Positions 1-64,000 of a stretch of 64,000 bases of DNA are shown piece by piece. The position numbers and the translations under genes are program-made. The DNA is from Polynucleobacter bastaniensis. Lineage in GTDB: Bacteria > Pseudomonadota > Gammaproteobacteria > Burkholderiales > Burkholderiaceae. Under the pieces are notes generated by a model. That model did no database searches. It saw only the letters and a list, made by a program, of their open reading frames with translations, and was not told the origin of the DNA. The stretch is taken from assembly GCF_018882205.1 (NCBI RefSeq), contig NZ_JACVOU010000002.1, forward strand, positions 124,001-188,000, given 5' to 3'. Each line of letters begins with the position of its first letter. The first letter of the stretch is position 1.

Positions 1-83
1 CTCCAGGTAGAAAGTCTGCCAATAAAGAATCAGCCGAACTTCCATTTGATCTCCCAGATGAATTTAGTAAGGATAAATCATGA
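1..83 (+). CDS. ccoQ: cbb3 oxidase small subunit CcoQ, C-terminal end (partial)
   Basis: A reading frame enters from the left edge and ends at a TGA at 81-83, overlapping the ccoP start by ATGA. The visible tail is polar and contains AELPFDLPDE, which resembles the acidic LPF-containing tail of CcoQ/FixQ, the small single-helix subunit of cbb3 cytochrome oxidase. Its position directly before ccoP fits. The membrane helix lies outside the window, so the C-terminus of another cco subunit cannot be excluded. Confidence 0.5.
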   Translation, partial: PGRKSANKESAELPFDLPDEFSKDKS

Positions 84-1003
84 GTGACTTTTTTAATAGC
101 GCTTGGAGTAATTACATCGCGCTAGTTTCATTGGTCGGTATTGTTTGGTGTATCTGGCTTCTGGCTTCACAGCGTAAGGCCAAGGTAATCCATACAGCAG
201 ATGGTGCAGTAGCAGATACAGGTCATGTTTGGGATGGCGATTTGCGTGAACTCAATAATCCATTGCCACGCTGGTGGGCTTGGATGTTCCTACTGTCTTG
301 CATCTTTGCCTTGGTCTACCTAGTTTTATTTCCAGGCTTGGGCGCATTTCCAGGGGTGGTTGGCTACACCACGGACGGCGCTTTAATGAGCTCTATGACA
401 GAAGCAAATGATGAGTTAAAGCCTGTATACGCTAAATATGTAAAGATGGATATTGAGGAAGTTGCCGCAGATCCCAAGGCGCGTCAAATGGGCCAACGTT
501 TGTTCTTAAACTCCTGTGCTCAGTGCCATGGTTCAGATGCGGGCGGCTCTAAAGGCTTTCCAAATTTAACCGATGGTGACTGGCTCTATGGCGGATCTCC
601 TGAAAATATTAAGACTACCCTCATTAACGGGCGTAATGGAGTGATGCCTGCATATGGACATCTCGAATCTGTACAGATTGTGGATTTAGCTAACTACGTT
701 CGCAGTTTGTCTGGCTTACCTGCTGATGATGCAAAAGTCGCTCGTGGCGCAGAATTATTTAAAGCCAATTGCGTGGCTTGTCATGGTGTGGAGGGTAAAG
801 GCAACATTGCCATGGGAGCGCCTAACCTGACTGATAAGACTTGGCTTTATGGTGGATCAGAAGCAACTATTGTAGAGACTCTGACTAAAGGCCGCATGGC
901 TATGATGCCGTCTCAAGATAAAGTGTTGAGCCCTGAAAAAATTCATCTTCTAACGGCTTATGTTTGGGGTTTGTCTAACAACAAGACAGCTGCAGCCAAG
1001 TAA
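80..1003 (+). CDS. ccoP: cbb3-type cytochrome c oxidase subunit III (diheme cytochrome CcoP)
   Basis: Membrane-anchored diheme subunit that passes electrons from soluble cytochrome c to the CcoNO core of the high-affinity terminal oxidase. The 307-residue protein has two N-terminal membrane segments (about residues 10-28 and 66-88) and two periplasmic cytochrome c domains with heme sites CAQCH (146-150) and CVACH (231-235). Downstream methionines in VMPAY and AMMPS fit as axial ligands. Length and layout match the family. It is coupled to ccoQ by a 4-base overlap and followed three bases later by ccoG, so one operon is likely. FNR-type control is expected for the family, but its promoter lies outside the window. 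Confidence 0.96.
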   Translation: MSDFFNSAWSNYIALVSLVGIVWCIWLLASQRKAKVIHTADGAVADTGHVWDGDLRELNNPLPRWWAWMFLLSCIFALVYLVLFPGLGAFPGVVGYTTDGALMSSMTEANDELKPVYAKYVKMDIEEVAADPKARQMGQRLFLNSCAQCHGSDAGGSKGFPNLTDGDWLYGGSPENIKTTLINGRNGVMPAYGHLESVQIVDLANYVRSLSGLPADDAKVARGAELFKANCVACHGVEGKGNIAMGAPNLTDKTWLYGGSEATIVETLTKGRMAMMPSQDKVLSPEKIHLLTAYVWGLSNNKTAAAK

Positions 1004-1006
1004 TCA

Positions 1007-2464
1007 GTGTCAAATCATTCGCCGGCAGGCAAGCCTATTCCTATAGATGTGATTGAGGAATCTCTTTATGAGATCCGGCGAAAGATATATCCACGATCTG
1101 TTAGTGGCTTATTTGCTCGCTGGCGCCTCATCTTAGTAATTGCAACGCAATTATTGTTTTATGGCCTTCCTTGGATTACTTGGAATGATCGTCAAGCAGT
1201 ACTCTTCGATCTAATTCAGCGTAAGTTTTATATCTTTGGTCTCGTACTATGGCCGCAGGATGTAATTTATCTGACGCTCCTGTTAATTCTCTCTGCATTA
1301 GCCCTCTTTTTATTTACCGCTATTGCGGGTAGATTATTTTGTGGCTACGCTTGTCCCCAAACTGTCTATACCGAAATTTTTATGTGGATCGAGCGTAAAG
1401 TTGAGGGTGATCGTTTTGCTCGGATTCGCTTAGATGGTCAAGAGTGGCCTTGGAATATTCATAAGTGGCGTCTCAAGATTACTAAGCATTTCCTGTGGCT
1501 CCTAATTGCTTTTTGGACCGGGTTTACTTTTATTGGTTATTTCACCCCAATTGAAACGCTCAGCGCTGCAATCCTACATTTTTCCTTGGGCCCATGGCAA
1601 ACCTTTTGGTTATGTTTCTACAGCTTTGCAACTTGGGGTAATGCGGGTTTCATGCGCGAGCAAGTCTGTAAATATATGTGCCCTTATGCACGCTTTCAAA
1701 GTGTGATGGTAGATAAAGATACTTTCTTGGTTACCTACGATAAGGTACGTGGCGAGCCACGCGGGAGTCGTAACAAGTCAGCCGATCTTGCAACTCTCGG
1801 TCTTGGCGATTGCGTAGATTGCAGTATTTGTGTGCAAGTTTGCCCAACTGGCATTGATATTCGTGATGGTCTGCAATATATGTGTATTGGATGTGGCGCC
1901 TGTATTGATGCTTGCGATCAAGTAATGGAAAAGGTGGATTATCCAAAGGGTTTGATTCGCTATACAACTGAGCGTGCCATTGAAGAAAAAGAAACCAATC
2001 AGAGTGCAATACGTCATATCTTGCGACCACGTGTTTTGATCTACATTGCCTTTATTACCGTACTTACCAGCGCCTTCTTAATCTCATTGCTTACCCGAAA
2101 TCCATTGAGGGTTGATGTAATGCGTGATCGTGGAGCATTGGCTCGCGAGGTCGATGGCGTACGTATTGAAAATATCTATCGCATTCAGATCATGAATGCA
2201 TCAGAAAATAATATGAAAGTACAGCTTAAGGCAAGCGGCTTATCAGATTTAAGAATACTCAATTCTCAGGGAGAGCTGGTCACGGAGATTGCTGTAGGCC
2301 CAGCCAGCAACCTATTGATTCCAGTTAAAGTAAGTACTACTGTAGGTGTGCATGAGCCTGGTAATTACCCAATTCACTTTGATGTGATTGGTCAAGAGCT
2401 ATCTGGTAGCGAGTTAATCATCAGGACTCGCGATGAAAAATCGAGTTTTATTATTCCCCGCTAA
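1007..2464 (+). CDS. ccoG: Cytochrome c oxidase accessory protein CcoG (FixG/RdxA)
   Basis: Polyferredoxin-type membrane protein needed for cbb3 oxidase assembly; in the family it is linked to Cu(II) reduction for the CuB centre. The 485-residue protein starts at GTG three bases after ccoP. It shows several membrane segments, a conserved CGYACP motif (C112, C116), and a two-cluster ferredoxin region from about residue 268 with CVDCSICVQVCP followed by CIGCGACIDAC. The C-terminal third (about 360-480) is the Ig-like FixG domain. The position between ccoP and ccoH is canonical. No defects seen. Confidence 0.95.
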   Translation: MSNHSPAGKPIPIDVIEESLYEIRRKIYPRSVSGLFARWRLILVIATQLLFYGLPWITWNDRQAVLFDLIQRKFYIFGLVLWPQDVIYLTLLLILSALALFLFTAIAGRLFCGYACPQTVYTEIFMWIERKVEGDRFARIRLDGQEWPWNIHKWRLKITKHFLWLLIAFWTGFTFIGYFTPIETLSAAILHFSLGPWQTFWLCFYSFATWGNAGFMREQVCKYMCPYARFQSVMVDKDTFLVTYDKVRGEPRGSRNKSADLATLGLGDCVDCSICVQVCPTGIDIRDGLQYMCIGCGACIDACDQVMEKVDYPKGLIRYTTERAIEEKETNQSAIRHILRPRVLIYIAFITVLTSAFLISLLTRNPLRVDVMRDRGALAREVDGVRIENIYRIQIMNASENNMKVQLKASGLSDLRILNSQGELVTEIAVGPASNLLIPVKVSTTVGVHEPGNYPIHFDVIGQELSGSELIIRTRDEKSSFIIPR

Positions 2465-2496
2465 GCTATATAGCGAAAGATAGAAAGAGGATAAAT

Positions 2497-2700
2497 ATGT
2501 CAGAACATGAAGCTCATAAGCCTTGGTTTAAACAGCTCTGGCCTTGGCTACTAATTAGTGGTCCAGCAGTTGCCGCCATTGCTTGTGTGATTACTATTTA
2601 TTTGGCGGTTAATCTCTATTCAGATAAGTCAGTGCGAGATGGTGTGGTGAAGCGTGGGCTTAAAGTGGAGCAGCTTAAAGTAGAGCAGGACCGCAAATGA
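2497..2700 (+). CDS. ccoH: Short FixH/CcoH-like cbb3 assembly protein
   Basis: A 67-residue protein with one membrane helix (about residues 15-40), preceded by PWFKQLWPWLLISGP, which matches the N-terminus of FixH/CcoH proteins that help assemble cbb3 oxidase. Classical FixH has roughly 150 residues with a periplasmic domain; here almost all of that domain is missing, as in the short versions of some Burkholderiales. The last residues are the duplicated LKVEQLKVEQ, from a 15-base tandem repeat. A good RBS (AGAGGA) precedes the ATG, and the gene overlaps the next one by ATGA. Identity rests on helix, motif and position. Confidence 0.75.
   Translation: MSEHEAHKPWFKQLWPWLLISGPAVAAIACVITIYLAVNLYSDKSVRDGVVKRGLKVEQLKVEQDRK
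2659..2688 (+). repeat. 15-bp tandem duplication inside ccoH
   Basis: Two adjacent 15-base copies, cttaaagtggagcag and cttaaagtagagcag, differ at one base. They keep the frame and encode LKVEQ twice at the ccoH C-terminus. Confidence 0.9.
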
Positions 2701-2954
2701 AGTACCGTCTATTCATCTGGATTATGTGGCCTTCATTTTTGGTCTCCATCTTGGCTGAAGGTCTACTCTTTAGCATTGTGCATCCTGCTGAGTTGTTATT
2801 TTTTGGTCATCACCCCAATATCTCTGATGAGGGTATTTACACCATCGGATTTTTTGTTATCTGGATCTTTTGCTCATTTTCGAGCGCGCTTACAGCCTAT
2901 ATTCTGCCGGGGATTAATCCTGATACTAAGAACTCAGACAAAAGCTTAATATAG
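2697..2954 (+). CDS. Small membrane protein of the cbb3 oxidase cluster
   Basis: Not recognised as a named family. The 85-residue protein begins inside the ccoH stop (ATGA overlap), so it is probably translated together with it. It has two hydrophobic segments (about residues 4-28 and 46-70) joined by a short loop containing HHPN, then a polar tail. Being last in the cco operon suggests a role in oxidase assembly or stability, but that is inference from position only. It ends four bases before the convergent fnr stop. Confidence 0.7.
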   Translation: MKYRLFIWIMWPSFLVSILAEGLLFSIVHPAELLFFGHHPNISDEGIYTIGFFVIWIFCSFSSALTAYILPGINPDTKNSDKSLI

Positions 2955-2957
2955 ATT

Positions 2958-3716
2958 TCAATTAGCGCATGGCTTGATCTGCACCGTTCGCTCAGGGTTT
3001 GGGATGCCGGCTAGTTGATATAGTCCGTCCATATCAATCAGCTTGATATGACGCTGTTTAATTTGAATCATTCCTGACTCGGCAAAGCGTGAGAGCATCC
3101 GGCTCACGGTTTCAATCTGTATGCCAAGATAGCTACCAATTTCCACTCGACTCATACGCAAATCAAATTCATTATTGAGATAACCTCGTGCAGCTAGGCG
3201 CTGAGAAAGATTCAGCAGGAAGGTGGCTAAACGCTCCTCTGCACGCAAACTGCCCAGTGAGAGTAGATGACGTTGATCTTGTGTGAGCTCTCGACTCAGA
3301 ATGCGGTGAAATTGCTTTTGGAGTTCTGGAATTTGACGTGCTAAGTCCTCAAATGCCTCATAGCGAATAATGCAAACCTCACTGTCCTCCAGAGCAACCG
3401 CTTCAGATTGATAGCTACCCTCTCCGATACCATCAAGCCCTAAGATCTCGCCAGGTAGATGAAAGCCGATAACTTGTTGACGCCCATCTTCTAAACCATA
3501 CTCAGTTTTGAGGGTGCCAAAACGAATACTATAGACCGCAGAAAGTGGATCACCATGGCGGTAGAGACTCTCACCTTTCTTCAGGTAAACCCGCTCTTTT
3601 ACGAGGGTGTCAATCTTGGCAATGTCGGATGAGCTAACACCTACTGGCAAGCAAAACTGACCCAGTACACAGACTGAGCATTTGCCACTGGGCACATCCG
3701 AGTTGGTGTAATTCAT
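2958..3716 (-). CDS. fnr: FNR-type oxygen-sensing transcription regulator
   Basis: CRP/FNR-family regulator of 252 residues. It keeps all four oxygen-sensing [4Fe-4S] ligands: C13, C16, C22 and C115, with spacing C-x2-C-x5-C and a 93-residue gap identical to E. coli FNR (C20, C23, C29, C122). An N-terminal cyclic-nucleotide-like beta barrel is followed by a dimer helix and a winged helix-turn-helix whose recognition helix carries ETVSR, the FNR signature that reads TTGAT half-sites. The cbb3 oxidase genes next door are classical FNR/ANR targets, so local control of respiration is likely. No clear FNR box was found in the 53-base upstream gap. Confidence 0.93.
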   Translation of the reverse strand: MNYTNSDVPSGKCSVCVLGQFCLPVGVSSSDIAKIDTLVKERVYLKKGESLYRHGDPLSAVYSIRFGTLKTEYGLEDGRQQVIGFHLPGEILGLDGIGEGSYQSEAVALEDSEVCIIRYEAFEDLARQIPELQKQFHRILSRELTQDQRHLLSLGSLRAEERLATFLLNLSQRLAARGYLNNEFDLRMSRVEIGSYLGIQIETVSRMLSRFAESGMIQIKQRHIKLIDMDGLYQLAGIPNPERTVQIKPCAN

Positions 3717-3769
3717 ATTAGATCAGTTTATTCTACTCGGATAATGTTCAATTTTAATATTTCCTTGCA

Positions 3770-4501
3770 ATGCTGACTGCTAGTCTTCTATTGGCGGTCT
3801 TCTTGGGCGCTTTAGTCAGTGGGTGGCACTGCGCTTTGATGTGTGGCGGTATTGCTGCGGCAGTTGAGCGTCAAGGTAACTCCAGTGGAGTGATTTATAC
3901 CCCACTACAAAGTAAGTCTGAACTCTTTTATCTTCAGCTCATCATGCACTCTGGACGTTTGATGACCTATGCTTTGCTCGGCGGCCTAGCTGCTTGGGCA
4001 GGCGCAATTCTTTGGCAGCAAAATATCGTGCCTATTCAGCGCCCTTTGTTTGCCATTACATCACTCCTTTTGTTAGTAATGGGCTTGCGTCTTTTACGTC
4101 CGAGGTCAAGTAGTCCTCTGTTACTTGGAAAGTGGCTTGGTGCACGAGTGGCTACTTATTGGGCTCAATATTTAGGGAGTTTCACAGGCCCTTCATCTCG
4201 CTGGTTTAGTGGGATGGTATGGGGTCTTGTTCCCTGTGGTTTGGTCTACAGTGTTTTACCGCTCGCCTTTTTGTCGGGGGATATCCTAACAGGCGCAGCC
4301 CTCATGCTGGCGTTTGGCTTAGGTACCTTGCCTAATTTATTGCTGATCTCAAAATTTTCAGCGGTCTTGGCACAACTGAGTCAATATCCTGCGGTGAGAT
4401 ACGTTGCTGCAGGACTTTTGTTGTCGGCCGCATTATTTGGACTTTATCGTGCCTGGTCTTTACCAGAAGCCCTACTTCAAGGTGGTTTTTGTATTAGTTA
4501 A
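3770..4501 (+). CDS. Membrane protein of the UreH/DsbD_2 (TauE/SafE-like) family
   Basis: Polytopic protein of 243 residues with about six membrane segments. Paired motifs HCALMCGG near residue 20 and VPCGLVYS near residue 158 are typical of the DsbD_2/UreH-like transmembrane domain often found beside cco genes and annotated as sulfite exporter family. The conserved cysteines suggest metal or thiol transfer, perhaps copper handling for oxidase assembly; this is inference. It is divergent from fnr, and its last eight bases overlap the end of the convergent SulP gene. Confidence 0.8.
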   Translation: MLTASLLLAVFLGALVSGWHCALMCGGIAAAVERQGNSSGVIYTPLQSKSELFYLQLIMHSGRLMTYALLGGLAAWAGAILWQQNIVPIQRPLFAITSLLLLVMGLRLLRPRSSSPLLLGKWLGARVATYWAQYLGSFTGPSSRWFSGMVWGLVPCGLVYSVLPLAFLSGDILTGAALMLAFGLGTLPNLLLISKFSAVLAQLSQYPAVRYVAAGLLLSAALFGLYRAWSLPEALLQGGFCIS

Positions 4502-6134
4502 TGGGATTGCTGATGGCTTTAGCGATGCCATGCTGTAGGTCTGGGTAGATGCAATCGACAGGCAGGCGCTCTAAGAGACCTGCTCGAGTGGCCATCTCGT
4601 AAGGTTGATGAGCTAGTCCACAAATCATGAGTGTGATATTGCGATTTTTACAAACAGCTTCAAGTTCAAGCACGGCATCCATTCCAGAAACGTCGATGTA
4701 GATCACATTCTTGAGGTCAAGTATCAATACTTTTGAGGGAAGTTCATTTTCAATGCTCTCCAGAATTTTGACTGCACCGAAAAAGATAGCGCCATAAATT
4801 CGGAATGCAGCAATCCTTCCCTGATACTGCTTTAGCTCTGGAAAATCAATGAGATTGACTGGTTCATAGCGCGACAAACTTGAGATGCGATAGATGAAGG
4901 TAATAAATGCTAGCAGTAAGCCCACTTGTATTGCGACAGTAAGATCTAGCACGATCGTCAGAAAAAATACGCTCAACATGGTTAAGCGATAAGGCAGACG
5001 AAATTGTTTGAGGTCTGCAAACTTTCTCCATTCGCCCATATTCCATGCAACAAACATGAGGATGGCAGCGAGGCTAGCTAAAGGAATATTTTTTGCGAGC
5101 GGGGCTCCAAATAAAATAATCAGTAGCAAGGTTGCCGAGTGAACGACCCCAGCAATTGGGGTGCTTCCTCCGCTTTGTATATTGGTCACCGTTCTGGCAA
5201 TGGTTCCTGTAGCTGGCATGCCACCAAAGAATGGGGTGACTACATTGGCAATACCTTGAGCCATTAGCTCTTGATTGGACTCATGACGATCATGAATGAG
5301 TCCATCGGCAATTCGGGCACACAGTAGTGACTCAATCGCCCCAAGAAGGGCGAGAGTAATGGCAGGTGCCATTACGAATTGAGTGGTACTCCAACTAATA
5401 GGGATCCATTCAAAACTCGGTAGACCAGAGGGGATGCCGCCAAAACGACTCCCGATAGTATCTACCGGTAGATTAAATGCACTCGTCACTATGGTAGCCG
5501 CAGCCATGGCAATGACGGTGCCCGGTAGATGATTAAGGTGTCCTAGCTGTTTTTGAAAGACTCTCCAGATAATTAAAAAGGCGAGAGTTCCGATTGATAG
5601 CATGAGCGCGACAGGATTAGCGGTGTCGGCAGCTGCATACAGAGTTTGGACTGCTTGAAAAAACTCTGCAGGCATTTTGGCAATTTGAAGACCAAAAAAT
5701 TCTTTTACTTGAGATAGGGCGATTAATACAGCAATGCCGTTAGTAAAACCAATAATGACCGCTATCGGAATAAAGCGAATTAATGTCCCTAAGCGAAAGA
5801 GACCCATTAGAAATAAAAAGACTCCAGACATGACAGTCGCTAGAAGCAAATTGGCAACGCCATAGTGCTCAACAATTCCGTAAACGATGACGATGAATGC
5901 GCCAGCCGGCCCACCAATTTGCACGCGACTGCCACCCAAGACGGAAATGAATCCACCGGCAATGATGGCGGTAAAGATGCCTGCTTCTGGTTTGAGTCCG
6001 CTAGCAATCGCAAATGCCATTGCTAAAGGTAGTGCAACTACTCCAACCGTGATGCCCGCCAATATATCTTTGCTTAAAAGGGCCCCGTTATAGCCCTGAA
6101 AGGTGTCGAGTAGTTTGGGGTGAAAAAAACGCAT
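4494..6134 (-). CDS. SulP family anion transporter with STAS domain
   Basis: Inner-membrane SLC26/SulP transporter for sulfate, bicarbonate or similar anions; the substrate cannot be read from sequence. The hydrophobic core carries the family N-terminal stretch GITVGVVALPLAMAFAIASG, and a C-terminal cytoplasmic STAS domain covers about residues 440-540 (VIYIDVSGMDAV). I start at ATG 6134 (MRFFHPKLL, 546 residues), because the longer frame to 6218 adds a non-family extension overlapping the upstream gene by 71 bases. The DUF2177 gene ends 13 bases upstream, suggesting co-transcription. Confidence 0.92.
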   Translation of the reverse strand: MRFFHPKLLDTFQGYNGALLSKDILAGITVGVVALPLAMAFAIASGLKPEAGIFTAIIAGGFISVLGGSRVQIGGPAGAFIVIVYGIVEHYGVANLLLATVMSGVFLFLMGLFRLGTLIRFIPIAVIIGFTNGIAVLIALSQVKEFFGLQIAKMPAEFFQAVQTLYAAADTANPVALMLSIGTLAFLIIWRVFQKQLGHLNHLPGTVIAMAAATIVTSAFNLPVDTIGSRFGGIPSGLPSFEWIPISWSTTQFVMAPAITLALLGAIESLLCARIADGLIHDRHESNQELMAQGIANVVTPFFGGMPATGTIARTVTNIQSGGSTPIAGVVHSATLLLIILFGAPLAKNIPLASLAAILMFVAWNMGEWRKFADLKQFRLPYRLTMLSVFFLTIVLDLTVAIQVGLLLAFITFIYRISSLSRYEPVNLIDFPELKQYQGRIAAFRIYGAIFFGAVKILESIENELPSKVLILDLKNVIYIDVSGMDAVLELEAVCKNRNITLMICGLAHQPYEMATRAGLLERLPVDCIYPDLQHGIAKAISNPIN

Positions 6135-6147
6135 ATGTGAAAGGCTC

Positions 6148-6549
6148 TTAAGCCATCCGATTGCCAACCCAGTAGGCAATCGTTGCGGATAGTGCAGTAA
6201 CAGCAGAACCCCAGGCAATGTCTACAAATGCCAGGCGCATGGGAAAGTCGCGAATCACTGCAAGATTAGTGAGATCGTAAGTCATATAACAAAAGAAACC
6301 AAATAGGGCGCCAAACTGCGCCGCATACATCCAGGACTGTTTTGAAATCGCTGGAAAGATTACGAAAATCGATGCCCCAAGAGCATATAAGAGATAAAAA
6401 GCTAGTCCTGCCCACAATTTTGGCTCGCTAGCCATGAGGGAGCCCATCTCATCACGATAAAGATTTCTGGCGATGCCAAGCAGCCAAATCAAATCAATAA
6501 TGATCAGTGTTAAGAGGAACGAAAAATACACTGCAAAGTACTTGAGCAA
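6148..6549 (-). CDS. DUF2177 family membrane protein
   Basis: 133-residue integral membrane protein with four helices. The motif MTYDLTNLAVIRDFP in the second half and the IIDLIWLLG start identify DUF2177, a family of unknown function. It lies immediately upstream of, and in the same direction as, the SulP transporter, so the two are probably one transcript. It is divergent from uspA with an 89-base gap. No function is claimed. Confidence 0.85.
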   Translation of the reverse strand: MLKYFAVYFSFLLTLIIIDLIWLLGIARNLYRDEMGSLMASEPKLWAGLAFYLLYALGASIFVIFPAISKQSWMYAAQFGALFGFFCYMTYDLTNLAVIRDFPMRLAFVDIAWGSAVTALSATIAYWVGNRMA

Positions 6550-6570
6550 TTTAGTTTCCTTTTTTATGGT

Positions 6571-6598
6571 TTTACATTTGAATAATAAAGACTATGAT
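6571..6598 (+). promoter_or_regulatory. Predicted sigma-70 promoter of the universal stress protein gene
   Basis: A -35 TTTACA (6571-6576) and -10 TATGAT (6593-6598) are separated by 16 bases, each one mismatch from consensus. About 40 bases of leader follow, with a CAGGAG ribosome site before the ATG at 6639. Prediction by eye. Confidence 0.55.
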
Positions 6599-6638
6599 GG
6601 AATGAAAGGTATTAGGGTTAATTTAACAGGAGTTAAAT

Positions 6639-7079
6639 ATGTTTAAGCACTTATTAGTACCAGTCGATGGTTCAGATGTGAGTAAAAAGTCCTTAAAAAA
6701 GGTGGCTGAGCTTGCAAAAGCTGATAAAGCTGCGGTGACACTGGTTTATGTTTCTGATCCAATGCCACCAATGGTTTACTCCGATAGCTCTATGGGCTAC
6801 GGAATTTCTCAAAAAGACCATAAGAAGGTCTGCGAAGCTTATGCCGCAGATGTCTTTAAAAAGGCTTCTCTGCTATTGGGTGCTAGCGTAAAAGCAAGCA
6901 CTCTTCATATCCCTAATAGCAATTTATCAGAGGGTATTTTGGATGGTGCCAAGAAAGCAAAAGCCGACGTGATTGTGATGGCCTCACATAAGCGTACTGG
7001 TATTAAGAGTGTCTTACTAGGTAGCGAAACGCACGAGGTGATTGTGCATTCCAAGATACCGGTATTGGTACTTGCTTAA
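6639..7079 (+). CDS. Universal stress protein (UspA family)
   Basis: Single-domain UspA protein of 146 residues. It begins with the family strand FKHLLVPVDGSDVS and ends with the nucleotide-loop region SHKRTG...LLGSETHEVI and PVLVLA. The last motif resembles the ATP-binding type (G-x2-G-x9-G-S) but the first glycines are altered, so ATP binding is uncertain. It is monocistronic: a strong promoter precedes it and a terminator follows 20 bases after the stop. Usp proteins support survival under starvation or low energy. Confidence 0.9.
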   Translation: MFKHLLVPVDGSDVSKKSLKKVAELAKADKAAVTLVYVSDPMPPMVYSDSSMGYGISQKDHKKVCEAYAADVFKKASLLLGASVKASTLHIPNSNLSEGILDGAKKAKADVIVMASHKRTGIKSVLLGSETHEVIVHSKIPVLVLA

Positions 7080-7100
7080 GAACTAGCGCATCAAAAAGTA

Positions 7101-7124
7101 AAGGGGTCCAATGGGCCCCTTTTT
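7101..7124 (+). terminator. Rho-independent terminator after the usp gene
   Basis: Stem AAGGGGTCC / GGGCCCCTT with a three-base loop and a following T run. Confidence 0.85.
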
Positions 7125-7144
7125 CAATGACTGATTTAAATCTC

Positions 7145-8584
7145 TCAGTTAATCAGTGTTGTACCTAGCAATAGAATTTCTCGGGTTAGTAAGCCACTAT
7201 CGCTATCGCGCATATTCCATAAATCTAGCTGGGTTTTTACGGCATAGGGATCAACATAAACCCCATCTTTTCTTAATTCAAAATGGAGATGGGGGCCGGT
7301 GGAGCGTCCAGTTGATCCAACATAGCCAATCTCAAGGCCACGCCGTACTTCATTGCCCACTTCTAGTTCTGCGTTGTAGCTACTCAAGTGGGCATAGTAA
7401 GTGCGGTAGTTACCGGGATGCTCAAGAATGATGAGATTGCCAAACGCGCCGCTATAGCCCAAATGCACTACCTTGCCTGTGGCTACGCTAAAGATTGGTG
7501 TCCCAATTGGCGCAGAATAATCAATTCCCATATGGGTGCGATATCTTTGTTTGGGAGCGGCAACAATAGCGCTACCGTTCTTTGGTGGCGCAGCTTTTTT
7601 GCTAGATGCTCTTACACTACCAACCCCACGGGAGATGCGTCGATAGCTTAGGGGATTGGTCCAGAAAGTACGTTCAATCGATTCTCCGCTGGAAGTATAA
7701 AAGCCTCCAGGGATGTCGCTTCTTTCGACCCAAAAAGCGCTTGCAAATACTTCGCTGGAGGACGGTTCAATGATTTCCACTGCCCAGATTTGAGCCCATC
7801 GCTCCTTATCACCAAAGTCTACAATCAGACGAACAACGCTATTTGTATTTTCAAGCGTATTATTTTCTTCGGGGTAAATTTGTTTGATGATGGAGTTCAG
7901 TTCCCAAACCAGTTCAACGGGTAATTTATCCCCCACTTTTTTGGGATCATATAAAACAGCACTCAGAGGAAATTGGATTTCCGTAAAGCGTTTAGACTCA
8001 TCTCTGAGGTAGTCCTGTTGGATTAAGAAACTGCCTGCTGCTGATGGCGTAAAAGTCCAAATCTCAGTCTTAGCATCCTGTAGTGGGCCATTCATGATGC
8101 TTAAGGATTCGAAGCGGTTACGGTTACCGAGGGCCAATGCATAAGGAATGCAATTGCCCCGCATCCGATTAAAAAAACCTTTAGTTTGAGATTTGAAAAA
8201 ATCATTGAATTCTCGGTTTTCTAAACCCAGATTGGTCGGAAGATTCTCTTCGTTAAAGCTACGACGTAGGCAACCACGTTGGACGCGATAGTCTAGATTC
8301 GCACCACTTTCATTACTATCTGCACTCTCAATCCGTTTAAATAACTCAGGATTTAAGTTCATACTTTTACTGGAGCGATTGAGTGAATTTTCTTTCAGCT
8401 TAATGCCGGCCTGCTTATTATTAGTGCCGACCGCTTTTTGCTTTACCTGAGGGGTTTTGTTAGCTTTATTCGTTGGACTTGCTTGTTGAGCTTGCGCACT
8501 AGAAACCAGCACGATCAGAGAGAGTCCAACAACGCTGATGACGTTTCTCAATAAGTGAGGTAATTGGCTCGCTATTTTTTTCAC
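7145..8584 (-). CDS. Exported M23 family metallo-endopeptidase
   Basis: Peptidoglycan-cleaving LytM-type peptidase of 479 residues. It has a Sec signal peptide ending near AQAQ (residue 33) and a low-complexity Lys/Asn/Ser linker. A long unassigned middle region (about 90-330) follows. The C-terminal M23 domain has zinc ligands in HMGIDYSAP and catalytic HLHFE (H432, H434). All expected metal ligands are present, so it should be catalytically active rather than an EnvC-like activator. Likely role is cell-wall remodelling in the periplasm. No operon partner; the upstream gene is divergent. Confidence 0.92.
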   Translation of the reverse strand: MKKIASQLPHLLRNVISVVGLSLIVLVSSAQAQQASPTNKANKTPQVKQKAVGTNNKQAGIKLKENSLNRSSKSMNLNPELFKRIESADSNESGANLDYRVQRGCLRRSFNEENLPTNLGLENREFNDFFKSQTKGFFNRMRGNCIPYALALGNRNRFESLSIMNGPLQDAKTEIWTFTPSAAGSFLIQQDYLRDESKRFTEIQFPLSAVLYDPKKVGDKLPVELVWELNSIIKQIYPEENNTLENTNSVVRLIVDFGDKERWAQIWAVEIIEPSSSEVFASAFWVERSDIPGGFYTSSGESIERTFWTNPLSYRRISRGVGSVRASSKKAAPPKNGSAIVAAPKQRYRTHMGIDYSAPIGTPIFSVATGKVVHLGYSGAFGNLIILEHPGNYRTYYAHLSSYNAELEVGNEVRRGLEIGYVGSTGRSTGPHLHFELRKDGVYVDPYAVKTQLDLWNMRDSDSGLLTREILLLGTTLIN

Positions 8585-8715
8585 CGCTCAATTATCCAAT
8601 ATTGTTGCCCAGCCCCCCATTTTTTATGTTGTAGTGCAGCAATTTTCTATTGAAGTTGGTCAAGGAAAGTGGCAAAAGTTGTAGATACAATAAATTTTTA
8701 GTTAAAGGAATTTTC

Positions 8716-9849
8716 ATGCCCATTATTGAGTCAGTATCAGTTGCTGCAGTAGCGGTGCCCCTAGATAAGGTCACCTCCTTTTCCACTCGAACGGTTTCGG
8801 AGCGGCACTATTGCCTGGTTAAAGTTCGAGGTAAGGATGGCAATGAGGGCATTGGATTTTGCTATGTCGGCAGTGCAGGTGGAGAGATTGCCAAGATTGC
8901 CGTGGAGCAATTGCTAGCCCCAAAACTGATTGGTCAAAATAGTCATCGTAGCGAAGGTCTTTGGATTGACATGTATAACGAGTCTATTCTGCAGGGGCGC
9001 GCTGGAGCAGTCATGCGCGGTATCTCCATTCTCGATACTGCACTTTGGGACTTAAATGCCCGTGCCGCGAAATTACCTCTTCACCAATACTTAGGATCAG
9101 TTGTAGATGATTGCGTCCCAGCTTATGCCAGCGGTGGCTACTACCTCGATGGTAAAACACCCACCATGTTAGGTAAGGAAATGGAGTCCTACGTAAAACA
9201 AGGCTTTAAAGCCGTCAAAATGAAAGTAGGTCGCCTCTCCCCAAGTGAAGAGGAGGCACGGGTCAAAGCTGCTCGTAAAGCCGTGGGTGAGGATGTTTTG
9301 CTTACCCTAGATGCCAATAATGCTTGGCGCGATCTGCCAACTGCACTTGAATACATTCGCCGCTTTGAGGCTTACAACCCCTATTGGATCGAAGAGCCAT
9401 TTTCTCCGGATGCGATTGATTTGCATGCGGCCCTAGCCCGTCAAACTAAGATCAACGTGGCTACTGGTGAGATGGAGGCTGGACGCTGGCGTTTTAGGGA
9501 GCTCATTGAATCTGGTGGCGTCGCTATTTTGCAATCTGATGCGGCAGTCTGTGGCGGCATCACAGAGTGGCGTCGTATTTCTGCATATGCAGATTTAAAG
9601 GGTGTAATTGTTTGCCCGCATTGGATGCATGATCTACATGCTCCTTTAGTTGCAGCAACGCCAAATGCGCGTTTTGTAGAATTCTTCTTAGATGATCAGG
9701 TCTTAAACTTCCGTAGATTAATTAATAAACAGCTCACCTTCAAGAATGGTGATTTGATTTTGCATAAGACGCCAGGCTTAGGATTTGAGTTTGATGAAAC
9801 TGCTATCAAAAAGTATGCCGGTAAGACTGCTTGGACGAAGATTATTTAA
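8716..9849 (+). CDS. Mandelate racemase/muconate-lactonizing enzyme family protein
   Basis: Enolase-superfamily enzyme of 377 residues that abstracts an alpha proton from a carboxylate substrate. Catalytic elements of the mandelate racemase subgroup are all visible: K168-x-K170 in VKMKV, Mg ligands D199, E226 and E252, and the D275/H302 dyad (QSDAAVCGG, CPHWMH), with a Glu in RFVEFF. I start at ATG 8716 because AAAGGA sits six bases upstream. The substrate is unknown; racemase or sugar-acid dehydratase activity are both possible. It stands alone and converges on the TRAP operon. Confidence 0.9.
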   Translation: MPIIESVSVAAVAVPLDKVTSFSTRTVSERHYCLVKVRGKDGNEGIGFCYVGSAGGEIAKIAVEQLLAPKLIGQNSHRSEGLWIDMYNESILQGRAGAVMRGISILDTALWDLNARAAKLPLHQYLGSVVDDCVPAYASGGYYLDGKTPTMLGKEMESYVKQGFKAVKMKVGRLSPSEEEARVKAARKAVGEDVLLTLDANNAWRDLPTALEYIRRFEAYNPYWIEEPFSPDAIDLHAALARQTKINVATGEMEAGRWRFRELIESGGVAILQSDAAVCGGITEWRRISAYADLKGVIVCPHWMHDLHAPLVAATPNARFVEFFLDDQVLNFRRLINKQLTFKNGDLILHKTPGLGFEFDETAIKKYAGKTAWTKII

Positions 9850-9870
9850 TGTATTTAAATTCTCGGTAAT

Positions 9871-9901
9871 AAAAAATCCCGCTCAAGAGGCAGGATTTTT
9901 T
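9871..9901. terminator. Bidirectional terminator between convergent genes
   Basis: AAAAATCC and GGATTTTT arms flank an imperfect GC core, giving T runs on both strands between the racemase-like gene and the TRAP permease gene. Confidence 0.7.
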
Positions 9902-9926
9902 ATGATCATGAACTACTTAAAAAGGT

Positions 9927-11939
9927 TCAGGTGGATTTGGGATTGAGTTTGTAGTGGGTAATCAGTTGGGTAACGAGTACCAAAGCAAATCCAATAAAAC
10001 CAATGAGATCAGCCTCAGTAGAGGGGTAGGCTAAAGCCACCCCGGAGATCACCATGATGACGCGCTCAAAGACTTTGGTTTTTTCAATAAACCAACCCTG
10101 CAAGCCACCAGCTAAACAAATGATGCCAACTACGGCGGTAAATGAAATCCATGCAATCTGCGTCCAGTCAGCCTGTTCCAGAGCGCTAGTAGATCCCATC
10201 AGAAGCAAGCTCACGCCTGATTCATCGAGGACAAACATAAACGGCACTAAGATCGCTGGAGCGACATACTTCCATGTCTGTAGCGTTGTCTTGTAGGGAT
10301 TGCCTTTGCAGATTGCCGCTGCAGCAAATGGAGATAAAGCTGTTGGGGGTGACACCTCTGAAAGTACTGCGTAGTAGAAGATGAACATGTGTGCGGCAAA
10401 TGCAGGCACACCCAAGTTAATGAGTGCTGGCGCAGCGATCACAGCGCAAATAATATAAGAGGCGGTTACTGGTACCGCGAGGCCAACAATCCAGACAATC
10501 AATGCTGTAAATATGGCTGTTAGTAGTAATGAGCCTCCCGCATACTGAATCACGATGGAGCTAAATTTGAGACCTAGGCCAGTGAGGGTAACGGTGCCCA
10601 CGATGAGGCCTGCACCCGCACAAGTTGATGCGATTGCCAATACACCTGTAGAGCCAGACGAGAGTGCCTTCGATAAACTGGAATTGTAAAGACCGGAGAG
10701 AATGGGTTCTTTACCCTTGAACCAGGCCCATGGAATGATCGCGGTATCTTCGCGCAACATGCTAGAAAACGCAGAAACAACGGTTGCCCAAAATACTGAC
10801 ATCACTGGCGAGAAGCCAAACATCATAAAAACTACAATAGAAATTAAAGAGAAAAAATGAAACCAATATTTTTTAGTTAACTGCCATGCGCTTTCTGCGG
10901 ATGGGAAATGAATATTTTTCATACCGTACTTGCGTACGTCGATTTCAACCATGACAAACAAGCCAAGGTAGAACAGGATCGTAGGGATAGTTGCCATGAG
11001 CAACACATCTAAGTAGGAGATTTTGAGGAAGTCGGCAATCAGAAAGGCGGCCGCCCCCAATACGGGTGGTGAGATGATCGCACCAAGTCCGCCTGCAGCC
11101 AAAAGACCACCCGCAGCATTTTTCTCGTAACCTACTTTCTCAAGCATGGGCGCAGCTACAGAGCCGACCGTAACGGTAGTTGCTACGCCTGATCCTGACG
11201 GGCCACCCATCAGGAAGGAGGACAGGACAATCGTTCTACCCACCCCAGACGATTTACCGCCCATTGCTGCAAAAGAGAAGTCGATGAAGAATTTTCCCGC
11301 GCCTGTAAATTGTAAAAAAGCACCAAAGATGGTGAAAAGAATAATCAGGGTTGCAGAGACGTCGACTGCGGTGCCATAGATACCCTCAAGACTCATGTAC
11401 ATATAACCTACGAGTCGATCTAAGCCATAGCCTTTGTGAGTCCATGGGGCTGGAAGGTAGTTGCCAAAGAAGGCATACAGCAAGAAAAGTACTGTAACGG
11501 TGACAAGTACCATGCCATTGGTTCTTCTCACGCTCTCCAGAATGAGCAGTATGAGAGCGATACCAACCACGACATCAGTAGAATTTGGGTCGGTATTTCT
11601 GTCCATGAGATTATCGCCACCGGCAAGAATGTAATAGGCGATAGCAACTGAGCCTATGGCAAATAAAACATCCCAAAATTTCAACTGATTTTTAAAACGA
11701 GCAGCAATAGGAAAGCTCAAGAACACTAAAAATAAGACCAGGGCAACGTGAATCACTCTGAGCTGATGCGTCGGAACGATCGAATAGGCTGCATATAAAT
11801 GAAATAAAGACATGCCTATTGCCACCAGCGTAATGAATATAGCTAGCAGACCTTTGTAGTCATTAGAGTCGCCCTCTTCTTGCTTAATGAAGGCATCTAA
11901 TTTTTCTTGGGTTTCGTTATCAATTACATTTTGATTCAT
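9927..11939 (-). CDS. TRAP transporter permease, 4TM/12TM fusion (TAXI type)
   Basis: A 670-residue inner-membrane protein fusing the small (DctQ-like) and large (DctM-like) TRAP permease subunits; about 16-18 helices are predicted by hydropathy. Motifs GGPSGSGVATTVTVGS and SEVSPPTALSPFAAAAI are typical of the fused TAXI-TRAP permease. It works with the periplasmic binding protein encoded just upstream to import a carboxylate using the sodium or proton gradient. It is last in a four-gene minus-strand operon. A stable hairpin lies between it and the binding-protein gene. Confidence 0.95.
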   Translation of the reverse strand: MNQNVIDNETQEKLDAFIKQEEGDSNDYKGLLAIFITLVAIGMSLFHLYAAYSIVPTHQLRVIHVALVLFLVFLSFPIAARFKNQLKFWDVLFAIGSVAIAYYILAGGDNLMDRNTDPNSTDVVVGIALILLILESVRRTNGMVLVTVTVLFLLYAFFGNYLPAPWTHKGYGLDRLVGYMYMSLEGIYGTAVDVSATLIILFTIFGAFLQFTGAGKFFIDFSFAAMGGKSSGVGRTIVLSSFLMGGPSGSGVATTVTVGSVAAPMLEKVGYEKNAAGGLLAAGGLGAIISPPVLGAAAFLIADFLKISYLDVLLMATIPTILFYLGLFVMVEIDVRKYGMKNIHFPSAESAWQLTKKYWFHFFSLISIVVFMMFGFSPVMSVFWATVVSAFSSMLREDTAIIPWAWFKGKEPILSGLYNSSLSKALSSGSTGVLAIASTCAGAGLIVGTVTLTGLGLKFSSIVIQYAGGSLLLTAIFTALIVWIVGLAVPVTASYIICAVIAAPALINLGVPAFAAHMFIFYYAVLSEVSPPTALSPFAAAAICKGNPYKTTLQTWKYVAPAILVPFMFVLDESGVSLLLMGSTSALEQADWTQIAWISFTAVVGIICLAGGLQGWFIEKTKVFERVIMVISGVALAYPSTEADLIGFIGFALVLVTQLITHYKLNPKST

Positions 11940-11986
11940 GTCTGTATCAGTCTATTTTTATATTTATGTACATCATTAAAGCAGAA

Positions 11987-12007
11987 GGGGTGAGATTAAC
12001 TCACCCC
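11987..12007 (-). promoter_or_regulatory. Intercistronic perfect hairpin between binding-protein and permease genes
   Basis: GGGGTGAG / CTCACCCC form a perfect 8-bp stem with a 5-base loop, 8 bases after the TAXI gene stop. No good T run follows on the transcribed strand. It looks like an mRNA 3'-end stabiliser or partial attenuator, letting binding protein exceed permease, rather than a full terminator. Confidence 0.6.
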
Positions 12008-12015
12008 GATATGGC

Positions 12016-12966
12016 TTAGTTTACTTTGATACCTTTTTCTTTAAAGTACTTTAATGCGCCTGGATGATAAGCAATCGGTGAAGCATTTGCTTTTTGATTC
12101 TCTAGCTTGATGTTTCTGTATTCAGCATGTGAGCGGACAAGTTCAAGCTGATTATCAAAAACAGCTTTAACAATTTTATATGCTTCTGCATCAGACATAG
12201 AGGCGTTCACAACTAAAAGATTGGCAACCGCTGCCACATTATTATCTTTTTCCATGCCACTATAAGTTTGCTTTGTAATTTTTTCTGGGAAGTAAAGGTT
12301 GCCATATTTTTTATTCATAGCGGGAACTTCGGCAGCACTATCTACCATGACAATTTTCATGCCTGGGCTATTGGCAAGATCTGTCACAGCTGCCGTTGGT
12401 AAGCCACCAACCCAGAAGAAAGCATCAATTTTGCGATCTTTAACAGCATTGACTGACTCTGCAACACTCAAACGCTCACGCTTGACATCTTTATCTTTAT
12501 CAAGGCCAGAAGCCTCGAGTAAACGAAACGCCATCACTTCAGTTGCGCTACCAGGTGAGCCGGTACTTACACGCTTACCTTTTAAATCTTTCATAGTTTT
12601 AATGCCGGTTGACTCTACTGTGACAACGTGCATTTGGTTTGGATAGAGAATGAGTAAATTTCGCAAATCTATTGGCTTGCCCTTGAATTTATCTTCACCG
12701 TCTTTAGCATCTTTAGCGGCATCAGCCATTGAGAAGCCAACGTAAGATTTACCGGTGCCAACGAGTTTTAAGTTATCAACTGAGCCACCTGTAACCTCTG
12801 CAGTTGCTGACATTCCTGGTACATGCTTGGATAAGACTGAGGCTAGGCCTCCGCCCATTGGATAGTAAACGCCACCAGTACCGCCGGTTGCGATAGAAAT
12901 GTTTTGCGCTTGTGCAGTACCAAACAACATCGTGATAGATACGGCAATTATTTTTAGAAGTTTCAT
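12016..12966 (-). CDS. TAXI family TRAP transporter solute-binding protein
   Basis: Periplasmic binding protein of 316 residues with a signal peptide ending at AQAQ (about residue 20) and the TAXI-family opening ISIATGGTGGVYYPMGGG. SPGSATEVMAFRLLEASG lies mid-protein. The family delivers substrate to the fused TRAP permease encoded downstream. The substrate is unknown; genes for a DapA-like aldolase and a hydroxyacid dehydrogenase upstream suggest a hydroxy- or oxo-acid. Confidence 0.94.
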   Translation of the reverse strand: MKLLKIIAVSITMLFGTAQAQNISIATGGTGGVYYPMGGGLASVLSKHVPGMSATAEVTGGSVDNLKLVGTGKSYVGFSMADAAKDAKDGEDKFKGKPIDLRNLLILYPNQMHVVTVESTGIKTMKDLKGKRVSTGSPGSATEVMAFRLLEASGLDKDKDVKRERLSVAESVNAVKDRKIDAFFWVGGLPTAAVTDLANSPGMKIVMVDSAAEVPAMNKKYGNLYFPEKITKQTYSGMEKDNNVAAVANLLVVNASMSDAEAYKIVKAVFDNQLELVRSHAEYRNIKLENQKANASPIAYHPGALKYFKEKGIKVN

Positions 12967-12994
12967 TTTTGTCTCCTGTTTTGTATTTATTAAA

Positions 12995-13921
12995 TTAAAG
13001 GCCTGGCATGCTGAAATTCATCTTTTGTAGCTCACCCAATAACTTTGCTTGCTGATCTGTGCTCAGTTGCATGAGTGGTGGGCGTACCCGAAGCCACTCT
13101 GAATCCTTGCTGTAATGTGCAACTGCAGTTTTCATGCCAGCAATCATTTGATATTGAGCAAATGTAGAGCGTACCTGATCTAAAGCAGTCTGCTGTTGAT
13201 CTGCATCAGCATCTTTCCAATGGGCTGCTAATTGAGCAATAGCTTTAGGGTTTACGTTAGCTGTAGCAGAGATACAACCAACACCACCAGCGTGCAAAGT
13301 ACGCATGAGAAAGACTTCACTACCAGCATAAACGCGGAAACCTGAGGGCGCCAATAGTTTAATAACGGATTCTGTATAAGCCCAATCACCGGAGCTATCT
13401 TTCATGCCAACGATTGTTTTTGGATAGGCTTTTGCAAGGCGCTCTAAAAGAGAGAGGCTCAAATTAATCTTGGTAACTGGTGGAATGTTGTAGATGTAAA
13501 TTTGTAAACCAGCATCACCCACTTTTTGAATGACTTCTGAATAAAAGGCAAACAAACCATCGTCTGTGACATCTTTGTAATAGAACGGGGGCAACATCAA
13601 CACGCCGGCACATTTGTGTTGAACGGCATGACGGGTCATTGTGACGGTGGCATCAATCGAAGTGGCGCCAGTGCCAGGCATCATATGGGCGGGATTCAGG
13701 CCGCCTTGAATGAGTGCTGTTAGCGCCTCCATTTTTTGTGGGGCTGAAATGGAATTGGCTTCTGAATTGGTGCCGAAGATTGCTTGGCCAACACCATTGG
13801 CTTCGAGCCATTGGCATTGCTTGAGTAATTTTTGTGTATCTGGACTACCGTCAGCTTTAAACGGAGTCAATACAGGTGAGAGCACCGCAGGCAGTGTTGA
13901 GGGGTGTAAGGTGATTGTCAT
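12995..13921 (-). CDS. DapA/N-acetylneuraminate lyase family aldolase
   Basis: Class I aldolase or lyase of the dihydrodipicolinate synthase superfamily, 308 residues, (beta/alpha)8 barrel. The Schiff-base lysine is in IVGMKDSSGDW and the partner tyrosine in IYIYNIPP. The phosphate/carboxylate loop usually GTTGE reads GTNSEA, indicating it is not the housekeeping DapA. With the TAXI-TRAP transporter and hydroxyacid dehydrogenase on the same strand at 12-28 base spacing, it probably splits or dehydrates an imported sugar acid or oxo acid. Substrate unassigned. Confidence 0.87.
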   Translation of the reverse strand: MTITLHPSTLPAVLSPVLTPFKADGSPDTQKLLKQCQWLEANGVGQAIFGTNSEANSISAPQKMEALTALIQGGLNPAHMMPGTGATSIDATVTMTRHAVQHKCAGVLMLPPFYYKDVTDDGLFAFYSEVIQKVGDAGLQIYIYNIPPVTKINLSLSLLERLAKAYPKTIVGMKDSSGDWAYTESVIKLLAPSGFRVYAGSEVFLMRTLHAGGVGCISATANVNPKAIAQLAAHWKDADADQQQTALDQVRSTFAQYQMIAGMKTAVAHYSKDSEWLRVRPPLMQLSTDQQAKLLGELQKMNFSMPGL

Positions 13922-13933
13922 ACATGCTCCGTT

Positions 13934-14863
13934 TTAATTTTTTACTTCAGTCAGAAGTGGTCTTTTATTATAGAAAGCTTCTAAGTTGTCTATTGCTAAA
14001 TTTGTCATCAATTGCCGCGTTTCGGAGGTTGCACTGCCAATATGCGGAGTTAATAGAACATTATCGAGATTTAAGAACTCTGGGTTTGGATTGGGTTCAT
14101 TTTCAAATACGTCAAGTGCTGCCCCGGCAATCCATTTTTGCTGCAGTGCAACTAAAAGTGCAGTCTCATCCACTACGCTACCACGAGCAATATTGATCAG
14201 ATAACCCTGTGGGCCTAGGGCCTTTAGGACTTCAGCATTGATCATTTTTTCTGTTTCTGGGGTGGCAGGGCAAGCCAGAAAAAGGACGTCAGACGCCTTC
14301 GCTAAAAATTGGATATCAGGAAAGTACTCGTAAGGCAGATCTTTTTGGGTTGGGCCGGTGTAAGCCAAATTCACCTTAAACGGCTCTAAGCGTTTTGCCA
14401 GATCTTGTCCAATGCGACCCATTCCTGCAATCCCGACCTGCTTGCCAGCAAGCGTTGTGGTAACGGTAAATAGACCCTTGGACCAGGCAGCGCTTTTAAC
14501 AAACTCATGCGCTTGAGGGATGCGACGTAATAAACCAAAGAGCATGCCAATCGCCAGCTCGCAAACCGCATCATTTAAAACGCCTGGGGTATTGCTGGCC
14601 TTGATTCCATGAGCCTTTAGGTAATTGAGTGGAAGATTGTCATAACCTACACCACAAGTAGCTACCATCTTTACAGTGGGGAGTTTCTCAAGTAATTGGG
14701 CGGGTAGCTGGGTGTTTGAGCGAATCAAAATACTCTCAAAAGAGCCTGGTGGTAGATTGGCATTGAGGTCAGGAAAGCGAACCGGGCTAATGCGCCGGTC
14801 AACTGCCGCCTGCATTACCTCAGGAAATTGTCCGACCTGCAGCACTGAATTGACTGGGATCAT
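13934..14863 (-). CDS. D-2-hydroxyacid dehydrogenase (NAD(P)-dependent)
   Basis: Two-domain reductase of 309 residues acting on 2-oxo/2-hydroxy acids such as glyoxylate or hydroxypyruvate. The Rossmann motif is GIAGMGRIG (about residue 147). The conserved INIARGSVVDE supplies the substrate arginine, and LTPHIGSAT the catalytic histidine, with Glu from FENEPNP. It is first in the minus-strand operon with the DapA-like aldolase and the TRAP system, so it probably handles the same carbon source. Divergent from the 3-hydroxyacyl-CoA dehydrogenase gene across 83 bases. Confidence 0.9.
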   Translation of the reverse strand: MIPVNSVLQVGQFPEVMQAAVDRRISPVRFPDLNANLPPGSFESILIRSNTQLPAQLLEKLPTVKMVATCGVGYDNLPLNYLKAHGIKASNTPGVLNDAVCELAIGMLFGLLRRIPQAHEFVKSAAWSKGLFTVTTTLAGKQVGIAGMGRIGQDLAKRLEPFKVNLAYTGPTQKDLPYEYFPDIQFLAKASDVLFLACPATPETEKMINAEVLKALGPQGYLINIARGSVVDETALLVALQQKWIAGAALDVFENEPNPNPEFLNLDNVLLTPHIGSATSETRQLMTNLAIDNLEAFYNKRPLLTEVKN

Positions 14864-14946
14864 GTCTCACTTACTTTTTTATTGGAATAATGAAGGCATT
14901 GTAAGAGGATTTTGATCCTTATCTTGCCCCCGAAGGAGAAATTGAG

Positions 14947-15888
14947 ATGTTATTTACCCCGTCTGAAACTAAGGTCGTCATCGTTGGTGGCGGCACTATG
15001 GGTGCTGATGTAGCCGCGGTTTGTGCACGCGGGGGTTGTGCGGTTCAGGTAATGGAGCCTACTACCGAGCGTCGTGCACTTTTACCGGATTACTTTGCCA
15101 ACACGATGATCGATCTTGGGTATGAGCATCGCTTACATTTACTTTCAACAGCTAGTTCCTTAGAGGAAATAGATTGGTCGGAAATCGATTTGGTGATTGA
15201 GTGCGTACCTGAACGCTTAGATATCAAGCAAGAGTTATTTGCCAAACTAGAGCAATATGCAAAACCAGAAGCAGTTTTAGCAAGTAACAGCACCAGCTTT
15301 CCAATTAGCGATATTTCAGCGGGACTCAAAACAGCGGCACGAATGATTGGCTTACATTTCTTCATGCCTGCACATCTCGTGCCTTGCGTGGAAGTGGTCT
15401 ACGGTGCAAAGACTTCGCCGATGGTGGGCGAAAGCCTGTCTCGTTTGATGACGGCTTGCGGCATGGTTCCCGTTACCGTGAAGAAAGATTTACCAGGCTT
15501 CCTGGCAAATCGCTTACAGCACGCCTTATCGCGCGAAGCTTTCGCGATGGTCGACGCTGGCATTGCCAGCCTAGAAGATATCGATAAAGCCGTACGTTTT
15601 GGCTTTGGTTTTCGTTATATCGCTGCAGGACCTGCAATGCAGAGAGACCATGCTGGACTCGATGTGCATGGTGCCGGCGGTGCAACGATTTATCCGACTC
15701 TCAATAACTCCCCTGATATTGCCAAATGCTTAAGTGATCGCATCGCTAGTGGCAAGCTAGGCATGAAAACCGGTGAAGGTTTTTATTCTTGGACTGCAGA
15801 GACCATGAAGGCAGAGCGAGAGCGCTATCAGGAGGCCTTGCGCGAAGGCCTGAAGATTATTCAAAAAGATTTGCCTCAGATTGACTAA
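14947..15888 (+). CDS. 3-hydroxyacyl-CoA dehydrogenase family protein
   Basis: NAD-dependent dehydrogenase of 313 residues, single-function (not fused to a hydratase). The N-terminal Rossmann fold has VVIVGGGTMGADVA, followed by SNSTSF and GLHFFMPAHLVPCVEVV (catalytic His), with NRLQHALSREAF opening the C-terminal helical domain. An AAGGAG ribosome site precedes the ATG by nine bases. The family includes beta-oxidation and hydroxy-acid or carnitine dehydrogenases. Its head-to-head position with the TRAP/aldolase operon suggests a shared catabolic purpose. Its end overlaps the convergent MFS gene by four bases. Confidence 0.9.
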   Translation: MLFTPSETKVVIVGGGTMGADVAAVCARGGCAVQVMEPTTERRALLPDYFANTMIDLGYEHRLHLLSTASSLEEIDWSEIDLVIECVPERLDIKQELFAKLEQYAKPEAVLASNSTSFPISDISAGLKTAARMIGLHFFMPAHLVPCVEVVYGAKTSPMVGESLSRLMTACGMVPVTVKKDLPGFLANRLQHALSREAFAMVDAGIASLEDIDKAVRFGFGFRYIAAGPAMQRDHAGLDVHGAGGATIYPTLNNSPDIAKCLSDRIASGKLGMKTGEGFYSWTAETMKAERERYQEALREGLKIIQKDLPQID

Positions 15889-17090
15889 GTTAGATCCTTA
15901 AGATTGAGTTTTCTGAGTTGAGGTGCAAGCTTGTAGGTCAGCAAGACAACTAGCAAGGTTGCAGCTCCACCAAATACGATGGATGGAATAAGTCCCATCA
16001 GACTGGCTGCAATTCCAGATTCCAGTGCGCCCAATTCATTGGAAGAGCCAATAAATATCCCATTGATCGCACTGATCCTGCCCCTCATCTGATCTGGGGT
16101 AGTCAATTGCATAATGCTGCCACGGATGACTACCGAGATAGAGTCAAAGCAACCAGAGATAAATAAGAAGAGTGCACACAGCCAAAGATTGTTAGAAAGC
16201 CCAAAGGCAATAATGGCAATTCCAAAGCCGCCGACTGATAACAATAAATGTCTTCCAGAATCTTCAAGCAAGGGTCGACGCGCTAAGTAAAGACCGGTGA
16301 TCACAGCCCCAGCCGCTGGCGCTGCCCTCAGAATTCCCAGGGTTTCAGGACCAGCATTGAGAACCTCTTTCACAAAGGCGGGGAGTATCGATACTGCGCC
16401 ACCGAACAGTACAGCAAACATGTCGAGCAACATAATGCTGACAATCAAATCGTGTTTTCGGACGTAATGAAAACCTTCCAAAAAGCTTTTTAAGAAGTCA
16501 TTGCTCATGCCTTCTGATTTTTCATGTTTGATGCGAATGAAGCTCACTCCATAAAGGCCGATAGCACCACTCAATGCAGCTAGCGCATAAGTCCACTCCA
16601 GCCCAGCAAATCCAATCATGAGCCCGCCTAAACCCGGCCCAGTTACCACGCAAATCTGAAATGCAGAGGATGCATAAGCGGTATAGCGCGGCATTTGATC
16701 TCGGGGAATAATTTGTCCAAAGATGGCCTGATAAGAAGGGCGCAATAGTGCACGAGCTAAGCCTAAAAAAGCGACCGCTAAATAAATCAAGGGAACGGGC
16801 GGCGCCAACCAACCTAGTGCAATTGCAACTAGAAATAAGGCAACGCCAATATGGAAGGTGCAGGCAATCGCAGCGATCCATTTTCGAGAATGGCGATCTA
16901 CTGCATGCCCAGCATAGAGGGCTAATGCAAGGTAGGGGATGAGTTCTGCAAGACCAATCAAGCCGAGGGAAATGACGCTATTGGTAATCTCATAGATATG
17001 CCAACCTACTGCAACCATCATGATTTGATAGCTCAGGGTTGCGCCTATACGGTAGAGCAGCAGAGTTTTAAAGGCTTGGCTAGTTTTCAT
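15885..17090 (-). CDS. MFS transporter (EntS-like exporter family)
   Basis: Major facilitator of 401 residues with about 12 membrane helices. The cytoplasmic loop motif reads GHAVDRHSRKW, corresponding to G-x3-D-R-x-x-R/K-K. The overall pattern, including QMRGRISAINGIFIGSSNELGALESG, fits the MFS_3/EntS-like group. The substrate is not predictable. It is transcribed alone, convergent with the dehydrogenase gene and back-to-back with the cytochrome b561 gene across 26 bases. Confidence 0.88.
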   Translation of the reverse strand: MKTSQAFKTLLLYRIGATLSYQIMMVAVGWHIYEITNSVISLGLIGLAELIPYLALALYAGHAVDRHSRKWIAAIACTFHIGVALFLVAIALGWLAPPVPLIYLAVAFLGLARALLRPSYQAIFGQIIPRDQMPRYTAYASSAFQICVVTGPGLGGLMIGFAGLEWTYALAALSGAIGLYGVSFIRIKHEKSEGMSNDFLKSFLEGFHYVRKHDLIVSIMLLDMFAVLFGGAVSILPAFVKEVLNAGPETLGILRAAPAAGAVITGLYLARRPLLEDSGRHLLLSVGGFGIAIIAFGLSNNLWLCALFLFISGCFDSISVVIRGSIMQLTTPDQMRGRISAINGIFIGSSNELGALESGIAASLMGLIPSIVFGGAATLLVVLLTYKLAPQLRKLNLKDLT

Positions 17091-17116
17091 GAATTTTTCT
17101 TATTCTAAAGGGGGTA

Positions 17117-17815
17117 GTGATTTATGCTTTAGATATGAAAAAAACCATCCGTGTCTGGGATTTGCCAATTCGACTGTTTCATTGGCTTTTGGTAGTCGGC
17201 ATTATTCTGAGTTTTGTCACTGTCAAGATCGGTGGTAATGCCATGAGTTGGCATGCGCTTTCTGGCTACTGCGTGCTCAGCTTGATTGTCTTCAGAATCC
17301 TGTGGGGGTTTGTCGGCTCTTACCATGCACGCTTTATTCATTTTGTACCTAGCCCAAAAGGCTTAATACATTTCTTAATGGGTAAGGCCAAAGCAGGGCT
17401 TGGGCACAATCCCTTAGGCGCTTTATCTGTTCTGGCTTTACTTTTTTCAGTTAGTCTTCAAGCAGCAACGGGTCTGTTTGCAAATGACGATATTGCCTTC
17501 GAAGGACCTTTTGCAAAATATATTTCCAGTGGAACAGTTGAACTACTCACTTCGATCCATCGTCAGAATCAAATAGTCTTAATTATTTTGATTGCACTGC
17601 ATCTGTGCGCAATCCTGTATTACCAAAAATTCAAAGGTGAGAATTTAATCAAGCCCATGTTGGTGGGCGATAAAGAAATTGACCCAAGCAAAACAGAAAT
17701 CAATCTCTCTGCTGACTTGGGTCATGCTTCCAAGGATGGAAGTTGGCAAAGAGGCTTTGCGTTATTACTACTCAGCCTCATTGCGGTAACTCTGGGCTAC
17801 TTCATTACCAACTGA
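17117..17815 (+). CDS. Cytochrome b561-type membrane protein
   Basis: Bacterial b561 di-heme electron carrier of 232 residues with four main helices and a C-terminal extra helix. It opens with the typical VWDLPIRLFHWLLV; paired histidines in FHWLL, SWHALSGY, SIHRQN and ALHLCA are the heme ligands. It starts at GTG 17117 after AAAGGGGG; ATG 17135 (MKKTIRVWD) is an equally plausible start. The stop directly abuts the stop of a convergent cytochrome c' gene, a common electron-transfer pairing. Confidence 0.9.
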   Translation: MIYALDMKKTIRVWDLPIRLFHWLLVVGIILSFVTVKIGGNAMSWHALSGYCVLSLIVFRILWGFVGSYHARFIHFVPSPKGLIHFLMGKAKAGLGHNPLGALSVLALLFSVSLQAATGLFANDDIAFEGPFAKYISSGTVELLTSIHRQNQIVLIILIALHLCAILYYQKFKGENLIKPMLVGDKEIDPSKTEINLSADLGHASKDGSWQRGFALLLLSLIAVTLGYFITN

Positions 17816-18268
17816 TTACTTTTTCTTAAAGTCATCATGACAATTTTTGCAGGTAGCACCAGCTGCACCAAAAGCTTTTTTGATTGCCTCTTGATCGCCT
17901 GACTGCGCAGCAGTATTGAGGCTAGCAACAGCCAACTGCATTTTTTCTCCAGCTGCTTTAAATTTAGCGTTATCTGACCATACGACTGGAAGTGCATTGC
18001 CGCCTTCAGTGCCTGGACCAAAAGCCTGCCATGGCAATGTCGAGATCATGGCAACAACCGCCGCGTTCTTTGCTACTTCATCTTTATTAAATGGTACCTC
18101 GCCTTTAACAACCGCACCAATTTTTCCAAAGGAATTGGCCATCACAGTAAAAGCACTTTGACGATATTTGATAGCGTCTTCTGGTTTTTTAAATTGCGCA
18201 TAAGCAATGCCTGTTCCAGCGACTAGTGCGGGGGCAATGGCGGCCAAAATTACCTGTTTTAGTTTCAT
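17816..18268 (-). CDS. Cytochrome c' (exported, c-type heme)
   Basis: Periplasmic four-helix-bundle cytochrome of 150 residues with a signal peptide ending at AYA (about residue 24) and a C-terminal heme site CKNCH (C140, C143, H144), the place typical of cytochrome c'. Family members bind NO or serve in electron transfer. The convergent b561 gene is the probable membrane partner. There is no gap at all between the two stop codons. Monocistronic on its own strand. Confidence 0.93.
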   Translation of the reverse strand: MKLKQVILAAIAPALVAGTGIAYAQFKKPEDAIKYRQSAFTVMANSFGKIGAVVKGEVPFNKDEVAKNAAVVAMISTLPWQAFGPGTEGGNALPVVWSDNAKFKAAGEKMQLAVASLNTAAQSGDQEAIKKAFGAAGATCKNCHDDFKKK

Positions 18269-18327
18269 AATTAAGCTCCAGTAAGGTCAGTGGGTTACTG
18301 CTGATGAATTCGAATTTTGAGAATACT

Positions 18328-18990
18328 TCAGAAAAGCATTTGCAGGGGCAGTGTGACAAAGTAAACAACACTCTTAAAAAAGGATGTCAAGGGCTCCATC
18401 CAAAAACTACCAATGACGCCTGTAAAGACGAGGGCCAGGACAATAAAGAATCCGTAAGGCTCTAGTTTTCCAAAGGCGATGGATTGTCGTGCTGGCAATA
18501 AGCTCGCCAAAATACGACCACCGTCTAGTGGGGGTAGCGGGAAGAGGTTAAACACCAGCAAGACTAAATTCCAGGTGATCCCTGCTTGAGCCATTGCTAA
18601 GAGGAATCGCTCATTCACGTCAAAACCAAAGAGAATAATCAGGAAGATGGCCCAAATGAGGGCTTGGATGAAATTAGAGCCTGGGCCAGCTAAGGCTACC
18701 CAGATAGAGTCAATTCGGGGGTTACGTAGACGCCCAAAATTGACTGGTACTGGCTTGGCATAGCCTACTAAAAAGGGGGATCCACTTAAAATCAACAGCA
18801 GGGGGATCAGTATCGTCCCCACCGGGTCTATATGTTTAATGGGGTTGAGGGTGACTCTACCAAGCATATAAGCGGTATTGTCACCAAATTGACGGGCTAC
18901 ATAGCCATGGGCAGCCTCATGAATGGTGATGGCAAAAATCAAAGGAATCGCATTAATGGCAACGGCTTGGATAGAATAGTCAGTAATCAT
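18328..18990 (-). CDS. Site-2 protease family (M50) membrane metalloprotease
   Basis: Rhomboid-like compact M50 protease of 220 residues with about six helices. The zinc motif HEAAH is in AITIHEAAHGYVA, and the third ligand lies in LPPLDGGRI near the C-terminal half. I chose ATG 18990 (MITDYSIQA). The longer TTG-started frame to 19065 would run into the divergent small gene. No substrate or dedicated anti-sigma factor gene lies nearby, so the target is unknown. Confidence 0.9.
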   Translation of the reverse strand: MITDYSIQAVAINAIPLIFAITIHEAAHGYVARQFGDNTAYMLGRVTLNPIKHIDPVGTILIPLLLILSGSPFLVGYAKPVPVNFGRLRNPRIDSIWVALAGPGSNFIQALIWAIFLIILFGFDVNERFLLAMAQAGITWNLVLLVFNLFPLPPLDGGRILASLLPARQSIAFGKLEPYGFFIVLALVFTGVIGSFWMEPLTSFFKSVVYFVTLPLQMLF

Positions 18991-19018
18991 GACGATATGA
19001 TATCCATAGGAGCTAAAA

Positions 19019-19186
19019 GTGACTGACGATAAAAAACCTGAATCAAAGACCCCCGCTAAGCCCAAAGCAGCTAAGCCAGCAGCCCGTCCACCAGCCCCAA
19101 AAGGTCCATCTGGTCCTGGCGGCAGGCCTCAGGCAGGCTTTGGGGGTGGAAAAGCCATGATGCGCAAGGCTGGCCGCGGCCGATAG
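19019..19186 (+). CDS. Small Pro/Gly/Lys-rich basic protein (55 aa)
   Basis: Short gene starting at GTG with a perfect AGGAG six bases upstream. The product is 55 residues, strongly basic and probably disordered: a Lys/Pro/Ala first half (TPAKPKAAKPAARPPAPKG), a Gly-rich middle (GPGGRPQAGFGGG) and the end MMRKAGRGR. It has no signal peptide or membrane helix. Composition suggests nucleic-acid or polyanion binding; function unknown. It is divergent from the M50 gene by only 28 bases and followed by another small gene. Confidence 0.65.
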   Translation: MTDDKKPESKTPAKPKAAKPAARPPAPKGPSGPGGRPQAGFGGGKAMMRKAGRGR

Positions 19187-19229
19187 TGGATAATTGCACT
19201 ATCAAATAATCTGTTTAATAGGGTTTAGC

Positions 19230-19367
19230 ATGAACGAATGGCATAAAGAGTCGAAAGAAGAAGTGAATAAGAAAATCATCACCTTGATCGTGATGTTGGC
19301 AGCGGCTACTAGCTTGGCTATTTTGTTTGCATTGGTTGCGGCTCATACTGGCTACGTATTCGGCTAA
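19230..19367 (+). CDS. Single-pass small membrane protein (45 aa)
   Basis: A 45-residue frame starting MNEWHKESKEEVNKK, then one hydrophobic helix (about residues 16-40) ending HTGYVFG. The charged N-terminus and one helix make a plausible N-in membrane microprotein. It lies between the 55-aa gene and the dioxygenase gene on the same strand, ending nine bases before the latter, so it may be co-transcribed. No family recognised. Confidence 0.6.
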   Translation: MNEWHKESKEEVNKKIITLIVMLAAATSLAILFALVAAHTGYVFG

Positions 19368-19376
19368 TTTGTATTA

Positions 19377-20156
19377 ATGACTAGCCATCGCCAACCTGCA
19401 GTATTTGCTGGTCATGGCAGTCCGATGTACGCCATTGAGCCCAATCGCTATACAGCTGCTTGGGTCAATTTGGGTAAATCACTTAAACGCCCAGATGCCA
19501 TCTTGGTCATTTCGGCCCATTGGGTAACCCGCGGAGTGTGGGTTACAGCAATGACCAAACCTAAAACCATTCATGACTTTGGTGGATTTCCACAAGCCCT
19601 GTTTGATATTCAATATCCAGTGCCCGGTAGTCCAGCGCTCGCAGACCGCGTAAAAGAATTATTGGATGTCCCGGTAGTGCTTGAAGAGAACGAGTGGGGT
19701 ATTGATCATGGGGCATGGTCTGTTCTGACATACCTTTATCCAAATGCAGATGTACCAGTAGTGCAACTGAGTCTAGATGGCTCCATGTCTGCGACTGAGC
19801 ACTATGAGCTTGCTAAAAAATTACGACCTTTGCGTGACGAGAATATCTTGATTCTAGCTAGCGGTAATGTTGTGCATAACTTGCGTACCATTCATTGGGA
19901 GGACAATGCAACACCTTATCCATGGGCCATGAAGTTCAATGATTTTTTTGTTTCTGAGATGCATGCAAATCATCACAACAATTTAATTCATTGGGAACAG
20001 TGCGGTGATGCTGCGCATTTATCTATTCCGACTCCTGAGCACTATTGGCCAGCTTTATATACGCTTGCTCTACAAGAGCAAGGTGAGGCTCCTAAGGTGC
20101 TAATTGATGGAGTGGAAATGGGCTCTATTAGCATGCTCACTTTTTCAATCCAATAA
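19377..20156 (+). CDS. Class III extradiol dioxygenase, YgiD/4,5-DOPA dioxygenase family
   Basis: Non-heme metal ring-cleavage dioxygenase of the LigB superfamily, 259 residues. Metal-binding and catalytic histidines are in FAGHGSP (H13), VISAHWV, WGIDHGAW and ASGNVVHNL, the expected set for the YgiD family. The true substrate in bacteria is usually unknown; a catechol-like compound is likely. It is followed nine bases later by crcB on the same strand. Confidence 0.9.
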   Translation: MTSHRQPAVFAGHGSPMYAIEPNRYTAAWVNLGKSLKRPDAILVISAHWVTRGVWVTAMTKPKTIHDFGGFPQALFDIQYPVPGSPALADRVKELLDVPVVLEENEWGIDHGAWSVLTYLYPNADVPVVQLSLDGSMSATEHYELAKKLRPLRDENILILASGNVVHNLRTIHWEDNATPYPWAMKFNDFFVSEMHANHHNNLIHWEQCGDAAHLSIPTPEHYWPALYTLALQEQGEAPKVLIDGVEMGSISMLTFSIQ

Positions 20157-20165
20157 ATATCGAAT

Positions 20166-20543
20166 ATGTGGCTATCTATTTTTGCAATTTTTTTTGGCGC
20201 TGGTCTTGGCGCTTTACTAAGAGCGGGCTTTAATCTCGTCACAGTCAGTGTTACCTCAACCCTTCCATTGGGTACTTTTATTTCTAATATGGTTGGCGGA
20301 TATTTCATCGGCATTGCCGTAGCTTTTTTTGGTAATAACCAAAGCCTCTCCCCTGAATGGAAGCTATTCGTTATTACGGGATTTTTGGGAGGCCTCACCA
20401 CCTTCTCCAGCTTCTCTGCTGAAGTGGTTGGTTTTATGCAGCGTGGCGAAGTGAGTTGGGCGCTAGGTACTGCGCTCTTACATTTAGCTGGCTCACTCTG
20501 CTTAACCTTTTTGGGTATTCTGACTTACCAGGCGCTGAAGTAA
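20166..20543 (+). CDS. crcB: Fluoride exporter CrcB (Fluc channel)
   Basis: Small four-helix fluoride channel of 125 residues that works as an antiparallel dimer to expel F-. Signature GFLGGLTTFSSFSAE holds the phenylalanine-box and Thr/Ser track, and GTFISNMVGGYFIG the conserved Asn. Length matches the family. It follows the dioxygenase gene by nine bases, leaving no room for the fluoride riboswitch that often controls crcB. It is convergent with the Bug gene. Confidence 0.95.
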   Translation: MWLSIFAIFFGAGLGALLRAGFNLVTVSVTSTLPLGTFISNMVGGYFIGIAVAFFGNNQSLSPEWKLFVITGFLGGLTTFSSFSAEVVGFMQRGEVSWALGTALLHLAGSLCLTFLGILTYQALK

Positions 20544-20558
20544 GAGTGCATATCTAGC

Positions 20559-21536
20559 TTACTCGGGCTTAATATTTCCAGCCTTGACTACAGCACTCCA
20601 TTTTGCAGCTTCTGATTTAATGAGGGCTGCAAAATCGGCAGGGCTACCACCACCAATTTCATTTCCTTGGGAGAGCATTAACTCTCTGAGTTGTGGATCT
20701 TTAAGCGCTTCATTAGCCGCCTTATTTAATGTGTCGATAATGGCTTTAGGTGTACCAGCAGGCGCAATAAATCCTTGCCAATTAAGTACTTCAACTTTAG
20801 GGTAAGACAGTTCTGCAAAACTAGGTACGTTTGGAAAGAGTGGCGACCTCTTTTTGCTGGTGATAGCAATGGCACGTAATTTATCTGCTCTGATATTGGG
20901 AACTGCAGAGTACATCTGATCAAACATCATATCAACGTTACCTGCCATCAAATCAGTCAGTGCAGCAGAGCCACTTTTGTAAGGTACATGAATCATTTGG
21001 ATGCCAGCATTTTGCATAAACAGCTCGGCTGAGAGTTGATGGCTGCCACCGATTCCTCCTGAAGAGAATGTCAGAGTTCCGGGTTTTGCTTTAGCTGCTG
21101 TAACAATATCTTGAATGGTTTTGTATGGCGAATTTGGATTGACTACCAGAATTAGCGGACCCTTTTCTATCAGGATGATGGGAGTAAGCGCAGTTTCTGG
21201 GTCATACTTTAAATTTCCAAAAAGCGTTTTGTTTACCGCCATTGGTGCAAAGTTTCCCATGCCAAAGGTGTAGCCATCCGGAGCAGATCTTGCGATAAAC
21301 TCAGTACCAATATTTCCGCCAGCACCTGGTTTGTTATCAACTACAATCGCTTGCTTGAGAATGACACTCATTTTCTGGGCCAGTTGCCTACTCCGAGAAT
21401 CTGCACTGCCGCCTGCACCATAAGGCACTATTAAGTTAATGGATTTGCTAGGGTAGCTATTTTGAGCCTGCGAAGTCAGTGCCAATGAGAGCGCTGCGCC
21501 GGAAATAGTCATTCTCAGAAGTGAAGTCAGTTTCAT
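20559..21536 (-). CDS. Bug/TctC-family periplasmic solute-binding protein
   Basis: Tripartite tricarboxylate transporter receptor, 325 residues, with signal peptide (cleavage after SQA near residue 24) and family motif YPSKSINLIVPYGAGGSADS. Mid-protein GGIGGSHQLSAELF and VPYKSGSAALTDLMAG form the ligand cleft. No TctA/TctB genes are in the window, as usual for expanded Bug families. It is the last gene of a minus-strand operon (start overlaps the chrA-half stop by four bases), so its ligand is presumably the compound handled by PrpD and the dehydrogenase. Confidence 0.93.
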   Translation of the reverse strand: MKLTSLLRMTISGAALSLALTSQAQNSYPSKSINLIVPYGAGGSADSRSRQLAQKMSVILKQAIVVDNKPGAGGNIGTEFIARSAPDGYTFGMGNFAPMAVNKTLFGNLKYDPETALTPIILIEKGPLILVVNPNSPYKTIQDIVTAAKAKPGTLTFSSGGIGGSHQLSAELFMQNAGIQMIHVPYKSGSAALTDLMAGNVDMMFDQMYSAVPNIRADKLRAIAITSKKRSPLFPNVPSFAELSYPKVEVLNWQGFIAPAGTPKAIIDTLNKAANEALKDPQLRELMLSQGNEIGGGSPADFAALIKSEAAKWSAVVKAGNIKPE

Positions 21537-22054
21537 ATCAATCCCATTGTTCCAAGGGCTGCGCCCAGTGCAATTAAATATAGAGGGTGCCAGCGGGTAA
21601 AGACTGTCAAGCCAATAGTTAGTAGAGTCAATCCATAAGCAGCATAGCTACGATTGATTTGCAATGCAATCTGCCACGCAGAAGAAAGCACTAAGCCAAT
21701 TGCCAGTGCGGCAGCAGCGTACTGAATCGCCTTCTTTTTTTGTTCGTCATTCATACTCAGGATCAGCCTTTGTACAAAGTAGACCAAAATAGATGATGGC
21801 CAGGCAATAGCAAAGGTGGCCAGTAGGGCTCCTAGGACTCCTCCAACATGCCAGCCGATCAGAGTGACTGTCATAAAATTTGGGCCGGGAGCAGCTTGAG
21901 CAATCGCAAAGTAATCAGCAAAAGTTTGTAGGTCGATCCACCGTTCTTGATAAACCGATAGCTCCAAGAGGCTAGGAAGTAATGCATTGATTCCACCAAA
22001 GGCAATCAGAGAAAAAGCAGAAAGCTTTAAGAATAGACTGAAGAGTATGCCCAT
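21533..22054 (-). CDS. Chromate transporter family protein, half-size (second copy)
   Basis: Short-chain CHR protein, 173 residues, about five to six helices, with AFGGINALLPSL and AQAAPGPNFMTVTLIGWHVGG, the CHR-domain motifs. It overlaps the preceding half by one base and the following Bug gene by four, so the two halves probably form a heterodimer. The family exports chromate or related anions, but the operon here is otherwise for organic-acid metabolism, so the ion may differ. Confidence 0.88.
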   Translation of the reverse strand: MGILFSLFLKLSAFSLIAFGGINALLPSLLELSVYQERWIDLQTFADYFAIAQAAPGPNFMTVTLIGWHVGGVLGALLATFAIAWPSSILVYFVQRLILSMNDEQKKKAIQYAAAALAIGLVLSSAWQIALQINRSYAAYGLTLLTIGLTVFTRWHPLYLIALGAALGTMGLI

Positions 22055-22638
22055 TACTTGCGAGCTTTCTTGAATGCTAAAAGCAAGGCAAGCGGTGATA
22101 CAAGAAGAACAACCCAGCCAAGGCCTAGATGGAAGTAGCTTGCGGCTGTCACAGTCAGGGCTACGACTAAAAGCATTGCAGGATATTGAAACTCATCACG
22201 CAACATTTTGATGCCGGTGGAAGCAATTAATCCCACGCCCACTGCAGAGATGCCTCTGAGTAGGCCTTGAACGCTTTCTAAATTACTGTAATGCTGATAC
22301 AAGACTGCTAGCAACATCACAATGCAGATTGGTCCAAGAGTTAGGCCAAGCGCTGCAGCAAAGGCGCCCTTAGCGCCACAAAGACGCGAACCAATGCAGA
22401 CAGCCAGATTGAGAATATTGGGCCCTGGAACAATCTGACATATTCCAAGAATGGCGCTGAACTCTTCTGAACTGAGTACCTTGTCTTGTTCTACCAGAGT
22501 GCGACGAGCCCAAGGCAGCACCCCACCAAAACCAGACATACCGATCTTGCTAAAGGTAATAAATAATTCTGTTGGAGTAAGTGTTTTCAAAAGCGTTAAG
22601 GCTGGTATGGGTGGGGCACTGGTTTTTGATCCAACCAT
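22054..22638 (-). CDS. Chromate transporter family protein, half-size (first copy)
   Basis: Partner CHR half of 194 residues. Motifs MSGFGGVLPWARR and ICQIVPGPNILNLAVCIGSRL identify it; about six helices follow. The assigned ATG makes the first 43 bases overlap the dehydrogenase gene; an internal TTG further on is possible. With the 173-residue half it should assemble one transporter of opposite-topology subunits, as known for paired short CHR proteins. Confidence 0.88.
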   Translation of the reverse strand: MVGSKTSAPPIPALTLLKTLTPTELFITFSKIGMSGFGGVLPWARRTLVEQDKVLSSEEFSAILGICQIVPGPNILNLAVCIGSRLCGAKGAFAAALGLTLGPICIVMLLAVLYQHYSNLESVQGLLRGISAVGVGLIASTGIKMLRDEFQYPAMLLVVALTVTAASYFHLGLGWVVLLVSPLALLLAFKKARK

Positions 22639-23570
22639 GCTTCCAGAGTTTCAGTAATCCCTTGAGAGAACATTTTGAATACAGGCTCCGCGATAAAGCC
22701 TAGGTGGGGAGTTGCTAATAAATTTGGGGTGCTACGTAAGGGATCATTCGATGGCAATGGTTCAATATCAAATACGTCAACAGCAGCTTGGCCGGGGCAA
22801 CCTTTTTTGAGAGCGGCGCATAAGTCGGACATATTAATCAATGCAGAGCGCGAGGTGTTGACCAGAAGGGAATCTGGGCGCATTAAGGCGAGTTGATCAG
22901 CGCTGATGAGGCCTTTAGTTCCTGGGCCTGCTACTAAGTGCATAGTAACTACTTTTGATGTGCGTAGTAATTCATCGAGACTGACGGAACTTGCATTTTC
23001 AAGTGCGGCGCGCTCTGGAGTCATGTTAGGACTCCAGGTAACAATCTCCATGCCGAATGCCTTGCCAACGCGAGCAACAGCGCTGCCAATGGCGCCAAGA
23101 CCAAGAACGCCCAAGCGCTCACCGGAGAGCATGGGTAGAACGGAGAGTTCATCGCGCCAGCCACCAGTGCTCACGAGATTATTTTGGCGAACCAATTGTT
23201 TTGAAGCGCCCAAAATTAATGCCCAGGTTAACTCGGCAGTAGTCTCTTTTGAAGGGCCACCTGGCGTGCAGGCGATCGGAATATTGCGAGAAAGAAGGGC
23301 GGCGCTATCTAGCGTGCCATTTCGCTTACCTGTGAACATCAATAATTTGAGCTTTGGCAGCCTTGCAATCATGGCTTCGTTAAAGGGGGAGCGGTCACGT
23401 ACGATCGCAATGACATCCGCATCTTTGACTGCCTCATACAAGGCCTCATCTCGCAATGGCTCATGATGAATTGTGAGATTTGAATTTTGCTCTATCCGAT
23501 CCCATTGAGAGAAGCGACGCAGGGCGCGCTCGTAATCTCCGAGGATGACGATATTCGGTAGTTTGGCCAT
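22596..23570 (-). CDS. D-2-hydroxyacid dehydrogenase (phosphoglycerate dehydrogenase-like)
   Basis: NAD-dependent oxidoreductase of 324 residues. It has Rossmann motif LGVLGLGAIGSAVA, NTSRSALINM at the substrate-arginine site, and ATPHLGFI with the catalytic histidine. The loop reads TPGGPSKETTAELTWALIL, a form seen in catabolic rather than SerA enzymes. It lacks the C-terminal ACT domain of SerA. It sits 27 bases after prpD and overlaps the CHR gene, so it belongs to the same catabolic operon. Substrate unknown. Confidence 0.9.
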   Translation of the reverse strand: MAKLPNIVILGDYERALRRFSQWDRIEQNSNLTIHHEPLRDEALYEAVKDADVIAIVRDRSPFNEAMIARLPKLKLLMFTGKRNGTLDSAALLSRNIPIACTPGGPSKETTAELTWALILGASKQLVRQNNLVSTGGWRDELSVLPMLSGERLGVLGLGAIGSAVARVGKAFGMEIVTWSPNMTPERAALENASSVSLDELLRTSKVVTMHLVAGPGTKGLISADQLALMRPDSLLVNTSRSALINMSDLCAALKKGCPGQAAVDVFDIEPLPSNDPLRSTPNLLATPHLGFIAEPVFKMFSQGITETLEAWLDQKPVPHPYQP

Positions 23571-23597
23571 GATGACTAGTTTCTTCTTTAAGGTGGG

Positions 23598-24971
23598 TTA
23601 GTCGGGAGTACAAAGACTCAATATCTTCTTGAGATCGGGTGCGCTTCCTAGATTCCATAATGCTGCAATAAGTTGAGCAGTTTTTTCTTTGCCAATCACT
23701 GGCTCAGTCAAGCTAGTGAACTTTTGCTCTAAATTAGTGTCGCTCATTGGATTCTCAACAGACCCAATTGCATTTTTAACGAAGATGTGGACTTCTCTTC
23801 CATCCTTCAGAATCGCTTTGACGTCCACCGATGCTTCGCTAATAGAGGTATCAGTTGTGGCGTTTACTTTTGCGCGTAAGGCAACTACATCAGGACGATT
23901 GACAATATCGTCGGCATATTCACCTTCACCTGCTTGACCGAAAATTAAGCCAACGGCACAACCATGGTAGACACTGAATTTACCTTCTAGACCATCTTTA
24001 GGTGTTTTCTTGCCAGTTAATTCAAGAACGAGTGGGTGGACGCGTAGTTCAATACGTTCCACTTCCTCTGCTTTAACCCCCTGTGCTTTGAGTTGTGCAC
24101 ACGCATCAATGGCAGGGTGGATCACAATTCCACAAGCGAATGGCTTGTAGGTATTCAACGAAATCTCAAATGATTTACCAAGTTCTCGATCAATCTCTGA
24201 CCAGTCACATTTAGTTGAAACGGTTTGCATATAGCCACGACCCGCTTCTAAAGCTTTAGGACTAGCAGTAAAGCCATGCTTTGCTAATAGAGCAGAGAGT
24301 TGTCCTGCGCGTGCAGCACCGCCTGGGTGAAAGGGTTTTGTCATCGTGCCAAATTGCTCGCGCATACCCACCGGCTGTGATGCTGCGATGCCCAATGCCA
24401 TAGTGGTTTTCTGGAGATCTAGCCCCATTAGACGTGAGCAAGCTGCAGCAGAGCCCAGCATGCCCGTAGAGCCAGTGATATGCCAGCCACGATGGTAGTG
24501 GTCTGGATACATAGCATTACCAACACGGCAAGCAACATCAATCCCTAAAACGAGTGAATCCATTATTTGACGACCTGTGACATTGGTATGTTCACCTAAA
24601 GCGAGGATGGCAGAAGCAACAGGTCCTGCAGGGTGTATCACCGTTTTGAGATGCGTGTCATCAAAGTCAAAGGTATGCGAGCTAATGCCATTGATGAGCG
24701 CTGCGCCACCCATGTCAACGCGATCCTTTCGGCCAAGAATACTCGCCTGAGGTGCTGGTTGAAATTCGCGGATAGCAGCCAATGAGGATTCAACGCTCTC
24801 GTGATTAGCTGCGCCAATTGCGCATCCAAGCCAATTTAAAAAGGTGCGATGCGCCTCATGGTCCACCTCAGCACTCCAGCCTTGACTGGCGTGTGAAGTA
24901 ACAAACTCAGCCAATATTTTAGTGACTGGTGGCGCATCGAGATCGGCTGCTGCTTGGATAGCGTGGGACAT
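23598..24971 (-). CDS. MmgE/PrpD family protein (2-methylcitrate dehydratase-like)
   Basis: A 457-residue MmgE/PrpD fold protein. The N-terminal helical domain shows GISSHTFDFDDTHL and GSTGMLGSAAACSRL; the C-terminal domain carries YKPFACGIVIHPAIDA. Family members dehydrate 2-methylcitrate, decarboxylate aconitate or act on other tricarboxylates. The absence of prpB/prpC and the presence of Bug, dehydrogenase and CHR genes argue against the propionate pathway. Probably the first enzyme of the operon. Confidence 0.9.
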   Translation of the reverse strand: MSHAIQAAADLDAPPVTKILAEFVTSHASQGWSAEVDHEAHRTFLNWLGCAIGAANHESVESSLAAIREFQPAPQASILGRKDRVDMGGAALINGISSHTFDFDDTHLKTVIHPAGPVASAILALGEHTNVTGRQIMDSLVLGIDVACRVGNAMYPDHYHRGWHITGSTGMLGSAAACSRLMGLDLQKTTMALGIAASQPVGMREQFGTMTKPFHPGGAARAGQLSALLAKHGFTASPKALEAGRGYMQTVSTKCDWSEIDRELGKSFEISLNTYKPFACGIVIHPAIDACAQLKAQGVKAEEVERIELRVHPLVLELTGKKTPKDGLEGKFSVYHGCAVGLIFGQAGEGEYADDIVNRPDVVALRAKVNATTDTSISEASVDVKAILKDGREVHIFVKNAIGSVENPMSDTNLEQKFTSLTEPVIGKEKTAQLIAALWNLGSAPDLKKILSLCTPD

Positions 24972-25031
24972 GTTGTTTCCTATTTCTGTAAGTATTGAAT
25001 TTAGTGAGAGTGAGTAACTTAGTAACTGAAT

Positions 25032-26033
25032 TTATTCCAACTCAATATTGCGTTGTTTGGCAACCTTAGTCCAGCGTGCAATATCTTCTTTAATGTAGCT
25101 TTCAAATTGTTGCGGAGACATTGGCATCAGCGTCATTGCTTCATTTGCCATTTGTTCAGCAAATTCTGGTGCGGCCAATACCTTATTTAATTCGACATTG
25201 AGTTTTTTAACAATATGGTCAGGTAGGTTTGCCGGTCCTGAGACTCCATACCACTGTTGACCATCAAAGCCGTTGTAACCTAGCTCCTTAAAGGTTGGGA
25301 TGCTAGGATCTGCTGTACTTCGTTTTTGACCAGTTACTGCCAAAGCCCTGACGCGATTCGATTTCAAATACGGCATAGCGGCATACAGCGTTGGCAGCAT
25401 GACCTGTGTTTGTCCGGCTAGTAGGTCAGTAAAGGCAGGGCCTATACCTCGGTAAGGTATATGCACCATAAAGATGTTGGAAGCAAGCTTGAACTGCTCT
25501 ACGCCAAGATGGGTAAGTGTTCCGGGTCCCGCTGAGCCATAACTGATTTTCGCTGGATTTTTTTTGGCGTACTCAATAAATTCTTTCAAGTTTTTTACTG
25601 GTAAGTCGGGGTTGATGATCAGGGTATTGGGGGTAGCACCAATCATGCCGATTGGTGTGAAATCTTTGATAGCGTCGTAGGGTAATTTGCGAACAGCTGG
25701 GTTTGTGCCATGGGTTGCAACATAGGAGATCATGAGGGTATAACCATCAGGACTTGCTTTTGAAGCTGTCTGTGCAGCAATTGTTCCACCACCACCACCG
25801 ATGTTCTCGACCACAATGGGTTGCCCTAGATTTTTAGATAATCGTTCGGCCACCTTGCGCGCAAGATTATCTAGACCGCCTCCTGCTGCTACTGGAGCAA
25901 TTAACTTAATTGGCTTGTTGGGGTAGCTCTGTGTTGATTGCGCTGCAGCATTGAAAGTCGCTACTAAGCTCATGCTGGAAAAAATTAGGGCAGATAAAAA
26001 AATCGGCATTTGCCGATGGAGGGTATTAGACAT
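25032..26033 (-). CDS. Bug/TctC-family periplasmic solute-binding protein
   Basis: 333-residue Bug receptor with a long signal peptide (cleavage near FNAAAQS, residue 32) and the motif YPNKPIKLIAPVAAGGGLDNLAR. Further family pieces are YGSAGPGTLTHLGVEQF and VHIPYRGIGPAFTDLLAG. It lies 60 bases upstream of and parallel to prpD, so it may open the same operon, giving that unit a Bug protein at each end. Ligand unknown. Confidence 0.93.
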   Translation of the reverse strand: MSNTLHRQMPIFLSALIFSSMSLVATFNAAAQSTQSYPNKPIKLIAPVAAGGGLDNLARKVAERLSKNLGQPIVVENIGGGGGTIAAQTASKASPDGYTLMISYVATHGTNPAVRKLPYDAIKDFTPIGMIGATPNTLIINPDLPVKNLKEFIEYAKKNPAKISYGSAGPGTLTHLGVEQFKLASNIFMVHIPYRGIGPAFTDLLAGQTQVMLPTLYAAMPYLKSNRVRALAVTGQKRSTADPSIPTFKELGYNGFDGQQWYGVSGPANLPDHIVKKLNVELNKVLAAPEFAEQMANEAMTLMPMSPQQFESYIKEDIARWTKVAKQRNIELE

Positions 26034-26123
26034 GTCTCGAGCCCAGATATTTTTTTAGATTAAGCTTCTTTTATAAATGAATTTTACTATTGATATAGAA
26101 ATACTTTTTAAAAAGGAAGCACC

Positions 26124-26426
26124 GTGATTTTAGAGCACTGCGATATAGAAATTGACCCAACTAAGGGCGCTGAGTTTGAGGAGGCCATTTTGCGTGGCGT
26201 CAATACCGTCATTGGCAAAGCTAAAGGATTTCGTGGATTCAAGGTGAATCACAGCATTGAAAGTCCTGCCCGTTATTTATTGCTGATTTACTGGGATACC
26301 TTGGAGAACCATACAGTCGACTTTAGAGGATCTGCTGCATTTGCTGATTGGCGAGCCATTGTTGGCCCATTCTTTGCAAAACTTCCTTTTGTTGAGCACA
26401 TGACTTTGGTGGGTAAGTCAGGCTAA
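26124..26426 (+). CDS. Antibiotic biosynthesis monooxygenase (ABM) domain protein
   Basis: Small ferredoxin-like ABM protein of 100 residues starting at GTG after AAGGAAG. The pattern ILEHCDIEIDP...GAEFEEAIL, AKGFRGFKV and YLLLIYWDTLENHT is typical. ABM proteins may be cofactor-free monooxygenases or quinol-modifying enzymes, but many are uncharacterised. It is divergent from the Bug gene and convergent with the rhodanese gene (12-base gap). Confidence 0.85.
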   Translation: MILEHCDIEIDPTKGAEFEEAILRGVNTVIGKAKGFRGFKVNHSIESPARYLLLIYWDTLENHTVDFRGSAAFADWRAIVGPFFAKLPFVEHMTLVGKSG

Positions 26427-26438
26427 TACCCTTGGCAT

Positions 26439-27218
26439 CTACGCGCTTTGTTTTTTTCGGATTGAGCGCTCAAGTGGGATGGTGTCTAGGTTAGGTTCTA
26501 GCGCCTCCCGTTCATCAAATACAAAGCAGGTGCCGGTGTAGTGTGCGGAGCCAACCTCTTCAAAGTACTTGAGTATGCCGCCCTCTAGCTGATAACTGTT
26601 TTGCATCCCGATCTCACGCATGTAGAGCCCAGATTTTTCACAGCGAATTCCGCCGGTACAAAAGCTCACTAAAGTTTTATCCGCTAACTCATCTTTATGA
26701 GCTGAAATTGCATCTGGAAATTCTGTAAATTTCTCGATATTAAAATGCAGTGCATTTTCAAAAGTCCCATACTCAACTTCAAAAGCATTACGTGTGTCCA
26801 CCATGACTACTGGGCGTCCTAAATCATCTGTACCGCGATCAAGCCACTCTTGTAATTTTTTTGGTGTGATGAAGTTTGCGCGACCCTCTTCTGGACGAAT
26901 CGCTGGGTGATTCATTCGAATGATTTCATTCTTAATTTTGACCAGCATCTTCTTGAAGGGCTGCGTTTCGGACCAGCTATCTTTGGTTTGAAGGGGTGCA
27001 AAGCGCGGATCCTGGCGCAAGTAATTTAGAAAGCCACGTAATTTGGGTTCGCTGCCAGCTAAGAACATATTGATACCCTCACCAGTCAAGAGAATGGTGC
27101 CCTTTAACTCGCTAGAATTACACTCATCTAGGATCTTGGCGCGTAGCTCAATTAAATTGTCAAGACTGACGAATAAGTAGGCGGCCACGTTCAAAATTGG
27201 TTTCATAGGTAATCTCAT
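26439..27218 (-). CDS. trhO: tRNA uridine(34) hydroxylase TrhO (rhodanese family YceA)
   Basis: Rhodanese-domain enzyme that hydroxylates wobble uridine-34 in tRNA. Product 259 residues from ATG 27218, which has GGAG just upstream; ATG 27206 (MKPILNVAAY) is an alternative. An N-terminal acylphosphatase-like domain (GTILLTGEGINMFLAG) is followed by the rhodanese domain with active-site loop SFCTGGIRCEKSG. The C-terminal CFVFDERE is typical; the extra zinc-like tail of some homologues is absent. Confidence 0.93.
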   Translation of the reverse strand: MRLPMKPILNVAAYLFVSLDNLIELRAKILDECNSSELKGTILLTGEGINMFLAGSEPKLRGFLNYLRQDPRFAPLQTKDSWSETQPFKKMLVKIKNEIIRMNHPAIRPEEGRANFITPKKLQEWLDRGTDDLGRPVVMVDTRNAFEVEYGTFENALHFNIEKFTEFPDAISAHKDELADKTLVSFCTGGIRCEKSGLYMREIGMQNSYQLEGGILKYFEEVGSAHYTGTCFVFDEREALEPNLDTIPLERSIRKKQSA

Positions 27219-27295
27219 CTTGCTCCGACATCTATTATCAAACAAGCGGCGAGGATGGGTGGTAATCTTGCAGTCTTAATAGAGGGAGATGATGC

Positions 27296-28294
27296 ATGCC
27301 GATTTACTTGAAAATAACTAAAAAAGCCCTTTTATTTGGCTTATTTATGATGTTCGCTGCTTCTTTTGCTAGCGCTCAAACTGCGGGTGTAGGCGCTTGG
27401 CCTACCCAAAAACCGATTCGCCTGATTGCTGTTTTCCCGCCAGGTGGCTCTGTGGATCAAGTGGCGCGTACCTTGGCTCCGGCTTTGCAGGCAGAATTGA
27501 AGCAAAACGTGATTGTTGAAAATATTGGCGGGGCATCTGGTGTGATCGGCACTGCTGCGATGACTAGGTCAGATCCTGATGGTTACACCTTCGCAGTGGT
27601 TTTTGACACGCACGGTGTCAATCCAATCCTTAAAGATAAGCTCCCGTACGACACGATTAAAGATATTGCGCCTGTGACCTTAATTGGTACTTCACCGATG
27701 GTATTGGTCGCGAGTAAGAATTCTGGGATCACCAGCTTTAAGCAGTTGGTAGACCAGTCTAAGGCTGGCAAACAATTTAGCTATGGATCTATTGGCATTG
27801 GTAGTTTGGGTCATTTAGCTATGGCGCGTTTGGCTAAGCAAGCAGGCTTTGATTGGAATCACGTTCCATACCGTGGTGGAGGCCCATTGATGCAAGATGT
27901 TCTGGGTGGCCAAGTTCAATTAGCTGTTGGTTCAGAATTCCTAGTCAAGCCCCATGTTGATAGTGGCGGTGTTATTCCCTTAGTCATCACTACCGCTAAA
28001 AGATCCCCTGAGTTACCGAATGTGCCAACGATTGCTGAAAGTGGTTTCCCTGGATTTAATGCGCCAGCATGGTGGGCAGTTTTGGCTCCAGGAAAAACTC
28101 CACCTGCAATTGTGAATGCCATGAATATAGCTGTTACCAAAGCATTAAAAACACCTGCCGTATCAGAGAAACTGAAGTCTCAAGGGATTCAAATTGTGGC
28201 AGGCAACCCAGAAACTTTACGTGACTTTATCGGCAAGCAAATTGCGGTATGGGGCAAGTTTGTGATTGAAAACAATATTAAAGAAACACAATAA
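27296..28294 (+). CDS. Bug/TctC-family periplasmic solute-binding protein
   Basis: 332-residue Bug receptor with signal peptide ending SFASAQ (about residue 27), then WPTQKPIRLIAVFPPGGSVDQVAR. VPYRGGGPLMQDVLGG is the ligand-loop motif. It is three bases upstream of the carboxymuconolactone-decarboxylase-like gene, so the two are clearly co-transcribed and perhaps share a substrate. Preceded by a GAGGGAG ribosome site. Confidence 0.93.
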   Translation: MPIYLKITKKALLFGLFMMFAASFASAQTAGVGAWPTQKPIRLIAVFPPGGSVDQVARTLAPALQAELKQNVIVENIGGASGVIGTAAMTRSDPDGYTFAVVFDTHGVNPILKDKLPYDTIKDIAPVTLIGTSPMVLVASKNSGITSFKQLVDQSKAGKQFSYGSIGIGSLGHLAMARLAKQAGFDWNHVPYRGGGPLMQDVLGGQVQLAVGSEFLVKPHVDSGGVIPLVITTAKRSPELPNVPTIAESGFPGFNAPAWWAVLAPGKTPPAIVNAMNIAVTKALKTPAVSEKLKSQGIQIVAGNPETLRDFIGKQIAVWGKFVIENNIKETQ

Positions 28295-28297
28295 GGA

Positions 28298-28855
28298 ATG
28301 GATATGAGTGAACGTTTAATTCCTTATCAGCCGATGGACTTGGCTGAGCCTGCTGAGTTGGTGGCAGCTATTCGTAAAAGACGTGGTGGTCAGTTCATTA
28401 ATTTGGATCGTATGCTTTTACATAGCACCCCTATCGCCGAGGGATGGAATCATTTTGTGGGCGAGATCCGTAATAACCTTTCCTTAGATCCGAAGCTGCG
28501 TGAGCTTGCGATGTGCGGGGTGGCTGTTCTTAATGGCGCTGAATATGAGTTTTTTCACCATGCCCCGCCGTTTATCAAGGCAGGTGGTACTGAAGAGCAA
28601 GTTCAAGCACTGCGTTTAATTGGCCAGCCAAGTTTTCCTAGCACCTTATTCTCTGCTGTAGAGAATGATGCTGTAGCACTCACGTTTCAGATGACGCGCA
28701 ATATTCAGGTGGATAGCGCTCTGATGAAGCGTTTGCAGGCTACTTTGGGTAATACCGATACTGTTGAGCTTGTCACTGTAGTGGCAGCTTACAACATGGT
28801 CTCTCGGTTTTTGATCGCCTTAGATGTCAATCCCGAGGAACACCCTCCTGAGTAA
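28298..28855 (+). CDS. Carboxymuconolactone decarboxylase family protein
   Basis: AhpD-like helical protein of 185 residues. The family segment LDPKLRELAMCGVAVLNGAEYEFFHH is visible in parts; it has a lone Cys and no CxxC, so it is not an AhpD-type peroxidase partner and is closer to the decarboxylase-like branch. A second in-frame ATG at 28304 is an equally good start. It sits between the Bug gene and a methyltransferase gene with 3-base gaps on both sides. Reaction unknown. Confidence 0.83.
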   Translation: MDMSERLIPYQPMDLAEPAELVAAIRKRRGGQFINLDRMLLHSTPIAEGWNHFVGEIRNNLSLDPKLRELAMCGVAVLNGAEYEFFHHAPPFIKAGGTEEQVQALRLIGQPSFPSTLFSAVENDAVALTFQMTRNIQVDSALMKRLQATLGNTDTVELVTVVAAYNMVSRFLIALDVNPEEHPPE

Positions 28856-28858
28856 TTC

Positions 28859-30058
28859 ATGAACCAGGGCGGCTCCATTCACTGGGAAGAGGGTGGCCAG
28901 AACTGTAAAGCAGTTTGGCATTCTGAAAATGGCATCGCAGCACATAAAAAAGTGGTGACTGCCGACGATACATTAACGGCGGATGATGCCTATCATTTGG
29001 CATGTGAAGGTACAGCTATTCTCTGGAAGGGTGATTTTCAAAATGCCCGACAGCTATTGCAGGCCTTGGTTCGACGTATAGATAAACCATCAAAAAAATC
29101 AAAGCGTGCCGGCAAGAGGGTGGATAAGTCTACTGATGCCACTCCCAAGAAAACAGCAAAAGATATTTTTAATCAACACCGCCTGATTCAATCTCAGCGT
29201 GCCCGAATATTGGGGATGTTGTTAATTCAATGCAATGCGGATCACACTATCCCCTTACGTCGTGCGCCCGATATCACGCAAGCATGTGTAGAGGCATATG
29301 GCATCGTTGATCAGTCTTATGTAGTTTCTTTACGTGAACTTTTAGGCGTGATTAGCGCTTATGAGTGGCGCAAGAATGGATTGCCTATTCTGGCTGATGA
29401 AAATGGCGAGCCAATTTACGTTCACCCGCATTATGGCGTTTTCTCACCCGTTCGCGGCGAGTACATTGAGTTAGTTTGTAGCGCCCCTTTGCCCAAATCC
29501 CTTGATGGGGCGTCCACAGCTTTTGACATTGGCGTAGGTACTGGCGTGCTATCGATTATTTTGGCCATGCGAGATGTCCAAAAAATTGTTGCCACCGATC
29601 AAGATGAGCGAGCGCTTATATGTGCCAAAGAAAATATTGCACTCTTGGACTTGGGTTCTCAAATAGACATTGTGAAGGCCAATTTATTTCCAGCAGGAAA
29701 GGCTTCATTAATTGTCTGTAACCCGCCATGGGTGCCTGCAAGGCCCAGCTCCTTATTAGAGCATGCGGTCTATGATCCAGAAAGTCAGATGCTCAAAGGA
29801 TTTTTAGCGGGATTGAAAGATCATTTGCTACCCCAAGGTGAGGGCTGGTTGATTCTGTCTGATTTAGCTGAACATCTTGAGCTCAGATCCCGACAAGAGT
29901 TGCTCTCTTGGATTGAAGATGCCGGATTAGTTGTTCTTGAACGCATTGACACCAAACCAAAACATCCGAAGGCATTTGATGAATCGGACTCTCTTCATTT
30001 TGCAAGAGCAGCTGAAATCACTTCACTCTGGCGCTTACAAATTCATCAGAAGTATTAG
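28859..30058 (+). CDS. Class I SAM-dependent methyltransferase with NPPW motif
   Basis: 399-residue protein. The N-terminal half is a poorly conserved helical region with a Lys-rich linker (about 82-105). The C-terminal half is a Rossmann methyltransferase with SAM motif AFDIGVGTGVLSIILA, acidic loop ATDQDERAL and IVCNPPWVPA. NPPW/Y marks N-methylation of amide or adenine nitrogen (HemK/PrmC/RlmF-like). The target is unknown; protein or rRNA both possible. It is the last gene of the Bug/CMD transcript. Confidence 0.85.
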   Translation: MNQGGSIHWEEGGQNCKAVWHSENGIAAHKKVVTADDTLTADDAYHLACEGTAILWKGDFQNARQLLQALVRRIDKPSKKSKRAGKRVDKSTDATPKKTAKDIFNQHRLIQSQRARILGMLLIQCNADHTIPLRRAPDITQACVEAYGIVDQSYVVSLRELLGVISAYEWRKNGLPILADENGEPIYVHPHYGVFSPVRGEYIELVCSAPLPKSLDGASTAFDIGVGTGVLSIILAMRDVQKIVATDQDERALICAKENIALLDLGSQIDIVKANLFPAGKASLIVCNPPWVPARPSSLLEHAVYDPESQMLKGFLAGLKDHLLPQGEGWLILSDLAEHLELRSRQELLSWIEDAGLVVLERIDTKPKHPKAFDESDSLHFARAAEITSLWRLQIHQKY

Positions 30059-30151
30059 CTTCAACTATTGAACTCCCTGAATGCCCTTTAAGCCTGCGGG
30101 CCTTTTAATTTAATGGGGTTGTTGGCCGGCAGAACATCTAATAAAATAAAT

Positions 30152-30170
30152 GAGAATGATTATCATCATT
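30152..30170 (+). promoter_or_regulatory. Fur box upstream of the iron-uptake locus
   Basis: GAGAATGATTATCATCATT matches the 19-bp Fur consensus at 15 positions, including the central ATGAT-ATCAT inverted repeat. It lies 36 bases upstream of the TonB-like gene, in the right place to repress tonB-like, hemP and the receptor when iron is sufficient. Confidence 0.8.
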
Positions 30171-30205
30171 TATTATTGAGTTGATGTATGTAAGGGCTTT
30201 GTTTC

Positions 30206-30769
30206 TTGATAGGAAAAAAATTAAAGATTAGTGCGTCTAAGCTCATCCCTCTTTGGGTAATTGGGGTGCATATTTCTATTATTTTTGGGGTGGGAATATT
30301 TCAACAGAAGACTTCGCAGACTTTTGCACCAGAAAGGCTCCCTCTCAGTTTGAGGGACTCGCTTGATCATCGCGCTGTATCCAAAGTATCAAAACAAACT
30401 CAGGACATCAATACTACTTATAGTTATCTTGCATCAACGATTGCGAAGGACCAAAGTAATCATGAGTCGAGAATATCGTCTCCAGCAGTGAAAACCTTTC
30501 GTGATAGAGACATATTTTTAAATCCAAAACCGATTTACCCCCTCTTAAGCAGGCGTATGCGTGAGCAAGGGGCCGTTCACCTCAAGTTATGTATTGATGA
30601 GCGAGGGGATGTGGAAAGTGTTCAGTTAGCTAAAAGTTCTGGCTATGAAAAACTCGATAGATCCGCCATGGACGGTGTTAGACAGTGGAAATTTTCTGCT
30701 CTAGAGTCTCAGGATCAGACCATATCTCACTGCTACCATCTCCCGATCCACTTCAGGCTAGAGACTTAA
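30206..30769 (+). CDS. TonB-like energy transducer (C-terminal TonB domain)
   Basis: 187-residue inner-membrane anchored protein that should energise the downstream outer-membrane receptor. It starts at TTG (an in-frame stop at 30191 rules out an upstream ATG) after AAGGG. One helix (about 13-32) is followed by a Ser/Thr/Gln-rich periplasmic stretch of about 80 residues without the usual Pro-Glu/Pro-Lys repeats. The C-terminal TonB fold follows: PIYPLLSRRMREQGAVHLKL...SSGYEKLDRSAMDGVRQWKF. No exbB/exbD genes are adjacent. Confidence 0.85.
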   Translation: MIGKKLKISASKLIPLWVIGVHISIIFGVGIFQQKTSQTFAPERLPLSLRDSLDHRAVSKVSKQTQDINTTYSYLASTIAKDQSNHESRISSPAVKTFRDRDIFLNPKPIYPLLSRRMREQGAVHLKLCIDERGDVESVQLAKSSGYEKLDRSAMDGVRQWKFSALESQDQTISHCYHLPIHFRLET

Positions 30770-30770
30770 A

Positions 30771-30947
30771 TTGAAACCAGAGTTAAATGTCTCGACAGCA
30801 GATTTTGTAAATCCTCAATTGAGCTTAGATAAGGTGATTGCCAGTACGACTTTGTTTGGCAAAGAGAAAACCGTTGTCATCATCCATGATGGCGAAAGAT
30901 ATGTTTTAAGAATTACTAAATTAAAGAAGCTCATTTTGACTAAATAA
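30771..30947 (+). CDS. hemP: Hemin uptake protein HemP/HmuP
   Basis: A 58-residue protein too short for most ORF cut-offs, starting at TTG one base after the TonB-like stop. Its C-terminal half gives the HemP signature: LFGKEKTVVIIHDGERYVL, then RITKLKKLILTK. In other proteobacteria HemP/HmuP helps expression of the heme receptor gene by acting at its promoter. Here it lies between a TonB-like gene and a TonB-dependent receptor under a Fur box, which fits. The start is uncertain because no in-frame ATG exists. Confidence 0.82.
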   Translation: MKPELNVSTADFVNPQLSLDKVIASTTLFGKEKTVVIIHDGERYVLRITKLKKLILTK

Positions 30948-31031
30948 CAACGTACTAATTTATTAGCCAGCAAAAGTATTTTGATATGCGATTAGCCAGC
31001 GATTTGATGTTTTTATCACTGGAGATTACAT

Positions 31032-33089
31032 ATGAAGCAAAAAAAATTAGTCTGGGCTTTACGCTTGGCCTTGATTTGTGGGTGTTCCTTGAGCCCGTGT
31101 ATTCAGGCTAAGGAAATAGATTTACCAAGAATGGATATTGTCGGCAGCGAGGAAAATGCGCGTTCGAAAATTCCGGGTACAGTCGACGTAATTAATCAAA
31201 AGCAGCTGGAGTTACTTCAGCCCTTATCCATTCAGGATGCCCTAAAAACTATTCCGGGTATCAATATCCGGGGTGATGAAGGTGGCTTAGGCTCTATTCC
31301 TAATATTGGGATTCGTGGGCTAAATCCTAGTCGCAGTCAGAAGGTATTGTTGCTGGAGGATGGTGCACCTATTCATCCTAGCCTATTTATTTCTAGCGCT
31401 TCTTATTACAGCCCGCCCGTTGATCGTATGAGTGGCATTGAAGTTTTAAAGGGGGCATCAGGCTTGCAGTATGGCCCGTCTAATATTGGTGGGGTTATTA
31501 ATTACCTCACCAAGACTCCAGAGGAGGGCTTTAAGCTCTCTGGAAAAGCGGGTAACTATGGTTACCAATTTGCTCAAATTGAGGCCGGCGGTAAGTCGGA
31601 AAGTAATGGAGCTATCGCAGGCATTAATATCATTAAGTCAGAGAGTGATGGATACCAAGGTAATGGTTTCAGGATGTACGACATTCTCTTCAAGGGTGGG
31701 GTGGCCATTGATCAAAACCAATGGCTAAGCCTCAAATATACCCACTATGACAACAATATCAATACCTCATATGTTGGCTTGAGACCAAATCAATATGACG
31801 CTCGATTTTCAGGAAACCCTGCTCCTAATGATTACTTTGTTACGCAGAGAAATGCTGTAGATCTGAATCACTCTTGGGAGCTTGGTACTGGAACAAAAAT
31901 GAACACCTTGCTGTATTGGAGTCGCCTGGACCGAGATTACTGGCGTCAAGCCATCAGTGGTCGCACTGCGGATAAAACTAGTTTTACTCTTTGCAATGGT
32001 AGCAATGATTGTATGTTTGGGCGTAATCGTGAATTTCAAATGCTCGGAGTGGATTCACGAGTGACTCATGCTTATGAGGCAATGGGCATAGGTAACGAAT
32101 TTGAATTCGGACTGCGCTTGCATACTGAGACGCAATCAAACCAGCTTGTGGCATCCCAAAGCCTGGCTAAGTCTGGCAGAGTATCCAGTCATGAGGAAAA
32201 TAAAGCCAATTCAGTGGCCCTGTTTGCACAAAATAGATTTTTGCTATCAAAAGACTTTGCAGTTACTCCGGGGTTGCGCATTGAAAGTTATAACCAGTCT
32301 CGAAATAATGTCCTGACTGAAATCTCAGGTAGCGCAAAGAATTTAGAAACTGTGCCGCAAATTGGAGCAAGCTGGCAACTGATTCCAGAATTACAGCTTT
32401 ATTCAAGCGTATATAAAGGATTTGCGCCCGCTCAATTAGCAACTGCCATTAGTGAAAAAGGCGTGGATCAGCAATTGGATCCTGAGAGATCAACTAACTT
32501 CGAGTTCGGTCTACGGGGTGTCAATAATGGGTTCAGCTATGATGCGGCAATATTTAGCATGAACTTTAGCAATCAAATCGTCAATCAAAGTCTAGCTGCG
32601 GGTATTACCAAAGCAAACGGTGGCAAGAGCTTACATCAGGGTATGGAATTATCTTTAGCTTATGCACTTCAATCCGGATGGGGTCTGAATGGGAATCTGA
32701 CTTACATTCCTGTCGCTAAATTTGTTGGTAATTCATCTATGGGAAAAGATGGAAACCGTATCCCATACACATCAGAGTTGGTATCGAATTTAGGTGTCAG
32801 CTATCAGAAAAATGGCCTCAACACTTTAGTTAGTCTGAATTACTTATCGTCTCAATTTGCTGATTCGGCAAATACTGCTTTACCAAACTCCATTGGGACT
32901 CTGGGGGAAATTCCTGCCATCACCACTGTTAATTGGAGTGCGAATTATGCAATCAATAAAAGTTTGAAAGTATTTGGTGTGGTGAATAACCTGTTAAACA
33001 AGCGCTATATTTCCAGTAGAAGTCCTGATGGGATTTTTGCTGGCGCACCCATCAATTTTCAGGCGGGTATGAGTTACCAGTTTTTCTGA
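31032..33089 (+). CDS. TonB-dependent outer-membrane receptor (ferric-citrate/siderophore type)
   Basis: 685-residue beta-barrel receptor. It has a signal peptide ending at IQA (about 27), a TonB box-like segment IDLPRMDIVG, plug domain with DALKTIPGINIRGD and GIEVLKGASGLQYGPSNIGG, and a 22-strand barrel ending in aromatic SYQFF. It lacks the extra N-terminal signalling domain of FecA, and there is no FecIR pair. The barrel segment YVGLRPNQYDARF resembles FecA-like receptors, but HemP next door leaves heme as an alternative ligand. Iron-regulated through the upstream Fur box. Confidence 0.92.
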   Translation: MKQKKLVWALRLALICGCSLSPCIQAKEIDLPRMDIVGSEENARSKIPGTVDVINQKQLELLQPLSIQDALKTIPGINIRGDEGGLGSIPNIGIRGLNPSRSQKVLLLEDGAPIHPSLFISSASYYSPPVDRMSGIEVLKGASGLQYGPSNIGGVINYLTKTPEEGFKLSGKAGNYGYQFAQIEAGGKSESNGAIAGINIIKSESDGYQGNGFRMYDILFKGGVAIDQNQWLSLKYTHYDNNINTSYVGLRPNQYDARFSGNPAPNDYFVTQRNAVDLNHSWELGTGTKMNTLLYWSRLDRDYWRQAISGRTADKTSFTLCNGSNDCMFGRNREFQMLGVDSRVTHAYEAMGIGNEFEFGLRLHTETQSNQLVASQSLAKSGRVSSHEENKANSVALFAQNRFLLSKDFAVTPGLRIESYNQSRNNVLTEISGSAKNLETVPQIGASWQLIPELQLYSSVYKGFAPAQLATAISEKGVDQQLDPERSTNFEFGLRGVNNGFSYDAAIFSMNFSNQIVNQSLAAGITKANGGKSLHQGMELSLAYALQSGWGLNGNLTYIPVAKFVGNSSMGKDGNRIPYTSELVSNLGVSYQKNGLNTLVSLNYLSSQFADSANTALPNSIGTLGEIPAITTVNWSANYAINKSLKVFGVVNNLLNKRYISSRSPDGIFAGAPINFQAGMSYQFF

Positions 33090-33130
33090 TGCGGTAAATA
33101 GCTTGTAGTCAGTTTTTCTATCTCGGCCAA

Positions 33131-33553
33131 TTATTTAGCAAATAGCTGGCTGGGATCCTCAAATGCCTTGAACTCCAAAGCATTACCAGCGGGATCGAGA
33201 AAGAACATGGTGGCTTGCTCACCCACTTTTCCTTTAAAGCGAATCTGCGGCTCAATGATGAACTTCATGCCGCTGCTACTTAATTTATCGGCTAATGCAT
33301 GCCAATCTGGCATCGTCAGTACCACTCCAAAGTGTTTTACGGGAACTTGATGTCCGTCAACCTCATTTGAGGCTGCATGACTGCATTCTTCAGGTGCTAG
33401 GTGGGCAACTAATTGGTGCCCAAAGAAATCAAAATCAATCCATTCATCGGAGCTACGACCTTCTGCGCAGCCTAAGGTGCTGCCGTAAAAAGTACGAGCT
33501 GCTTCCAGGTTGTCTACAGGAAAAGCCAGGTGAAAAGGTTGAATGTTTGACAT
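33131..33553 (-). CDS. VOC family (glyoxalase/dioxygenase-like) protein
   Basis: Compact vicinal-oxygen-chelate protein of 140 residues with two beta-alpha-beta3 modules; [18 protein letters not shown] opens the first and [15 protein letters not shown] closes the second. Metal ligands are plausible in the first-strand His and the final Glu. ATG 33553 is preceded by AAGGA at six bases, so it is preferred to a TTG at 33568. Substrate unknown. Confidence 0.88.
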
Positions 33554-33662
33554 AACGGTCCTTGGCAAGATGTGGAATTGAGCTCAGCTAGCTTAAATGG
33601 ATGTGATTGTGAAGTTTAGTATATTGAGAGCATAAATATAAAACTGTGACTTGGAGACAAAA

Positions 33663-34652
33663 ATGATCACTTTTCGATTGAGTAAGCTTTGCCGTTCTAT
33701 CGCCCAGGCAACCCTCATCCTGAGCTTTTCTGGTTTGGTGCATGCCGCTTATCCGGACAGGCCAATCAAACTCATCGTGCCCTATCCTCCTGGTGGGGCT
33801 ACCGATGTCATTGGACGAATTCTAGCCAAGAATTTAGGCGACTCTTTGGGTCAGCAAGTGTTGGTTGAGAATCGCAGTGGAGCTGGTGGCAATATCGGTG
33901 CCGAAGCGGTGGCTAAAGCAAATCCAGATGGCTACACCTTATTGATGGGCGCAGTCACCTCACATTCCACTATGGCAACGCTTGAAAAGGGCAAGTTACG
34001 TTACGATCTTCTGAAGGATTTCACTCCAGTCATGATTGTGGGTTCTGTGCCTTTGGTGGTGGTAGTGAACCCCAATGTTCCTGTAAGAACCTTAAAGGGT
34101 TTAGTGGATTACGCAAAAGCCAATCCAGACAAATTAAATTACGCCTCTTCAGGCGCGGGTGCACCACAGAGAATGGGTGCGGAAATTTTCCAAAAAGAAG
34201 CGGGTCTCAAAATCACGCACGTGCCATACAAGGGTAGTGGCCCAGCCATGACCGATTTGGTTGCAGGACAAGTCAACATGATGGTAGAAACGGTTCCTGC
34301 TGCATTGCCGTTTATCAACACTGGGCAATTACGTCCTTTAGCGGTGACAACGGCAAAACGTATTTCGATGTTGCCTGATGTTCCTACGACTGCTGAATCT
34401 GGTATGCCCACTCTGGAAGTGAGTTCTACCTTTGGTGTTCTAGCGCCAGTCAGTACACCCATACCTATCGTTGATCAGTTGAATAGTGCTATCGCTAAAC
34501 TATTACTCAATCCTGAGGTGAAGGAAGCATTTCTGAAGCAAGGTGTTTATGCTGCAGCGCCAACCAAGCCCAAGAAATCAGCTGAATTGCTAGCTACTGA
34601 AGTGAAGCGTTGGGAAAAAGTCATTAGAGAAGCTGATATCAAAGCTGAGTAA
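33663..34652 (+). CDS. Bug/TctC-family periplasmic solute-binding protein
   Basis: 329-residue Bug receptor; ATG 33663 has GGAG six bases upstream. The signal peptide ends near VHAA (about 27), then YPDRPIKLIVPYPPGGATDVIGR. VPYKGSGPAMTDLVAG lies mid-protein. It is 32 bases upstream of a sugar-acid dehydratase gene on the same strand, so a sugar acid such as arabinonate or xylonate is a reasonable ligand (inference). Confidence 0.93.
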   Translation: MITFRLSKLCRSIAQATLILSFSGLVHAAYPDRPIKLIVPYPPGGATDVIGRILAKNLGDSLGQQVLVENRSGAGGNIGAEAVAKANPDGYTLLMGAVTSHSTMATLEKGKLRYDLLKDFTPVMIVGSVPLVVVVNPNVPVRTLKGLVDYAKANPDKLNYASSGAGAPQRMGAEIFQKEAGLKITHVPYKGSGPAMTDLVAGQVNMMVETVPAALPFINTGQLRPLAVTTAKRISMLPDVPTTAESGMPTLEVSSTFGVLAPVSTPIPIVDQLNSAIAKLLLNPEVKEAFLKQGVYAAAPTKPKKSAELLATEVKRWEKVIREADIKAE

Positions 34653-34684
34653 GCACCATTTATTTTTAAGTTAAAGAATGATTT

Positions 34685-36436
34685 ATGACAAGCAATGTAG
34701 ATAAAGAAAAAAAGCAGCCCATAGAGAGTGGTTTGCGTAAGGGCTTAACCAGCTATGGCGATAAAGGCTTCTCCTTGTTTTTGCGTAAAGCATTTATCAA
34801 GGGTGCTGGCTATACCAATAGCGCTCTGGATCGTCCCGTCATTGGCATTATTAATACTGGGAGTGCTTACAACCCCTGTCATGGCAACATGCCGCAACTG
34901 ATTGAGGCTGTAAAGCGGGGCGTGATGTTGGCTGGTGGCTTGCCGATGGATTTCCCCACTATCTCGATTCATGAAAGCTTTGCTGCTCCTACTAGCATGT
35001 ACTTGCGTAACCTGATGTCAATGGATACGGAAGAGATGTTGCGAGCTCAGCCGATGGATGCGGTAGTAATGATTGGTGGTTGCGATAAAACTGTACCTGC
35101 GCAAATGATGGGCGCTGCTTCCGCCGGTCTTCCGGCAATTCAGTTGATTACCGGTTCTATGCTGACAGGTTCCCATCGAAGTGAGCGTGTGGGTGCATGT
35201 ACCGACTGTCGTCGCTATTGGGGAAAATTCCGCGCTGGTGAAATTGACGAAGCTGAAAAAGATGAAGTGAATGACCAACTAGTAGCTAGTGTAGGTACCT
35301 GCTCAGTCATGGGTACTGCCAGTACGATGGCTTGTATTTCTGAAGCCCTTGGTATGACTGTGCCTGGTGGCGCAACACCGCCTGCAGTCACTGCCGATCG
35401 AATTCGGATTGCAGAGGAGACGGGTACTCGCGCTGTACAAATGGCAAAAGACGGCTTAACAATTGATAAGGTATTAACAGCAGACGCTTTTGAAAACGCG
35501 ATGCGTGTTTTATTGGCAATTGGTGGCTCGACTAACGGCATCGTACATTTAGCCGCTATCGCTGGTCGTATGGGTCTAGAGATTGACTTGGATGCACTCG
35601 ATAAGATGGGTGATGAGACGCCAGTATTGGTAGATTTGAAGCCCTCTGGTGACCATTACATGGAAAACTTTCATGATGCGGGTGGTATGACTACGCTGCT
35701 ACGTGAGCTTAAGCCTTTATTAAAACTCGATGCGATGACAGTAACGGGTCGCACTTTAGGTGAAGAGATTGATGCTGCTCCCCTAAGCTTTAGGCAAGAT
35801 GTAGTGCGCAAGTTTAATAACCCGATTTATCCACGTGGCAGCATTGCAGTGTTGCATGGCAACTTAGCGCCCGGTGCCGCCATCATTAAACAATCAGCAG
35901 CCAATGAAAAACTCATGGAGCATGAGGGTCGCGCTGTTGTGTTTGAAAACAGTGAAGACCTAGCCAATCGGATTGATGGACCAGATCTAGATGTGACGGC
36001 AGATGATATTTTGGTGCTCAAGAACATTGGCCCCAAAGGCGCGCCTGGTATGCCTGAAGCGGGATATATTCCGATTCCGATGAAGCTTGCTCGTGCTGGC
36101 GTAAAAGATATTGTGCGAATTTCTGATGGGCGCATGAGTGGTACGGCGTTCGGAACCATTGTGTTGCACGTGACTCCAGAGGCTGCAGTAGGTGGGCCAC
36201 TGGCGTTTGTACATAATGGTGACCGCATCCGCTTGAGCGTGAAGAATCGTGAGATTAGTTTGTTGGTCTCCGATGAAGAGTTGGCTAAGCGTGCAAAAGA
36301 GAATCCAGTAATAGAGCCCACTGCAGAGCGTGGCTACCTCAAACTATTCTTAGATACTGTTACTCAAGCAGACAAAGGCGTTGACTTTGATTTCTTGAGA
36401 GCGGTGAAGATAGTGGGTAAGACACCAAAGCGTTGA
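34685..36436 (+). CDS. IlvD/Edd family dehydratase, probable sugar-acid (L-arabinonate/D-xylonate type) dehydratase
   Basis: Iron-sulfur dehydratase of 583 residues. Cluster cysteines C65 (NPCHGN), C133 (GGCDKT) and C206 (GTCSVMG) are present, as are the Mg/substrate motifs ESFAAPTSM and GRMSGTAFGTIVLH. The segment ACTDCRRYWGKFRAGEID is characteristic of the pentonate dehydratase branch rather than biosynthetic IlvD. Pairing with the Bug gene suggests uptake and dehydration of a pentonate to a 2-keto-3-deoxy acid. No downstream aldolase in the immediate vicinity. Confidence 0.88.
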   Translation: MTSNVDKEKKQPIESGLRKGLTSYGDKGFSLFLRKAFIKGAGYTNSALDRPVIGIINTGSAYNPCHGNMPQLIEAVKRGVMLAGGLPMDFPTISIHESFAAPTSMYLRNLMSMDTEEMLRAQPMDAVVMIGGCDKTVPAQMMGAASAGLPAIQLITGSMLTGSHRSERVGACTDCRRYWGKFRAGEIDEAEKDEVNDQLVASVGTCSVMGTASTMACISEALGMTVPGGATPPAVTADRIRIAEETGTRAVQMAKDGLTIDKVLTADAFENAMRVLLAIGGSTNGIVHLAAIAGRMGLEIDLDALDKMGDETPVLVDLKPSGDHYMENFHDAGGMTTLLRELKPLLKLDAMTVTGRTLGEEIDAAPLSFRQDVVRKFNNPIYPRGSIAVLHGNLAPGAAIIKQSAANEKLMEHEGRAVVFENSEDLANRIDGPDLDVTADDILVLKNIGPKGAPGMPEAGYIPIPMKLARAGVKDIVRISDGRMSGTAFGTIVLHVTPEAAVGGPLAFVHNGDRIRLSVKNREISLLVSDEELAKRAKENPVIEPTAERGYLKLFLDTVTQADKGVDFDFLRAVKIVGKTPKR

Positions 36437-36466
36437 TGCAATCAATGGGAAGAAAAAATAGCAGCT

Positions 36467-36496
36467 AAGAAAAACGCCACCCTGGTGGGTGGCGTT
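36467..36496 (-). terminator. Terminator of tmRNA
   Basis: A 9-bp stem AACGCCACC / GGTGGCGTT with a six-base loop, followed on the minus strand by TTTTTCTT, lies 21 bases past the tmRNA CCA end. Confidence 0.8.
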
Positions 36497-36517
36497 GGAC
36501 TGTTACATACTTCAAAA

Positions 36518-36876
36518 TGGTGGAGTCGGCGGGAATCGAACCCGCGTCCGCAAATCCTCTACAACAAGTTCTACATACTTAGTCATATCATTTAATTTAG
36601 CTAGCTAGTCACAGACTGACATGTTCCACGCTGGCGATTCACTAAGTTTTCGAACCATTCCCCGTGACATGAAATGATCTTATCTCTTGTAAATGACCCT
36701 GATCTAGCTTTCGCTAGCTGACCCAAGAGAGAATCAGTTCAGGGGCAACCGCAATTAAGCGGCTAGTGCGAAACGTTCGTCGTTTGCAGTTATTACATTC
36801 CCATTGATTTACGAGATAACGGGTCCTCGGTATGCCCTTGATGCTTTGTAATCCACGTCGAAACCATGTCGACCCC
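36518..36876 (-). ncRNA. ssrA: Transfer-messenger RNA (tmRNA)
   Basis: About 359-nt RNA that frees stalled ribosomes and tags nascent proteins for proteolysis. The 5' GGGGTCG pairs with 3' CGACTCC before ACCA, forming the acceptor stem with one G-U. The T-arm GCGGGTTCGATTCCCGC is intact. The tag frame is at 36787-36755: resume codon GCA, then NDERFALAA and TAA, giving ANDERFALAA, the betaproteobacterial tag. Single-piece (not permuted) form. Confidence 0.98.
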
Positions 36877-36945
36877 GGAGTTTATGCATTGGAAACTCTA
36901 TTTTAAGGTGCTTACTCCTAAATTGCTCATTATCTTTTTATCTCC

Positions 36946-37623
36946 CTACTGCGGGAAGATGATTTTCAGCAATTCTTTTGGGTGATTTACGAGATAATCC
37001 GCGCCCCAGGCCTCTGGGGGCTCCTCACAGCCACAATAGCCATAGGCTGCTGCGATGGTCTTCATACCCGCCGCTTTGCCCGCTACGATGTCTCTAATGT
37101 CATCGCCGACATAGACCGATTTAGTCGGGTCAATATTGGCGAGTCTGGCAGCGTGCAAGATAGGCTCAGGATGGGGTTTTGAATGCGGGGTTGTATCGCC
37201 AGAGACTGTGGATGCTGCTCTGTGGCGTAAGCCCATTAACTCAGTTAGGGGATTGGTAAAGCGTTCGCTTTTATTGGTAACAATGCCCCAAGGTAGCTTT
37301 GCGCCATCTAATTGATCTAGTAAATGATCAATGCCATCAAAAATGATGCTGTTGACCAAGAGTGCTTTTTCATAATTTGAGAAGAACTCATCTCGAAGTG
37401 GAATGAAATCAGGGTGATCGGTATCGATCCCAAATGCCCCTTTAATCAGTCCACGAGCCCCTGCTGAAGCACGGGGACGTAATACCTCATATTGCATAGC
37501 TGGAAGATTGCGAGCGGTAAGGAGTTGGTTAGCAGCTGAGACAAGGTCTGGAGCCGTATCGGCAAGAGTGCCATCTAGGTCAAAAAAGATGCCCTTGTAA
37601 GGACTTACTAACCCGCTACTCAT
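36946..37623 (-). CDS. gph: Phosphoglycolate phosphatase (HAD family)
   Basis: HAD hydrolase of 225 residues that dephosphorylates 2-phosphoglycolate. Motif [16 protein letters not shown] holds the nucleophile Asp; motif II IVTNKS, motif III near HSKPHP, and motif [12 protein letters not shown] are all in order with a helical cap between. The start overlaps the ubiG stop by four bases, a conserved Burkholderiales pair. Some ubiG-linked members have been assigned to other phosphatases, so the substrate is by homology only. Confidence 0.9.
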
Positions 37624-38309
37624 TTACGCACAACAATCATATAGTTCACATCCACATCTTCTCCTAATTTATAGACTTGCGTGATGGGGTTGTATGTCAT
37701 CCCTTTCATGCCAAGCATTTCTAATCCGGCGTGACGGGTAAATGCGACTAATTCAGAGGGCTTGATGAATTTGGCATATTCGTGAGTACCCTTGGGGAGC
37801 AGTCGCAAGATATATTCAGCGCCAATAATGGCAAATAAGTAGGACTTGGGATTGCGGTTCAGGGTGCTAAAAAAGAGGGTGCCGCCTGGTTTACACAGCT
37901 TTGCACAGGCCCGAACTACAGACGAAGGGTCTGGCACATGCTCAAGCATCTCCATGCAGGTCACAACGTCATATTGCTCTGGCTCTTCCTCAGCTAGCGC
38001 TTCAGCTGAAATAGAGCGGTATTTGAGGGTCGCGCCTACCTCTAGTGCATGTAACTCAGCTACCTTAAGGGCTTTTTCAGACAAGTCGATGCCACAAGTA
38101 TCAGCGCCAGACTGGGCAATTGACTCCGCCAGAATTCCGCCGCCACAGCCGACATCGAGAACCTTCTTACCTTGGAGATCAACAAAAGACTTGATCCAAT
38201 TGAGGCGCAGGGGGTTAATGGCATGCAAAGGTTTGAATTCGCTTTGGGGATCCCACCAGCGATGGGCTAGGGCGCTAAATTTAGCGATTTCAGATTGATC
38301 GACGTTCAT
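37620..38309 (-). CDS. ubiG: UbiG, ubiquinone O-methyltransferase
   Basis: 229-residue SAM methyltransferase that performs both O-methylations in ubiquinone synthesis. SAM motif [15 protein letters not shown], acidic GIDLSEKAL, and [13 protein letters not shown] fit UbiG closely, as does N-terminal [19 protein letters not shown]. It provides quinone for the respiratory chain. It is cotranscribed with gph and lies downstream of the OmpA gene terminator. Confidence 0.95.
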
Positions 38310-38366
38310 AGGAATAAAGGCGCTGTAAGCACGTTGAGATAAATGAATTACGAATATAGCGGAAAT

Positions 38367-38395
38367 AAAAAAGCCCGGCAGAACCGGGCTTTTTT
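38367..38395 (-). terminator. Strong terminator of the OmpA-family gene
   Basis: AAAAAAGCCCGG / CCGGGCTTTTTT form a 12-bp perfect stem with a five-base loop, 15 bases after the OmpA-family stop. It separates that gene from ubiG. Confidence 0.93.
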
Positions 38396-38409
38396 ACAAG
38401 TAAAAAGAA

Positions 38410-38994
38410 TTACTTAACTGCAGCTGTACCAACAACTTCGATGTCGGTGCGGCGGTTCTTAGCGCGGCCTTCAGCAGTTGCATTGCTTGCAACTGGATTG
38501 CTCTTGCCTTTTGATTCTGTATAAATACGGCTACCGTCAACACCTTTGCTTACTAAGTAAGCTTTAACTGACTGAGCACGACGCTGGCCGAGAGCCATGT
38601 TGTATGCATCAGTACCAACGCTATCAGTGTTACCAACAGCAATAATTACTTCTAATTTGATTTTGCTTAAGTCTCTAGCGATTTTGTCTAAAGTTGCTTG
38701 ACCTTCTGCCTTCAATGTTGCTTTATCGAAGTCATAGAGTGTGTCAGCTTGCAAAGTGATCTTGCTTTGAGTAACACTTGAAGCAGGAGCAGCAGCCTTA
38801 GGAGCCAAGAAACCATCACAACCTTTAGCTGCTGTAGCGGGAGTCCAGTTGTTATCGCGCCAGCACAATGTGCCATCGCCGTTTTTCCAGGATAAACCTG
38901 TTGAGTTGACCCAGTTGTCAACGTTTTGAGCGGAAGTAGCAGTCGCAGCAACAGAAATTACGCCAGCAAGTACCAGTTTTAGGGTTTTGTTCAT
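38410..38994 (-). CDS. OmpA family outer-membrane/periplasmic protein
   Basis: 194-residue exported protein with signal peptide ending TSAQ (about 23). A short Trp/Cys-containing region (NGDGTLCWRDNNW...GCDG) is followed by an Ala/Pro linker and a C-terminal OmpA peptidoglycan-binding domain (about 80-190): YNMALGQRRAQSVKAYL and AKNRRTDIEV. No eight-stranded barrel is present, so it is not a classical OmpA; it may tether outer membrane to wall through partners. The strong terminator and codon use suggest high expression. Confidence 0.9.
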   Translation of the reverse strand: MNKTLKLVLAGVISVAATATSAQNVDNWVNSTGLSWKNGDGTLCWRDNNWTPATAAKGCDGFLAPKAAAPASSVTQSKITLQADTLYDFDKATLKAEGQATLDKIARDLSKIKLEVIIAVGNTDSVGTDAYNMALGQRRAQSVKAYLVSKGVDGSRIYTESKGKSNPVASNATAEGRAKNRRTDIEVVGTAAVK

Positions 38995-39153
38995 TTTTAG
39001 TCCTCAAAAATCTCTTTTTTAATTAAAGTCAAACTTAAATGTAATTCGCCCTACTTTGAAGCAAAAACCGCAAAGCGACACATCTCAATTTCGTACAAAC
39101 TGACAGAATATTAGCATAGGGGCTATCAGTCATCAAAATGATATTATTTCTAA

Positions 39154-41856
39154 ATGGAACAAGCCGCTAAAGAAACACTACCAATATCCCTAGAAGACGA
39201 AATGCGGCGGTCCTATTTGGACTATGCAATGAGCGTCATTGTCGGCAGAGCCCTGCCAGACGTACGTGACGGCCTCAAACCGGTTCATCGCCGGGTCTTA
39301 TTTGCGATGTATGAATTAAACAACGATTGGAACCGTGCTTACAAAAAATCTGCCCGTATAGTTGGCGATGTGATCGGTAAATACCATCCTCATGGCGATT
39401 CTGCGGTATACGACACTATTGTTCGCATGGCCCAGGACTTCTCCCTGCGCTATATGCTGGTTGACGGGCAGGGTAACTTTGGCTCTGTAGACGGTGATAA
39501 CGCTGCTGCGATGCGCTACACCGAGATCCGCCTTCGTAAGATCGCCCATGAGTTATTGGCCGATTTGGACAAGGAAACCGTGGATTTCGGGCCAAATTAC
39601 GATGGCAGCGAGAAAGAACCCCTGATTCTTCCTGCAAAAGTGCCTAATTTGTTGATAAACGGTAGCTCAGGTATTGCAGTGGGTATGGCGACCAATATCC
39701 CTCCCCATAACTTGGATGAGGTGGTTACAGCCTGTTTACACGTACTGCACAACCCAGAATGCACTATCGACGAGCTCATTGAAATCATTCCTGCTCCGGA
39801 TTTCCCGACCGCCGGCATTATTTATGGCGTTCAAGGTGTTCGAGAGGGCTATCGCACTGGCCGTGGCCGTGTTGTGATGCGTGCTAAGACTCACTTTGAA
39901 GACCTCGATAAGGGCGCACGTCAGGCCATCATCGTCGATGAGTTGCCATACCAAGTAAACAAAAAGAACTTGCTCGAGCGTATTGCTGAGTTGGTGAATG
40001 AGAAAAAAGTAGAAGGAATCTCTGATTTACGTGATGAGTCAGACAAGTCAGGTATGCGTGTAGTCATTGAATTGAAGCGCGGTGAAGTGCCTGAAGTAGT
40101 TCTCAATAATTTGTACAAGAGCACTCAGCTACAAGACAACTTCGGTATGAACATGGTGGCTCTGGTGGACAACCAGCCGCGCCTGTTGAACCTGAAGCAA
40201 ATGTTGGAGTACTTCTTGCAGCATCGTCGTGAAGTAGTCACACGTCGCACAATTTTTGAATTACGCAAAGCGCGTGAGCGTGGTCACGTCTTAGAAGGTT
40301 TGGCAGTTGCGTTGGCAAACATTGATGAATTCATTGCCATCATTAAAGCGGCTGCAAACCCCGTAGTTGCTAAGCAAGACTTAATGAGTAAACCTTGGGA
40401 CTCCTCCATGGTGCGCGAGATGTTGGCGCGTGCTGAGACGGATACTCCAGGTGGTCGCAATGCTTACCGTCCTGAAGGTTTGTTGCCAGAGTACGGCATG
40501 CAAACCACTGGTCTCTATCGTTTATCGGATAGCCAAGCACAAGAAATTTTGCAGATGCGTTTACAACGCTTGACTGGCCTTGAGCAAGACAAGATCGTAA
40601 ATGAGTACAAAGATGTGATGGCACAGATTTCGGATTTGCTCGACTTACTTGCTAAGCCAGAGCGTGTCACTCAAGTCATTGAGTCTGAGTTGAAAGAAGT
40701 GCAGGCTGAGTTTGGTATTACTGGTGGTGACTCAGGTCGTCGTTCATTTATTGAAATGAATGCAACCGAGTTGTTCACAGAAGACCTGATTACTCCGCAA
40801 GATATGGTGGTCACACTTTCTAACACTGGTTATATGAAGAGCCAGCCACTGAGTGAATACCGTGCGCAAAAACGGGGTGGTCGTGGCAAACAAGCTGCAG
40901 CCACCAAAAATGAAGACTGGATTGAAACACTCTTCGTTGCGAATACGCATGACATTATTCTTTGCTTCTCTGATCGCGGACGCATGTACTGGCTCAAGGT
41001 GTGGGAAGTTCCACAAGGAAGTCGTAATTCACGCGGCAAGCCAATCGTTAATATGTTCCCGCTGATTGAAGGCGAAAAGATTACCGTGATTCTCCCGATT
41101 AAGGGATATCAGGATGATCATTACGTCTTTATGTCTACAAGTTTAGGTACAGTGAAGAAGACACGTTTGTCTGATTTCTCCAATCCACGCAAGGCCGGTA
41201 TTATTGCTGTCGATTTAAACGAGAATGACTTCTTAGTCGGTGCAGCGATTACTGATGGTCAGCATGATGTGATGTTGTTCTCGGATGCTGGTAAAGCGGT
41301 GCGCTTTGATGAGAACGATGTTCGCCCAATGGGTCGTACAGCGCGCGGTGTGCGTGGTATGAACTTAGGTGAAGGTCATCAAGTCATTGCCATGTTAGTT
41401 GCTCCAGCTGAAGCTGCTGAAGGTACTGAGGCGGCTGTCGTTGATGCGAATGGCCTCGCAATTCCGAGTAGCGTATTAACTGCAACAGAAAATGGTTTTG
41501 GTAAACGCACTCCGATTGGTGAATACACCCGTCATGGTCGTGGCACTAAAGGCATGATTGCAATTCAGACAACTGAGCGCAACGGCAAAGTGGTTGCCGC
41601 TGCTTTGGTCTCTCCTGAAGATCAAATTATGTTGATTACTACGGGCGGTATCTTGGTGCGCACGCGCGTTTCTGAGATTCGCGAGATGGGGCGCGCAACA
41701 CAAGGCGTCACCTTGATTAACGTCGATGAAGGCACTCGCTTGTCTGGCTTGCAGCGTATTGCTGAAAGCGATTCTGATGATGAGAGCGATCTTGAAGATG
41801 GTGAAGACGGCGACCCAGCCCTTGATTCCAGTCCTGATGAAGCTGGCGATGCCTAA
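39154..41856 (+). CDS. gyrA: DNA gyrase subunit A
   Basis: 900-residue breakage-rejoining subunit of gyrase that introduces negative supercoils with GyrB. Numbering equals E. coli through the quinolone region: S83 and D87 are wild type in [10 protein letters not shown], and catalytic Y122 is in AMRYTEIR. The GyrA-box in the C-terminal beta pinwheel reads QKRGGRGK, a functional variant of QRRGGKG. The tail is strongly acidic ([13 protein letters not shown]). It is followed 29 bases later by serC, the conserved beginning of the aromatic supraoperon. Confidence 0.98.
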
Positions 41857-41885
41857 TTGGCATCCATATAAGGTTAATTAACTCC

Positions 41886-42983
41886 ATGACGTTTGACCGC
41901 CGCATTTTTAATTTCGCTGCGGGGCCTGCTACCTTGCCTGAAGAGGTATTGAAGCAGGCTGCTGCAGAGATGTTGAATTGGCGGGGCTTGGGCGCGAGCG
42001 TCATGGAAGTGAGTCATCGAGGCAAAGAGTTCATGGCCTTGTATGAGGAAGTGCTGCAAGATTTACGCACCCTTATGGGCATTCCGGATTCCTATGAAAT
42101 CTTGATGCTTCAAGGTGGTGGCTTAGGTCAAAATGCTGCAATTCCCATGAACCTGATGCCCTTAGCCAAAAATGGTCCCAAGGCCGATTTTTTAGTCACT
42201 GGCATTTGGTCAGAAAAGTCGTACAAAGAAGCGGACAAGTATGGCCTTGCTCATCTAGCAGCCTCTTCTGCGGCTGAAAAATTTAACACGATCCCAGATC
42301 GCTCTAGTTGGCAGCTATCAGATGATGCTGCTTATGTTCATTACTGTGCGAATGAAACCATTGGTGGCGTAGAGTTCCCCGATGTTCCTGATGTCAATGG
42401 CAAGTTACTAGTCGCAGATATTTCTAGCAACATCCTTTCCAGGGAAATGGATGTCACAAAGTGTGGTGTCTGGTTTGGCGGCGCACAAAAAAATATTGGT
42501 CCATCCGGCGTAACGATCGTGATCGTTCGAAAAGATCTGATGGGGCACAGTATGAAAATTACACCATCGATTTGGGACTGGTCTAAACAAGCAGCAACTG
42601 ATTCCATGTTGAACACGCCACCCACCTTTGCCATCTATATGGCTGGTCTTGGCTTCAAGTGGTTGATGAAGCAAGGCGGTGTAAAAGTGATTGAGAAATG
42701 CAATCAAGAAAAAGCAGACTTGCTCTATCACTTCCTAGATCAGAGTAGCTTGTATGAGAGCCGCGTTACCAAAGAATATCGCTCCAGAATGAATGTCACA
42801 TTCTTTCTGAAAGATGAAAATTTAAATGCCCAGTTCCTGGAGCAATCCAATGCAGCAGGCTTAGTTGCCTTGCGCGGTCATAAAGCGGCAGGCGGTATGC
42901 GCGCTAGTATTTACAACGCAATGCCGCTAGAGGGCGTCAAGACCTTAGTGGAATTTATGCGTGACTTTGAAAGGCGTGCCTAA
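41886..42983 (+). CDS. serC: Phosphoserine aminotransferase
   Basis: PLP enzyme of 365 residues converting 3-phosphohydroxypyruvate to phosphoserine, also acting in pyridoxal phosphate synthesis. N-terminal FNFAAGPATLPEEVL, PLP lysine in WFGGAQKNIGPSG and C-terminal GHKAAGGMRASIYNAMP are diagnostic. It ends with TAATG, overlapping pheA by one base. It belongs to the serC-pheA-hisC-tyrA-aroA operon. Confidence 0.97.
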   Translation: MTFDRRIFNFAAGPATLPEEVLKQAAAEMLNWRGLGASVMEVSHRGKEFMALYEEVLQDLRTLMGIPDSYEILMLQGGGLGQNAAIPMNLMPLAKNGPKADFLVTGIWSEKSYKEADKYGLAHLAASSAAEKFNTIPDRSSWQLSDDAAYVHYCANETIGGVEFPDVPDVNGKLLVADISSNILSREMDVTKCGVWFGGAQKNIGPSGVTIVIVRKDLMGHSMKITPSIWDWSKQAATDSMLNTPPTFAIYMAGLGFKWLMKQGGVKVIEKCNQEKADLLYHFLDQSSLYESRVTKEYRSRMNVTFFLKDENLNAQFLEQSNAAGLVALRGHKAAGGMRASIYNAMPLEGVKTLVEFMRDFERRA

Positions 42984-44077
42984 TGAGCTCCAAAGACCAA
43001 AGTACCGAAGAACAGCGCCTAGCGCCAATCCGCGACAAGATTGATGCACTGGATGCGCAGATTTTAGATTTGCTATCACAGCGTGCAAAAGCTGCTCAAG
43101 AGGTCGGTCACATTAAGGGTGGGTTTTCATCGCCCGTGTTTAGGCCAGAGCGTGAGCGTCAAGTTGTTGCGCGTTTACAGGAGCTCAGCAAGGGTCCGTT
43201 GTTGCATGATGGTATCGCTGCCATTTGGCGTGAGGTGATGTCTGCCTGCCGTGCTTTAGAAGCGCGTCAGACGATTGCTTATCTTGGTCCAGTAGGCACA
43301 TTTTCAGAGCAAGCAGCGCAAACCTATTTTGGCCACTCGATTGCCGGTCTTCCTTGCAACAGTTTGGATGAAGTATTTAAGGCGGTAGAGAAGGGCGCGG
43401 CGCAGTTTGGTGTTGTGCCTGTAGAAAATTCTAGTGAGGGTGCGATTTCAAGAACCTTAGACTTGCTTCTAGACTCGCCGATGCGGATTAGCGGTGAAGT
43501 GGTGTTGCCTATTCGTCACCATCTTTTAACCAAGAGCGGTAGCTTAGATGGCGTGACTACGGTTTGTGCACACGCTCAGGCTTTGGCGCAATGTCAGCAA
43601 TGGTTGAGCGTGCATGCCCCCCAATTAAAGCGTCAAGCAGTAAGCAGTAATGCAGAGGCTGCTCGTATGTCTGCCAATGATCCGACTTTGGCGGCGATTG
43701 CTGGAGACCCTGCGCAAGAAGTTTATGGATTGCAGGCAGTAGCCGCACAGATTCAGGATGATCCACAAAATCGTACTCGTTTCGTGGTGGTCGGTACTTA
43801 CGAGTGTCAACCTACTGGCAAAGATCAAACATCTCTGGTGCTATCAGTAGATAACCAACCAGGTGCCGTACATCGTTTATTAGAGCCTTTGGCCAAGCAT
43901 GGCGTTTCCATGAATCGCTTTGAGTCTCGCCCTGCTCGCAAGGGAACTTGGGAGTACCACTTCTATATTGATGTAGCGGGACATACTGAAGACGCAAAAG
44001 TAGCCAAAGCATTAGAAGAGTTAAAAACGATAGCTGCTTTTTATAAAAACCTCGGCTCATATCCTCATTCAGCATGA
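42983..44077 (+). CDS. pheA: Bifunctional chorismate mutase/prephenate dehydratase (P-protein)
   Basis: 364-residue enzyme for the last steps to phenylpyruvate. Order: AroQ chorismate mutase (about 10-90, RDKIDALDAQILDLLSQRA), prephenate dehydratase (about 95-270, IAYLGPVGTFSEQAA and TRFVVVG), then an ACT regulatory domain with ESRPARKGTWEY, where phenylalanine feedback binds. Both catalytic domains look intact. Overlaps hisC by four bases. Confidence 0.97.
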   Translation: MSSKDQSTEEQRLAPIRDKIDALDAQILDLLSQRAKAAQEVGHIKGGFSSPVFRPERERQVVARLQELSKGPLLHDGIAAIWREVMSACRALEARQTIAYLGPVGTFSEQAAQTYFGHSIAGLPCNSLDEVFKAVEKGAAQFGVVPVENSSEGAISRTLDLLLDSPMRISGEVVLPIRHHLLTKSGSLDGVTTVCAHAQALAQCQQWLSVHAPQLKRQAVSSNAEAARMSANDPTLAAIAGDPAQEVYGLQAVAAQIQDDPQNRTRFVVVGTYECQPTGKDQTSLVLSVDNQPGAVHRLLEPLAKHGVSMNRFESRPARKGTWEYHFYIDVAGHTEDAKVAKALEELKTIAAFYKNLGSYPHSA

Positions 44078-45204
44078 CATCAAAATCTAACATTGGTTTA
44101 AAGCATATTCATGCGATAGCTCCCTATGTTGGTGGGCGACCCATCAGTGAGGTCGCGCGTGAGTACGGCCTTGATGAAAACAAGATTGTGAAGCTCGCAT
44201 CTAATGAAAATCCATTAGGTATGCCAAAGTCGGCGCAAGACGCGATGCTTAAAGCTGCGAGTGACTTGGGTCGCTATCCAGATTCCAATGGTTTTGAATT
44301 AAAGAATGTTCTATCAGCGCGTTTAGGTGTTCCAACGGATTGGATTACCTTGGGTAACGGTAGTAACGACATTTTGGAGTTAGCTGCACGTGCAGTAGCT
44401 CAGGCTGGCGATGAGGTGATCTTCTCTAAACATGCCTTTGCGGTTTATCCATTAGCGACACAAGCTGTAGGCGCTAAGGCAATTGAAGTAACTGCAACTG
44501 CAATGTATGGTCATGACCTGCCTGCCATGCTACAAGCAGTTAAAGCCTCAGGTGATAAAGCGAAGCTGGTGTTTGTGGCTAACCCAAATAATCCGACCGG
44601 TAGCTACTTAAGCGCTAAAGAGATCGAAGATTTCTTAATGGCTGTGCCTGCTCATGTAGTGGTTGTATTGGATGAGGCTTATAACGAGTACCTCACTCCA
44701 GAGCAGCGATATGACGCGATTGCTTGGGTGAAGCGCTTTCCTAATATGATTTTGTCTCGCAGCTTCTCAAAGGCTTATGGCTTAGCAGGCTTACGAATCG
44801 GATATGGTGTGGCTCAGCCTGCCTTGACGGATTTACTCAACCGTATTCGTCAACCATTTAACGTCAACAGTCTGGCGCAAGCAGCGGCGATCGCAGCGTT
44901 CCAAGATTCTGCTTTCTTGCAGCAAGGCTTTGAATTGAATCGCGCTGGTCTAGCTCAACTGACACAAGCATTCGATGCGCTTGGCTTAACTTACCTTCCT
45001 TCTGCTGGCAACTTTGTGCTCGTGAGAGTGGGTGAAGATGATGGCGCTGGTGCTCGTATTAATTTAGAGTTGCTTAAGCGTGGCATTATTGTTCGCCCAG
45101 TTGGCAATTACGGTTTACCACAATGGTTGCGTATTTCCATTGGCCTACCCGAAGAGAACGCAGCATTTATTGATGCCCTCAAAGATATTTTGGCGCAGCA
45201 GTAA
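44074..45204 (+). CDS. hisC: Histidinol-phosphate aminotransferase
   Basis: 376-residue class I/II PLP aminotransferase. Substrate loop ASNENPLG, FVANPNNPTGSYL, and PLP-lysine motif SRSFSKAYGLAGLRIGY. Located in the aromatic operon rather than the histidine operon, it is the hisC2-type copy known in Burkholderiales. It probably also transaminates phenylpyruvate and 4-hydroxyphenylpyruvate, completing phenylalanine and tyrosine synthesis (inference from position). Confidence 0.94.
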   Translation: MTSKSNIGLKHIHAIAPYVGGRPISEVAREYGLDENKIVKLASNENPLGMPKSAQDAMLKAASDLGRYPDSNGFELKNVLSARLGVPTDWITLGNGSNDILELAARAVAQAGDEVIFSKHAFAVYPLATQAVGAKAIEVTATAMYGHDLPAMLQAVKASGDKAKLVFVANPNNPTGSYLSAKEIEDFLMAVPAHVVVVLDEAYNEYLTPEQRYDAIAWVKRFPNMILSRSFSKAYGLAGLRIGYGVAQPALTDLLNRIRQPFNVNSLAQAAAIAAFQDSAFLQQGFELNRAGLAQLTQAFDALGLTYLPSAGNFVLVRVGEDDGAGARINLELLKRGIIVRPVGNYGLPQWLRISIGLPEENAAFIDALKDILAQQ

Positions 45205-45236
45205 TTCAGCACTAATTACATAAATTTCATAAGCCA

Positions 45237-46118
45237 ATGGCCATCATTAATCCATCTAGTAATTACGGTACCGTCGCGATTGTTGGTGTTGGTCTCATTG
45301 GTGCTTCCTTGGGTCTGGCATTAAAAAAAACGGGCGTAGTCAATCAGGTTTTGGGTGTCGGCCGTAGCGTCGCGAATCTAGACCAAGCGCTCAAGATGGG
45401 TGCTATAGATGCTGTAGTTGACTTAGTTGAGGCCGCTAAGCAAGCACACGTGATGGTGTTATGCATGCCAGTGGCGCAGATGCGTACAGCCTTTGAAATC
45501 ATCGAACCTCATCTTGAACCTAAAACAATGATTACCGATGCGGGTAGCACTAAGGGCGATGTGATCTTGGCCGCTAAAGAAGTTTTGGGTAAAAAAGCTT
45601 GTCAGTTTGTACCGGCGCACCCGATTGCTGGTGGCGCGCAACATGGTGCTAGCGCTGCAACAGCAGATTTATTTGAAGGCAAGCAAACCATTCTTTGCCC
45701 CCTACAAGAAAACTCCCCACAAGATACCGATTTAATCGAAGGCTTTTGGCAGTCAGTTGGCTCTGTTGTTAAAAAGATTTCTTGTGTACAGCATGATGCA
45801 ATCTACGCAGCAGTCTCTCATTTGCCGCATATTCTGTCTTATGCATTAATGGCCAGTGTTGTGAACTCAGAGGATGCTGATCAAAAGCTCAGTCATGTGG
45901 GCGCAGGCTTCAAAGATTTCACACGCATTGCAGCTTCGAGCCCAGAGATGTGGCGTGATATTTGCCTAGGTAATCGCACCGCAGTTCTCAAAGAGCTTGA
46001 TCAATATTTGCTCATCGTGACTCACATGCGTAAATTGATTGCTGACAATGATGGTGCTGGCTTAGAGAAGTTATTCAACAAGGCCAGCAAAGCACGCCAA
46101 GATTTGGATGGGCTTTGA
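45237..46118 (+). CDS. tyrA: Prephenate dehydrogenase
   Basis: 293-residue NAD(P)-dependent enzyme oxidising prephenate (or arogenate) to the tyrosine precursor. Rossmann motif [17 protein letters not shown], catalytic region [10 protein letters not shown] with VPAHPIAGG, and [13 protein letters not shown] in the helical dimerisation part. No fused ACT or chorismate mutase domain. TGATG couples it to aroA. Confidence 0.95.
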
Positions 46119-47446
46119 TGAGCGGCTTGCCGGATATCAAAATTGGACCATTCAAGCGGGCACAAGGCTCGATAGTCTTGCCAGGCTCTAAGAGCATTTC
46201 TAACCGAGCTTTATTACTAGCCGCCCTTTCTTCAGGCACAACAACGCTTAAAAATTTACTAGATGCTGACGATACCCAGGTGATGCGTAATGCACTACGC
46301 CAGTTGGGGCTATCGGTGACCGATCAAGAAAATAAGGTCTGCGTAGTTGAAGGATGTGGCGGTAAGTTCCCCATACAAAATGCAGATCTCTTCATGGGCA
46401 ATGCGGGTACAGCTATTCGTCCGCTAACAGCAGCTCTTGCAATGCAAGGTGGTCAATATCGCTTATCTGGTGTGCCTCGTATGCATGAAAGACCCATTCG
46501 AGATTTAGTAGACGGTCTGCGCCAAGTAGGCGCAAAGATTGATTACGAATTACAAGAAGGTTATCCGCCTATCAAGATTCTTGCCGCTGATATTGAAATC
46601 AAAGATGTTGTGAGGGTGCGCGGAGATGTCTCTAGCCAATTTCTGACAGCCTTGTTGATGGCCTTGCCTTTAGTTGCAAAAGAGTCTGTGAGGATCGAAG
46701 TGATTGGTGAGTTGATTTCTCGTCCTTATATCGATATCACGCTCAAGCTGATGGCACGCTTTGGCGTCAAAGTGGCTTGTCCTGATGGGCAGTCGTTTGT
46801 CATTCCCGCTAAGACCTCTGGTGCGGTATATCAAAGCCCCGGTGTTTTATCGGTTGAGGGTGACGCATCGTCTGCCTCTTACTTCTTAGCGCTAGGTGCG
46901 ATTAGTAATGGACCGGTGCGTGTTTTAGGCGTTGGTAGTCAAAGCATTCAGGGTGACGTAGCTTTTGCTGGTGCACTCGCACTGATGGGTGCAAACATTT
47001 CGTCGGGCGAGGATTGGATTGAGGTTGCTGGCGTCAAGAATGCTAACGGCAAGCTCAATGGCATCACAATCGATTGCACGGAGATTCCAGACGCGGCGAT
47101 GACTTTAGCTGTTGCCGCTTTGTTTGCTGAAGGCCCTACGCGTTTGAATAATATTGCTAGCTGGCGCGTGAAAGAAACTGATCGTATTGCAGCGATGACT
47201 AAAGAATTAAAAAAGGTGGGCGCTATTGTCGAAGAGGGCGCAGATTACATCGTAGTCCAAGCGCCGCCTTCTGTTTCTGATTGGAAGTCTCCTGATGAAG
47301 GTATTGATACTTATGATGACCATCGCATGGCCATGTGCTTCTCTTTGGGTGCTTTTGGCCCTAATGCGCTCAAGATCAATGATCCCAACTGCGTTGCAAA
47401 AACCTTCCCCACTTACTTTGCTGAATTTGCAAAGATCGTTTCCTAG
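46118..47446 (+). CDS. aroA: 3-phosphoshikimate 1-carboxyvinyltransferase (EPSP synthase)
   Basis: 442-residue sixth enzyme of the shikimate pathway, joining shikimate-3-phosphate and [35 protein letters not shown] and [11 protein letters not shown] are the substrate-binding motifs; the loop keeps the class I GNAGTAxRPLTA sequence, so a glyphosate-sensitive type is expected. ATG 46118 overlaps the tyrA TGA by one base; a TTG one codon earlier also opens the frame. Intact two-domain inside-out barrel length. Confidence 0.97.
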
Positions 47447-47458
47447 AAGTCGCTTCTG

Positions 47459-48121
47459 ATGAATTTGCCCCCAGTTATCGCAATTGATGGTCCCACCGCC
47501 TCTGGCAAAGGGACGGTTGCTTCCTTGGTAGCGGAAAAGTTAGGTTTTCATTATCTGGACAGTGGTGCGCTCTACCGGCTTGTTGCCCTGGGAAGTGAAA
47601 AAGCATCCGTTGATCCTCAAAATGGCCCGGAATTGGGTATTTTGGCCAAAAAACTGGTGATTTCGTTCAAAAATGGCCAAATTTTGCTTAATTCGGAAGA
47701 TGTAACCGATGCCATTCGCACAGAAAGCATTGGTTTGCGTGCTTCTGCAATAGCGGTGCATCCAGAAGTAAGGCTGGCTTTAATCAGTGTTCAGCATGGT
47801 TTTAGGCGGGCTCCAGGCTTAGTTGCTGATGGTCGAGACATGGCTAGCGTGATATTTCCTGATGCGGTTTTGAAGATTTTCCTCACTGCAACAGCTGAGG
47901 CTAGAGCGGAACGTCGGTATAAGCAATTGATAGCTAAGGGAATTTCTGCTAAACTAGAGGACTTGTTGCACGATTTGCAAGAGCGCGATGCCAGAGACAG
48001 TAGTCGAGGTGCCGCACCTTTGTTGGTCGCAGACGGCGCCAAAGTGCTAGAAACATCGGAATTGTCGATAGATCAAGCAGTTAAGACGGTTCTAGATTGG
48101 TATCAATCAACAACATCTTAA
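47459..48121 (+). CDS. cmk: Cytidylate kinase
   Basis: 220-residue CMP/dCMP kinase. P-loop [17 protein letters not shown] site DSGALYRL and [15 protein letters not shown], then the lid region RAERRYKQL and [14 protein letters not shown]. Gene order aroA-cmk-rpsA is classic for proteobacteria. It supplies CDP for RNA, DNA and phospholipid synthesis. Confidence 0.97.
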
Positions 48122-48264
48122 TTTTTGGTGGGCAGTAAAAAGTAGTAGAAGTTGTTTTGGCGTCTTAAGAAACTCTACAACGCGATTATCTAATTTAGCG
48201 TGTTTCTTGGGGCTTTTTTAACCTAACCCGTCAGGCCTTCTGGCGGCACAAAGTGAATATATAA

Positions 48265-49938
48265 ATGTCTGAATCATTTGCAGAACTATTTGAAGAATCA
48301 TTAACCCGATCGAATATGAAGACCGGCCAAGTTATTTCGGCTGAAGTACTTCGCATCGACCATAACTTCGTCGTTGTTAACGCTGGATTGAAATCCGAAG
48401 CGTTTATTCCTGTTGAAGAATTCCATAACGACGCTGGCGAGATTGAGGTAGCTCCTGGCGATTTCGTTTCTGTTGCTATTGACGCTCTTGAGAACGGCTA
48501 TGGCGACACCATCCTTTCCCGTGATAAAGCGAAACGCTTGGCATCATGGATGAACTTGGAGAAAGCGCTTGAGCAAGCTGAGATAGTTACTGGTACTGTT
48601 ACCGGTAAGGTTAAAGGCGGCTTGACAGTCATGGTTAACGGTATCCGCGCATTCTTGCCCGGATCACTCGTTGATACACGCCCAATCAAAGACACCAGCC
48701 CTTACGAAGGTAAGACGATGGAGTTCAAGGTTATCAAGCTTGACCGTAAGCGTAACAACGTAGTGTTGTCACGTCGTGCAGTGGTTGAGGCTAGCCAAGG
48801 TGAAGAGCGAGCAAAGTTGATGTCTAACCTTAAAGAAGGTAGCGTTGTTCAAGGTATCGTTAAGAACATCACTGACTACGGTGCGTTCGTAGACCTCGGT
48901 GGTATCGATGGCCTCTTGCACATTACCGATTTGGCATGGCGTCGTGTGCGTCACCCAAGCGAGATGTTGACTGTTGGTCAAGAAGTTACCGCGAAGATTT
49001 TGAAGTTCGATCAAGAAAAGAACCGTGTTTCTCTCGGCGTGAAACAACTTGGTGATGATCCATGGGTTGGTATCGCTCGTCGTTACCCACCAAACACCCG
49101 TTTATTCGGCAAGGTAACCAACCTGACTGACTACGGCGCGTTCGTAGAAATCGAATCTGGTATCGAAGGTTTGGTACACGTTTCTGAAATGGACTGGACT
49201 AACAAGAACGTTGCTCCAAGCAAAGCTACTGCACTAGGAACCGAAGTTGAAGTCATGGTTCTGGATATTGATGAAGACAAGCGTCGTATCAGCTTGGGCA
49301 TTAAGCAGTGCAAAGCAAATCCATGGGAAGAGTTCTCACGTGGCCAACAAAAAGGCGACAAGTTGACTGGCGCGATCAAGTCTATTACTGACTTTGGTGT
49401 GTTCATCGGCTTGCCTGGCGGTATCGATGGTTTGGTTCACCTTTCAGACATTTCTTGGAATGAGCCTGGTGAAGAAGCTGTTAAGAAATACAAAAAAGGC
49501 GATGAAGTTGAAGCTACTGTATTAGCCATTGATGTTGAGAAAGAGCGTATCTCTCTCGGTATTAAGCAATTGTCTGGCGACCCATTTAATAACTACACAT
49601 CCGTTAGCGACAAGGGTAGCCTTGTAACTGGTACTGTGAAGGCTGTTGATGCTAAGGGTGCAACCATTCACTTGGCTGATGAAGTTGAAGCTTACTTGCG
49701 CGCTTCTGAGATCTCAACAGATCGCGTTGAAGATGCACGCAATGTATTGAAAGAAGGCGATAGCGTAACTGCAATGATTATTAATATTGATCGCAAGTCA
49801 CGTGCAATCAATCTTTCAATCAAAGCTAAAGACAGCTCTGATCAACAAGATGCTATGAGCAAGCTCCAAGGTGATGCGCAGTCTGGCACAACCAACTTGG
49901 GCGCCTTGTTAAAAGCAAAAATGGACAATCAAGGCTAA
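48265..49938 (+). CDS. rpsA: 30S ribosomal protein S1
   Basis: 557-residue S1 protein with six S1 RNA-binding repeats. Repeats 1-2 (residues about 20-170) bind the ribosome; repeats 3-6 carry the typical [20 protein letters not shown] pattern. It unfolds mRNA leaders at initiation. A 143-base gap upstream, rich in A/T, probably holds its own promoter and an autoregulatory leader, but no clear boxes were assigned. A terminator follows the stop. Confidence 0.98.
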
Positions 49939-49946
49939 ATCAATAT

Positions 49947-49979
49947 CGCCGCTTTCCATTAGGAGAGCGGCGGTTTTTT
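49947..49979 (+). terminator. Terminator between rpsA and ihfB
   Basis: GCCGCTTTCC / GGAGAGCGGC with a short loop and following TTTTTT, about 9 bases after the rpsA stop. ihfB begins right after it, so ihfB is read by read-through or its own promoter. Confidence 0.88.
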
Positions 49980-49989
49980 ATTGATAGAT

Positions 49990-50334
49990 ATGTCAGATCA
50001 AGAGCAACAAGCAATCACTCGCTCCGAACTCGTGGAGAGCTTGGCGGAACAGTTTCCCCAGCTATTACCAAGAGATGTGGAGTTGGCAGTAAAAACATTG
50101 CTAGACACCATGACTCATGCTTTGGCCGAAGGCAAGCGAATTGAGTTACGCGGTGTGGGTAGCTTTGTTTTGCATCACCGTCCTGCGCGCACTGGTCGTA
50201 ACCCAAAATCTGGTGAGAAGGTATTGATCCCAGAAAAACGGGTGCCCCATTTCAAGCCAGGTAAAGAATTACGTGAGCGCGTTGATTACAAGCCTTTGAA
50301 GCAGGTGAGCCCTAAAGAGGGTTCTGGTGCCTAG
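49990..50334 (+). CDS. ihfB: Integration host factor subunit beta
   Basis: 114-residue DNA-bending protein forming a heterodimer with IHF-alpha. After about ten extra N-terminal residues, [15 protein letters not shown] begins the HU/IHF fold, and the DNA-inserting arm carries [12 protein letters not shown] with the intercalating proline. The C-terminus is about 20 residues longer than E. coli IhfB. I take ATG 49990; a TTG at 49981 lies inside the terminator tail and is less likely. Confidence 0.94.
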
Positions 50335-50353
50335 TCATATAGCGCATATCCAG

Positions 50354-50377
50354 TGGTCCATTCGGACCATTTTTTTA
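50354..50377 (+). terminator. Terminator after ihfB
   Basis: TGGTCC / GGACCA stem with ATTC loop and seven T residues, ending 17 bases before lapB. Confidence 0.88.
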
Positions 50378-50394
50378 TTTAAATTCTGCACAGC

Positions 50395-51606
50395 ATGATT
50401 CAGATCGCAACCTCCTGGCTTTTATTAATACCAGTGATGTTTGGCATTGGTTGGTTGGCTAGTCGCTGGGATTTGCGCCTTGAAAATCGCATGGATGAGC
50501 GCGAGCGTATGCGCCAACAGCGTTCAACCTTTAAGGGCTTAAGTCTTTTATTAAATGAGCAACCAGATCAGGCAATTGAAACCTTGGTCAAGATTGCTCA
50601 GCTTGATCCTGAAACAATCGATCTTCACTTTGCTTTAGGTAATTTATTCCGTCGTCGTGGTGAAACTGAGCGGGCGATTCGAGTTCACCAACACCTTGCG
50701 AATCGTGATGACTTAAAGCCACGAGATCGAGACCATGCTGCTTATGAATTAGGCCGTGATTTTCTGCGTGCTGGTTTATTGGATCGTGCTGAAGCATCAT
50801 TAAATCGCGTGGGCGAAGGCAAGTTTGCTGCCCCAGCAAAAGAGAGTCTGCTCGAAATGTATCAAATTGAGCGAGACTGGAAAAAAGCCATCATTGCTGC
50901 AAGCGAGCTCGAGGCCCTGCAAGGAAAATCACATCACACCGAGATTGCACAGTTTCATTGTGAGCTTGGTCAAGAAGCATTGCGTCGCAAAGATTTGCCA
51001 GCGGTTGAGCAGTCTGTTCAGTTGGCATTACAAGCGGTTCCTCACCATGCACGTGCACTTATTTTGCAGGGTGATTATTTGATGGCTATGGATTGCTCAG
51101 CTCAAGCAATCGATGTATGGGCTGTAATTGCAAAGACTCATCCTGCTTACATGCATTTGCTAGCAGACCGCTGGATGGCTGCGCACACATCGCTTGATAA
51201 AGCAGATTTAGGTTTGAGTGCGCTATGTGAATTACTAAAAACCCAAGCCTCAGGTGAGTTGCTCGATATTGTACAAAAGCATATGACCCAAATTCGTGGG
51301 GCTCAAGCTGCTGAAGTGATGCTAGTTGAGGTGATGCAGCATTCACCCAGTTTGAGTGCTCTCTCGAAATTGGCAGAAACACGTTTGGCATTAGCTGAGA
51401 GCAATGGCACGCCAGAGCGAGTGTCTGATTTACAGGCAACACTCAGTTTATTAAAGCAACGTACAACCAGTTTGGCTCGTTACACCTGTGGTAACTGTGG
51501 TTTCCGTGCAAGACGATTTTATTGGCAGTGTCCGGGCTGTAATTATTGGGAAGCATACTCCCCAAGACGTAGTGAAGGTTCCGTGTCTAGCGGCCCATCG
51601 ATGTAA
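50395..51606 (+). CDS. lapB: LPS assembly protein B (LapB/YciM)
   Basis: 403-residue inner-membrane-anchored protein that tunes LPS synthesis by directing LpxC to FtsH and coupling to LPS export. One N-terminal helix (about 4-22), about nine TPR-like repeats, and a C-terminal rubredoxin-type metal site CGNCGF...CPGCNYWEAY with all four cysteines. The usual upstream neighbour lapA is absent: only 60 bases separate ihfB and lapB. Gene position before the heptose genes fits LPS function. Confidence 0.94.
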   Translation: MIQIATSWLLLIPVMFGIGWLASRWDLRLENRMDERERMRQQRSTFKGLSLLLNEQPDQAIETLVKIAQLDPETIDLHFALGNLFRRRGETERAIRVHQHLANRDDLKPRDRDHAAYELGRDFLRAGLLDRAEASLNRVGEGKFAAPAKESLLEMYQIERDWKKAIIAASELEALQGKSHHTEIAQFHCELGQEALRRKDLPAVEQSVQLALQAVPHHARALILQGDYLMAMDCSAQAIDVWAVIAKTHPAYMHLLADRWMAAHTSLDKADLGLSALCELLKTQASGELLDIVQKHMTQIRGAQAAEVMLVEVMQHSPSLSALSKLAETRLALAESNGTPERVSDLQATLSLLKQRTTSLARYTCGNCGFRARRFYWQCPGCNYWEAYSPRRSEGSVSSGPSM

Positions 51607-51686
51607 ATGAACTAAATAAATTAATTAAACCGTCATCAAATAGTTTTTTAATGATGGTACTGAAACCATAGCGATTTGGAGATGTC

Positions 51687-53051
51687 TTGAAAGTTACTAT
51701 CATTGGAAGCGGTTACGTTGGTCTTGTCACCGGCGGTTGTTTAGCGGAGCAGGGTAATAATGTTTTTTGTGTGGACGTAGATTCTAAAAAGATTGATATC
51801 CTCAACTCCGGCGGCGTACCGATTTATGAGCCAGGCCTTAAAGAGATGATCGAGCGCAATCGCGCTGCTGGTCGTTTGCAGTTCTCTACTGATATTGCCG
51901 CCTCTGTAGCGCATGGTGATATTCAGTTTATTGCTGTTGGAACGCCTCCTGATGAGGATGGGTCTGCTGATCTTCAGTACGTCGTAGCAGCAGCTCGCAA
52001 TATCGGTCGTCATATGACTACTCCTAAAGTGATCGTCGATAAATCCACTGTGCCAGTAGGCACTGCTGACAAAGTATCTACTGCTATCAGCGAAGAGCTC
52101 AATAAAAGAGGTCTGTCACCAGAGCTTTGTTCAGTAGTTTCCAATCCAGAGTTCCTCAAAGAAGGCGCAGCCGTAGAAGATTTCATGCGCCCAGATCGCA
52201 TTGTGATTGGTACACAAAATACCCCAGCAGGTCTGCGGGCTAAAGAGCAAATGCGCAAACTCTATGCCCCATTTAATCGCCATCACGAGCGCACCTATTA
52301 CATGGATGTGAAGAGTGCTGAGCTCACCAAATATGCAGCCAATGCCATGTTGGCTACCCGCATCTCTTTTATGAACGAGTTAGCCAATCTAGCTGACTTA
52401 GTTGGCGCTGACATTGAAGCAGTGCGCCAAGGTATTGGTTCAGACTCCCGTATTGGTTACGGATTTTTATACTCTGGTACTGGTTATGGTGGCTCTTGCT
52501 TTCCGAAGGATGTTTCAGCATTATCCAAAACTGCTATTGAGCATGGACGTGATCTGAAGATATTAGATGCTGTCGAAGCGGTGAACGAAGCCCAAAAGTA
52601 CATCCTTGTAGAGAAGATTGAAAAACGCTTTGGTAAAAATCTGGCTGGCAAGAAGTTTGCTATGTGGGGCTTGGCATTTAAGCCCAATACTGACGATATG
52701 CGCGAAGCCCCTAGTCGAGTCATTATCCAGGAGCTGGTCAAGCGTGGTGCTCAGGTCGTGGCACACGATCCAGTAGCAATGCCAGAAGCCAGACATTGTC
52801 TTGAAGTGGACTTCAAAGGCAATCCAGAAGGTCTCAAGCAAGTGACTTTGGTGGATGACCCCATGGCAGCAACCCAAGGTGCCGATGCCTTGGTAATCGT
52901 GACTGAGTGGAAGGCCTTCCGTAGTCCTGATTTTGACCTTCTCAAAGCCAAACTGAAGAACCCTATTATCTTTGATGGCCGTAATTTGTATGAGCCACAA
53001 GCTATGCAAGAATTAGGTATTGAGTACCAAGGTATTGGTCGTCATAATTAA
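51687..53051 (+). CDS. ugd: UDP-glucose 6-dehydrogenase
   Basis: 454-residue NAD-dependent enzyme making UDP-glucuronate for LPS or exopolysaccharide. It starts at TTG with GGAG seven bases upstream; the N-terminal [18 protein letters not shown] immediately follows. Catalytic cysteine lies in [13 protein letters not shown], and [23 protein letters not shown] links the domains. It is followed 42 bases later by hldE, forming an envelope-sugar unit. Confidence 0.96.
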
Positions 53052-53093
53052 TTATCAGTACAAAAAGAATTCCTTAGAGAGATTAGTTACATC

Positions 53094-54023
53094 GTGGAAA
53101 AAGCTAACCGAGAACAATTTTCTAAAGCCCGCTTATTAGTAGCGGGCGATGTCATGCTGGATCGCTATTGGTTTGGTGATACAAATCGGATCTCCCCTGA
53201 GGCGCCAGTACCAGTAGTTCAAGTGGGCAAGATTGACGAGCGTTTAGGTGGTGCTGCTAACGTTGCTCGTAACGTTGCGGCGCTTGGAGCTAAGACAATG
53301 ATTTTGGGTGTGATTGGTGATGATGAGGCAGGACGACGTATTACAGATCTCTTAAAATCCAGTGGCGTTAATAGTCAATTGGAGATTGATAGCAAAGTGC
53401 CGACAACAGTGAAGTTGCGGGTCATTGCAAGACAGCAACAATTGATTCGCTTAGACTTCGAGGAAACTCCAAGTGAGGCAGCTTTGGCTCACAAACTCGA
53501 GCGTTACGAGAAGCTGGTTGGTGATGCTGATGTAGTGATTTTGTCTGACTACGGTAAAGGTGCCTTAGGTCAGGTAACTTTGATGATTGAGCAGGCTCGC
53601 GCTCAAAAGAAAACGATCCTAGTCGATCCTAAGGGTGACGACTATGCTAAATATCGTGGCGCTACTGTACTCACTCCAAATCGTAGTGAGCTCCGCCAAG
53701 TCGTGGGTAAATGGACCAGTGAAGAGGATCTCACCAAGAGAGCACAAGATCTCAGAAAGTCATTAAACCTCGAGGCGCTTCTTCTCACTCGTTCCGAGGA
53801 GGGTATGAGTTTATTTACTGATGCTGGTGTGAGTCATGTAAAGGCGCAGGCACGCGAAGTATTTGATGTGTCAGGTGCGGGCGACACCGTTATAGGAACG
53901 CTAGCAGTCGCATTAGCAGCTGGCTGGCCACTAGAAAGAGCGATGGCTTTGGCTAATCGGGCTGGTGGTATTGTGGTTGGTAAGTTGGGTACAGCCACTG
54001 TTACTTCTGAGGAATTGCAATGA
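53094..54023 (+). CDS. hldE1: D-glycero-beta-D-manno-heptose-7-phosphate kinase (HldE kinase domain only)
   Basis: 309-residue PfkB-family kinase equal to the first domain of E. coli HldE; the nucleotidyltransferase domain is separate, as in other Burkholderiales (HldA/RfaE1). GTG start. N-terminal [30 protein letters not shown], and the active site [19 protein letters not shown] with the catalytic Asp. It phosphorylates heptose-7-phosphate for the LPS inner core. Its end overlaps hldD by four bases. The adenylyltransferase partner is not in this window. Confidence 0.95.
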
Positions 54024-55048
54024 CCATTATCGTGACCGGCGCAGCTGGGTTTATTGGTGCCAATATTGTTCAAGCGCTCAATGCGCGTGGCGAGAAAAAT
54101 ATTATTGCAGTTGACGATTTGAATCCAGCTGATAAGTATCGCAATCTGGCAGATTTAGACATCATTGATTATCTAGATAAAGATGAGTTTCTAGAGGCAT
54201 TTAAAAGCGGTCGCTTTGGTAAGGTGAGGGCAGTCTTTCATGAAGGGGCTTGCTCCGATACGATGGAAACGGATGGCATCTTCATGATGGCAAATAATTT
54301 CCGTTACACCATGGATTTACTCGATATCTGCACAGAACAAAAAGTGCAATTACTCTACGCCTCTTCAGCAGCAACCTATGGTGGTTCTGATGTGTTTGTA
54401 GAGAGTCGTGAGCATGAGAAGCCATTGAACATCTATGGCTACTCCAAGTTTCTATTCGATCAAGTAATACGCAAGCGCTTTACTGAAAAAGCCAATGCTG
54501 CACAAGTGGTTGGTTTCCGCTACTTCAATGTCTACGGCCCACGTGAATCACATAAAGGCCGTATGGCTTCAGTGGCATTCCACCAGTATCACCAATACAA
54601 AGCTAATAGCAAAGTTAAGCTTTTTGGTGAGTATGGTGGTTATGCTGCTGGTGAGCAAAGTCGTGACTTTGTATCAGTGGAAGACGTAGTGAAAGTGAAT
54701 TTATATTTCTTAGATCACCCCGAAATCAGTGGCATCTTCAATCTCGGTAGTGGCCGCGCACAACCATTCAATGATGTTGCTCACGCAGTAGCTAACGCCA
54801 TGCGCAAAATTGATAAAGCTAACCCTGCTAGCCTAGAAGAATTGGTTAAAGAAAAGGCAATTGAGTACATCCCATTCCCAGATGCGCTCAAAGGTAAGTA
54901 TCAGTGCTTCACGCAAGCAGATCTAACTAATCTGCGTGCTGCTGGATACTCGGAACCCTTCCTCAATGTGGAGCAGGGTGTCAGTCGTTATGTTGCTTGG
55001 TTATCAGCTAATACAGATTTTTTGGCAAGTCCCCTAGCAAGTAATTGA
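54020..55048 (+). CDS. hldD: ADP-L-glycero-D-manno-heptose-6-epimerase
   Basis: 342-residue short-chain dehydrogenase/epimerase finishing ADP-heptose for the LPS core. NADP motif [36 protein letters not shown], the catalytic YGYSKFLFD, and [15 protein letters not shown] are all in place. Translationally coupled to the kinase. Conserved backbone order would continue to cysM, but the CHAT unit is inserted after this gene. Confidence 0.97.
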
Positions 55049-55160
55049 CCAAGAAAAAGACTTGTTTTGTAGCACGTAAGTCTAAATACCAAGCTGAGAG
55101 CACATCTTCATCTTAAGTTTTTGGGCTACTATATTACTTATAAAAACTAGGAGATTTCCT

Positions 55161-58100
55161 ATGTGCAAGCTCTCATTTTTCTCTGCATTCACTCTTTCCG
55201 TGGGCATTTTATTGGCGCCATCTATAGCCTTTTCGGCGCCCAATAGTGATGAGTCTGATGTTGATGTACAAAATATCAAGGCACCCCCTAGGGATGTTAA
55301 AGATATCCTCAGATTAGTTGAACAAACTAAACCAGACCTCGCTATCGTAGAGCGAGCTAAAAAAGTGGTTGCAATTCCTTTGCCAATATCACAGGACAAC
55401 GAAGTATTAAATCATTTTTACACTAGACGTTCTGCAGCATATGAGGATCTAGGAAATACTGGCGAAGCGTTAAAAAACTTAGAGATTGCAGTAAATCAAC
55501 ATCCTTCCACTACTCCACGACTGCATTTGAACGACTTAATTAGCCTGAGCGTGCTTGAAAGTTCGGTTGGCAAGCAGACTAAAGCAATTGCTATTATTCA
55601 AAAAGCACAGGCCTATCAATTATCAGCTTTGCCCAATTTGACTGGTTTTCAAATGACTATGGGTCGGCTGTTGCTGACCTACTATGTCAATTCAGGTAAC
55701 TTTGAAGCGGCGAAAAAAACACTTGATTCGATCGAAGGGACGTTAAGCACTCTAAAAAGGTCTCGATCATATATGGAGTTTGGGGCTAATTGGGAGGCCG
55801 CATATGAAAGTGCTCGCGGAATTTATTTCTCTGGTCAGGGGCAGTGGCTAGAAAGTGAGCGCTCTCTTAGAAAAACATTGCATTTACTTGAGATGCAATA
55901 TGGAAAAGTTAAAAATAGCTCATCAAAAATTGATGTTGTTGGGGATGAGACTAGAACAGCTGCCGATGCTTCTAATAATCCCCGAGTGTATGTCACTCAA
56001 ATTTCAAATAGGGAGTTAAATTTAGCTAATGTATTGTTGAGGCAGCGAAAATTAATCGATGCTGAGTTCTATGCTCGAAAATCTATTACGCTTTCCCTTT
56101 CAAGCTTTGGTTCAAATTCCATTGAGGTTGCTCGTGGCCTGAGAAGTCTTGCGGTTATTGTTAACGAGCAGGGAAGGTATGCTGAGGCAGTACTTCTTTC
56201 AAGAGCGGCATTAAGTACCGTTAAGGCTGCAGGTGCCACCGGTGCAAACACCACTCTTGCCTTAGCTCAGAGGTCGCTCGGCACTGCACTTGTAGCAGAT
56301 GGTAAATATGCTGAGGCAAATCAAGCATTCGAAGAAATGGCTTTGGGGATTAAAACTGATCCTGAGATGGCAAAAAGTTACCAGTTCGGAGACTTGGATT
56401 GGGTATTGGCAATGCTCAAGACTGGAAAGTCTAGTCAAGCTCTTGAAATGACTGGCGAGATACTTAAAAAGCTTGATACATCCTCCGACAAAAATTCACC
56501 TCGCGTAGCAATGGTAAGGGCATTTGAAGCTGCAAGTTTACAGGCCGAAAATAAATGGACAGAGGCAGATTCTGTCTATAAAGCATCTATTCCCATCTTA
56601 ATTGATCAAGCACGAAACGATGCTGAGAATGACACAACGAGTATTAAGCAGCAACAACGAATGACATTTCTTTTGGAAAGTTATTTAGCATCATTGGCAT
56701 ACACTGCAAAAAATGATCCTAATCAGGCTACATTGGCTGCGGCGCAAGCTTTCCAGGTTGCAGATATTGCAAGAGGTAGTGGTGTTCAAAGGGCCTTAAC
56801 GGCTAGTGCTGCACGTGCCAGTATTAAGGATTCCCAATTAGCCGGTCTTGCAAGGCAGGAACAGGATTTACAAAGACGAATTAATACGCTCTCAGAGTTA
56901 TTGACTGGCCTGCGCTCAGCTTCGCCTGATCAGCAGCTACCTGCTGTACAGTCAAAAGTTCGTTCGGATATTGAAGTATTTAAATCTCAGCGCGAATCTC
57001 TGAAGAAAGAGATTGAGAAAAAATTCCCTGAATATGCTGAGTTGGTTGAGCCAAAGCCCGCATCAATCGAGCGAACTCAACGCCTGTTAAAGGCTGATGA
57101 AGTTTTGGTCTCTTGGTATTTTGCAGAAAATGTTGGGTATGTGTGGGCAATAAGCAAGCAGGGAGCCCCACAATTTTCCCAGTTGGCTATTGGTCGAAAG
57201 CAAATGGCAAAACAAGTTGCTCAACTGCGTAAGGCTCTTGACCCTGGCGTATCAACAATCGACGAGATTCCTCCTTTTGATGTCGCATTGGCATACAAAC
57301 TCTATCAAGAGATTTTGGCACCAGTGGAAGCAGGCTTCAAGGGTAAAAAAGTCATGTTGGTTGTGCCCCACGCCGAACTTGGTCAGTTACCAATATCGTT
57401 ATTGGTAACTCAAGCCACTGCTCAGCCTGCTAAGGGTGGAGCGATTGCATTCGCTGGATATAAATCTGTTCCGTGGCTAACAAGAGATATTGCCGTAGCT
57501 CAGATTCCCTCTGTAACAGCGTTAACAGCACTTCGCAGTCTGCCAGAAGGTAATCCTAATCGAAAGAATTTTATTGGCTTTGGGGATCCTTACTTTAGCG
57601 GTGCTCAAGAAAAGAGCGCTCAAAAAAGTGCTGGTACGCAGTTGGCTACGCGTGGCATACCTTTGAAATTGAGAAGTGCGCCAAAGACTATGGGTGTCAG
57701 TTCTGCAGAGCTAGCACTACTTCCGCGTTTACCTGATACCAGCTTGGAGATTGAGGAAATTGGAAAAGTGGTTGGCGCCCAACCAAGCGATATCTTTTTG
57801 CATAAGCAGGCTAGCGTAAAGCAGGTAACCTCGATGGACTTATCTGACCGTAAGGTAGTTATGTTTTCAACCCATGGCTTGGTGCCCGGAGAGCTTAATG
57901 GGCTGACCCAGCCAGCTCTTGCCTTGTCATCTCCTGAAGTGACGGGAGACCAAGATGACGGTTTGTTAACCATGGATAAGGTTATTGCCCTTAAGTTAGA
58001 TGCTGATTGGGTGGTGCTGTCAGCATGCAATACAGCTGCCGGCGAGGGGTCGGGATCTGAAGCGGTATCTGGTTTGGGTAGAGCATTCTTTTTTGCTGGG

Positions 58101-58331
58101 GCTAAAGCATTATTGGTCTCTAATTGGCCCGTAGATTCAATGGCCTCCCGTCAATTGATGACTGACTTATTTAAACGTCAGCAGCAAAACCAGGGACTCA
58201 CAAAGTCAGAGGCTTTGCGACAAGCAATGCTCAATCAAGTAGATCAAGGCGGTATGAAAGAGGGTAATACGATGAAATACTCTTATGCACACCCCTTATT
58301 TTGGGCTCCCTTTGTAGTAGTTGGCGATTGA
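55161..58331 (+). CDS. Exported TPR-CHAT domain protein (caspase-like protease)
   Basis: 1056-residue protein with AGGAG eight bases before the ATG and a Sec signal peptide (LSFFSAFTLSVGILL... cleaved near AFSA, residue 29). Residues about 40-500 are TPR-like helical repeats (EALKNLEIAVNQHP, AEFYARKSITLSL, YAEAVLLSRAAL). A coiled-coil stretch at about 560-630 precedes the C-terminal CHAT domain (about 690-1056). The catalytic dyad is intact: H905 in FSTHG and C956 in SACNTAAGEG, 51 residues apart, with SNWPV after it. It should be an active peptidase, in the periplasm. First gene of a three-gene unit; function unknown. Confidence 0.9.
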   Translation: MCKLSFFSAFTLSVGILLAPSIAFSAPNSDESDVDVQNIKAPPRDVKDILRLVEQTKPDLAIVERAKKVVAIPLPISQDNEVLNHFYTRRSAAYEDLGNTGEALKNLEIAVNQHPSTTPRLHLNDLISLSVLESSVGKQTKAIAIIQKAQAYQLSALPNLTGFQMTMGRLLLTYYVNSGNFEAAKKTLDSIEGTLSTLKRSRSYMEFGANWEAAYESARGIYFSGQGQWLESERSLRKTLHLLEMQYGKVKNSSSKIDVVGDETRTAADASNNPRVYVTQISNRELNLANVLLRQRKLIDAEFYARKSITLSLSSFGSNSIEVARGLRSLAVIVNEQGRYAEAVLLSRAALSTVKAAGATGANTTLALAQRSLGTALVADGKYAEANQAFEEMALGIKTDPEMAKSYQFGDLDWVLAMLKTGKSSQALEMTGEILKKLDTSSDKNSPRVAMVRAFEAASLQAENKWTEADSVYKASIPILIDQARNDAENDTTSIKQQQRMTFLLESYLASLAYTAKNDPNQATLAAAQAFQVADIARGSGVQRALTASAARASIKDSQLAGLARQEQDLQRRINTLSELLTGLRSASPDQQLPAVQSKVRSDIEVFKSQRESLKKEIEKKFPEYAELVEPKPASIERTQRLLKADEVLVSWYFAENVGYVWAISKQGAPQFSQLAIGRKQMAKQVAQLRKALDPGVSTIDEIPPFDVALAYKLYQEILAPVEAGFKGKKVMLVVPHAELGQLPISLLVTQATAQPAKGGAIAFAGYKSVPWLTRDIAVAQIPSVTALTALRSLPEGNPNRKNFIGFGDPYFSGAQEKSAQKSAGTQLATRGIPLKLRSAPKTMGVSSAELALLPRLPDTSLEIEEIGKVVGAQPSDIFLHKQASVKQVTSMDLSDRKVVMFSTHGLVPGELNGLTQPALALSSPEVTGDQDDGLLTMDKVIALKLDADWVVLSACNTAAGEGSGSEAVSGLGRAFFFAGAKALLVSNWPVDSMASRQLMTDLFKRQQQNQGLTKSEALRQAMLNQVDQGGMKEGNTMKYSYAHPLFWAPFVVVGD

Positions 58332-58371
58332 TTTAATATCTCCTTTAAATAACCCTTATTTTGGAATGATG

Positions 58372-58806
58372 ATGAAACTTACTCAAATCTTACTTTTAAC
58401 TAGTCTCATGATTGCAAGCTCATTAGTTAGTGCAGCGCCTCTAATTAGCGCAAAAGAGGCTGCATTACCAGCAGCGTCTGGAGCGTTGGCCACGCGTGGG
58501 ATTTCTCGAGGTCCATCGGTGAAGCTAGTTTCCCCGGAGGCTGACACTCCAGTTAGCTCCCCACTTGATTTCAAGGTCAACTTTGAGGCACGTGGAGAGG
58601 GGAAGATTGATCCATCCTCAATCAAGGTCGTTTATATGAAATCCCCCTTTGTGGATTTAACGCCAAGATTGAAAAATTCTATTAGCGCATCAGGTATTGA
58701 TTTTTTAAAGGCGGATGTACCTTCGGGTTCTCACACAATCCGTGTGACAGCAAAAGATACTGATGGTCGAGAAACAAATACTGTTTTCACTCTAGTCGTT
58801 AAATGA
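58372..58806 (+). CDS. Exported Ig-like domain protein, partner of the CHAT protein
   Basis: 144-residue secreted protein. Signal peptide MKLTQILLLTSLMIASSLVSA, then a Ser/Ala-rich spacer and a beta-rich Ig-like domain (about 49-144) starting PSVKLVSPEADTPVSSPLDF and ending TVFTLVVK. I chose the third of three consecutive ATGs because GGA lies six bases ahead; 58366 and 58369 are possible. It begins 40 bases after the CHAT stop and overlaps the next gene by ATGA. The mature N-terminus has LATRGI, also present in the CHAT protein. Binding or substrate role is inference. Confidence 0.72.
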   Translation: MKLTQILLLTSLMIASSLVSAAPLISAKEAALPAASGALATRGISRGPSVKLVSPEADTPVSSPLDFKVNFEARGEGKIDPSSIKVVYMKSPFVDLTPRLKNSISASGIDFLKADVPSGSHTIRVTAKDTDGRETNTVFTLVVK

Positions 58807-59594
58807 TGAATTGCCCATACTGCCTCTCTGAAGTTGCTGAAGAGGCATCAGTCTGCAAGATCTGCACGCGGGATCTCTATTTATTTAAGCCCATGATGGC
58901 CAAGGTGGCAGAGCTTGAGAAGCGCCTTGAGGAGATTCCGAATCAAGATGCCTATGAGCATCGCATTGTAGAATTGCAATTATTGTTAGATGAACAAGTT
59001 CAAAAGCAGGTTGAGCCAAGAGGTCTTGGTTTGTCTATGCTGGATATTGTTATATATATCGGCATTCCTCTTGCGCTCCTATTGGCTGCACATGGATTGA
59101 TCTCGATTGTTTATGACACTAAGCCCTTGTACTTAAGACTGATCTCCATCATATTGCCTTTACCTTTTGGGTACTTCCTATTTAAAGGCGCTACTCGCAA
59201 ATTATTTCCTTGGTTTATGGGGGTAGTATTTTTAGCGATTGCCTCTGTGATTGGCATGAGCTGGATGACCTCTTTAGTGGATGGGTCTCCAATTTGGCCT
59301 CAAAATACATTTGAATGGCGGGAAGTTCTGGAGTATTCCGCAAGCATCGCCTTTAGTTTCTTAACCGGGATGCTTCTCGGTGGAGTCGCCTATGCGAGCA
59401 AACAAAGGCATTTACGAAAAGCATCGATCAATCCCTTCCTAAAGGCGGTTGTTACAGGCTTGGGTGAGGGACGCATTTCGCCATCAAGTTTGCATGGCCT
59501 GATGAAGAAGTTGCAGGAATACGGCGGCACTATTGTTGCGCTTGGAACTACTGCAGTATCTATCTACACTGGTCTGAAGGGCATTATTGGTTAA
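58803..59594 (+). CDS. Zinc-ribbon, coiled-coil, multi-pass membrane protein
   Basis: 263-residue protein overlapping the Ig-like gene by four bases. Residues 4-21 form a zinc ribbon CPYC-x10-CKIC; 31-70 is a likely coiled coil (AKVAELEKRLEEIPN). About four membrane helices follow (near 77-98, 109-128, 132-153, 178-198), with a basic loop after the last and a hydrophobic C-terminal end. The zinc ribbon should be cytoplasmic. It is the third gene of the CHAT unit; a membrane sensor or anchor is plausible but unproved. No named family recognised. Confidence 0.75.
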   Translation: MMNCPYCLSEVAEEASVCKICTRDLYLFKPMMAKVAELEKRLEEIPNQDAYEHRIVELQLLLDEQVQKQVEPRGLGLSMLDIVIYIGIPLALLLAAHGLISIVYDTKPLYLRLISIILPLPFGYFLFKGATRKLFPWFMGVVFLAIASVIGMSWMTSLVDGSPIWPQNTFEWREVLEYSASIAFSFLTGMLLGGVAYASKQRHLRKASINPFLKAVVTGLGEGRISPSSLHGLMKKLQEYGGTIVALGTTAVSIYTGLKGIIG

Positions 59595-59665
59595 GTAAGT
59601 ATTTCTTGATTTGATTGTCGTCCACAAAATTTAGTCAACAGTTGGGGTTCTCATTCGTTATATCT

Positions 59666-59699
59666 AATCCACTTGCACTTTGTGTAGGTGGATTTTTTA
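59666..59699 (+). terminator. Terminator closing the CHAT gene unit
   Basis: ATCCACTTGCAC / GTGTAGGTGGAT pair almost throughout, with G-U wobbles and a 3-base loop, followed by TTTTTTA. It lies 72 bases after the zinc-ribbon gene, insulating it from the comEA-like gene. Confidence 0.88.
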
Positions 59700-59717
59700 T
59701 TAACTGATGGAGATTAA

Positions 59718-60113
59718 ATGAATCAATTATTAAAGTCTTTAGTGTTTTCAGTATTTGTAGCTGTCTCAGGTTTAGCTGCCGCCTCACCAATCAATGTCAA
59801 TACTGCAACCCAGTCTGAATTAGAAAGTATCAAAGGAATTGGACCGTCTAAGGCGAAAACAATCATTGCTGAACGTTTAGATGGTGGGCATTTTCAGGAT
59901 GCCAATGACCTCCAAAAACGGGTTCGTGGCATTGGTATGAAATCCGTAGAAAAGATGGTGGATAACGGCTTAACTATTGAGGCTCCAAGTTCTTTTCGTG
60001 AACCGCATGGCCGCACCAATAAAGAGGGCCCCAAGGCTAGCAGACGTGGCTCACGCGGTCAAAGTGGTGCGCGCCATCATACGGATCGTGCGGAACCAAG
60101 TCGCCGAAATTAA
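59718..60113 (+). CDS. ComEA-like helix-hairpin-helix DNA-binding protein (exported)
   Basis: 131-residue protein with a signal peptide (about 1-22, ending AAASP) and a ComEA HhH domain: INVNTATQSELESIKGIGPSKAKTIIAERL, then VRGIGMKSVEKMVDNG, the two hairpins that bind dsDNA non-specifically. In competence, ComEA pulls DNA through the outer membrane. The last 40 residues are an unusual Arg/Gly/Ser/His-rich basic tail that may add DNA binding. It precedes cysM in the conserved backbone. Confidence 0.87.
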   Translation: MNQLLKSLVFSVFVAVSGLAAASPINVNTATQSELESIKGIGPSKAKTIIAERLDGGHFQDANDLQKRVRGIGMKSVEKMVDNGLTIEAPSSFREPHGRTNKEGPKASRRGSRGQSGARHHTDRAEPSRRN

Positions 60114-60154
60114 ACCCTTTTACGTCTAGCCTAGCTTATGGCTAAAATGGTTTC

Positions 60155-61066
60155 ATGAACACACCCTCTTACTTAACTATTTCACAGACCGTGGGTAATA
60201 CACCCCTGGTTCGTTTACAACGCATTCCGGGCGCTGAAAACGATACCAAAAATAATCTGATCTTAGGAAAGTTGGAGGGCAATAATCCAGCCGGGTCGGT
60301 AAAAGATCGACCTGCGCTGTCGATGATTCTGCGCGCACAAGAGCGTGGCGAAATTAAACCTGGCGATACCCTGATTGAGGCTACCAGCGGTAACACTGGC
60401 ATTGCTTTGGCAATGACTGCTGCAATGTTGGGTTATAAGATGGTCTTGGTAATGCCGGAAAACCAAAGTATTGAACGTCGACAAAGTATGGCTGCCTATG
60501 GAGCGGAACTCATTCTGACAGCAGCTTCTGGTGGCATGGAATTTGCGCGTGACTATGCATCACAATTGCAGAAGGAAGGTCGTGGCAGATTATTGGATCA
60601 ATTTGCAAATCCAGATAATCCACGTGCTCACATCGAGACGACTGGTCCAGAGATATGGCGCGATACCCATGGTCAGGTGACACACTTTGTCTCATCGATG
60701 GGCACTACTGGAACCATTACCGGAGTTTCCACTTATTTAAAAACCATGAATCCCAATATCCAGATTATTGGCGCGCAACCAGAAGAGGGTTCGCAGATTC
60801 CAGGTATTCGTAAATGGGCTCCAGAGTATCTGCCTAAGATTTACCAAGGCGATAAGGTGGATCGTATCGAGTATGTCAGCCAAGCAGATGCTGAAGAAAT
60901 GGCGCGTCGCCTTGCGGCCCAAGAGGGTATCTTCTGCGGTATTTCAGCTGGCGGTGCTTTAGTGGTTGCCTTGCGAATCGCTCGTCAGGTAGAAAACGCT
61001 ACGATCGTCTTTATCGTTTGCGACCGTGGTGATCGCTACCTATCTACTGGAGTTTTTCCAGCGTAA
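60155..61066 (+). CDS. cysM: Cysteine synthase B
   Basis: 303-residue PLP enzyme making cysteine from O-acetylserine and sulfide or thiosulfate. PLP lysine in NNPAGSVKDRPALSM, TSGNTGIALAM for substrate, and FVSSMGTTGTITG for the phosphate cup. CysM-type features: short (303 vs about 320 for CysK) and GVSTYLKTMNP. It converges on mltB with an 18-base gap and no visible terminator. Confidence 0.95.
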   Translation: MNTPSYLTISQTVGNTPLVRLQRIPGAENDTKNNLILGKLEGNNPAGSVKDRPALSMILRAQERGEIKPGDTLIEATSGNTGIALAMTAAMLGYKMVLVMPENQSIERRQSMAAYGAELILTAASGGMEFARDYASQLQKEGRGRLLDQFANPDNPRAHIETTGPEIWRDTHGQVTHFVSSMGTTGTITGVSTYLKTMNPNIQIIGAQPEEGSQIPGIRKWAPEYLPKIYQGDKVDRIEYVSQADAEEMARRLAAQEGIFCGISAGGALVVALRIARQVENATIVFIVCDRGDRYLSTGVFPA

Positions 61067-61084
61067 GATATTCAAACTTCAACA

Positions 61085-62353
61085 TTAAGTCTGCTTTGGT
61101 TTTTTCTTACTAGTGGTTTTCTTGGGTTTGGATTTGGCTGATTCACTCGCCTTTATTTCGGACTTTGCCTGAGGTGTACTGACCAGTACTACGCTTTGGT
61201 TCTTGTAGCCCAGAGCTTCTGCAAACTCTGCAACACTTTGCGCGTAGAAGTAACTGCGGTTGTATTGCACAATCGTCAGGAAGTTGTTTAAGCCAACAAC
61301 ATAGCGCACCTGATCGTTATCATCTTTATCGGGGTAAGGCAGATCAACAATGAGAGCCTTACTTTGTGGCTCAACGCCACCAGACTGAAGGTCACCTTGC
61401 TCATTGGTGAGAATGCCTTTTGAAATGAGTTCTTGAATAGTGTATTTAAGTTGTGGCTCACCATCAGCTAGGTCTCTTGCTTCGTTGATCGCCGCTTCCT
61501 GTACTGGGAAGTAAATCGGCATACCGGGCTGCCAGCCATGTTTTTTCATAAAATTACCCACGCTAGCAATAGCATCTTTAGTACTTTGCTTAAGGTCAAT
61601 GCGACCATCGCCATCGCCATCCACCGCAAAGTTACGGATGCTGCCAGGCATAAATTGCGGCAAGCCAATGGCGCCTGCATAAGAGCTATTTTGATTGAGG
61701 CAGCTATTAAAGCGAGATGGACTCAAGCCTTGATTACTATTATTTGCCGGCAAGCTGCCACCGTCCTCAGTCCAGCACATGAGGATGAGTTCTTGAAGTT
61801 GATCTTTAAACAGTTGCTCTCTACTCGCTTTATTGGGAGTGTCGGGATAGCTGAAGGCTAGCGTAGAGAGCACATCCTTGACTCGAAAATTTCCAGTTTG
61901 ACGGCCATAGATGGTTTCAATACCAATAATGGACACAATGACTTCAGCTGGAACTCCTGACTCTTGTTGAACTTTACTTAAGAATGCTTGGTTTTGCTCC
62001 CAAAAAGCCTTGCCAGCCTTCAGGCGAACCGGCTCAATAAAGCGCTTGCGATAGGCAACCCAATTCTTTTTAAAGCTGCCCGATGGGGGTAATACCAATT
62101 TGCGTATGGACGGAATTGTTTTAGCATCTAAGAAGCCCGATTCCAGAATGGCTTGAGGGATTCCCTGGGTTTGGGCAATTTGAGTAATTAGCTCATTGAG
62201 GTTTTGGTTAAAACGGGCTTCTGTCGCAACATCCTCAGACTGGTTTACGATAGTCTCTGTAGGACTAGCTTGCTGAATAGGGGTACTGGAGCAGGCAGCA
62301 AGCAGTAGCACTATTGATAGTATTGAAGCAAGGTAGGAGACGCGATAATTCAT
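61085..62353 (-). CDS. mltB: Lytic murein transglycosylase B (lipoprotein)
   Basis: 422-residue cell-wall glycosidase that cuts the glycan strand to 1,6-anhydromuramic acid. Lipobox LLLAAC with C21 anchors it to the outer membrane. Catalytic Glu is in IGIETIYGRQTG, then the SLT fold YAGAIGLPQFMPGSIRNFAVDGDGD, with DGDGDGRIDL as calcium-like loop. The C-terminus is a Lys/Thr/Ser tail. Located next to cysM as usual in Burkholderiales. Confidence 0.95.
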   Translation of the reverse strand: MNYRVSYLASILSIVLLLAACSSTPIQQASPTETIVNQSEDVATEARFNQNLNELITQIAQTQGIPQAILESGFLDAKTIPSIRKLVLPPSGSFKKNWVAYRKRFIEPVRLKAGKAFWEQNQAFLSKVQQESGVPAEVIVSIIGIETIYGRQTGNFRVKDVLSTLAFSYPDTPNKASREQLFKDQLQELILMCWTEDGGSLPANNSNQGLSPSRFNSCLNQNSSYAGAIGLPQFMPGSIRNFAVDGDGDGRIDLKQSTKDAIASVGNFMKKHGWQPGMPIYFPVQEAAINEARDLADGEPQLKYTIQELISKGILTNEQGDLQSGGVEPQSKALIVDLPYPDKDDNDQVRYVVGLNNFLTIVQYNRSYFYAQSVAEFAEALGYKNQSVVLVSTPQAKSEIKASESAKSKPKKTTSKKKPKQT

Positions 62354-62436
62354 GGATATGAGGATAGGTTTTTGAAGGGTTAGCAGATTTAATTAAATTA
62401 TAAAAACTACAGTTTTGCTATTGAGGATTTCCAGTA

Positions 62437-63357
62437 ATGACAACAGGATACATAACTCACCCCGATTTTCTAAAACATGAGATGGGTAGCCATCATCCTG
62501 AGTGTCCGGAGCGTATTCAGGCAATCAATGATCAGTTAATTCGTAGTGGCATTGATCGCTTTCTACACCACCTCGATGCCCCTTTGGCAACTGAAGAGCA
62601 GCTAGAGTTAGTTCATAGCCCAGATCACGTTGCCTTCGTTAAAGAGCGTTCACCAGCGAACGGTTACTTTATGCTCGACGGTGACACCATTATGAACCCC
62701 CATACTTGGAGTGCTGCGCTACGTGCGGCCGGTGCTGCTATTGCGGGTGTTGATGCGGTAATGAGGGGTGAAGTTGAAAACGTGTTTTGCGCAGTTCGCC
62801 CTCCAGGGCACCATGCAGAGCCAACCCGATCAATGGGATTTTGTGTTTTTGATAACGTTGCCGTAGCAGCGAGATATGCGATGGAGACATACGGCATTGA
62901 ACGCGTGGCTATCATTGATTTTGATGTTCACCATGGTAACGGTACTGAAGCAGCATTTTTTAATGACCCTAATGTACTTATGTGCAGTTTCTTTCAGCAC
63001 CCGTTTTATCCATACAGCGGCTTAGATAGAGCAAGCAATATGGTGAATGTTCCGCTTCCAGCATCTACGCGTGGTGATGTGGTGCGTTCCATAGTTGAAG
63101 AACAATGGTTACCACGCCTACGAGATTTTGAGCCTGAGCTCATCATCATTTCTGCGGGCTTTGATGCTCACCGTGAAGATGACTTGGGTCAGATGGGTTT
63201 GGTGGAAGATGACTACGCTTGGATTACTAAGCAGTTAAAAGGAGTTGCAAGCCAATACGCTCAGGGCCGTATCGTCAGCTGCCTGGAGGGTGGTTACAAC
63301 CTTTCTGCTTTGGGTCGTAGCGTGGTAGCGCATGTCAAAGCTCTTGCTGATATTTAA
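62437..63357 (+). CDS. Histone deacetylase family (AcuC/acetylpolyamine-type) hydrolase
   Basis: 306-residue zinc hydrolase of the class II HDAC-like bacterial group. Zn ligands and catalytic residues: RPPGHHAEPTRSMGFC, DFDVHHGNGTE (ligand Asp and His), SAGFDAHREDDLG (second ligand Asp), and CLEGGYNLSALG with the active-site tyrosine. Substrate may be acetylated polyamine or acetyl-lysine protein. It stands alone 56 bases upstream of an acyl-CoA ligase gene. Confidence 0.93.
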   Translation: MTTGYITHPDFLKHEMGSHHPECPERIQAINDQLIRSGIDRFLHHLDAPLATEEQLELVHSPDHVAFVKERSPANGYFMLDGDTIMNPHTWSAALRAAGAAIAGVDAVMRGEVENVFCAVRPPGHHAEPTRSMGFCVFDNVAVAARYAMETYGIERVAIIDFDVHHGNGTEAAFFNDPNVLMCSFFQHPFYPYSGLDRASNMVNVPLPASTRGDVVRSIVEEQWLPRLRDFEPELIIISAGFDAHREDDLGQMGLVEDDYAWITKQLKGVASQYAQGRIVSCLEGGYNLSALGRSVVAHVKALADI

Positions 63358-63412
63358 TTGCAGTCAGATTCCAGAAATCTAGAAACAAAGAAGATCCATA
63401 TCCAAGGAACGC

Positions 63413-64000
63413 ATGGCTAATATTTTTGAGCAGGGTTTAGAACGTAATCCTGCAAACTTCACTCCGATTACTCCTTTATTGTTTCTGGAGCGATCCGCTG
63501 AAGTCTACCCAGATCGCTTGGCGGTCATTCATGGAAAGCTACGTCAGACTTGGGCTCAGACTTATGAGCGTTGCCGTCGCTTAGCAAGCGCCTTGCAAAA
63601 GCAAGGTATTGGCCTGGGTGATACCGTTGCCGTGATGTTGCCCAATACACCGCCCATGGTTGAGGCGCACTTTGGAATTCCAATGTCGGGTGCGGTATTG
63701 AATGCTTTAAATACCCGCCTTGATCCTGAGTCAATTGCTTTTATGCTCAATCATGGCGAAGCAAAAGTGGTGATCGTAGATCCCGAGTTTTCGGGAGTAA
63801 TGAAAAAAGCCCTTGAGATTGCCAAGAGAGAAAGCGGTCGTGAGTTTCTGGTGATTGATGTCGAGGAAAAAGAGTTTGATGTCTCTGGTGAAAAGCTCGG
63901 CAAACTCACTTATGAACAGTTCCTGTCTGAGGGCGATCCTCAGTTCGCTTGGCAAGTCCCTGCAGATGAATGGCAAGCCATTTGCCTAAACTACACCTCA
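63413..64000 (+). CDS. AMP-binding acyl-CoA synthetase, N-terminal part (truncated by window end)
   Basis: The ATG is five bases after AAGGA; the first 196 residues are visible and open at position 64000. NPANFTPITPLLFLERSAEVYPDR, VAVMLPNTPPMVEAHFGIPMSGAVLNALNTRLDP and the adenylate-enzyme helix pattern match the acyl-CoA synthetases related to methylmercaptopropionyl-CoA ligase (DmdB-like). The AMP signature motifs beyond ICLNYTS are outside the window, so substrate class is tentative. Confidence 0.9.
   Translation, partial: MANIFEQGLERNPANFTPITPLLFLERSAEVYPDRLAVIHGKLRQTWAQTYERCRRLASALQKQGIGLGDTVAVMLPNTPPMVEAHFGIPMSGAVLNALNTRLDPESIAFMLNHGEAKVVIVDPEFSGVMKKALEIAKRESGREFLVIDVEEKEFDVSGEKLGKLTYEQFLSEGDPQFAWQVPADEWQAICLNYTS

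Follow-up and report, generated by a model that had tools for sequence, protein, structure and literature searches.

Clan CD of the cysteine proteases includes the CHAT proteases and, in the same clan, the Peptidase_C14 metacaspases and orthocaspases. Separase is known to cleave after Arg. CHAT proteases encoded next to bacterial gasdermins come with a small partner gene, and exported homologues of caspases are common in bacteria. For the latter, the accessible portions of the literature searched name no substrate. Orthocaspases are described as Arg-specific at P1, on the basis of docking and cited assays, in the available text of one study (PMC8283722), and OmpA was reported in 14 of 217 metacaspase operons in the accessible part of another (PMC3501461). 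The characterised CHATs of Craspase use no conserved site, as far as the available text goes (PMC11106740). In the locus described here, a CHAT protease adjoins two small genes, G2 and G3, and it is this pair and not the CHAT that forms the constant core of the cassette.

The locus lies in a window of 64,000 nucleotides (the whole stretch that was analysed of DNA from Polynucleobacter bastaniensis, a bacterium of fresh water), in which an ORF reading gives three genes on the + strand at 55161-59594 (Table 1). CHAT and G2 are separated by 40 bases, or by 34 if G2 starts at the first of its three in-frame ATGs (58366/58369/58372), the third of which is used here. G2 and G3 overlap by the four bases ATGA. 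Both junctions are as the initial annotation had described them. Where a strong terminator was said to close the unit, there is a terminator-like hairpin of 13 pairs. Terminator-like sites in the whole scan (6) were about as frequent as in shuffled DNA, which gave 5.5 on average. Promoter-like sites were fewer than in shuffled DNA (3 against 9.3). The neighbours in the window are hldD, comEA and cysM. With a GC content per kb of 0.41-0.47 against 0.44-0.49 in the flanks, the unit bears no clear sign of foreign origin; as a mark of recent gain, GC was uninformative and was dropped.

Table 1. Positions of the genes and sequence features of the unit within the window
Feature	Position	Strand	Basis or remark
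CHAT, TPR-CHAT clan CD protease, 1056 aa, exported by appearance	55161..58331	+	Pfam CHAT and TPR, AF2 model
Signal-peptide-like N-terminus of CHAT, residues 1-26	55161..55238	+	by inspection
LATRGI, CHAT residues 828-833, loop between strand FIGFGDPYF and helix LPDTSLEIEE	57642..57659	+	conservation, model
His905 codon of dyad	57873..57875	+	invariant in alignments
Cys956 codon of dyad	58026..58028	+	invariant in alignments
G2, small exported-looking protein, weakly Ig-like, 144 aa	58372..58806	+	directly upstream of G3 in 67/68 loci
TRGISRGP, G2 residues 41-48, candidate cleavage or recognition site	58492..58515	+	motif count
G3, zinc ribbon, coiled coil and multi-helix membrane protein, 263 aa	58803..59594	+	sequence, AF2 model
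Zinc ribbon of G3, C4, C7, C18, C21	58812..58865	+	invariant in 44/44 rows
Terminator-like hairpin	59666..59694	+	13 pairs, T-rich tail (scan)

Residues 710-1056 of the first protein match Pfam CHAT (PF12770) with an E-value of 3e-50 and 171.7 bits (curated cut-off 24), and TPR repeats lie N-terminal to this domain. The N-terminus, MCKLSFFSAFTLSVGILLAPSIAFSA, resembles a signal peptide; here, as in G2 and the relatives, signal peptides were judged by eye from the sequence. The N-termini of CHAT relatives are variable and mostly hydrophobic. The dyad H905/C956 was found where it had been placed initially; it does not vary across 33 aligned rows, one of which is the window's sequence, nor across the 24 rows of alignment A2. 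The top Foldseek match of the AF2 model (pLDDT 79) is separase (9hn0_B, E 5e-11); another match is 8eey_B from the Cas7-11/Csx29/Csx30 complex (E 1e-10), a chain that we take to be Csx29.

The loop carrying LATRGI appears disordered in the model, with pLDDT <50 at residues 825-837 and 839-848. R831 and R838 are invariant in 24 of 24 rows, and [ST]RG occurs in 44 of the 55 CHATs of at least 550 aa; one contig or more enters this set twice (L156 and L242). Some CHATs without adjoining G2-G3 have the [ST]RG loop as well (L085, L086 and L088, and also L090 and L091 on short contigs), and some ordinary CHATs near G2-G3 are without it (L172, L174, L243). The loop is therefore not strictly tied to G2.

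G2 looks exported, as the initial annotation had it, but the label Ig-like is weak: the best Pfam matches (PKD, He_PIG and Big_7, E 0.02-0.04) score 14.9-15.5 bits and stay under their curated cut-offs of 23.5-24.1. Between signal peptide and domain, TRG[IV][STA]RGP is found in 66 of the 77 G2 copies that adjoin G3, and RGP is kept more often than TRG, in 76 of the 77 (at least one contig, L156 and L242, enters these rows twice). RGP persists while TRG shifts in L232, L233 and L243. TR[GS]Phi occurs 5.6 times per 1000 residues of G2, compared with 0.25 times in the other ORFs of the loci (161,024 residues).

In the AF2 model, the predicted order of parts in G3 is zinc ribbon, coiled coil and then long hydrophobic helices, the same parts that had been read initially. 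The cysteines of the ribbon form a CxxC...CxxC pattern, and H97, D105, R112, D160, P166 and E174 are likewise invariant in 44 of 44 rows. The model places the invariant residues in the zinc ribbon or close to where predicted helices begin or end. The match to DZR_2 (14.6 bits) is under the curated cut-off of 27. Because Foldseek returned no structural relative at E 0.001 and the best sequence match in the PDB has E 0.29, the role assigned to G3 below is a guess. An alpha/beta hydrolase follows G3 in 15 of the 68 named loci and was considered as an effector; in this window it does not follow G3.

In the genus, 46 of 151 genomes have G3. Of these, 45 also have a strong G2, which no genome without G3 has (Fisher 7e-38; 151 genomes); four weak G2 relatives (~28% identity) occur where G3 is lacking. 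If decayed copies are counted, 38 of the 46 have a CHAT, and 45 have a protease of either type, CHAT or C14; among the 105 genomes without G3, 15 have such a protease (Fisher 3e-24, kinship ignored). Loss is in progress in G017, G102 and G105. Among the named loci, G2 precedes G3 in 67 of 68. The co-occurrence of the three families that had been proposed is borne out by this neighbourhood survey, which revealed neither a lack of co-occurrence nor a fixed housekeeping gene, and the trio, recurring in dozens of genomes, is more than a chance association.

At hldD-comEA-cysM the unit is indeed accessory, since four related genomes have this site empty. It is not tied to the site, which holds 21 of the 68 loci, with 47 located elsewhere. 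The 21 loci at one site could be taken to mean that the genes are neighbours merely by shared descent of one insertion, without a working link. We find this extremely improbable, because the genes occur at several sites and in several orders and strands, and because two protease families accompany the same G2-G3.

The initial view of CHAT as the defining part had to be abandoned, since G2-G3 stays the same and a C14 caspase can take the place of CHAT. CHAT lies near G2-G3 in 50 of the 68 loci and a Peptidase_C14 caspase alone in 11, where loci with both (L144, L179) were counted as CHAT and proteases separated from the pair by one ORF (L117), two ORFs (L141 and L142) or four ORFs (L172) were included. 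C14 adjoins G2-G3 in G030, G036, G043 and G125, and by coordinates in G085. In L163, L174, L176, L177 and Variovorax CP063167.1, the protease sits beside the pair but on the opposite strand. Only one of the seven loci without a counted protease has full flanks (L131 in G049, with a C14 ~220 kb away). The contig of L152 ends 1.5 kb downstream and that of L178 inside G3; L116, L118, L139 and L166 begin at or just before G2 or G3, and a C14 three ORFs downstream in L118 was left out of the count. The protease state changes at least eight times on the G3 tree, a count resting on a quick tree in which 19 of 60 inner branches are open. This tree has 63 rows, 57 of them labelled and six unlabelled (contig edge, CHAT fragment, no protease seen), and five of the 68 loci, without full-length G3 or without G2, are outside it. 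That relatives keep G2-G3 and change the type of protease points to an undescribed protease-driven cell-envelope device.

A similar element recurs in C14 proteases. In the C14-DUF4384 proteins, the p20/p10 linker contains TR[GSA] or SRG in 10 of 11 rows, and twice in seven of them; the rows leave out a contig-edge fragment (L229), a duplicate (L144) and those near OmpA (L214/L217). L096 has neither TR[GSA] nor SRG, and its linker, like those of L163 and L240, was assigned by position because the usual Cys pattern was not found there. In most of the C14s that stand immediately beside G2-G3, TRG is absent and an RGL follows the Cys. OmpA-like partners carry TR[GS] in the linker following the signal peptide, as in G2. 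This motif is present in 8 of 10 OmpA-like proteins with a protease match in the ~1.5 kb flanks versus 5 of 20 without (Fisher 0.007), in a set whose best matches lean towards the motif because the OmpA query carried it. The protease match of L201 is weak, and L218, with the motif before the signal peptide, was counted against the cleavage reading.

Since G2 has two conserved Args and retains RGP in copies in which TRG shifts, the motif may have a role in binding or folding. It is possible, though in our view doubtful, that G2 is a regulator of the protease and not its substrate: a substrate-like inhibitor, a chaperone or a docking protein that G3 anchors or releases, with TRGISRGP filling the active site or forming the first strand of the domain. 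The motif stands directly before the domain, with its RGP the better kept part; it is retained whichever protease is the partner, as expected for a binding motif; and G2 and G3 are linked more tightly to each other than either is to one protease. However, the occurrence of TR[GS] at the same place after the signal peptide in an unrelated OmpA-like family, and in protease linkers, is easier to understand as a cleavage site.

The reading that we prefer, at roughly even chances of being correct, is an envelope cassette in which a clan CD protease specific for Arg cuts both itself and G2 at TR/G and G3 serves as membrane receptor or relay. Anatomy, conservation, linkage, protease exchange and the shared motif are observed; from these we infer export, cleavage, the choice of the P1 Arg, the relay through G3 and a trigger. 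The sequences fit the initial suggestion of an exported protease of clan CD that has a partner in the membrane. The enzyme, a TPR-CHAT here or a Peptidase_C14 caspase elsewhere, would be exported and cut after Arg at TR/G-type sites. The first site would lie in its own exposed loop (LATRGI here, the p20/p10 linker in C14-DUF4384), and this self-cut might activate or tune the protease. A second site would be located between signal peptide and partner domain (TR/GISRGP in G2, TR[GS] in OmpA-like partners). Two products would come from cleavage of G2, a conserved N-terminal peptide of ~20 residues (LISxKEAxLP...TR) and a trimmed domain; G3 may detect either the peptide or the processed G2 and relay this state to the cytoplasm.

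More tentatively, CHAT and C14 could be interchangeable enzymes that share TR/[GSA]-hydrophobic in their own activation loops and in the N-terminal propeptides of exported proteins dedicated to them, G2 or an OmpA-like protein. The zinc-ribbon membrane protein would read the cut product, whether conserved peptide or trimmed domain, to the cytoplasmic side; this would amount to a new kind of envelope signalling, a bacterial trans-envelope caspase cascade, a possibility we rate below even. G2-G3 would be a specific conserved partner for exported caspase homologues, and the shared TR[GSA] element is a residue-level prediction testable by a few point mutants. If true, it would account for the targets of a group of periplasmic proteases, caspases as well as CHATs, and two protease families could serve one partner pair.

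The initial annotation had also considered surveillance, and the unit might be an anti-phage or abortive-infection device in which a signal at the envelope sets off proteolysis and the cell dies or stops growing, like the CHATs of type III-E CRISPR or gasdermin systems. The patchy presence of G3, the ongoing losses and the precedent of CHAT proteases in defence (PMC9729208, in its available text) would fit. We nevertheless consider this quite unlikely, as the searches gave no sign of it. G3 relatives were absent from 50,697 phage records and none was confirmed in IMG/VR contigs; the single one in 72,556 plasmid records is on a 2.5-Mb non-mobilizable replicon. For CHAT, G2 and G3, no PADLOC family gave an E-value below 0.002. 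Near the loci, PADLOC matches are few and scattered, and some are general domains: on 85 neighbouring ORFs (a subset of 179 candidates, neighbours of loci away from hldD), nine families were found at E 1e-10, one of them in two ORFs and the other eight in a single ORF each. Pfam gave 139 families on the same 85 ORFs; the 25 families listed belong mainly to metabolism, transport, tRNA synthetases and TPR proteins, none of them in more than two ORFs. The window holds neither gasdermin nor Cas7-11 beside the unit.

Constitutive processing of surface adhesins or other envelope proteins, with G2 as helper, seems very unlikely. Other CHATs of the genus do adjoin large unidentified ORFs (in one case that was tested, L092, the neighbour is a CHASE2-cyclase gene), but the CHATs of L092-L094 have neither the [ST]RG loop nor G2-G3, and the hldD-cysM interval of the window showed no recognisable adhesin gene. 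Two-partner-secretion adhesins were rejected as substrates, as the only large-ORF neighbours belong to this different CHAT subfamily (L092-L094).

Neither the pair G2-G3 nor the shared TR[GSA] element was found in the accessible portions of the literature searched. As in CHAT-gasdermin systems, a CHAT protease is accompanied by a small partner gene; here that partner carries an apparent signal peptide, its domain is weakly Ig-like, and no gasdermin gene was recognised among the window neighbours. With the TPR-CHAT of Craspase (Csx29, type III-E CRISPR), the CHAT of the window shares its architecture and the His-Cys dyad. It differs in its signal-peptide-like N-terminus and in having G2-G3 rather than Csx30 as partners; neither Cas7-11/gRAMP nor Csx30 is among the neighbours (hldD, G2, G3, comEA, cysM). 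The TRG-type motif recurs here, whereas Craspase sites are not conserved in the available account (PMC11106740). Eukaryotic separase is the best structural match of the CHAT model; unlike separase, this CHAT is bacterial, looks exported and has other partners. The bacterial metacaspases and orthocaspases with OmpA neighbours are of the same clan, and a Peptidase_C14 replaces CHAT beside G2-G3 in some loci.

All three genes lie where the initial annotation had placed them, with an ORF found for each (see table). CHAT and G2 are separated by 40 bases, G2 and G3 overlap by 4 bases, and the three genes are followed by a terminator-like hairpin of 13 pairs. The first product matched CHAT in Pfam (E 3e-50), and H905 and C956 of its catalytic dyad showed no variation among aligned relatives. 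Its domain and dyad class it as a CHAT protease, with predicted activity. It is the single CHAT match in this genome, and a search of the same genome for Peptidase_C14 caspases (C14, same protease clan) gave zero matches. Neither G2 nor G3 reached a Pfam or NCBIfam family at cut-off.

Genes of the unit and of a rearranged locus
Feature	Position	Strand	Description
CHAT	55161-58331	+	TPR-CHAT protein, 1056 aa
G2	58372-58806	+	small protein, exported-looking, 144 aa
G3	58803-59594	+	zinc-ribbon membrane protein, 263 aa
CHAT duplication, genome G129	L083, 6248-13551		CHAT tandemly duplicated at the hldD site

The constant part of the unit is the G2-G3 pair. Among 151 Polynucleobacter genomes (G numbers), G2 occurs in 45 of the 46 that have G3; the sole exception, G102, has a decayed locus. 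No genome of the genus has a strong G2 match without G3, and the four weak G2 relatives are all in genomes that lack G3. We also scanned GTDB genome contigs with the G3 alignment and obtained 68 loci (L numbers). G2 is immediately upstream of G3 in 67 of these, and the remaining contig begins at G3. CHAT is near the pair in 50 loci, C14 alone in 11, and no counted protease in 7. Four of these last contigs start at G2 or G3 or a little ahead of them, two are cut downstream, and L131 (the contig of G049) is the one locus truly without a nearby protease.

The protease partner is exchangeable and can be a CHAT or a C14. Of the G3 genomes in the genus, eight are without CHAT, and in five of them an exported-looking C14 adjoins the pair (from Pfam on the neighbour in G030, G036, G043 and G125, from coordinates in G085). 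C14 lies elsewhere in the genome in G049 and G092; G055 has none, its incomplete assembly breaking just before G2. On a G3 tree (63 rows, 57 labelled) we counted at least eight changes between the CHAT and C14 states, although the tree is a quick one that leaves 19 of its 60 inner branches open. The protease is on the opposite strand yet beside the pair in L163, L174, L176 and L177, as it is in Variovorax paradoxus CP063167.1 (annotated as CHAT, hypothetical and zinc ribbon). Because the protease has been exchanged, and stays beside the pair even on the other strand, a working link is favoured over joint inheritance.

Within the genus, CHAT and G3 were each found in 46 of 151 genomes and G2 in 49 (four weak matches). 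The unit is accessory, as first proposed: an empty site, with comEA and cysM coming straight after hldD, could be read in G097, G012, G044 and G058. It is not bound to this site, however, since only 21 of the 68 loci are at hldD-comEA-cysM and the remainder elsewhere. Decayed remnants at the same site in G017, G102 and G105 indicate that part of the patchiness is due to loss. In G129 (L083), G3 is split in two by a frame change. Sources of the 68 loci include Polynucleobacter, Curvibacter, Hylemonella, Herbaspirillum and Paucibacter, as well as MAGs labelled Uliginosibacterium, Paucimonas or just Betaproteobacteria or Burkholderiales; across the order, G3 was found in 14 of 399 genomes (two weak). 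G2-G3 loci were also seen in two MAGs that go under the names Candidatus Fonsibacter and Bordetella parapertussis (L160, L166). Their G3 sequences place among betaproteobacterial loci in the tree, and the records are probably misbinned or misnamed.

Sequence clustering revealed an exported-looking alpha/beta hydrolase gene directly 3' of G3 in 15 of 68 loci (L119, L120, L123, L125, L127, L129, L130, L132, L134, L136, L137, L139, L140, L143, L167); it is absent in the window. Copies in L083, L104 and L119 gave weak LCAT/S33-like Pfam matches. Further alpha/beta hydrolases are encoded between G3 and CHAT in L079 (Pfam) and in L117, L141 and L142 (one cluster), and one of the DUF900 type follows G3 in L172.

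G2 and CHAT share a TR[GSA]-type element, at which an exported protease might cut itself and G2. TRG[IV][STA]RGP is present in 66 of 77 G2 copies adjoining G3; of the other 11, six are close variants, four have RGP with an altered first part, and one (L174) has TRGITR without RGP. The element follows the signal peptide and LISxKEAxLP and precedes the domain. G2 has 5.6 TR[GS]-hydrophobic matches per 1000 residues, against 0.25 in other ORFs of the loci (161,024 residues). Of 55 CHAT copies of at least 550 aa, 44 have [ST]RG in the loop that joins the domain's first strand to its first helix, and at least two of the remainder (L170, L171) carry it but were missed by the anchor pattern. All 24 aligned rows keep R831 and R838, and in the model pLDDT drops below 50 across the loop. 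Some observations run contrary to such a role. The [ST]RG loop is also found in CHATs without adjoining G2-G3 (L085, L086, L088, and on short contigs L090 and L091), it can be missing from ordinary CHATs close to the pair (L172, L174, L243), and TRG is absent from most C14s that pair directly with G2-G3. Moreover, Craspase orthologs use no conserved site (PMC11106740). A separate CHAT subfamily without the loop motif (L092, L093, L094) adjoins large unidentified ORFs; L092 has a CHASE2-guanylate/adenylate cyclase gene in its neighbourhood (Pfam).

Sister loci combine a C14-DUF4384 caspase with an OmpA-like protein, often with a distant G2. The p20/p10 linker is the region of caspase self-processing, and TR[GSA] or SRG was present there in 10 of 11 C14-DUF4384 proteins examined. 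Seven of these have two copies, about 30 residues apart (L084, L224, L225, L226, L227, L228, L240). In the OmpA-like partner, a signal peptide and then a short helix-like stretch precede TR[GS]. As a control, among the best 30 OmpA-domain matches in 300 genomes, obtained with a query that itself bore the element, we found it in 8 of the 10 whose fetched flanks contained a protease match versus 5 of the 20 whose flanks did not (Fisher 0.007). G2, G3, C14 and C14-DUF4384 occur together in one stretch in L224-L227, four genomes of another family, and an OmpA-like protein belongs to the stretch as well (L225, L227, L196, L197). In L097 and L098, a distant G2 relative accompanies Sel1-repeat C14, TPR-trypsin and DUF4384 proteins (Pfam on L097 only).

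The AF2 model of G3 (pLDDT 80.7, pTM 0.60) shows a zinc ribbon, then helices 28-44 and 48-69, followed by 75-104, 108-117/119-128, 134-160 and 169-208, with a weakly predicted C-terminal part. H97, D105, R112, D160, P166 and E174 are invariant. The zinc ribbon would be cytoplasmic; if so, these residues lie near the outer helix ends in the model and could plausibly form a docking face.

A defence role received no support from PADLOC (three proteins and neighbouring ORFs) or from phage, plasmid and viral-contig searches. We found no mention of the G2-G3 pair, the protease exchange or the shared element in the searched literature, which mostly excluded subscription journals and does not prove absence. 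A 2012 paper (PMC3501461) reported OmpA near metacaspases. The CHAT model also matches the transmembrane anti-sigma factor DdvA (structure search ranks 4 and 7), probably through its TPR part. Judged by its neighbourhood, the window's unit is neither a Craspase nor a gasdermin-type system; the structural model of its CHAT resembles separase and Csx29.
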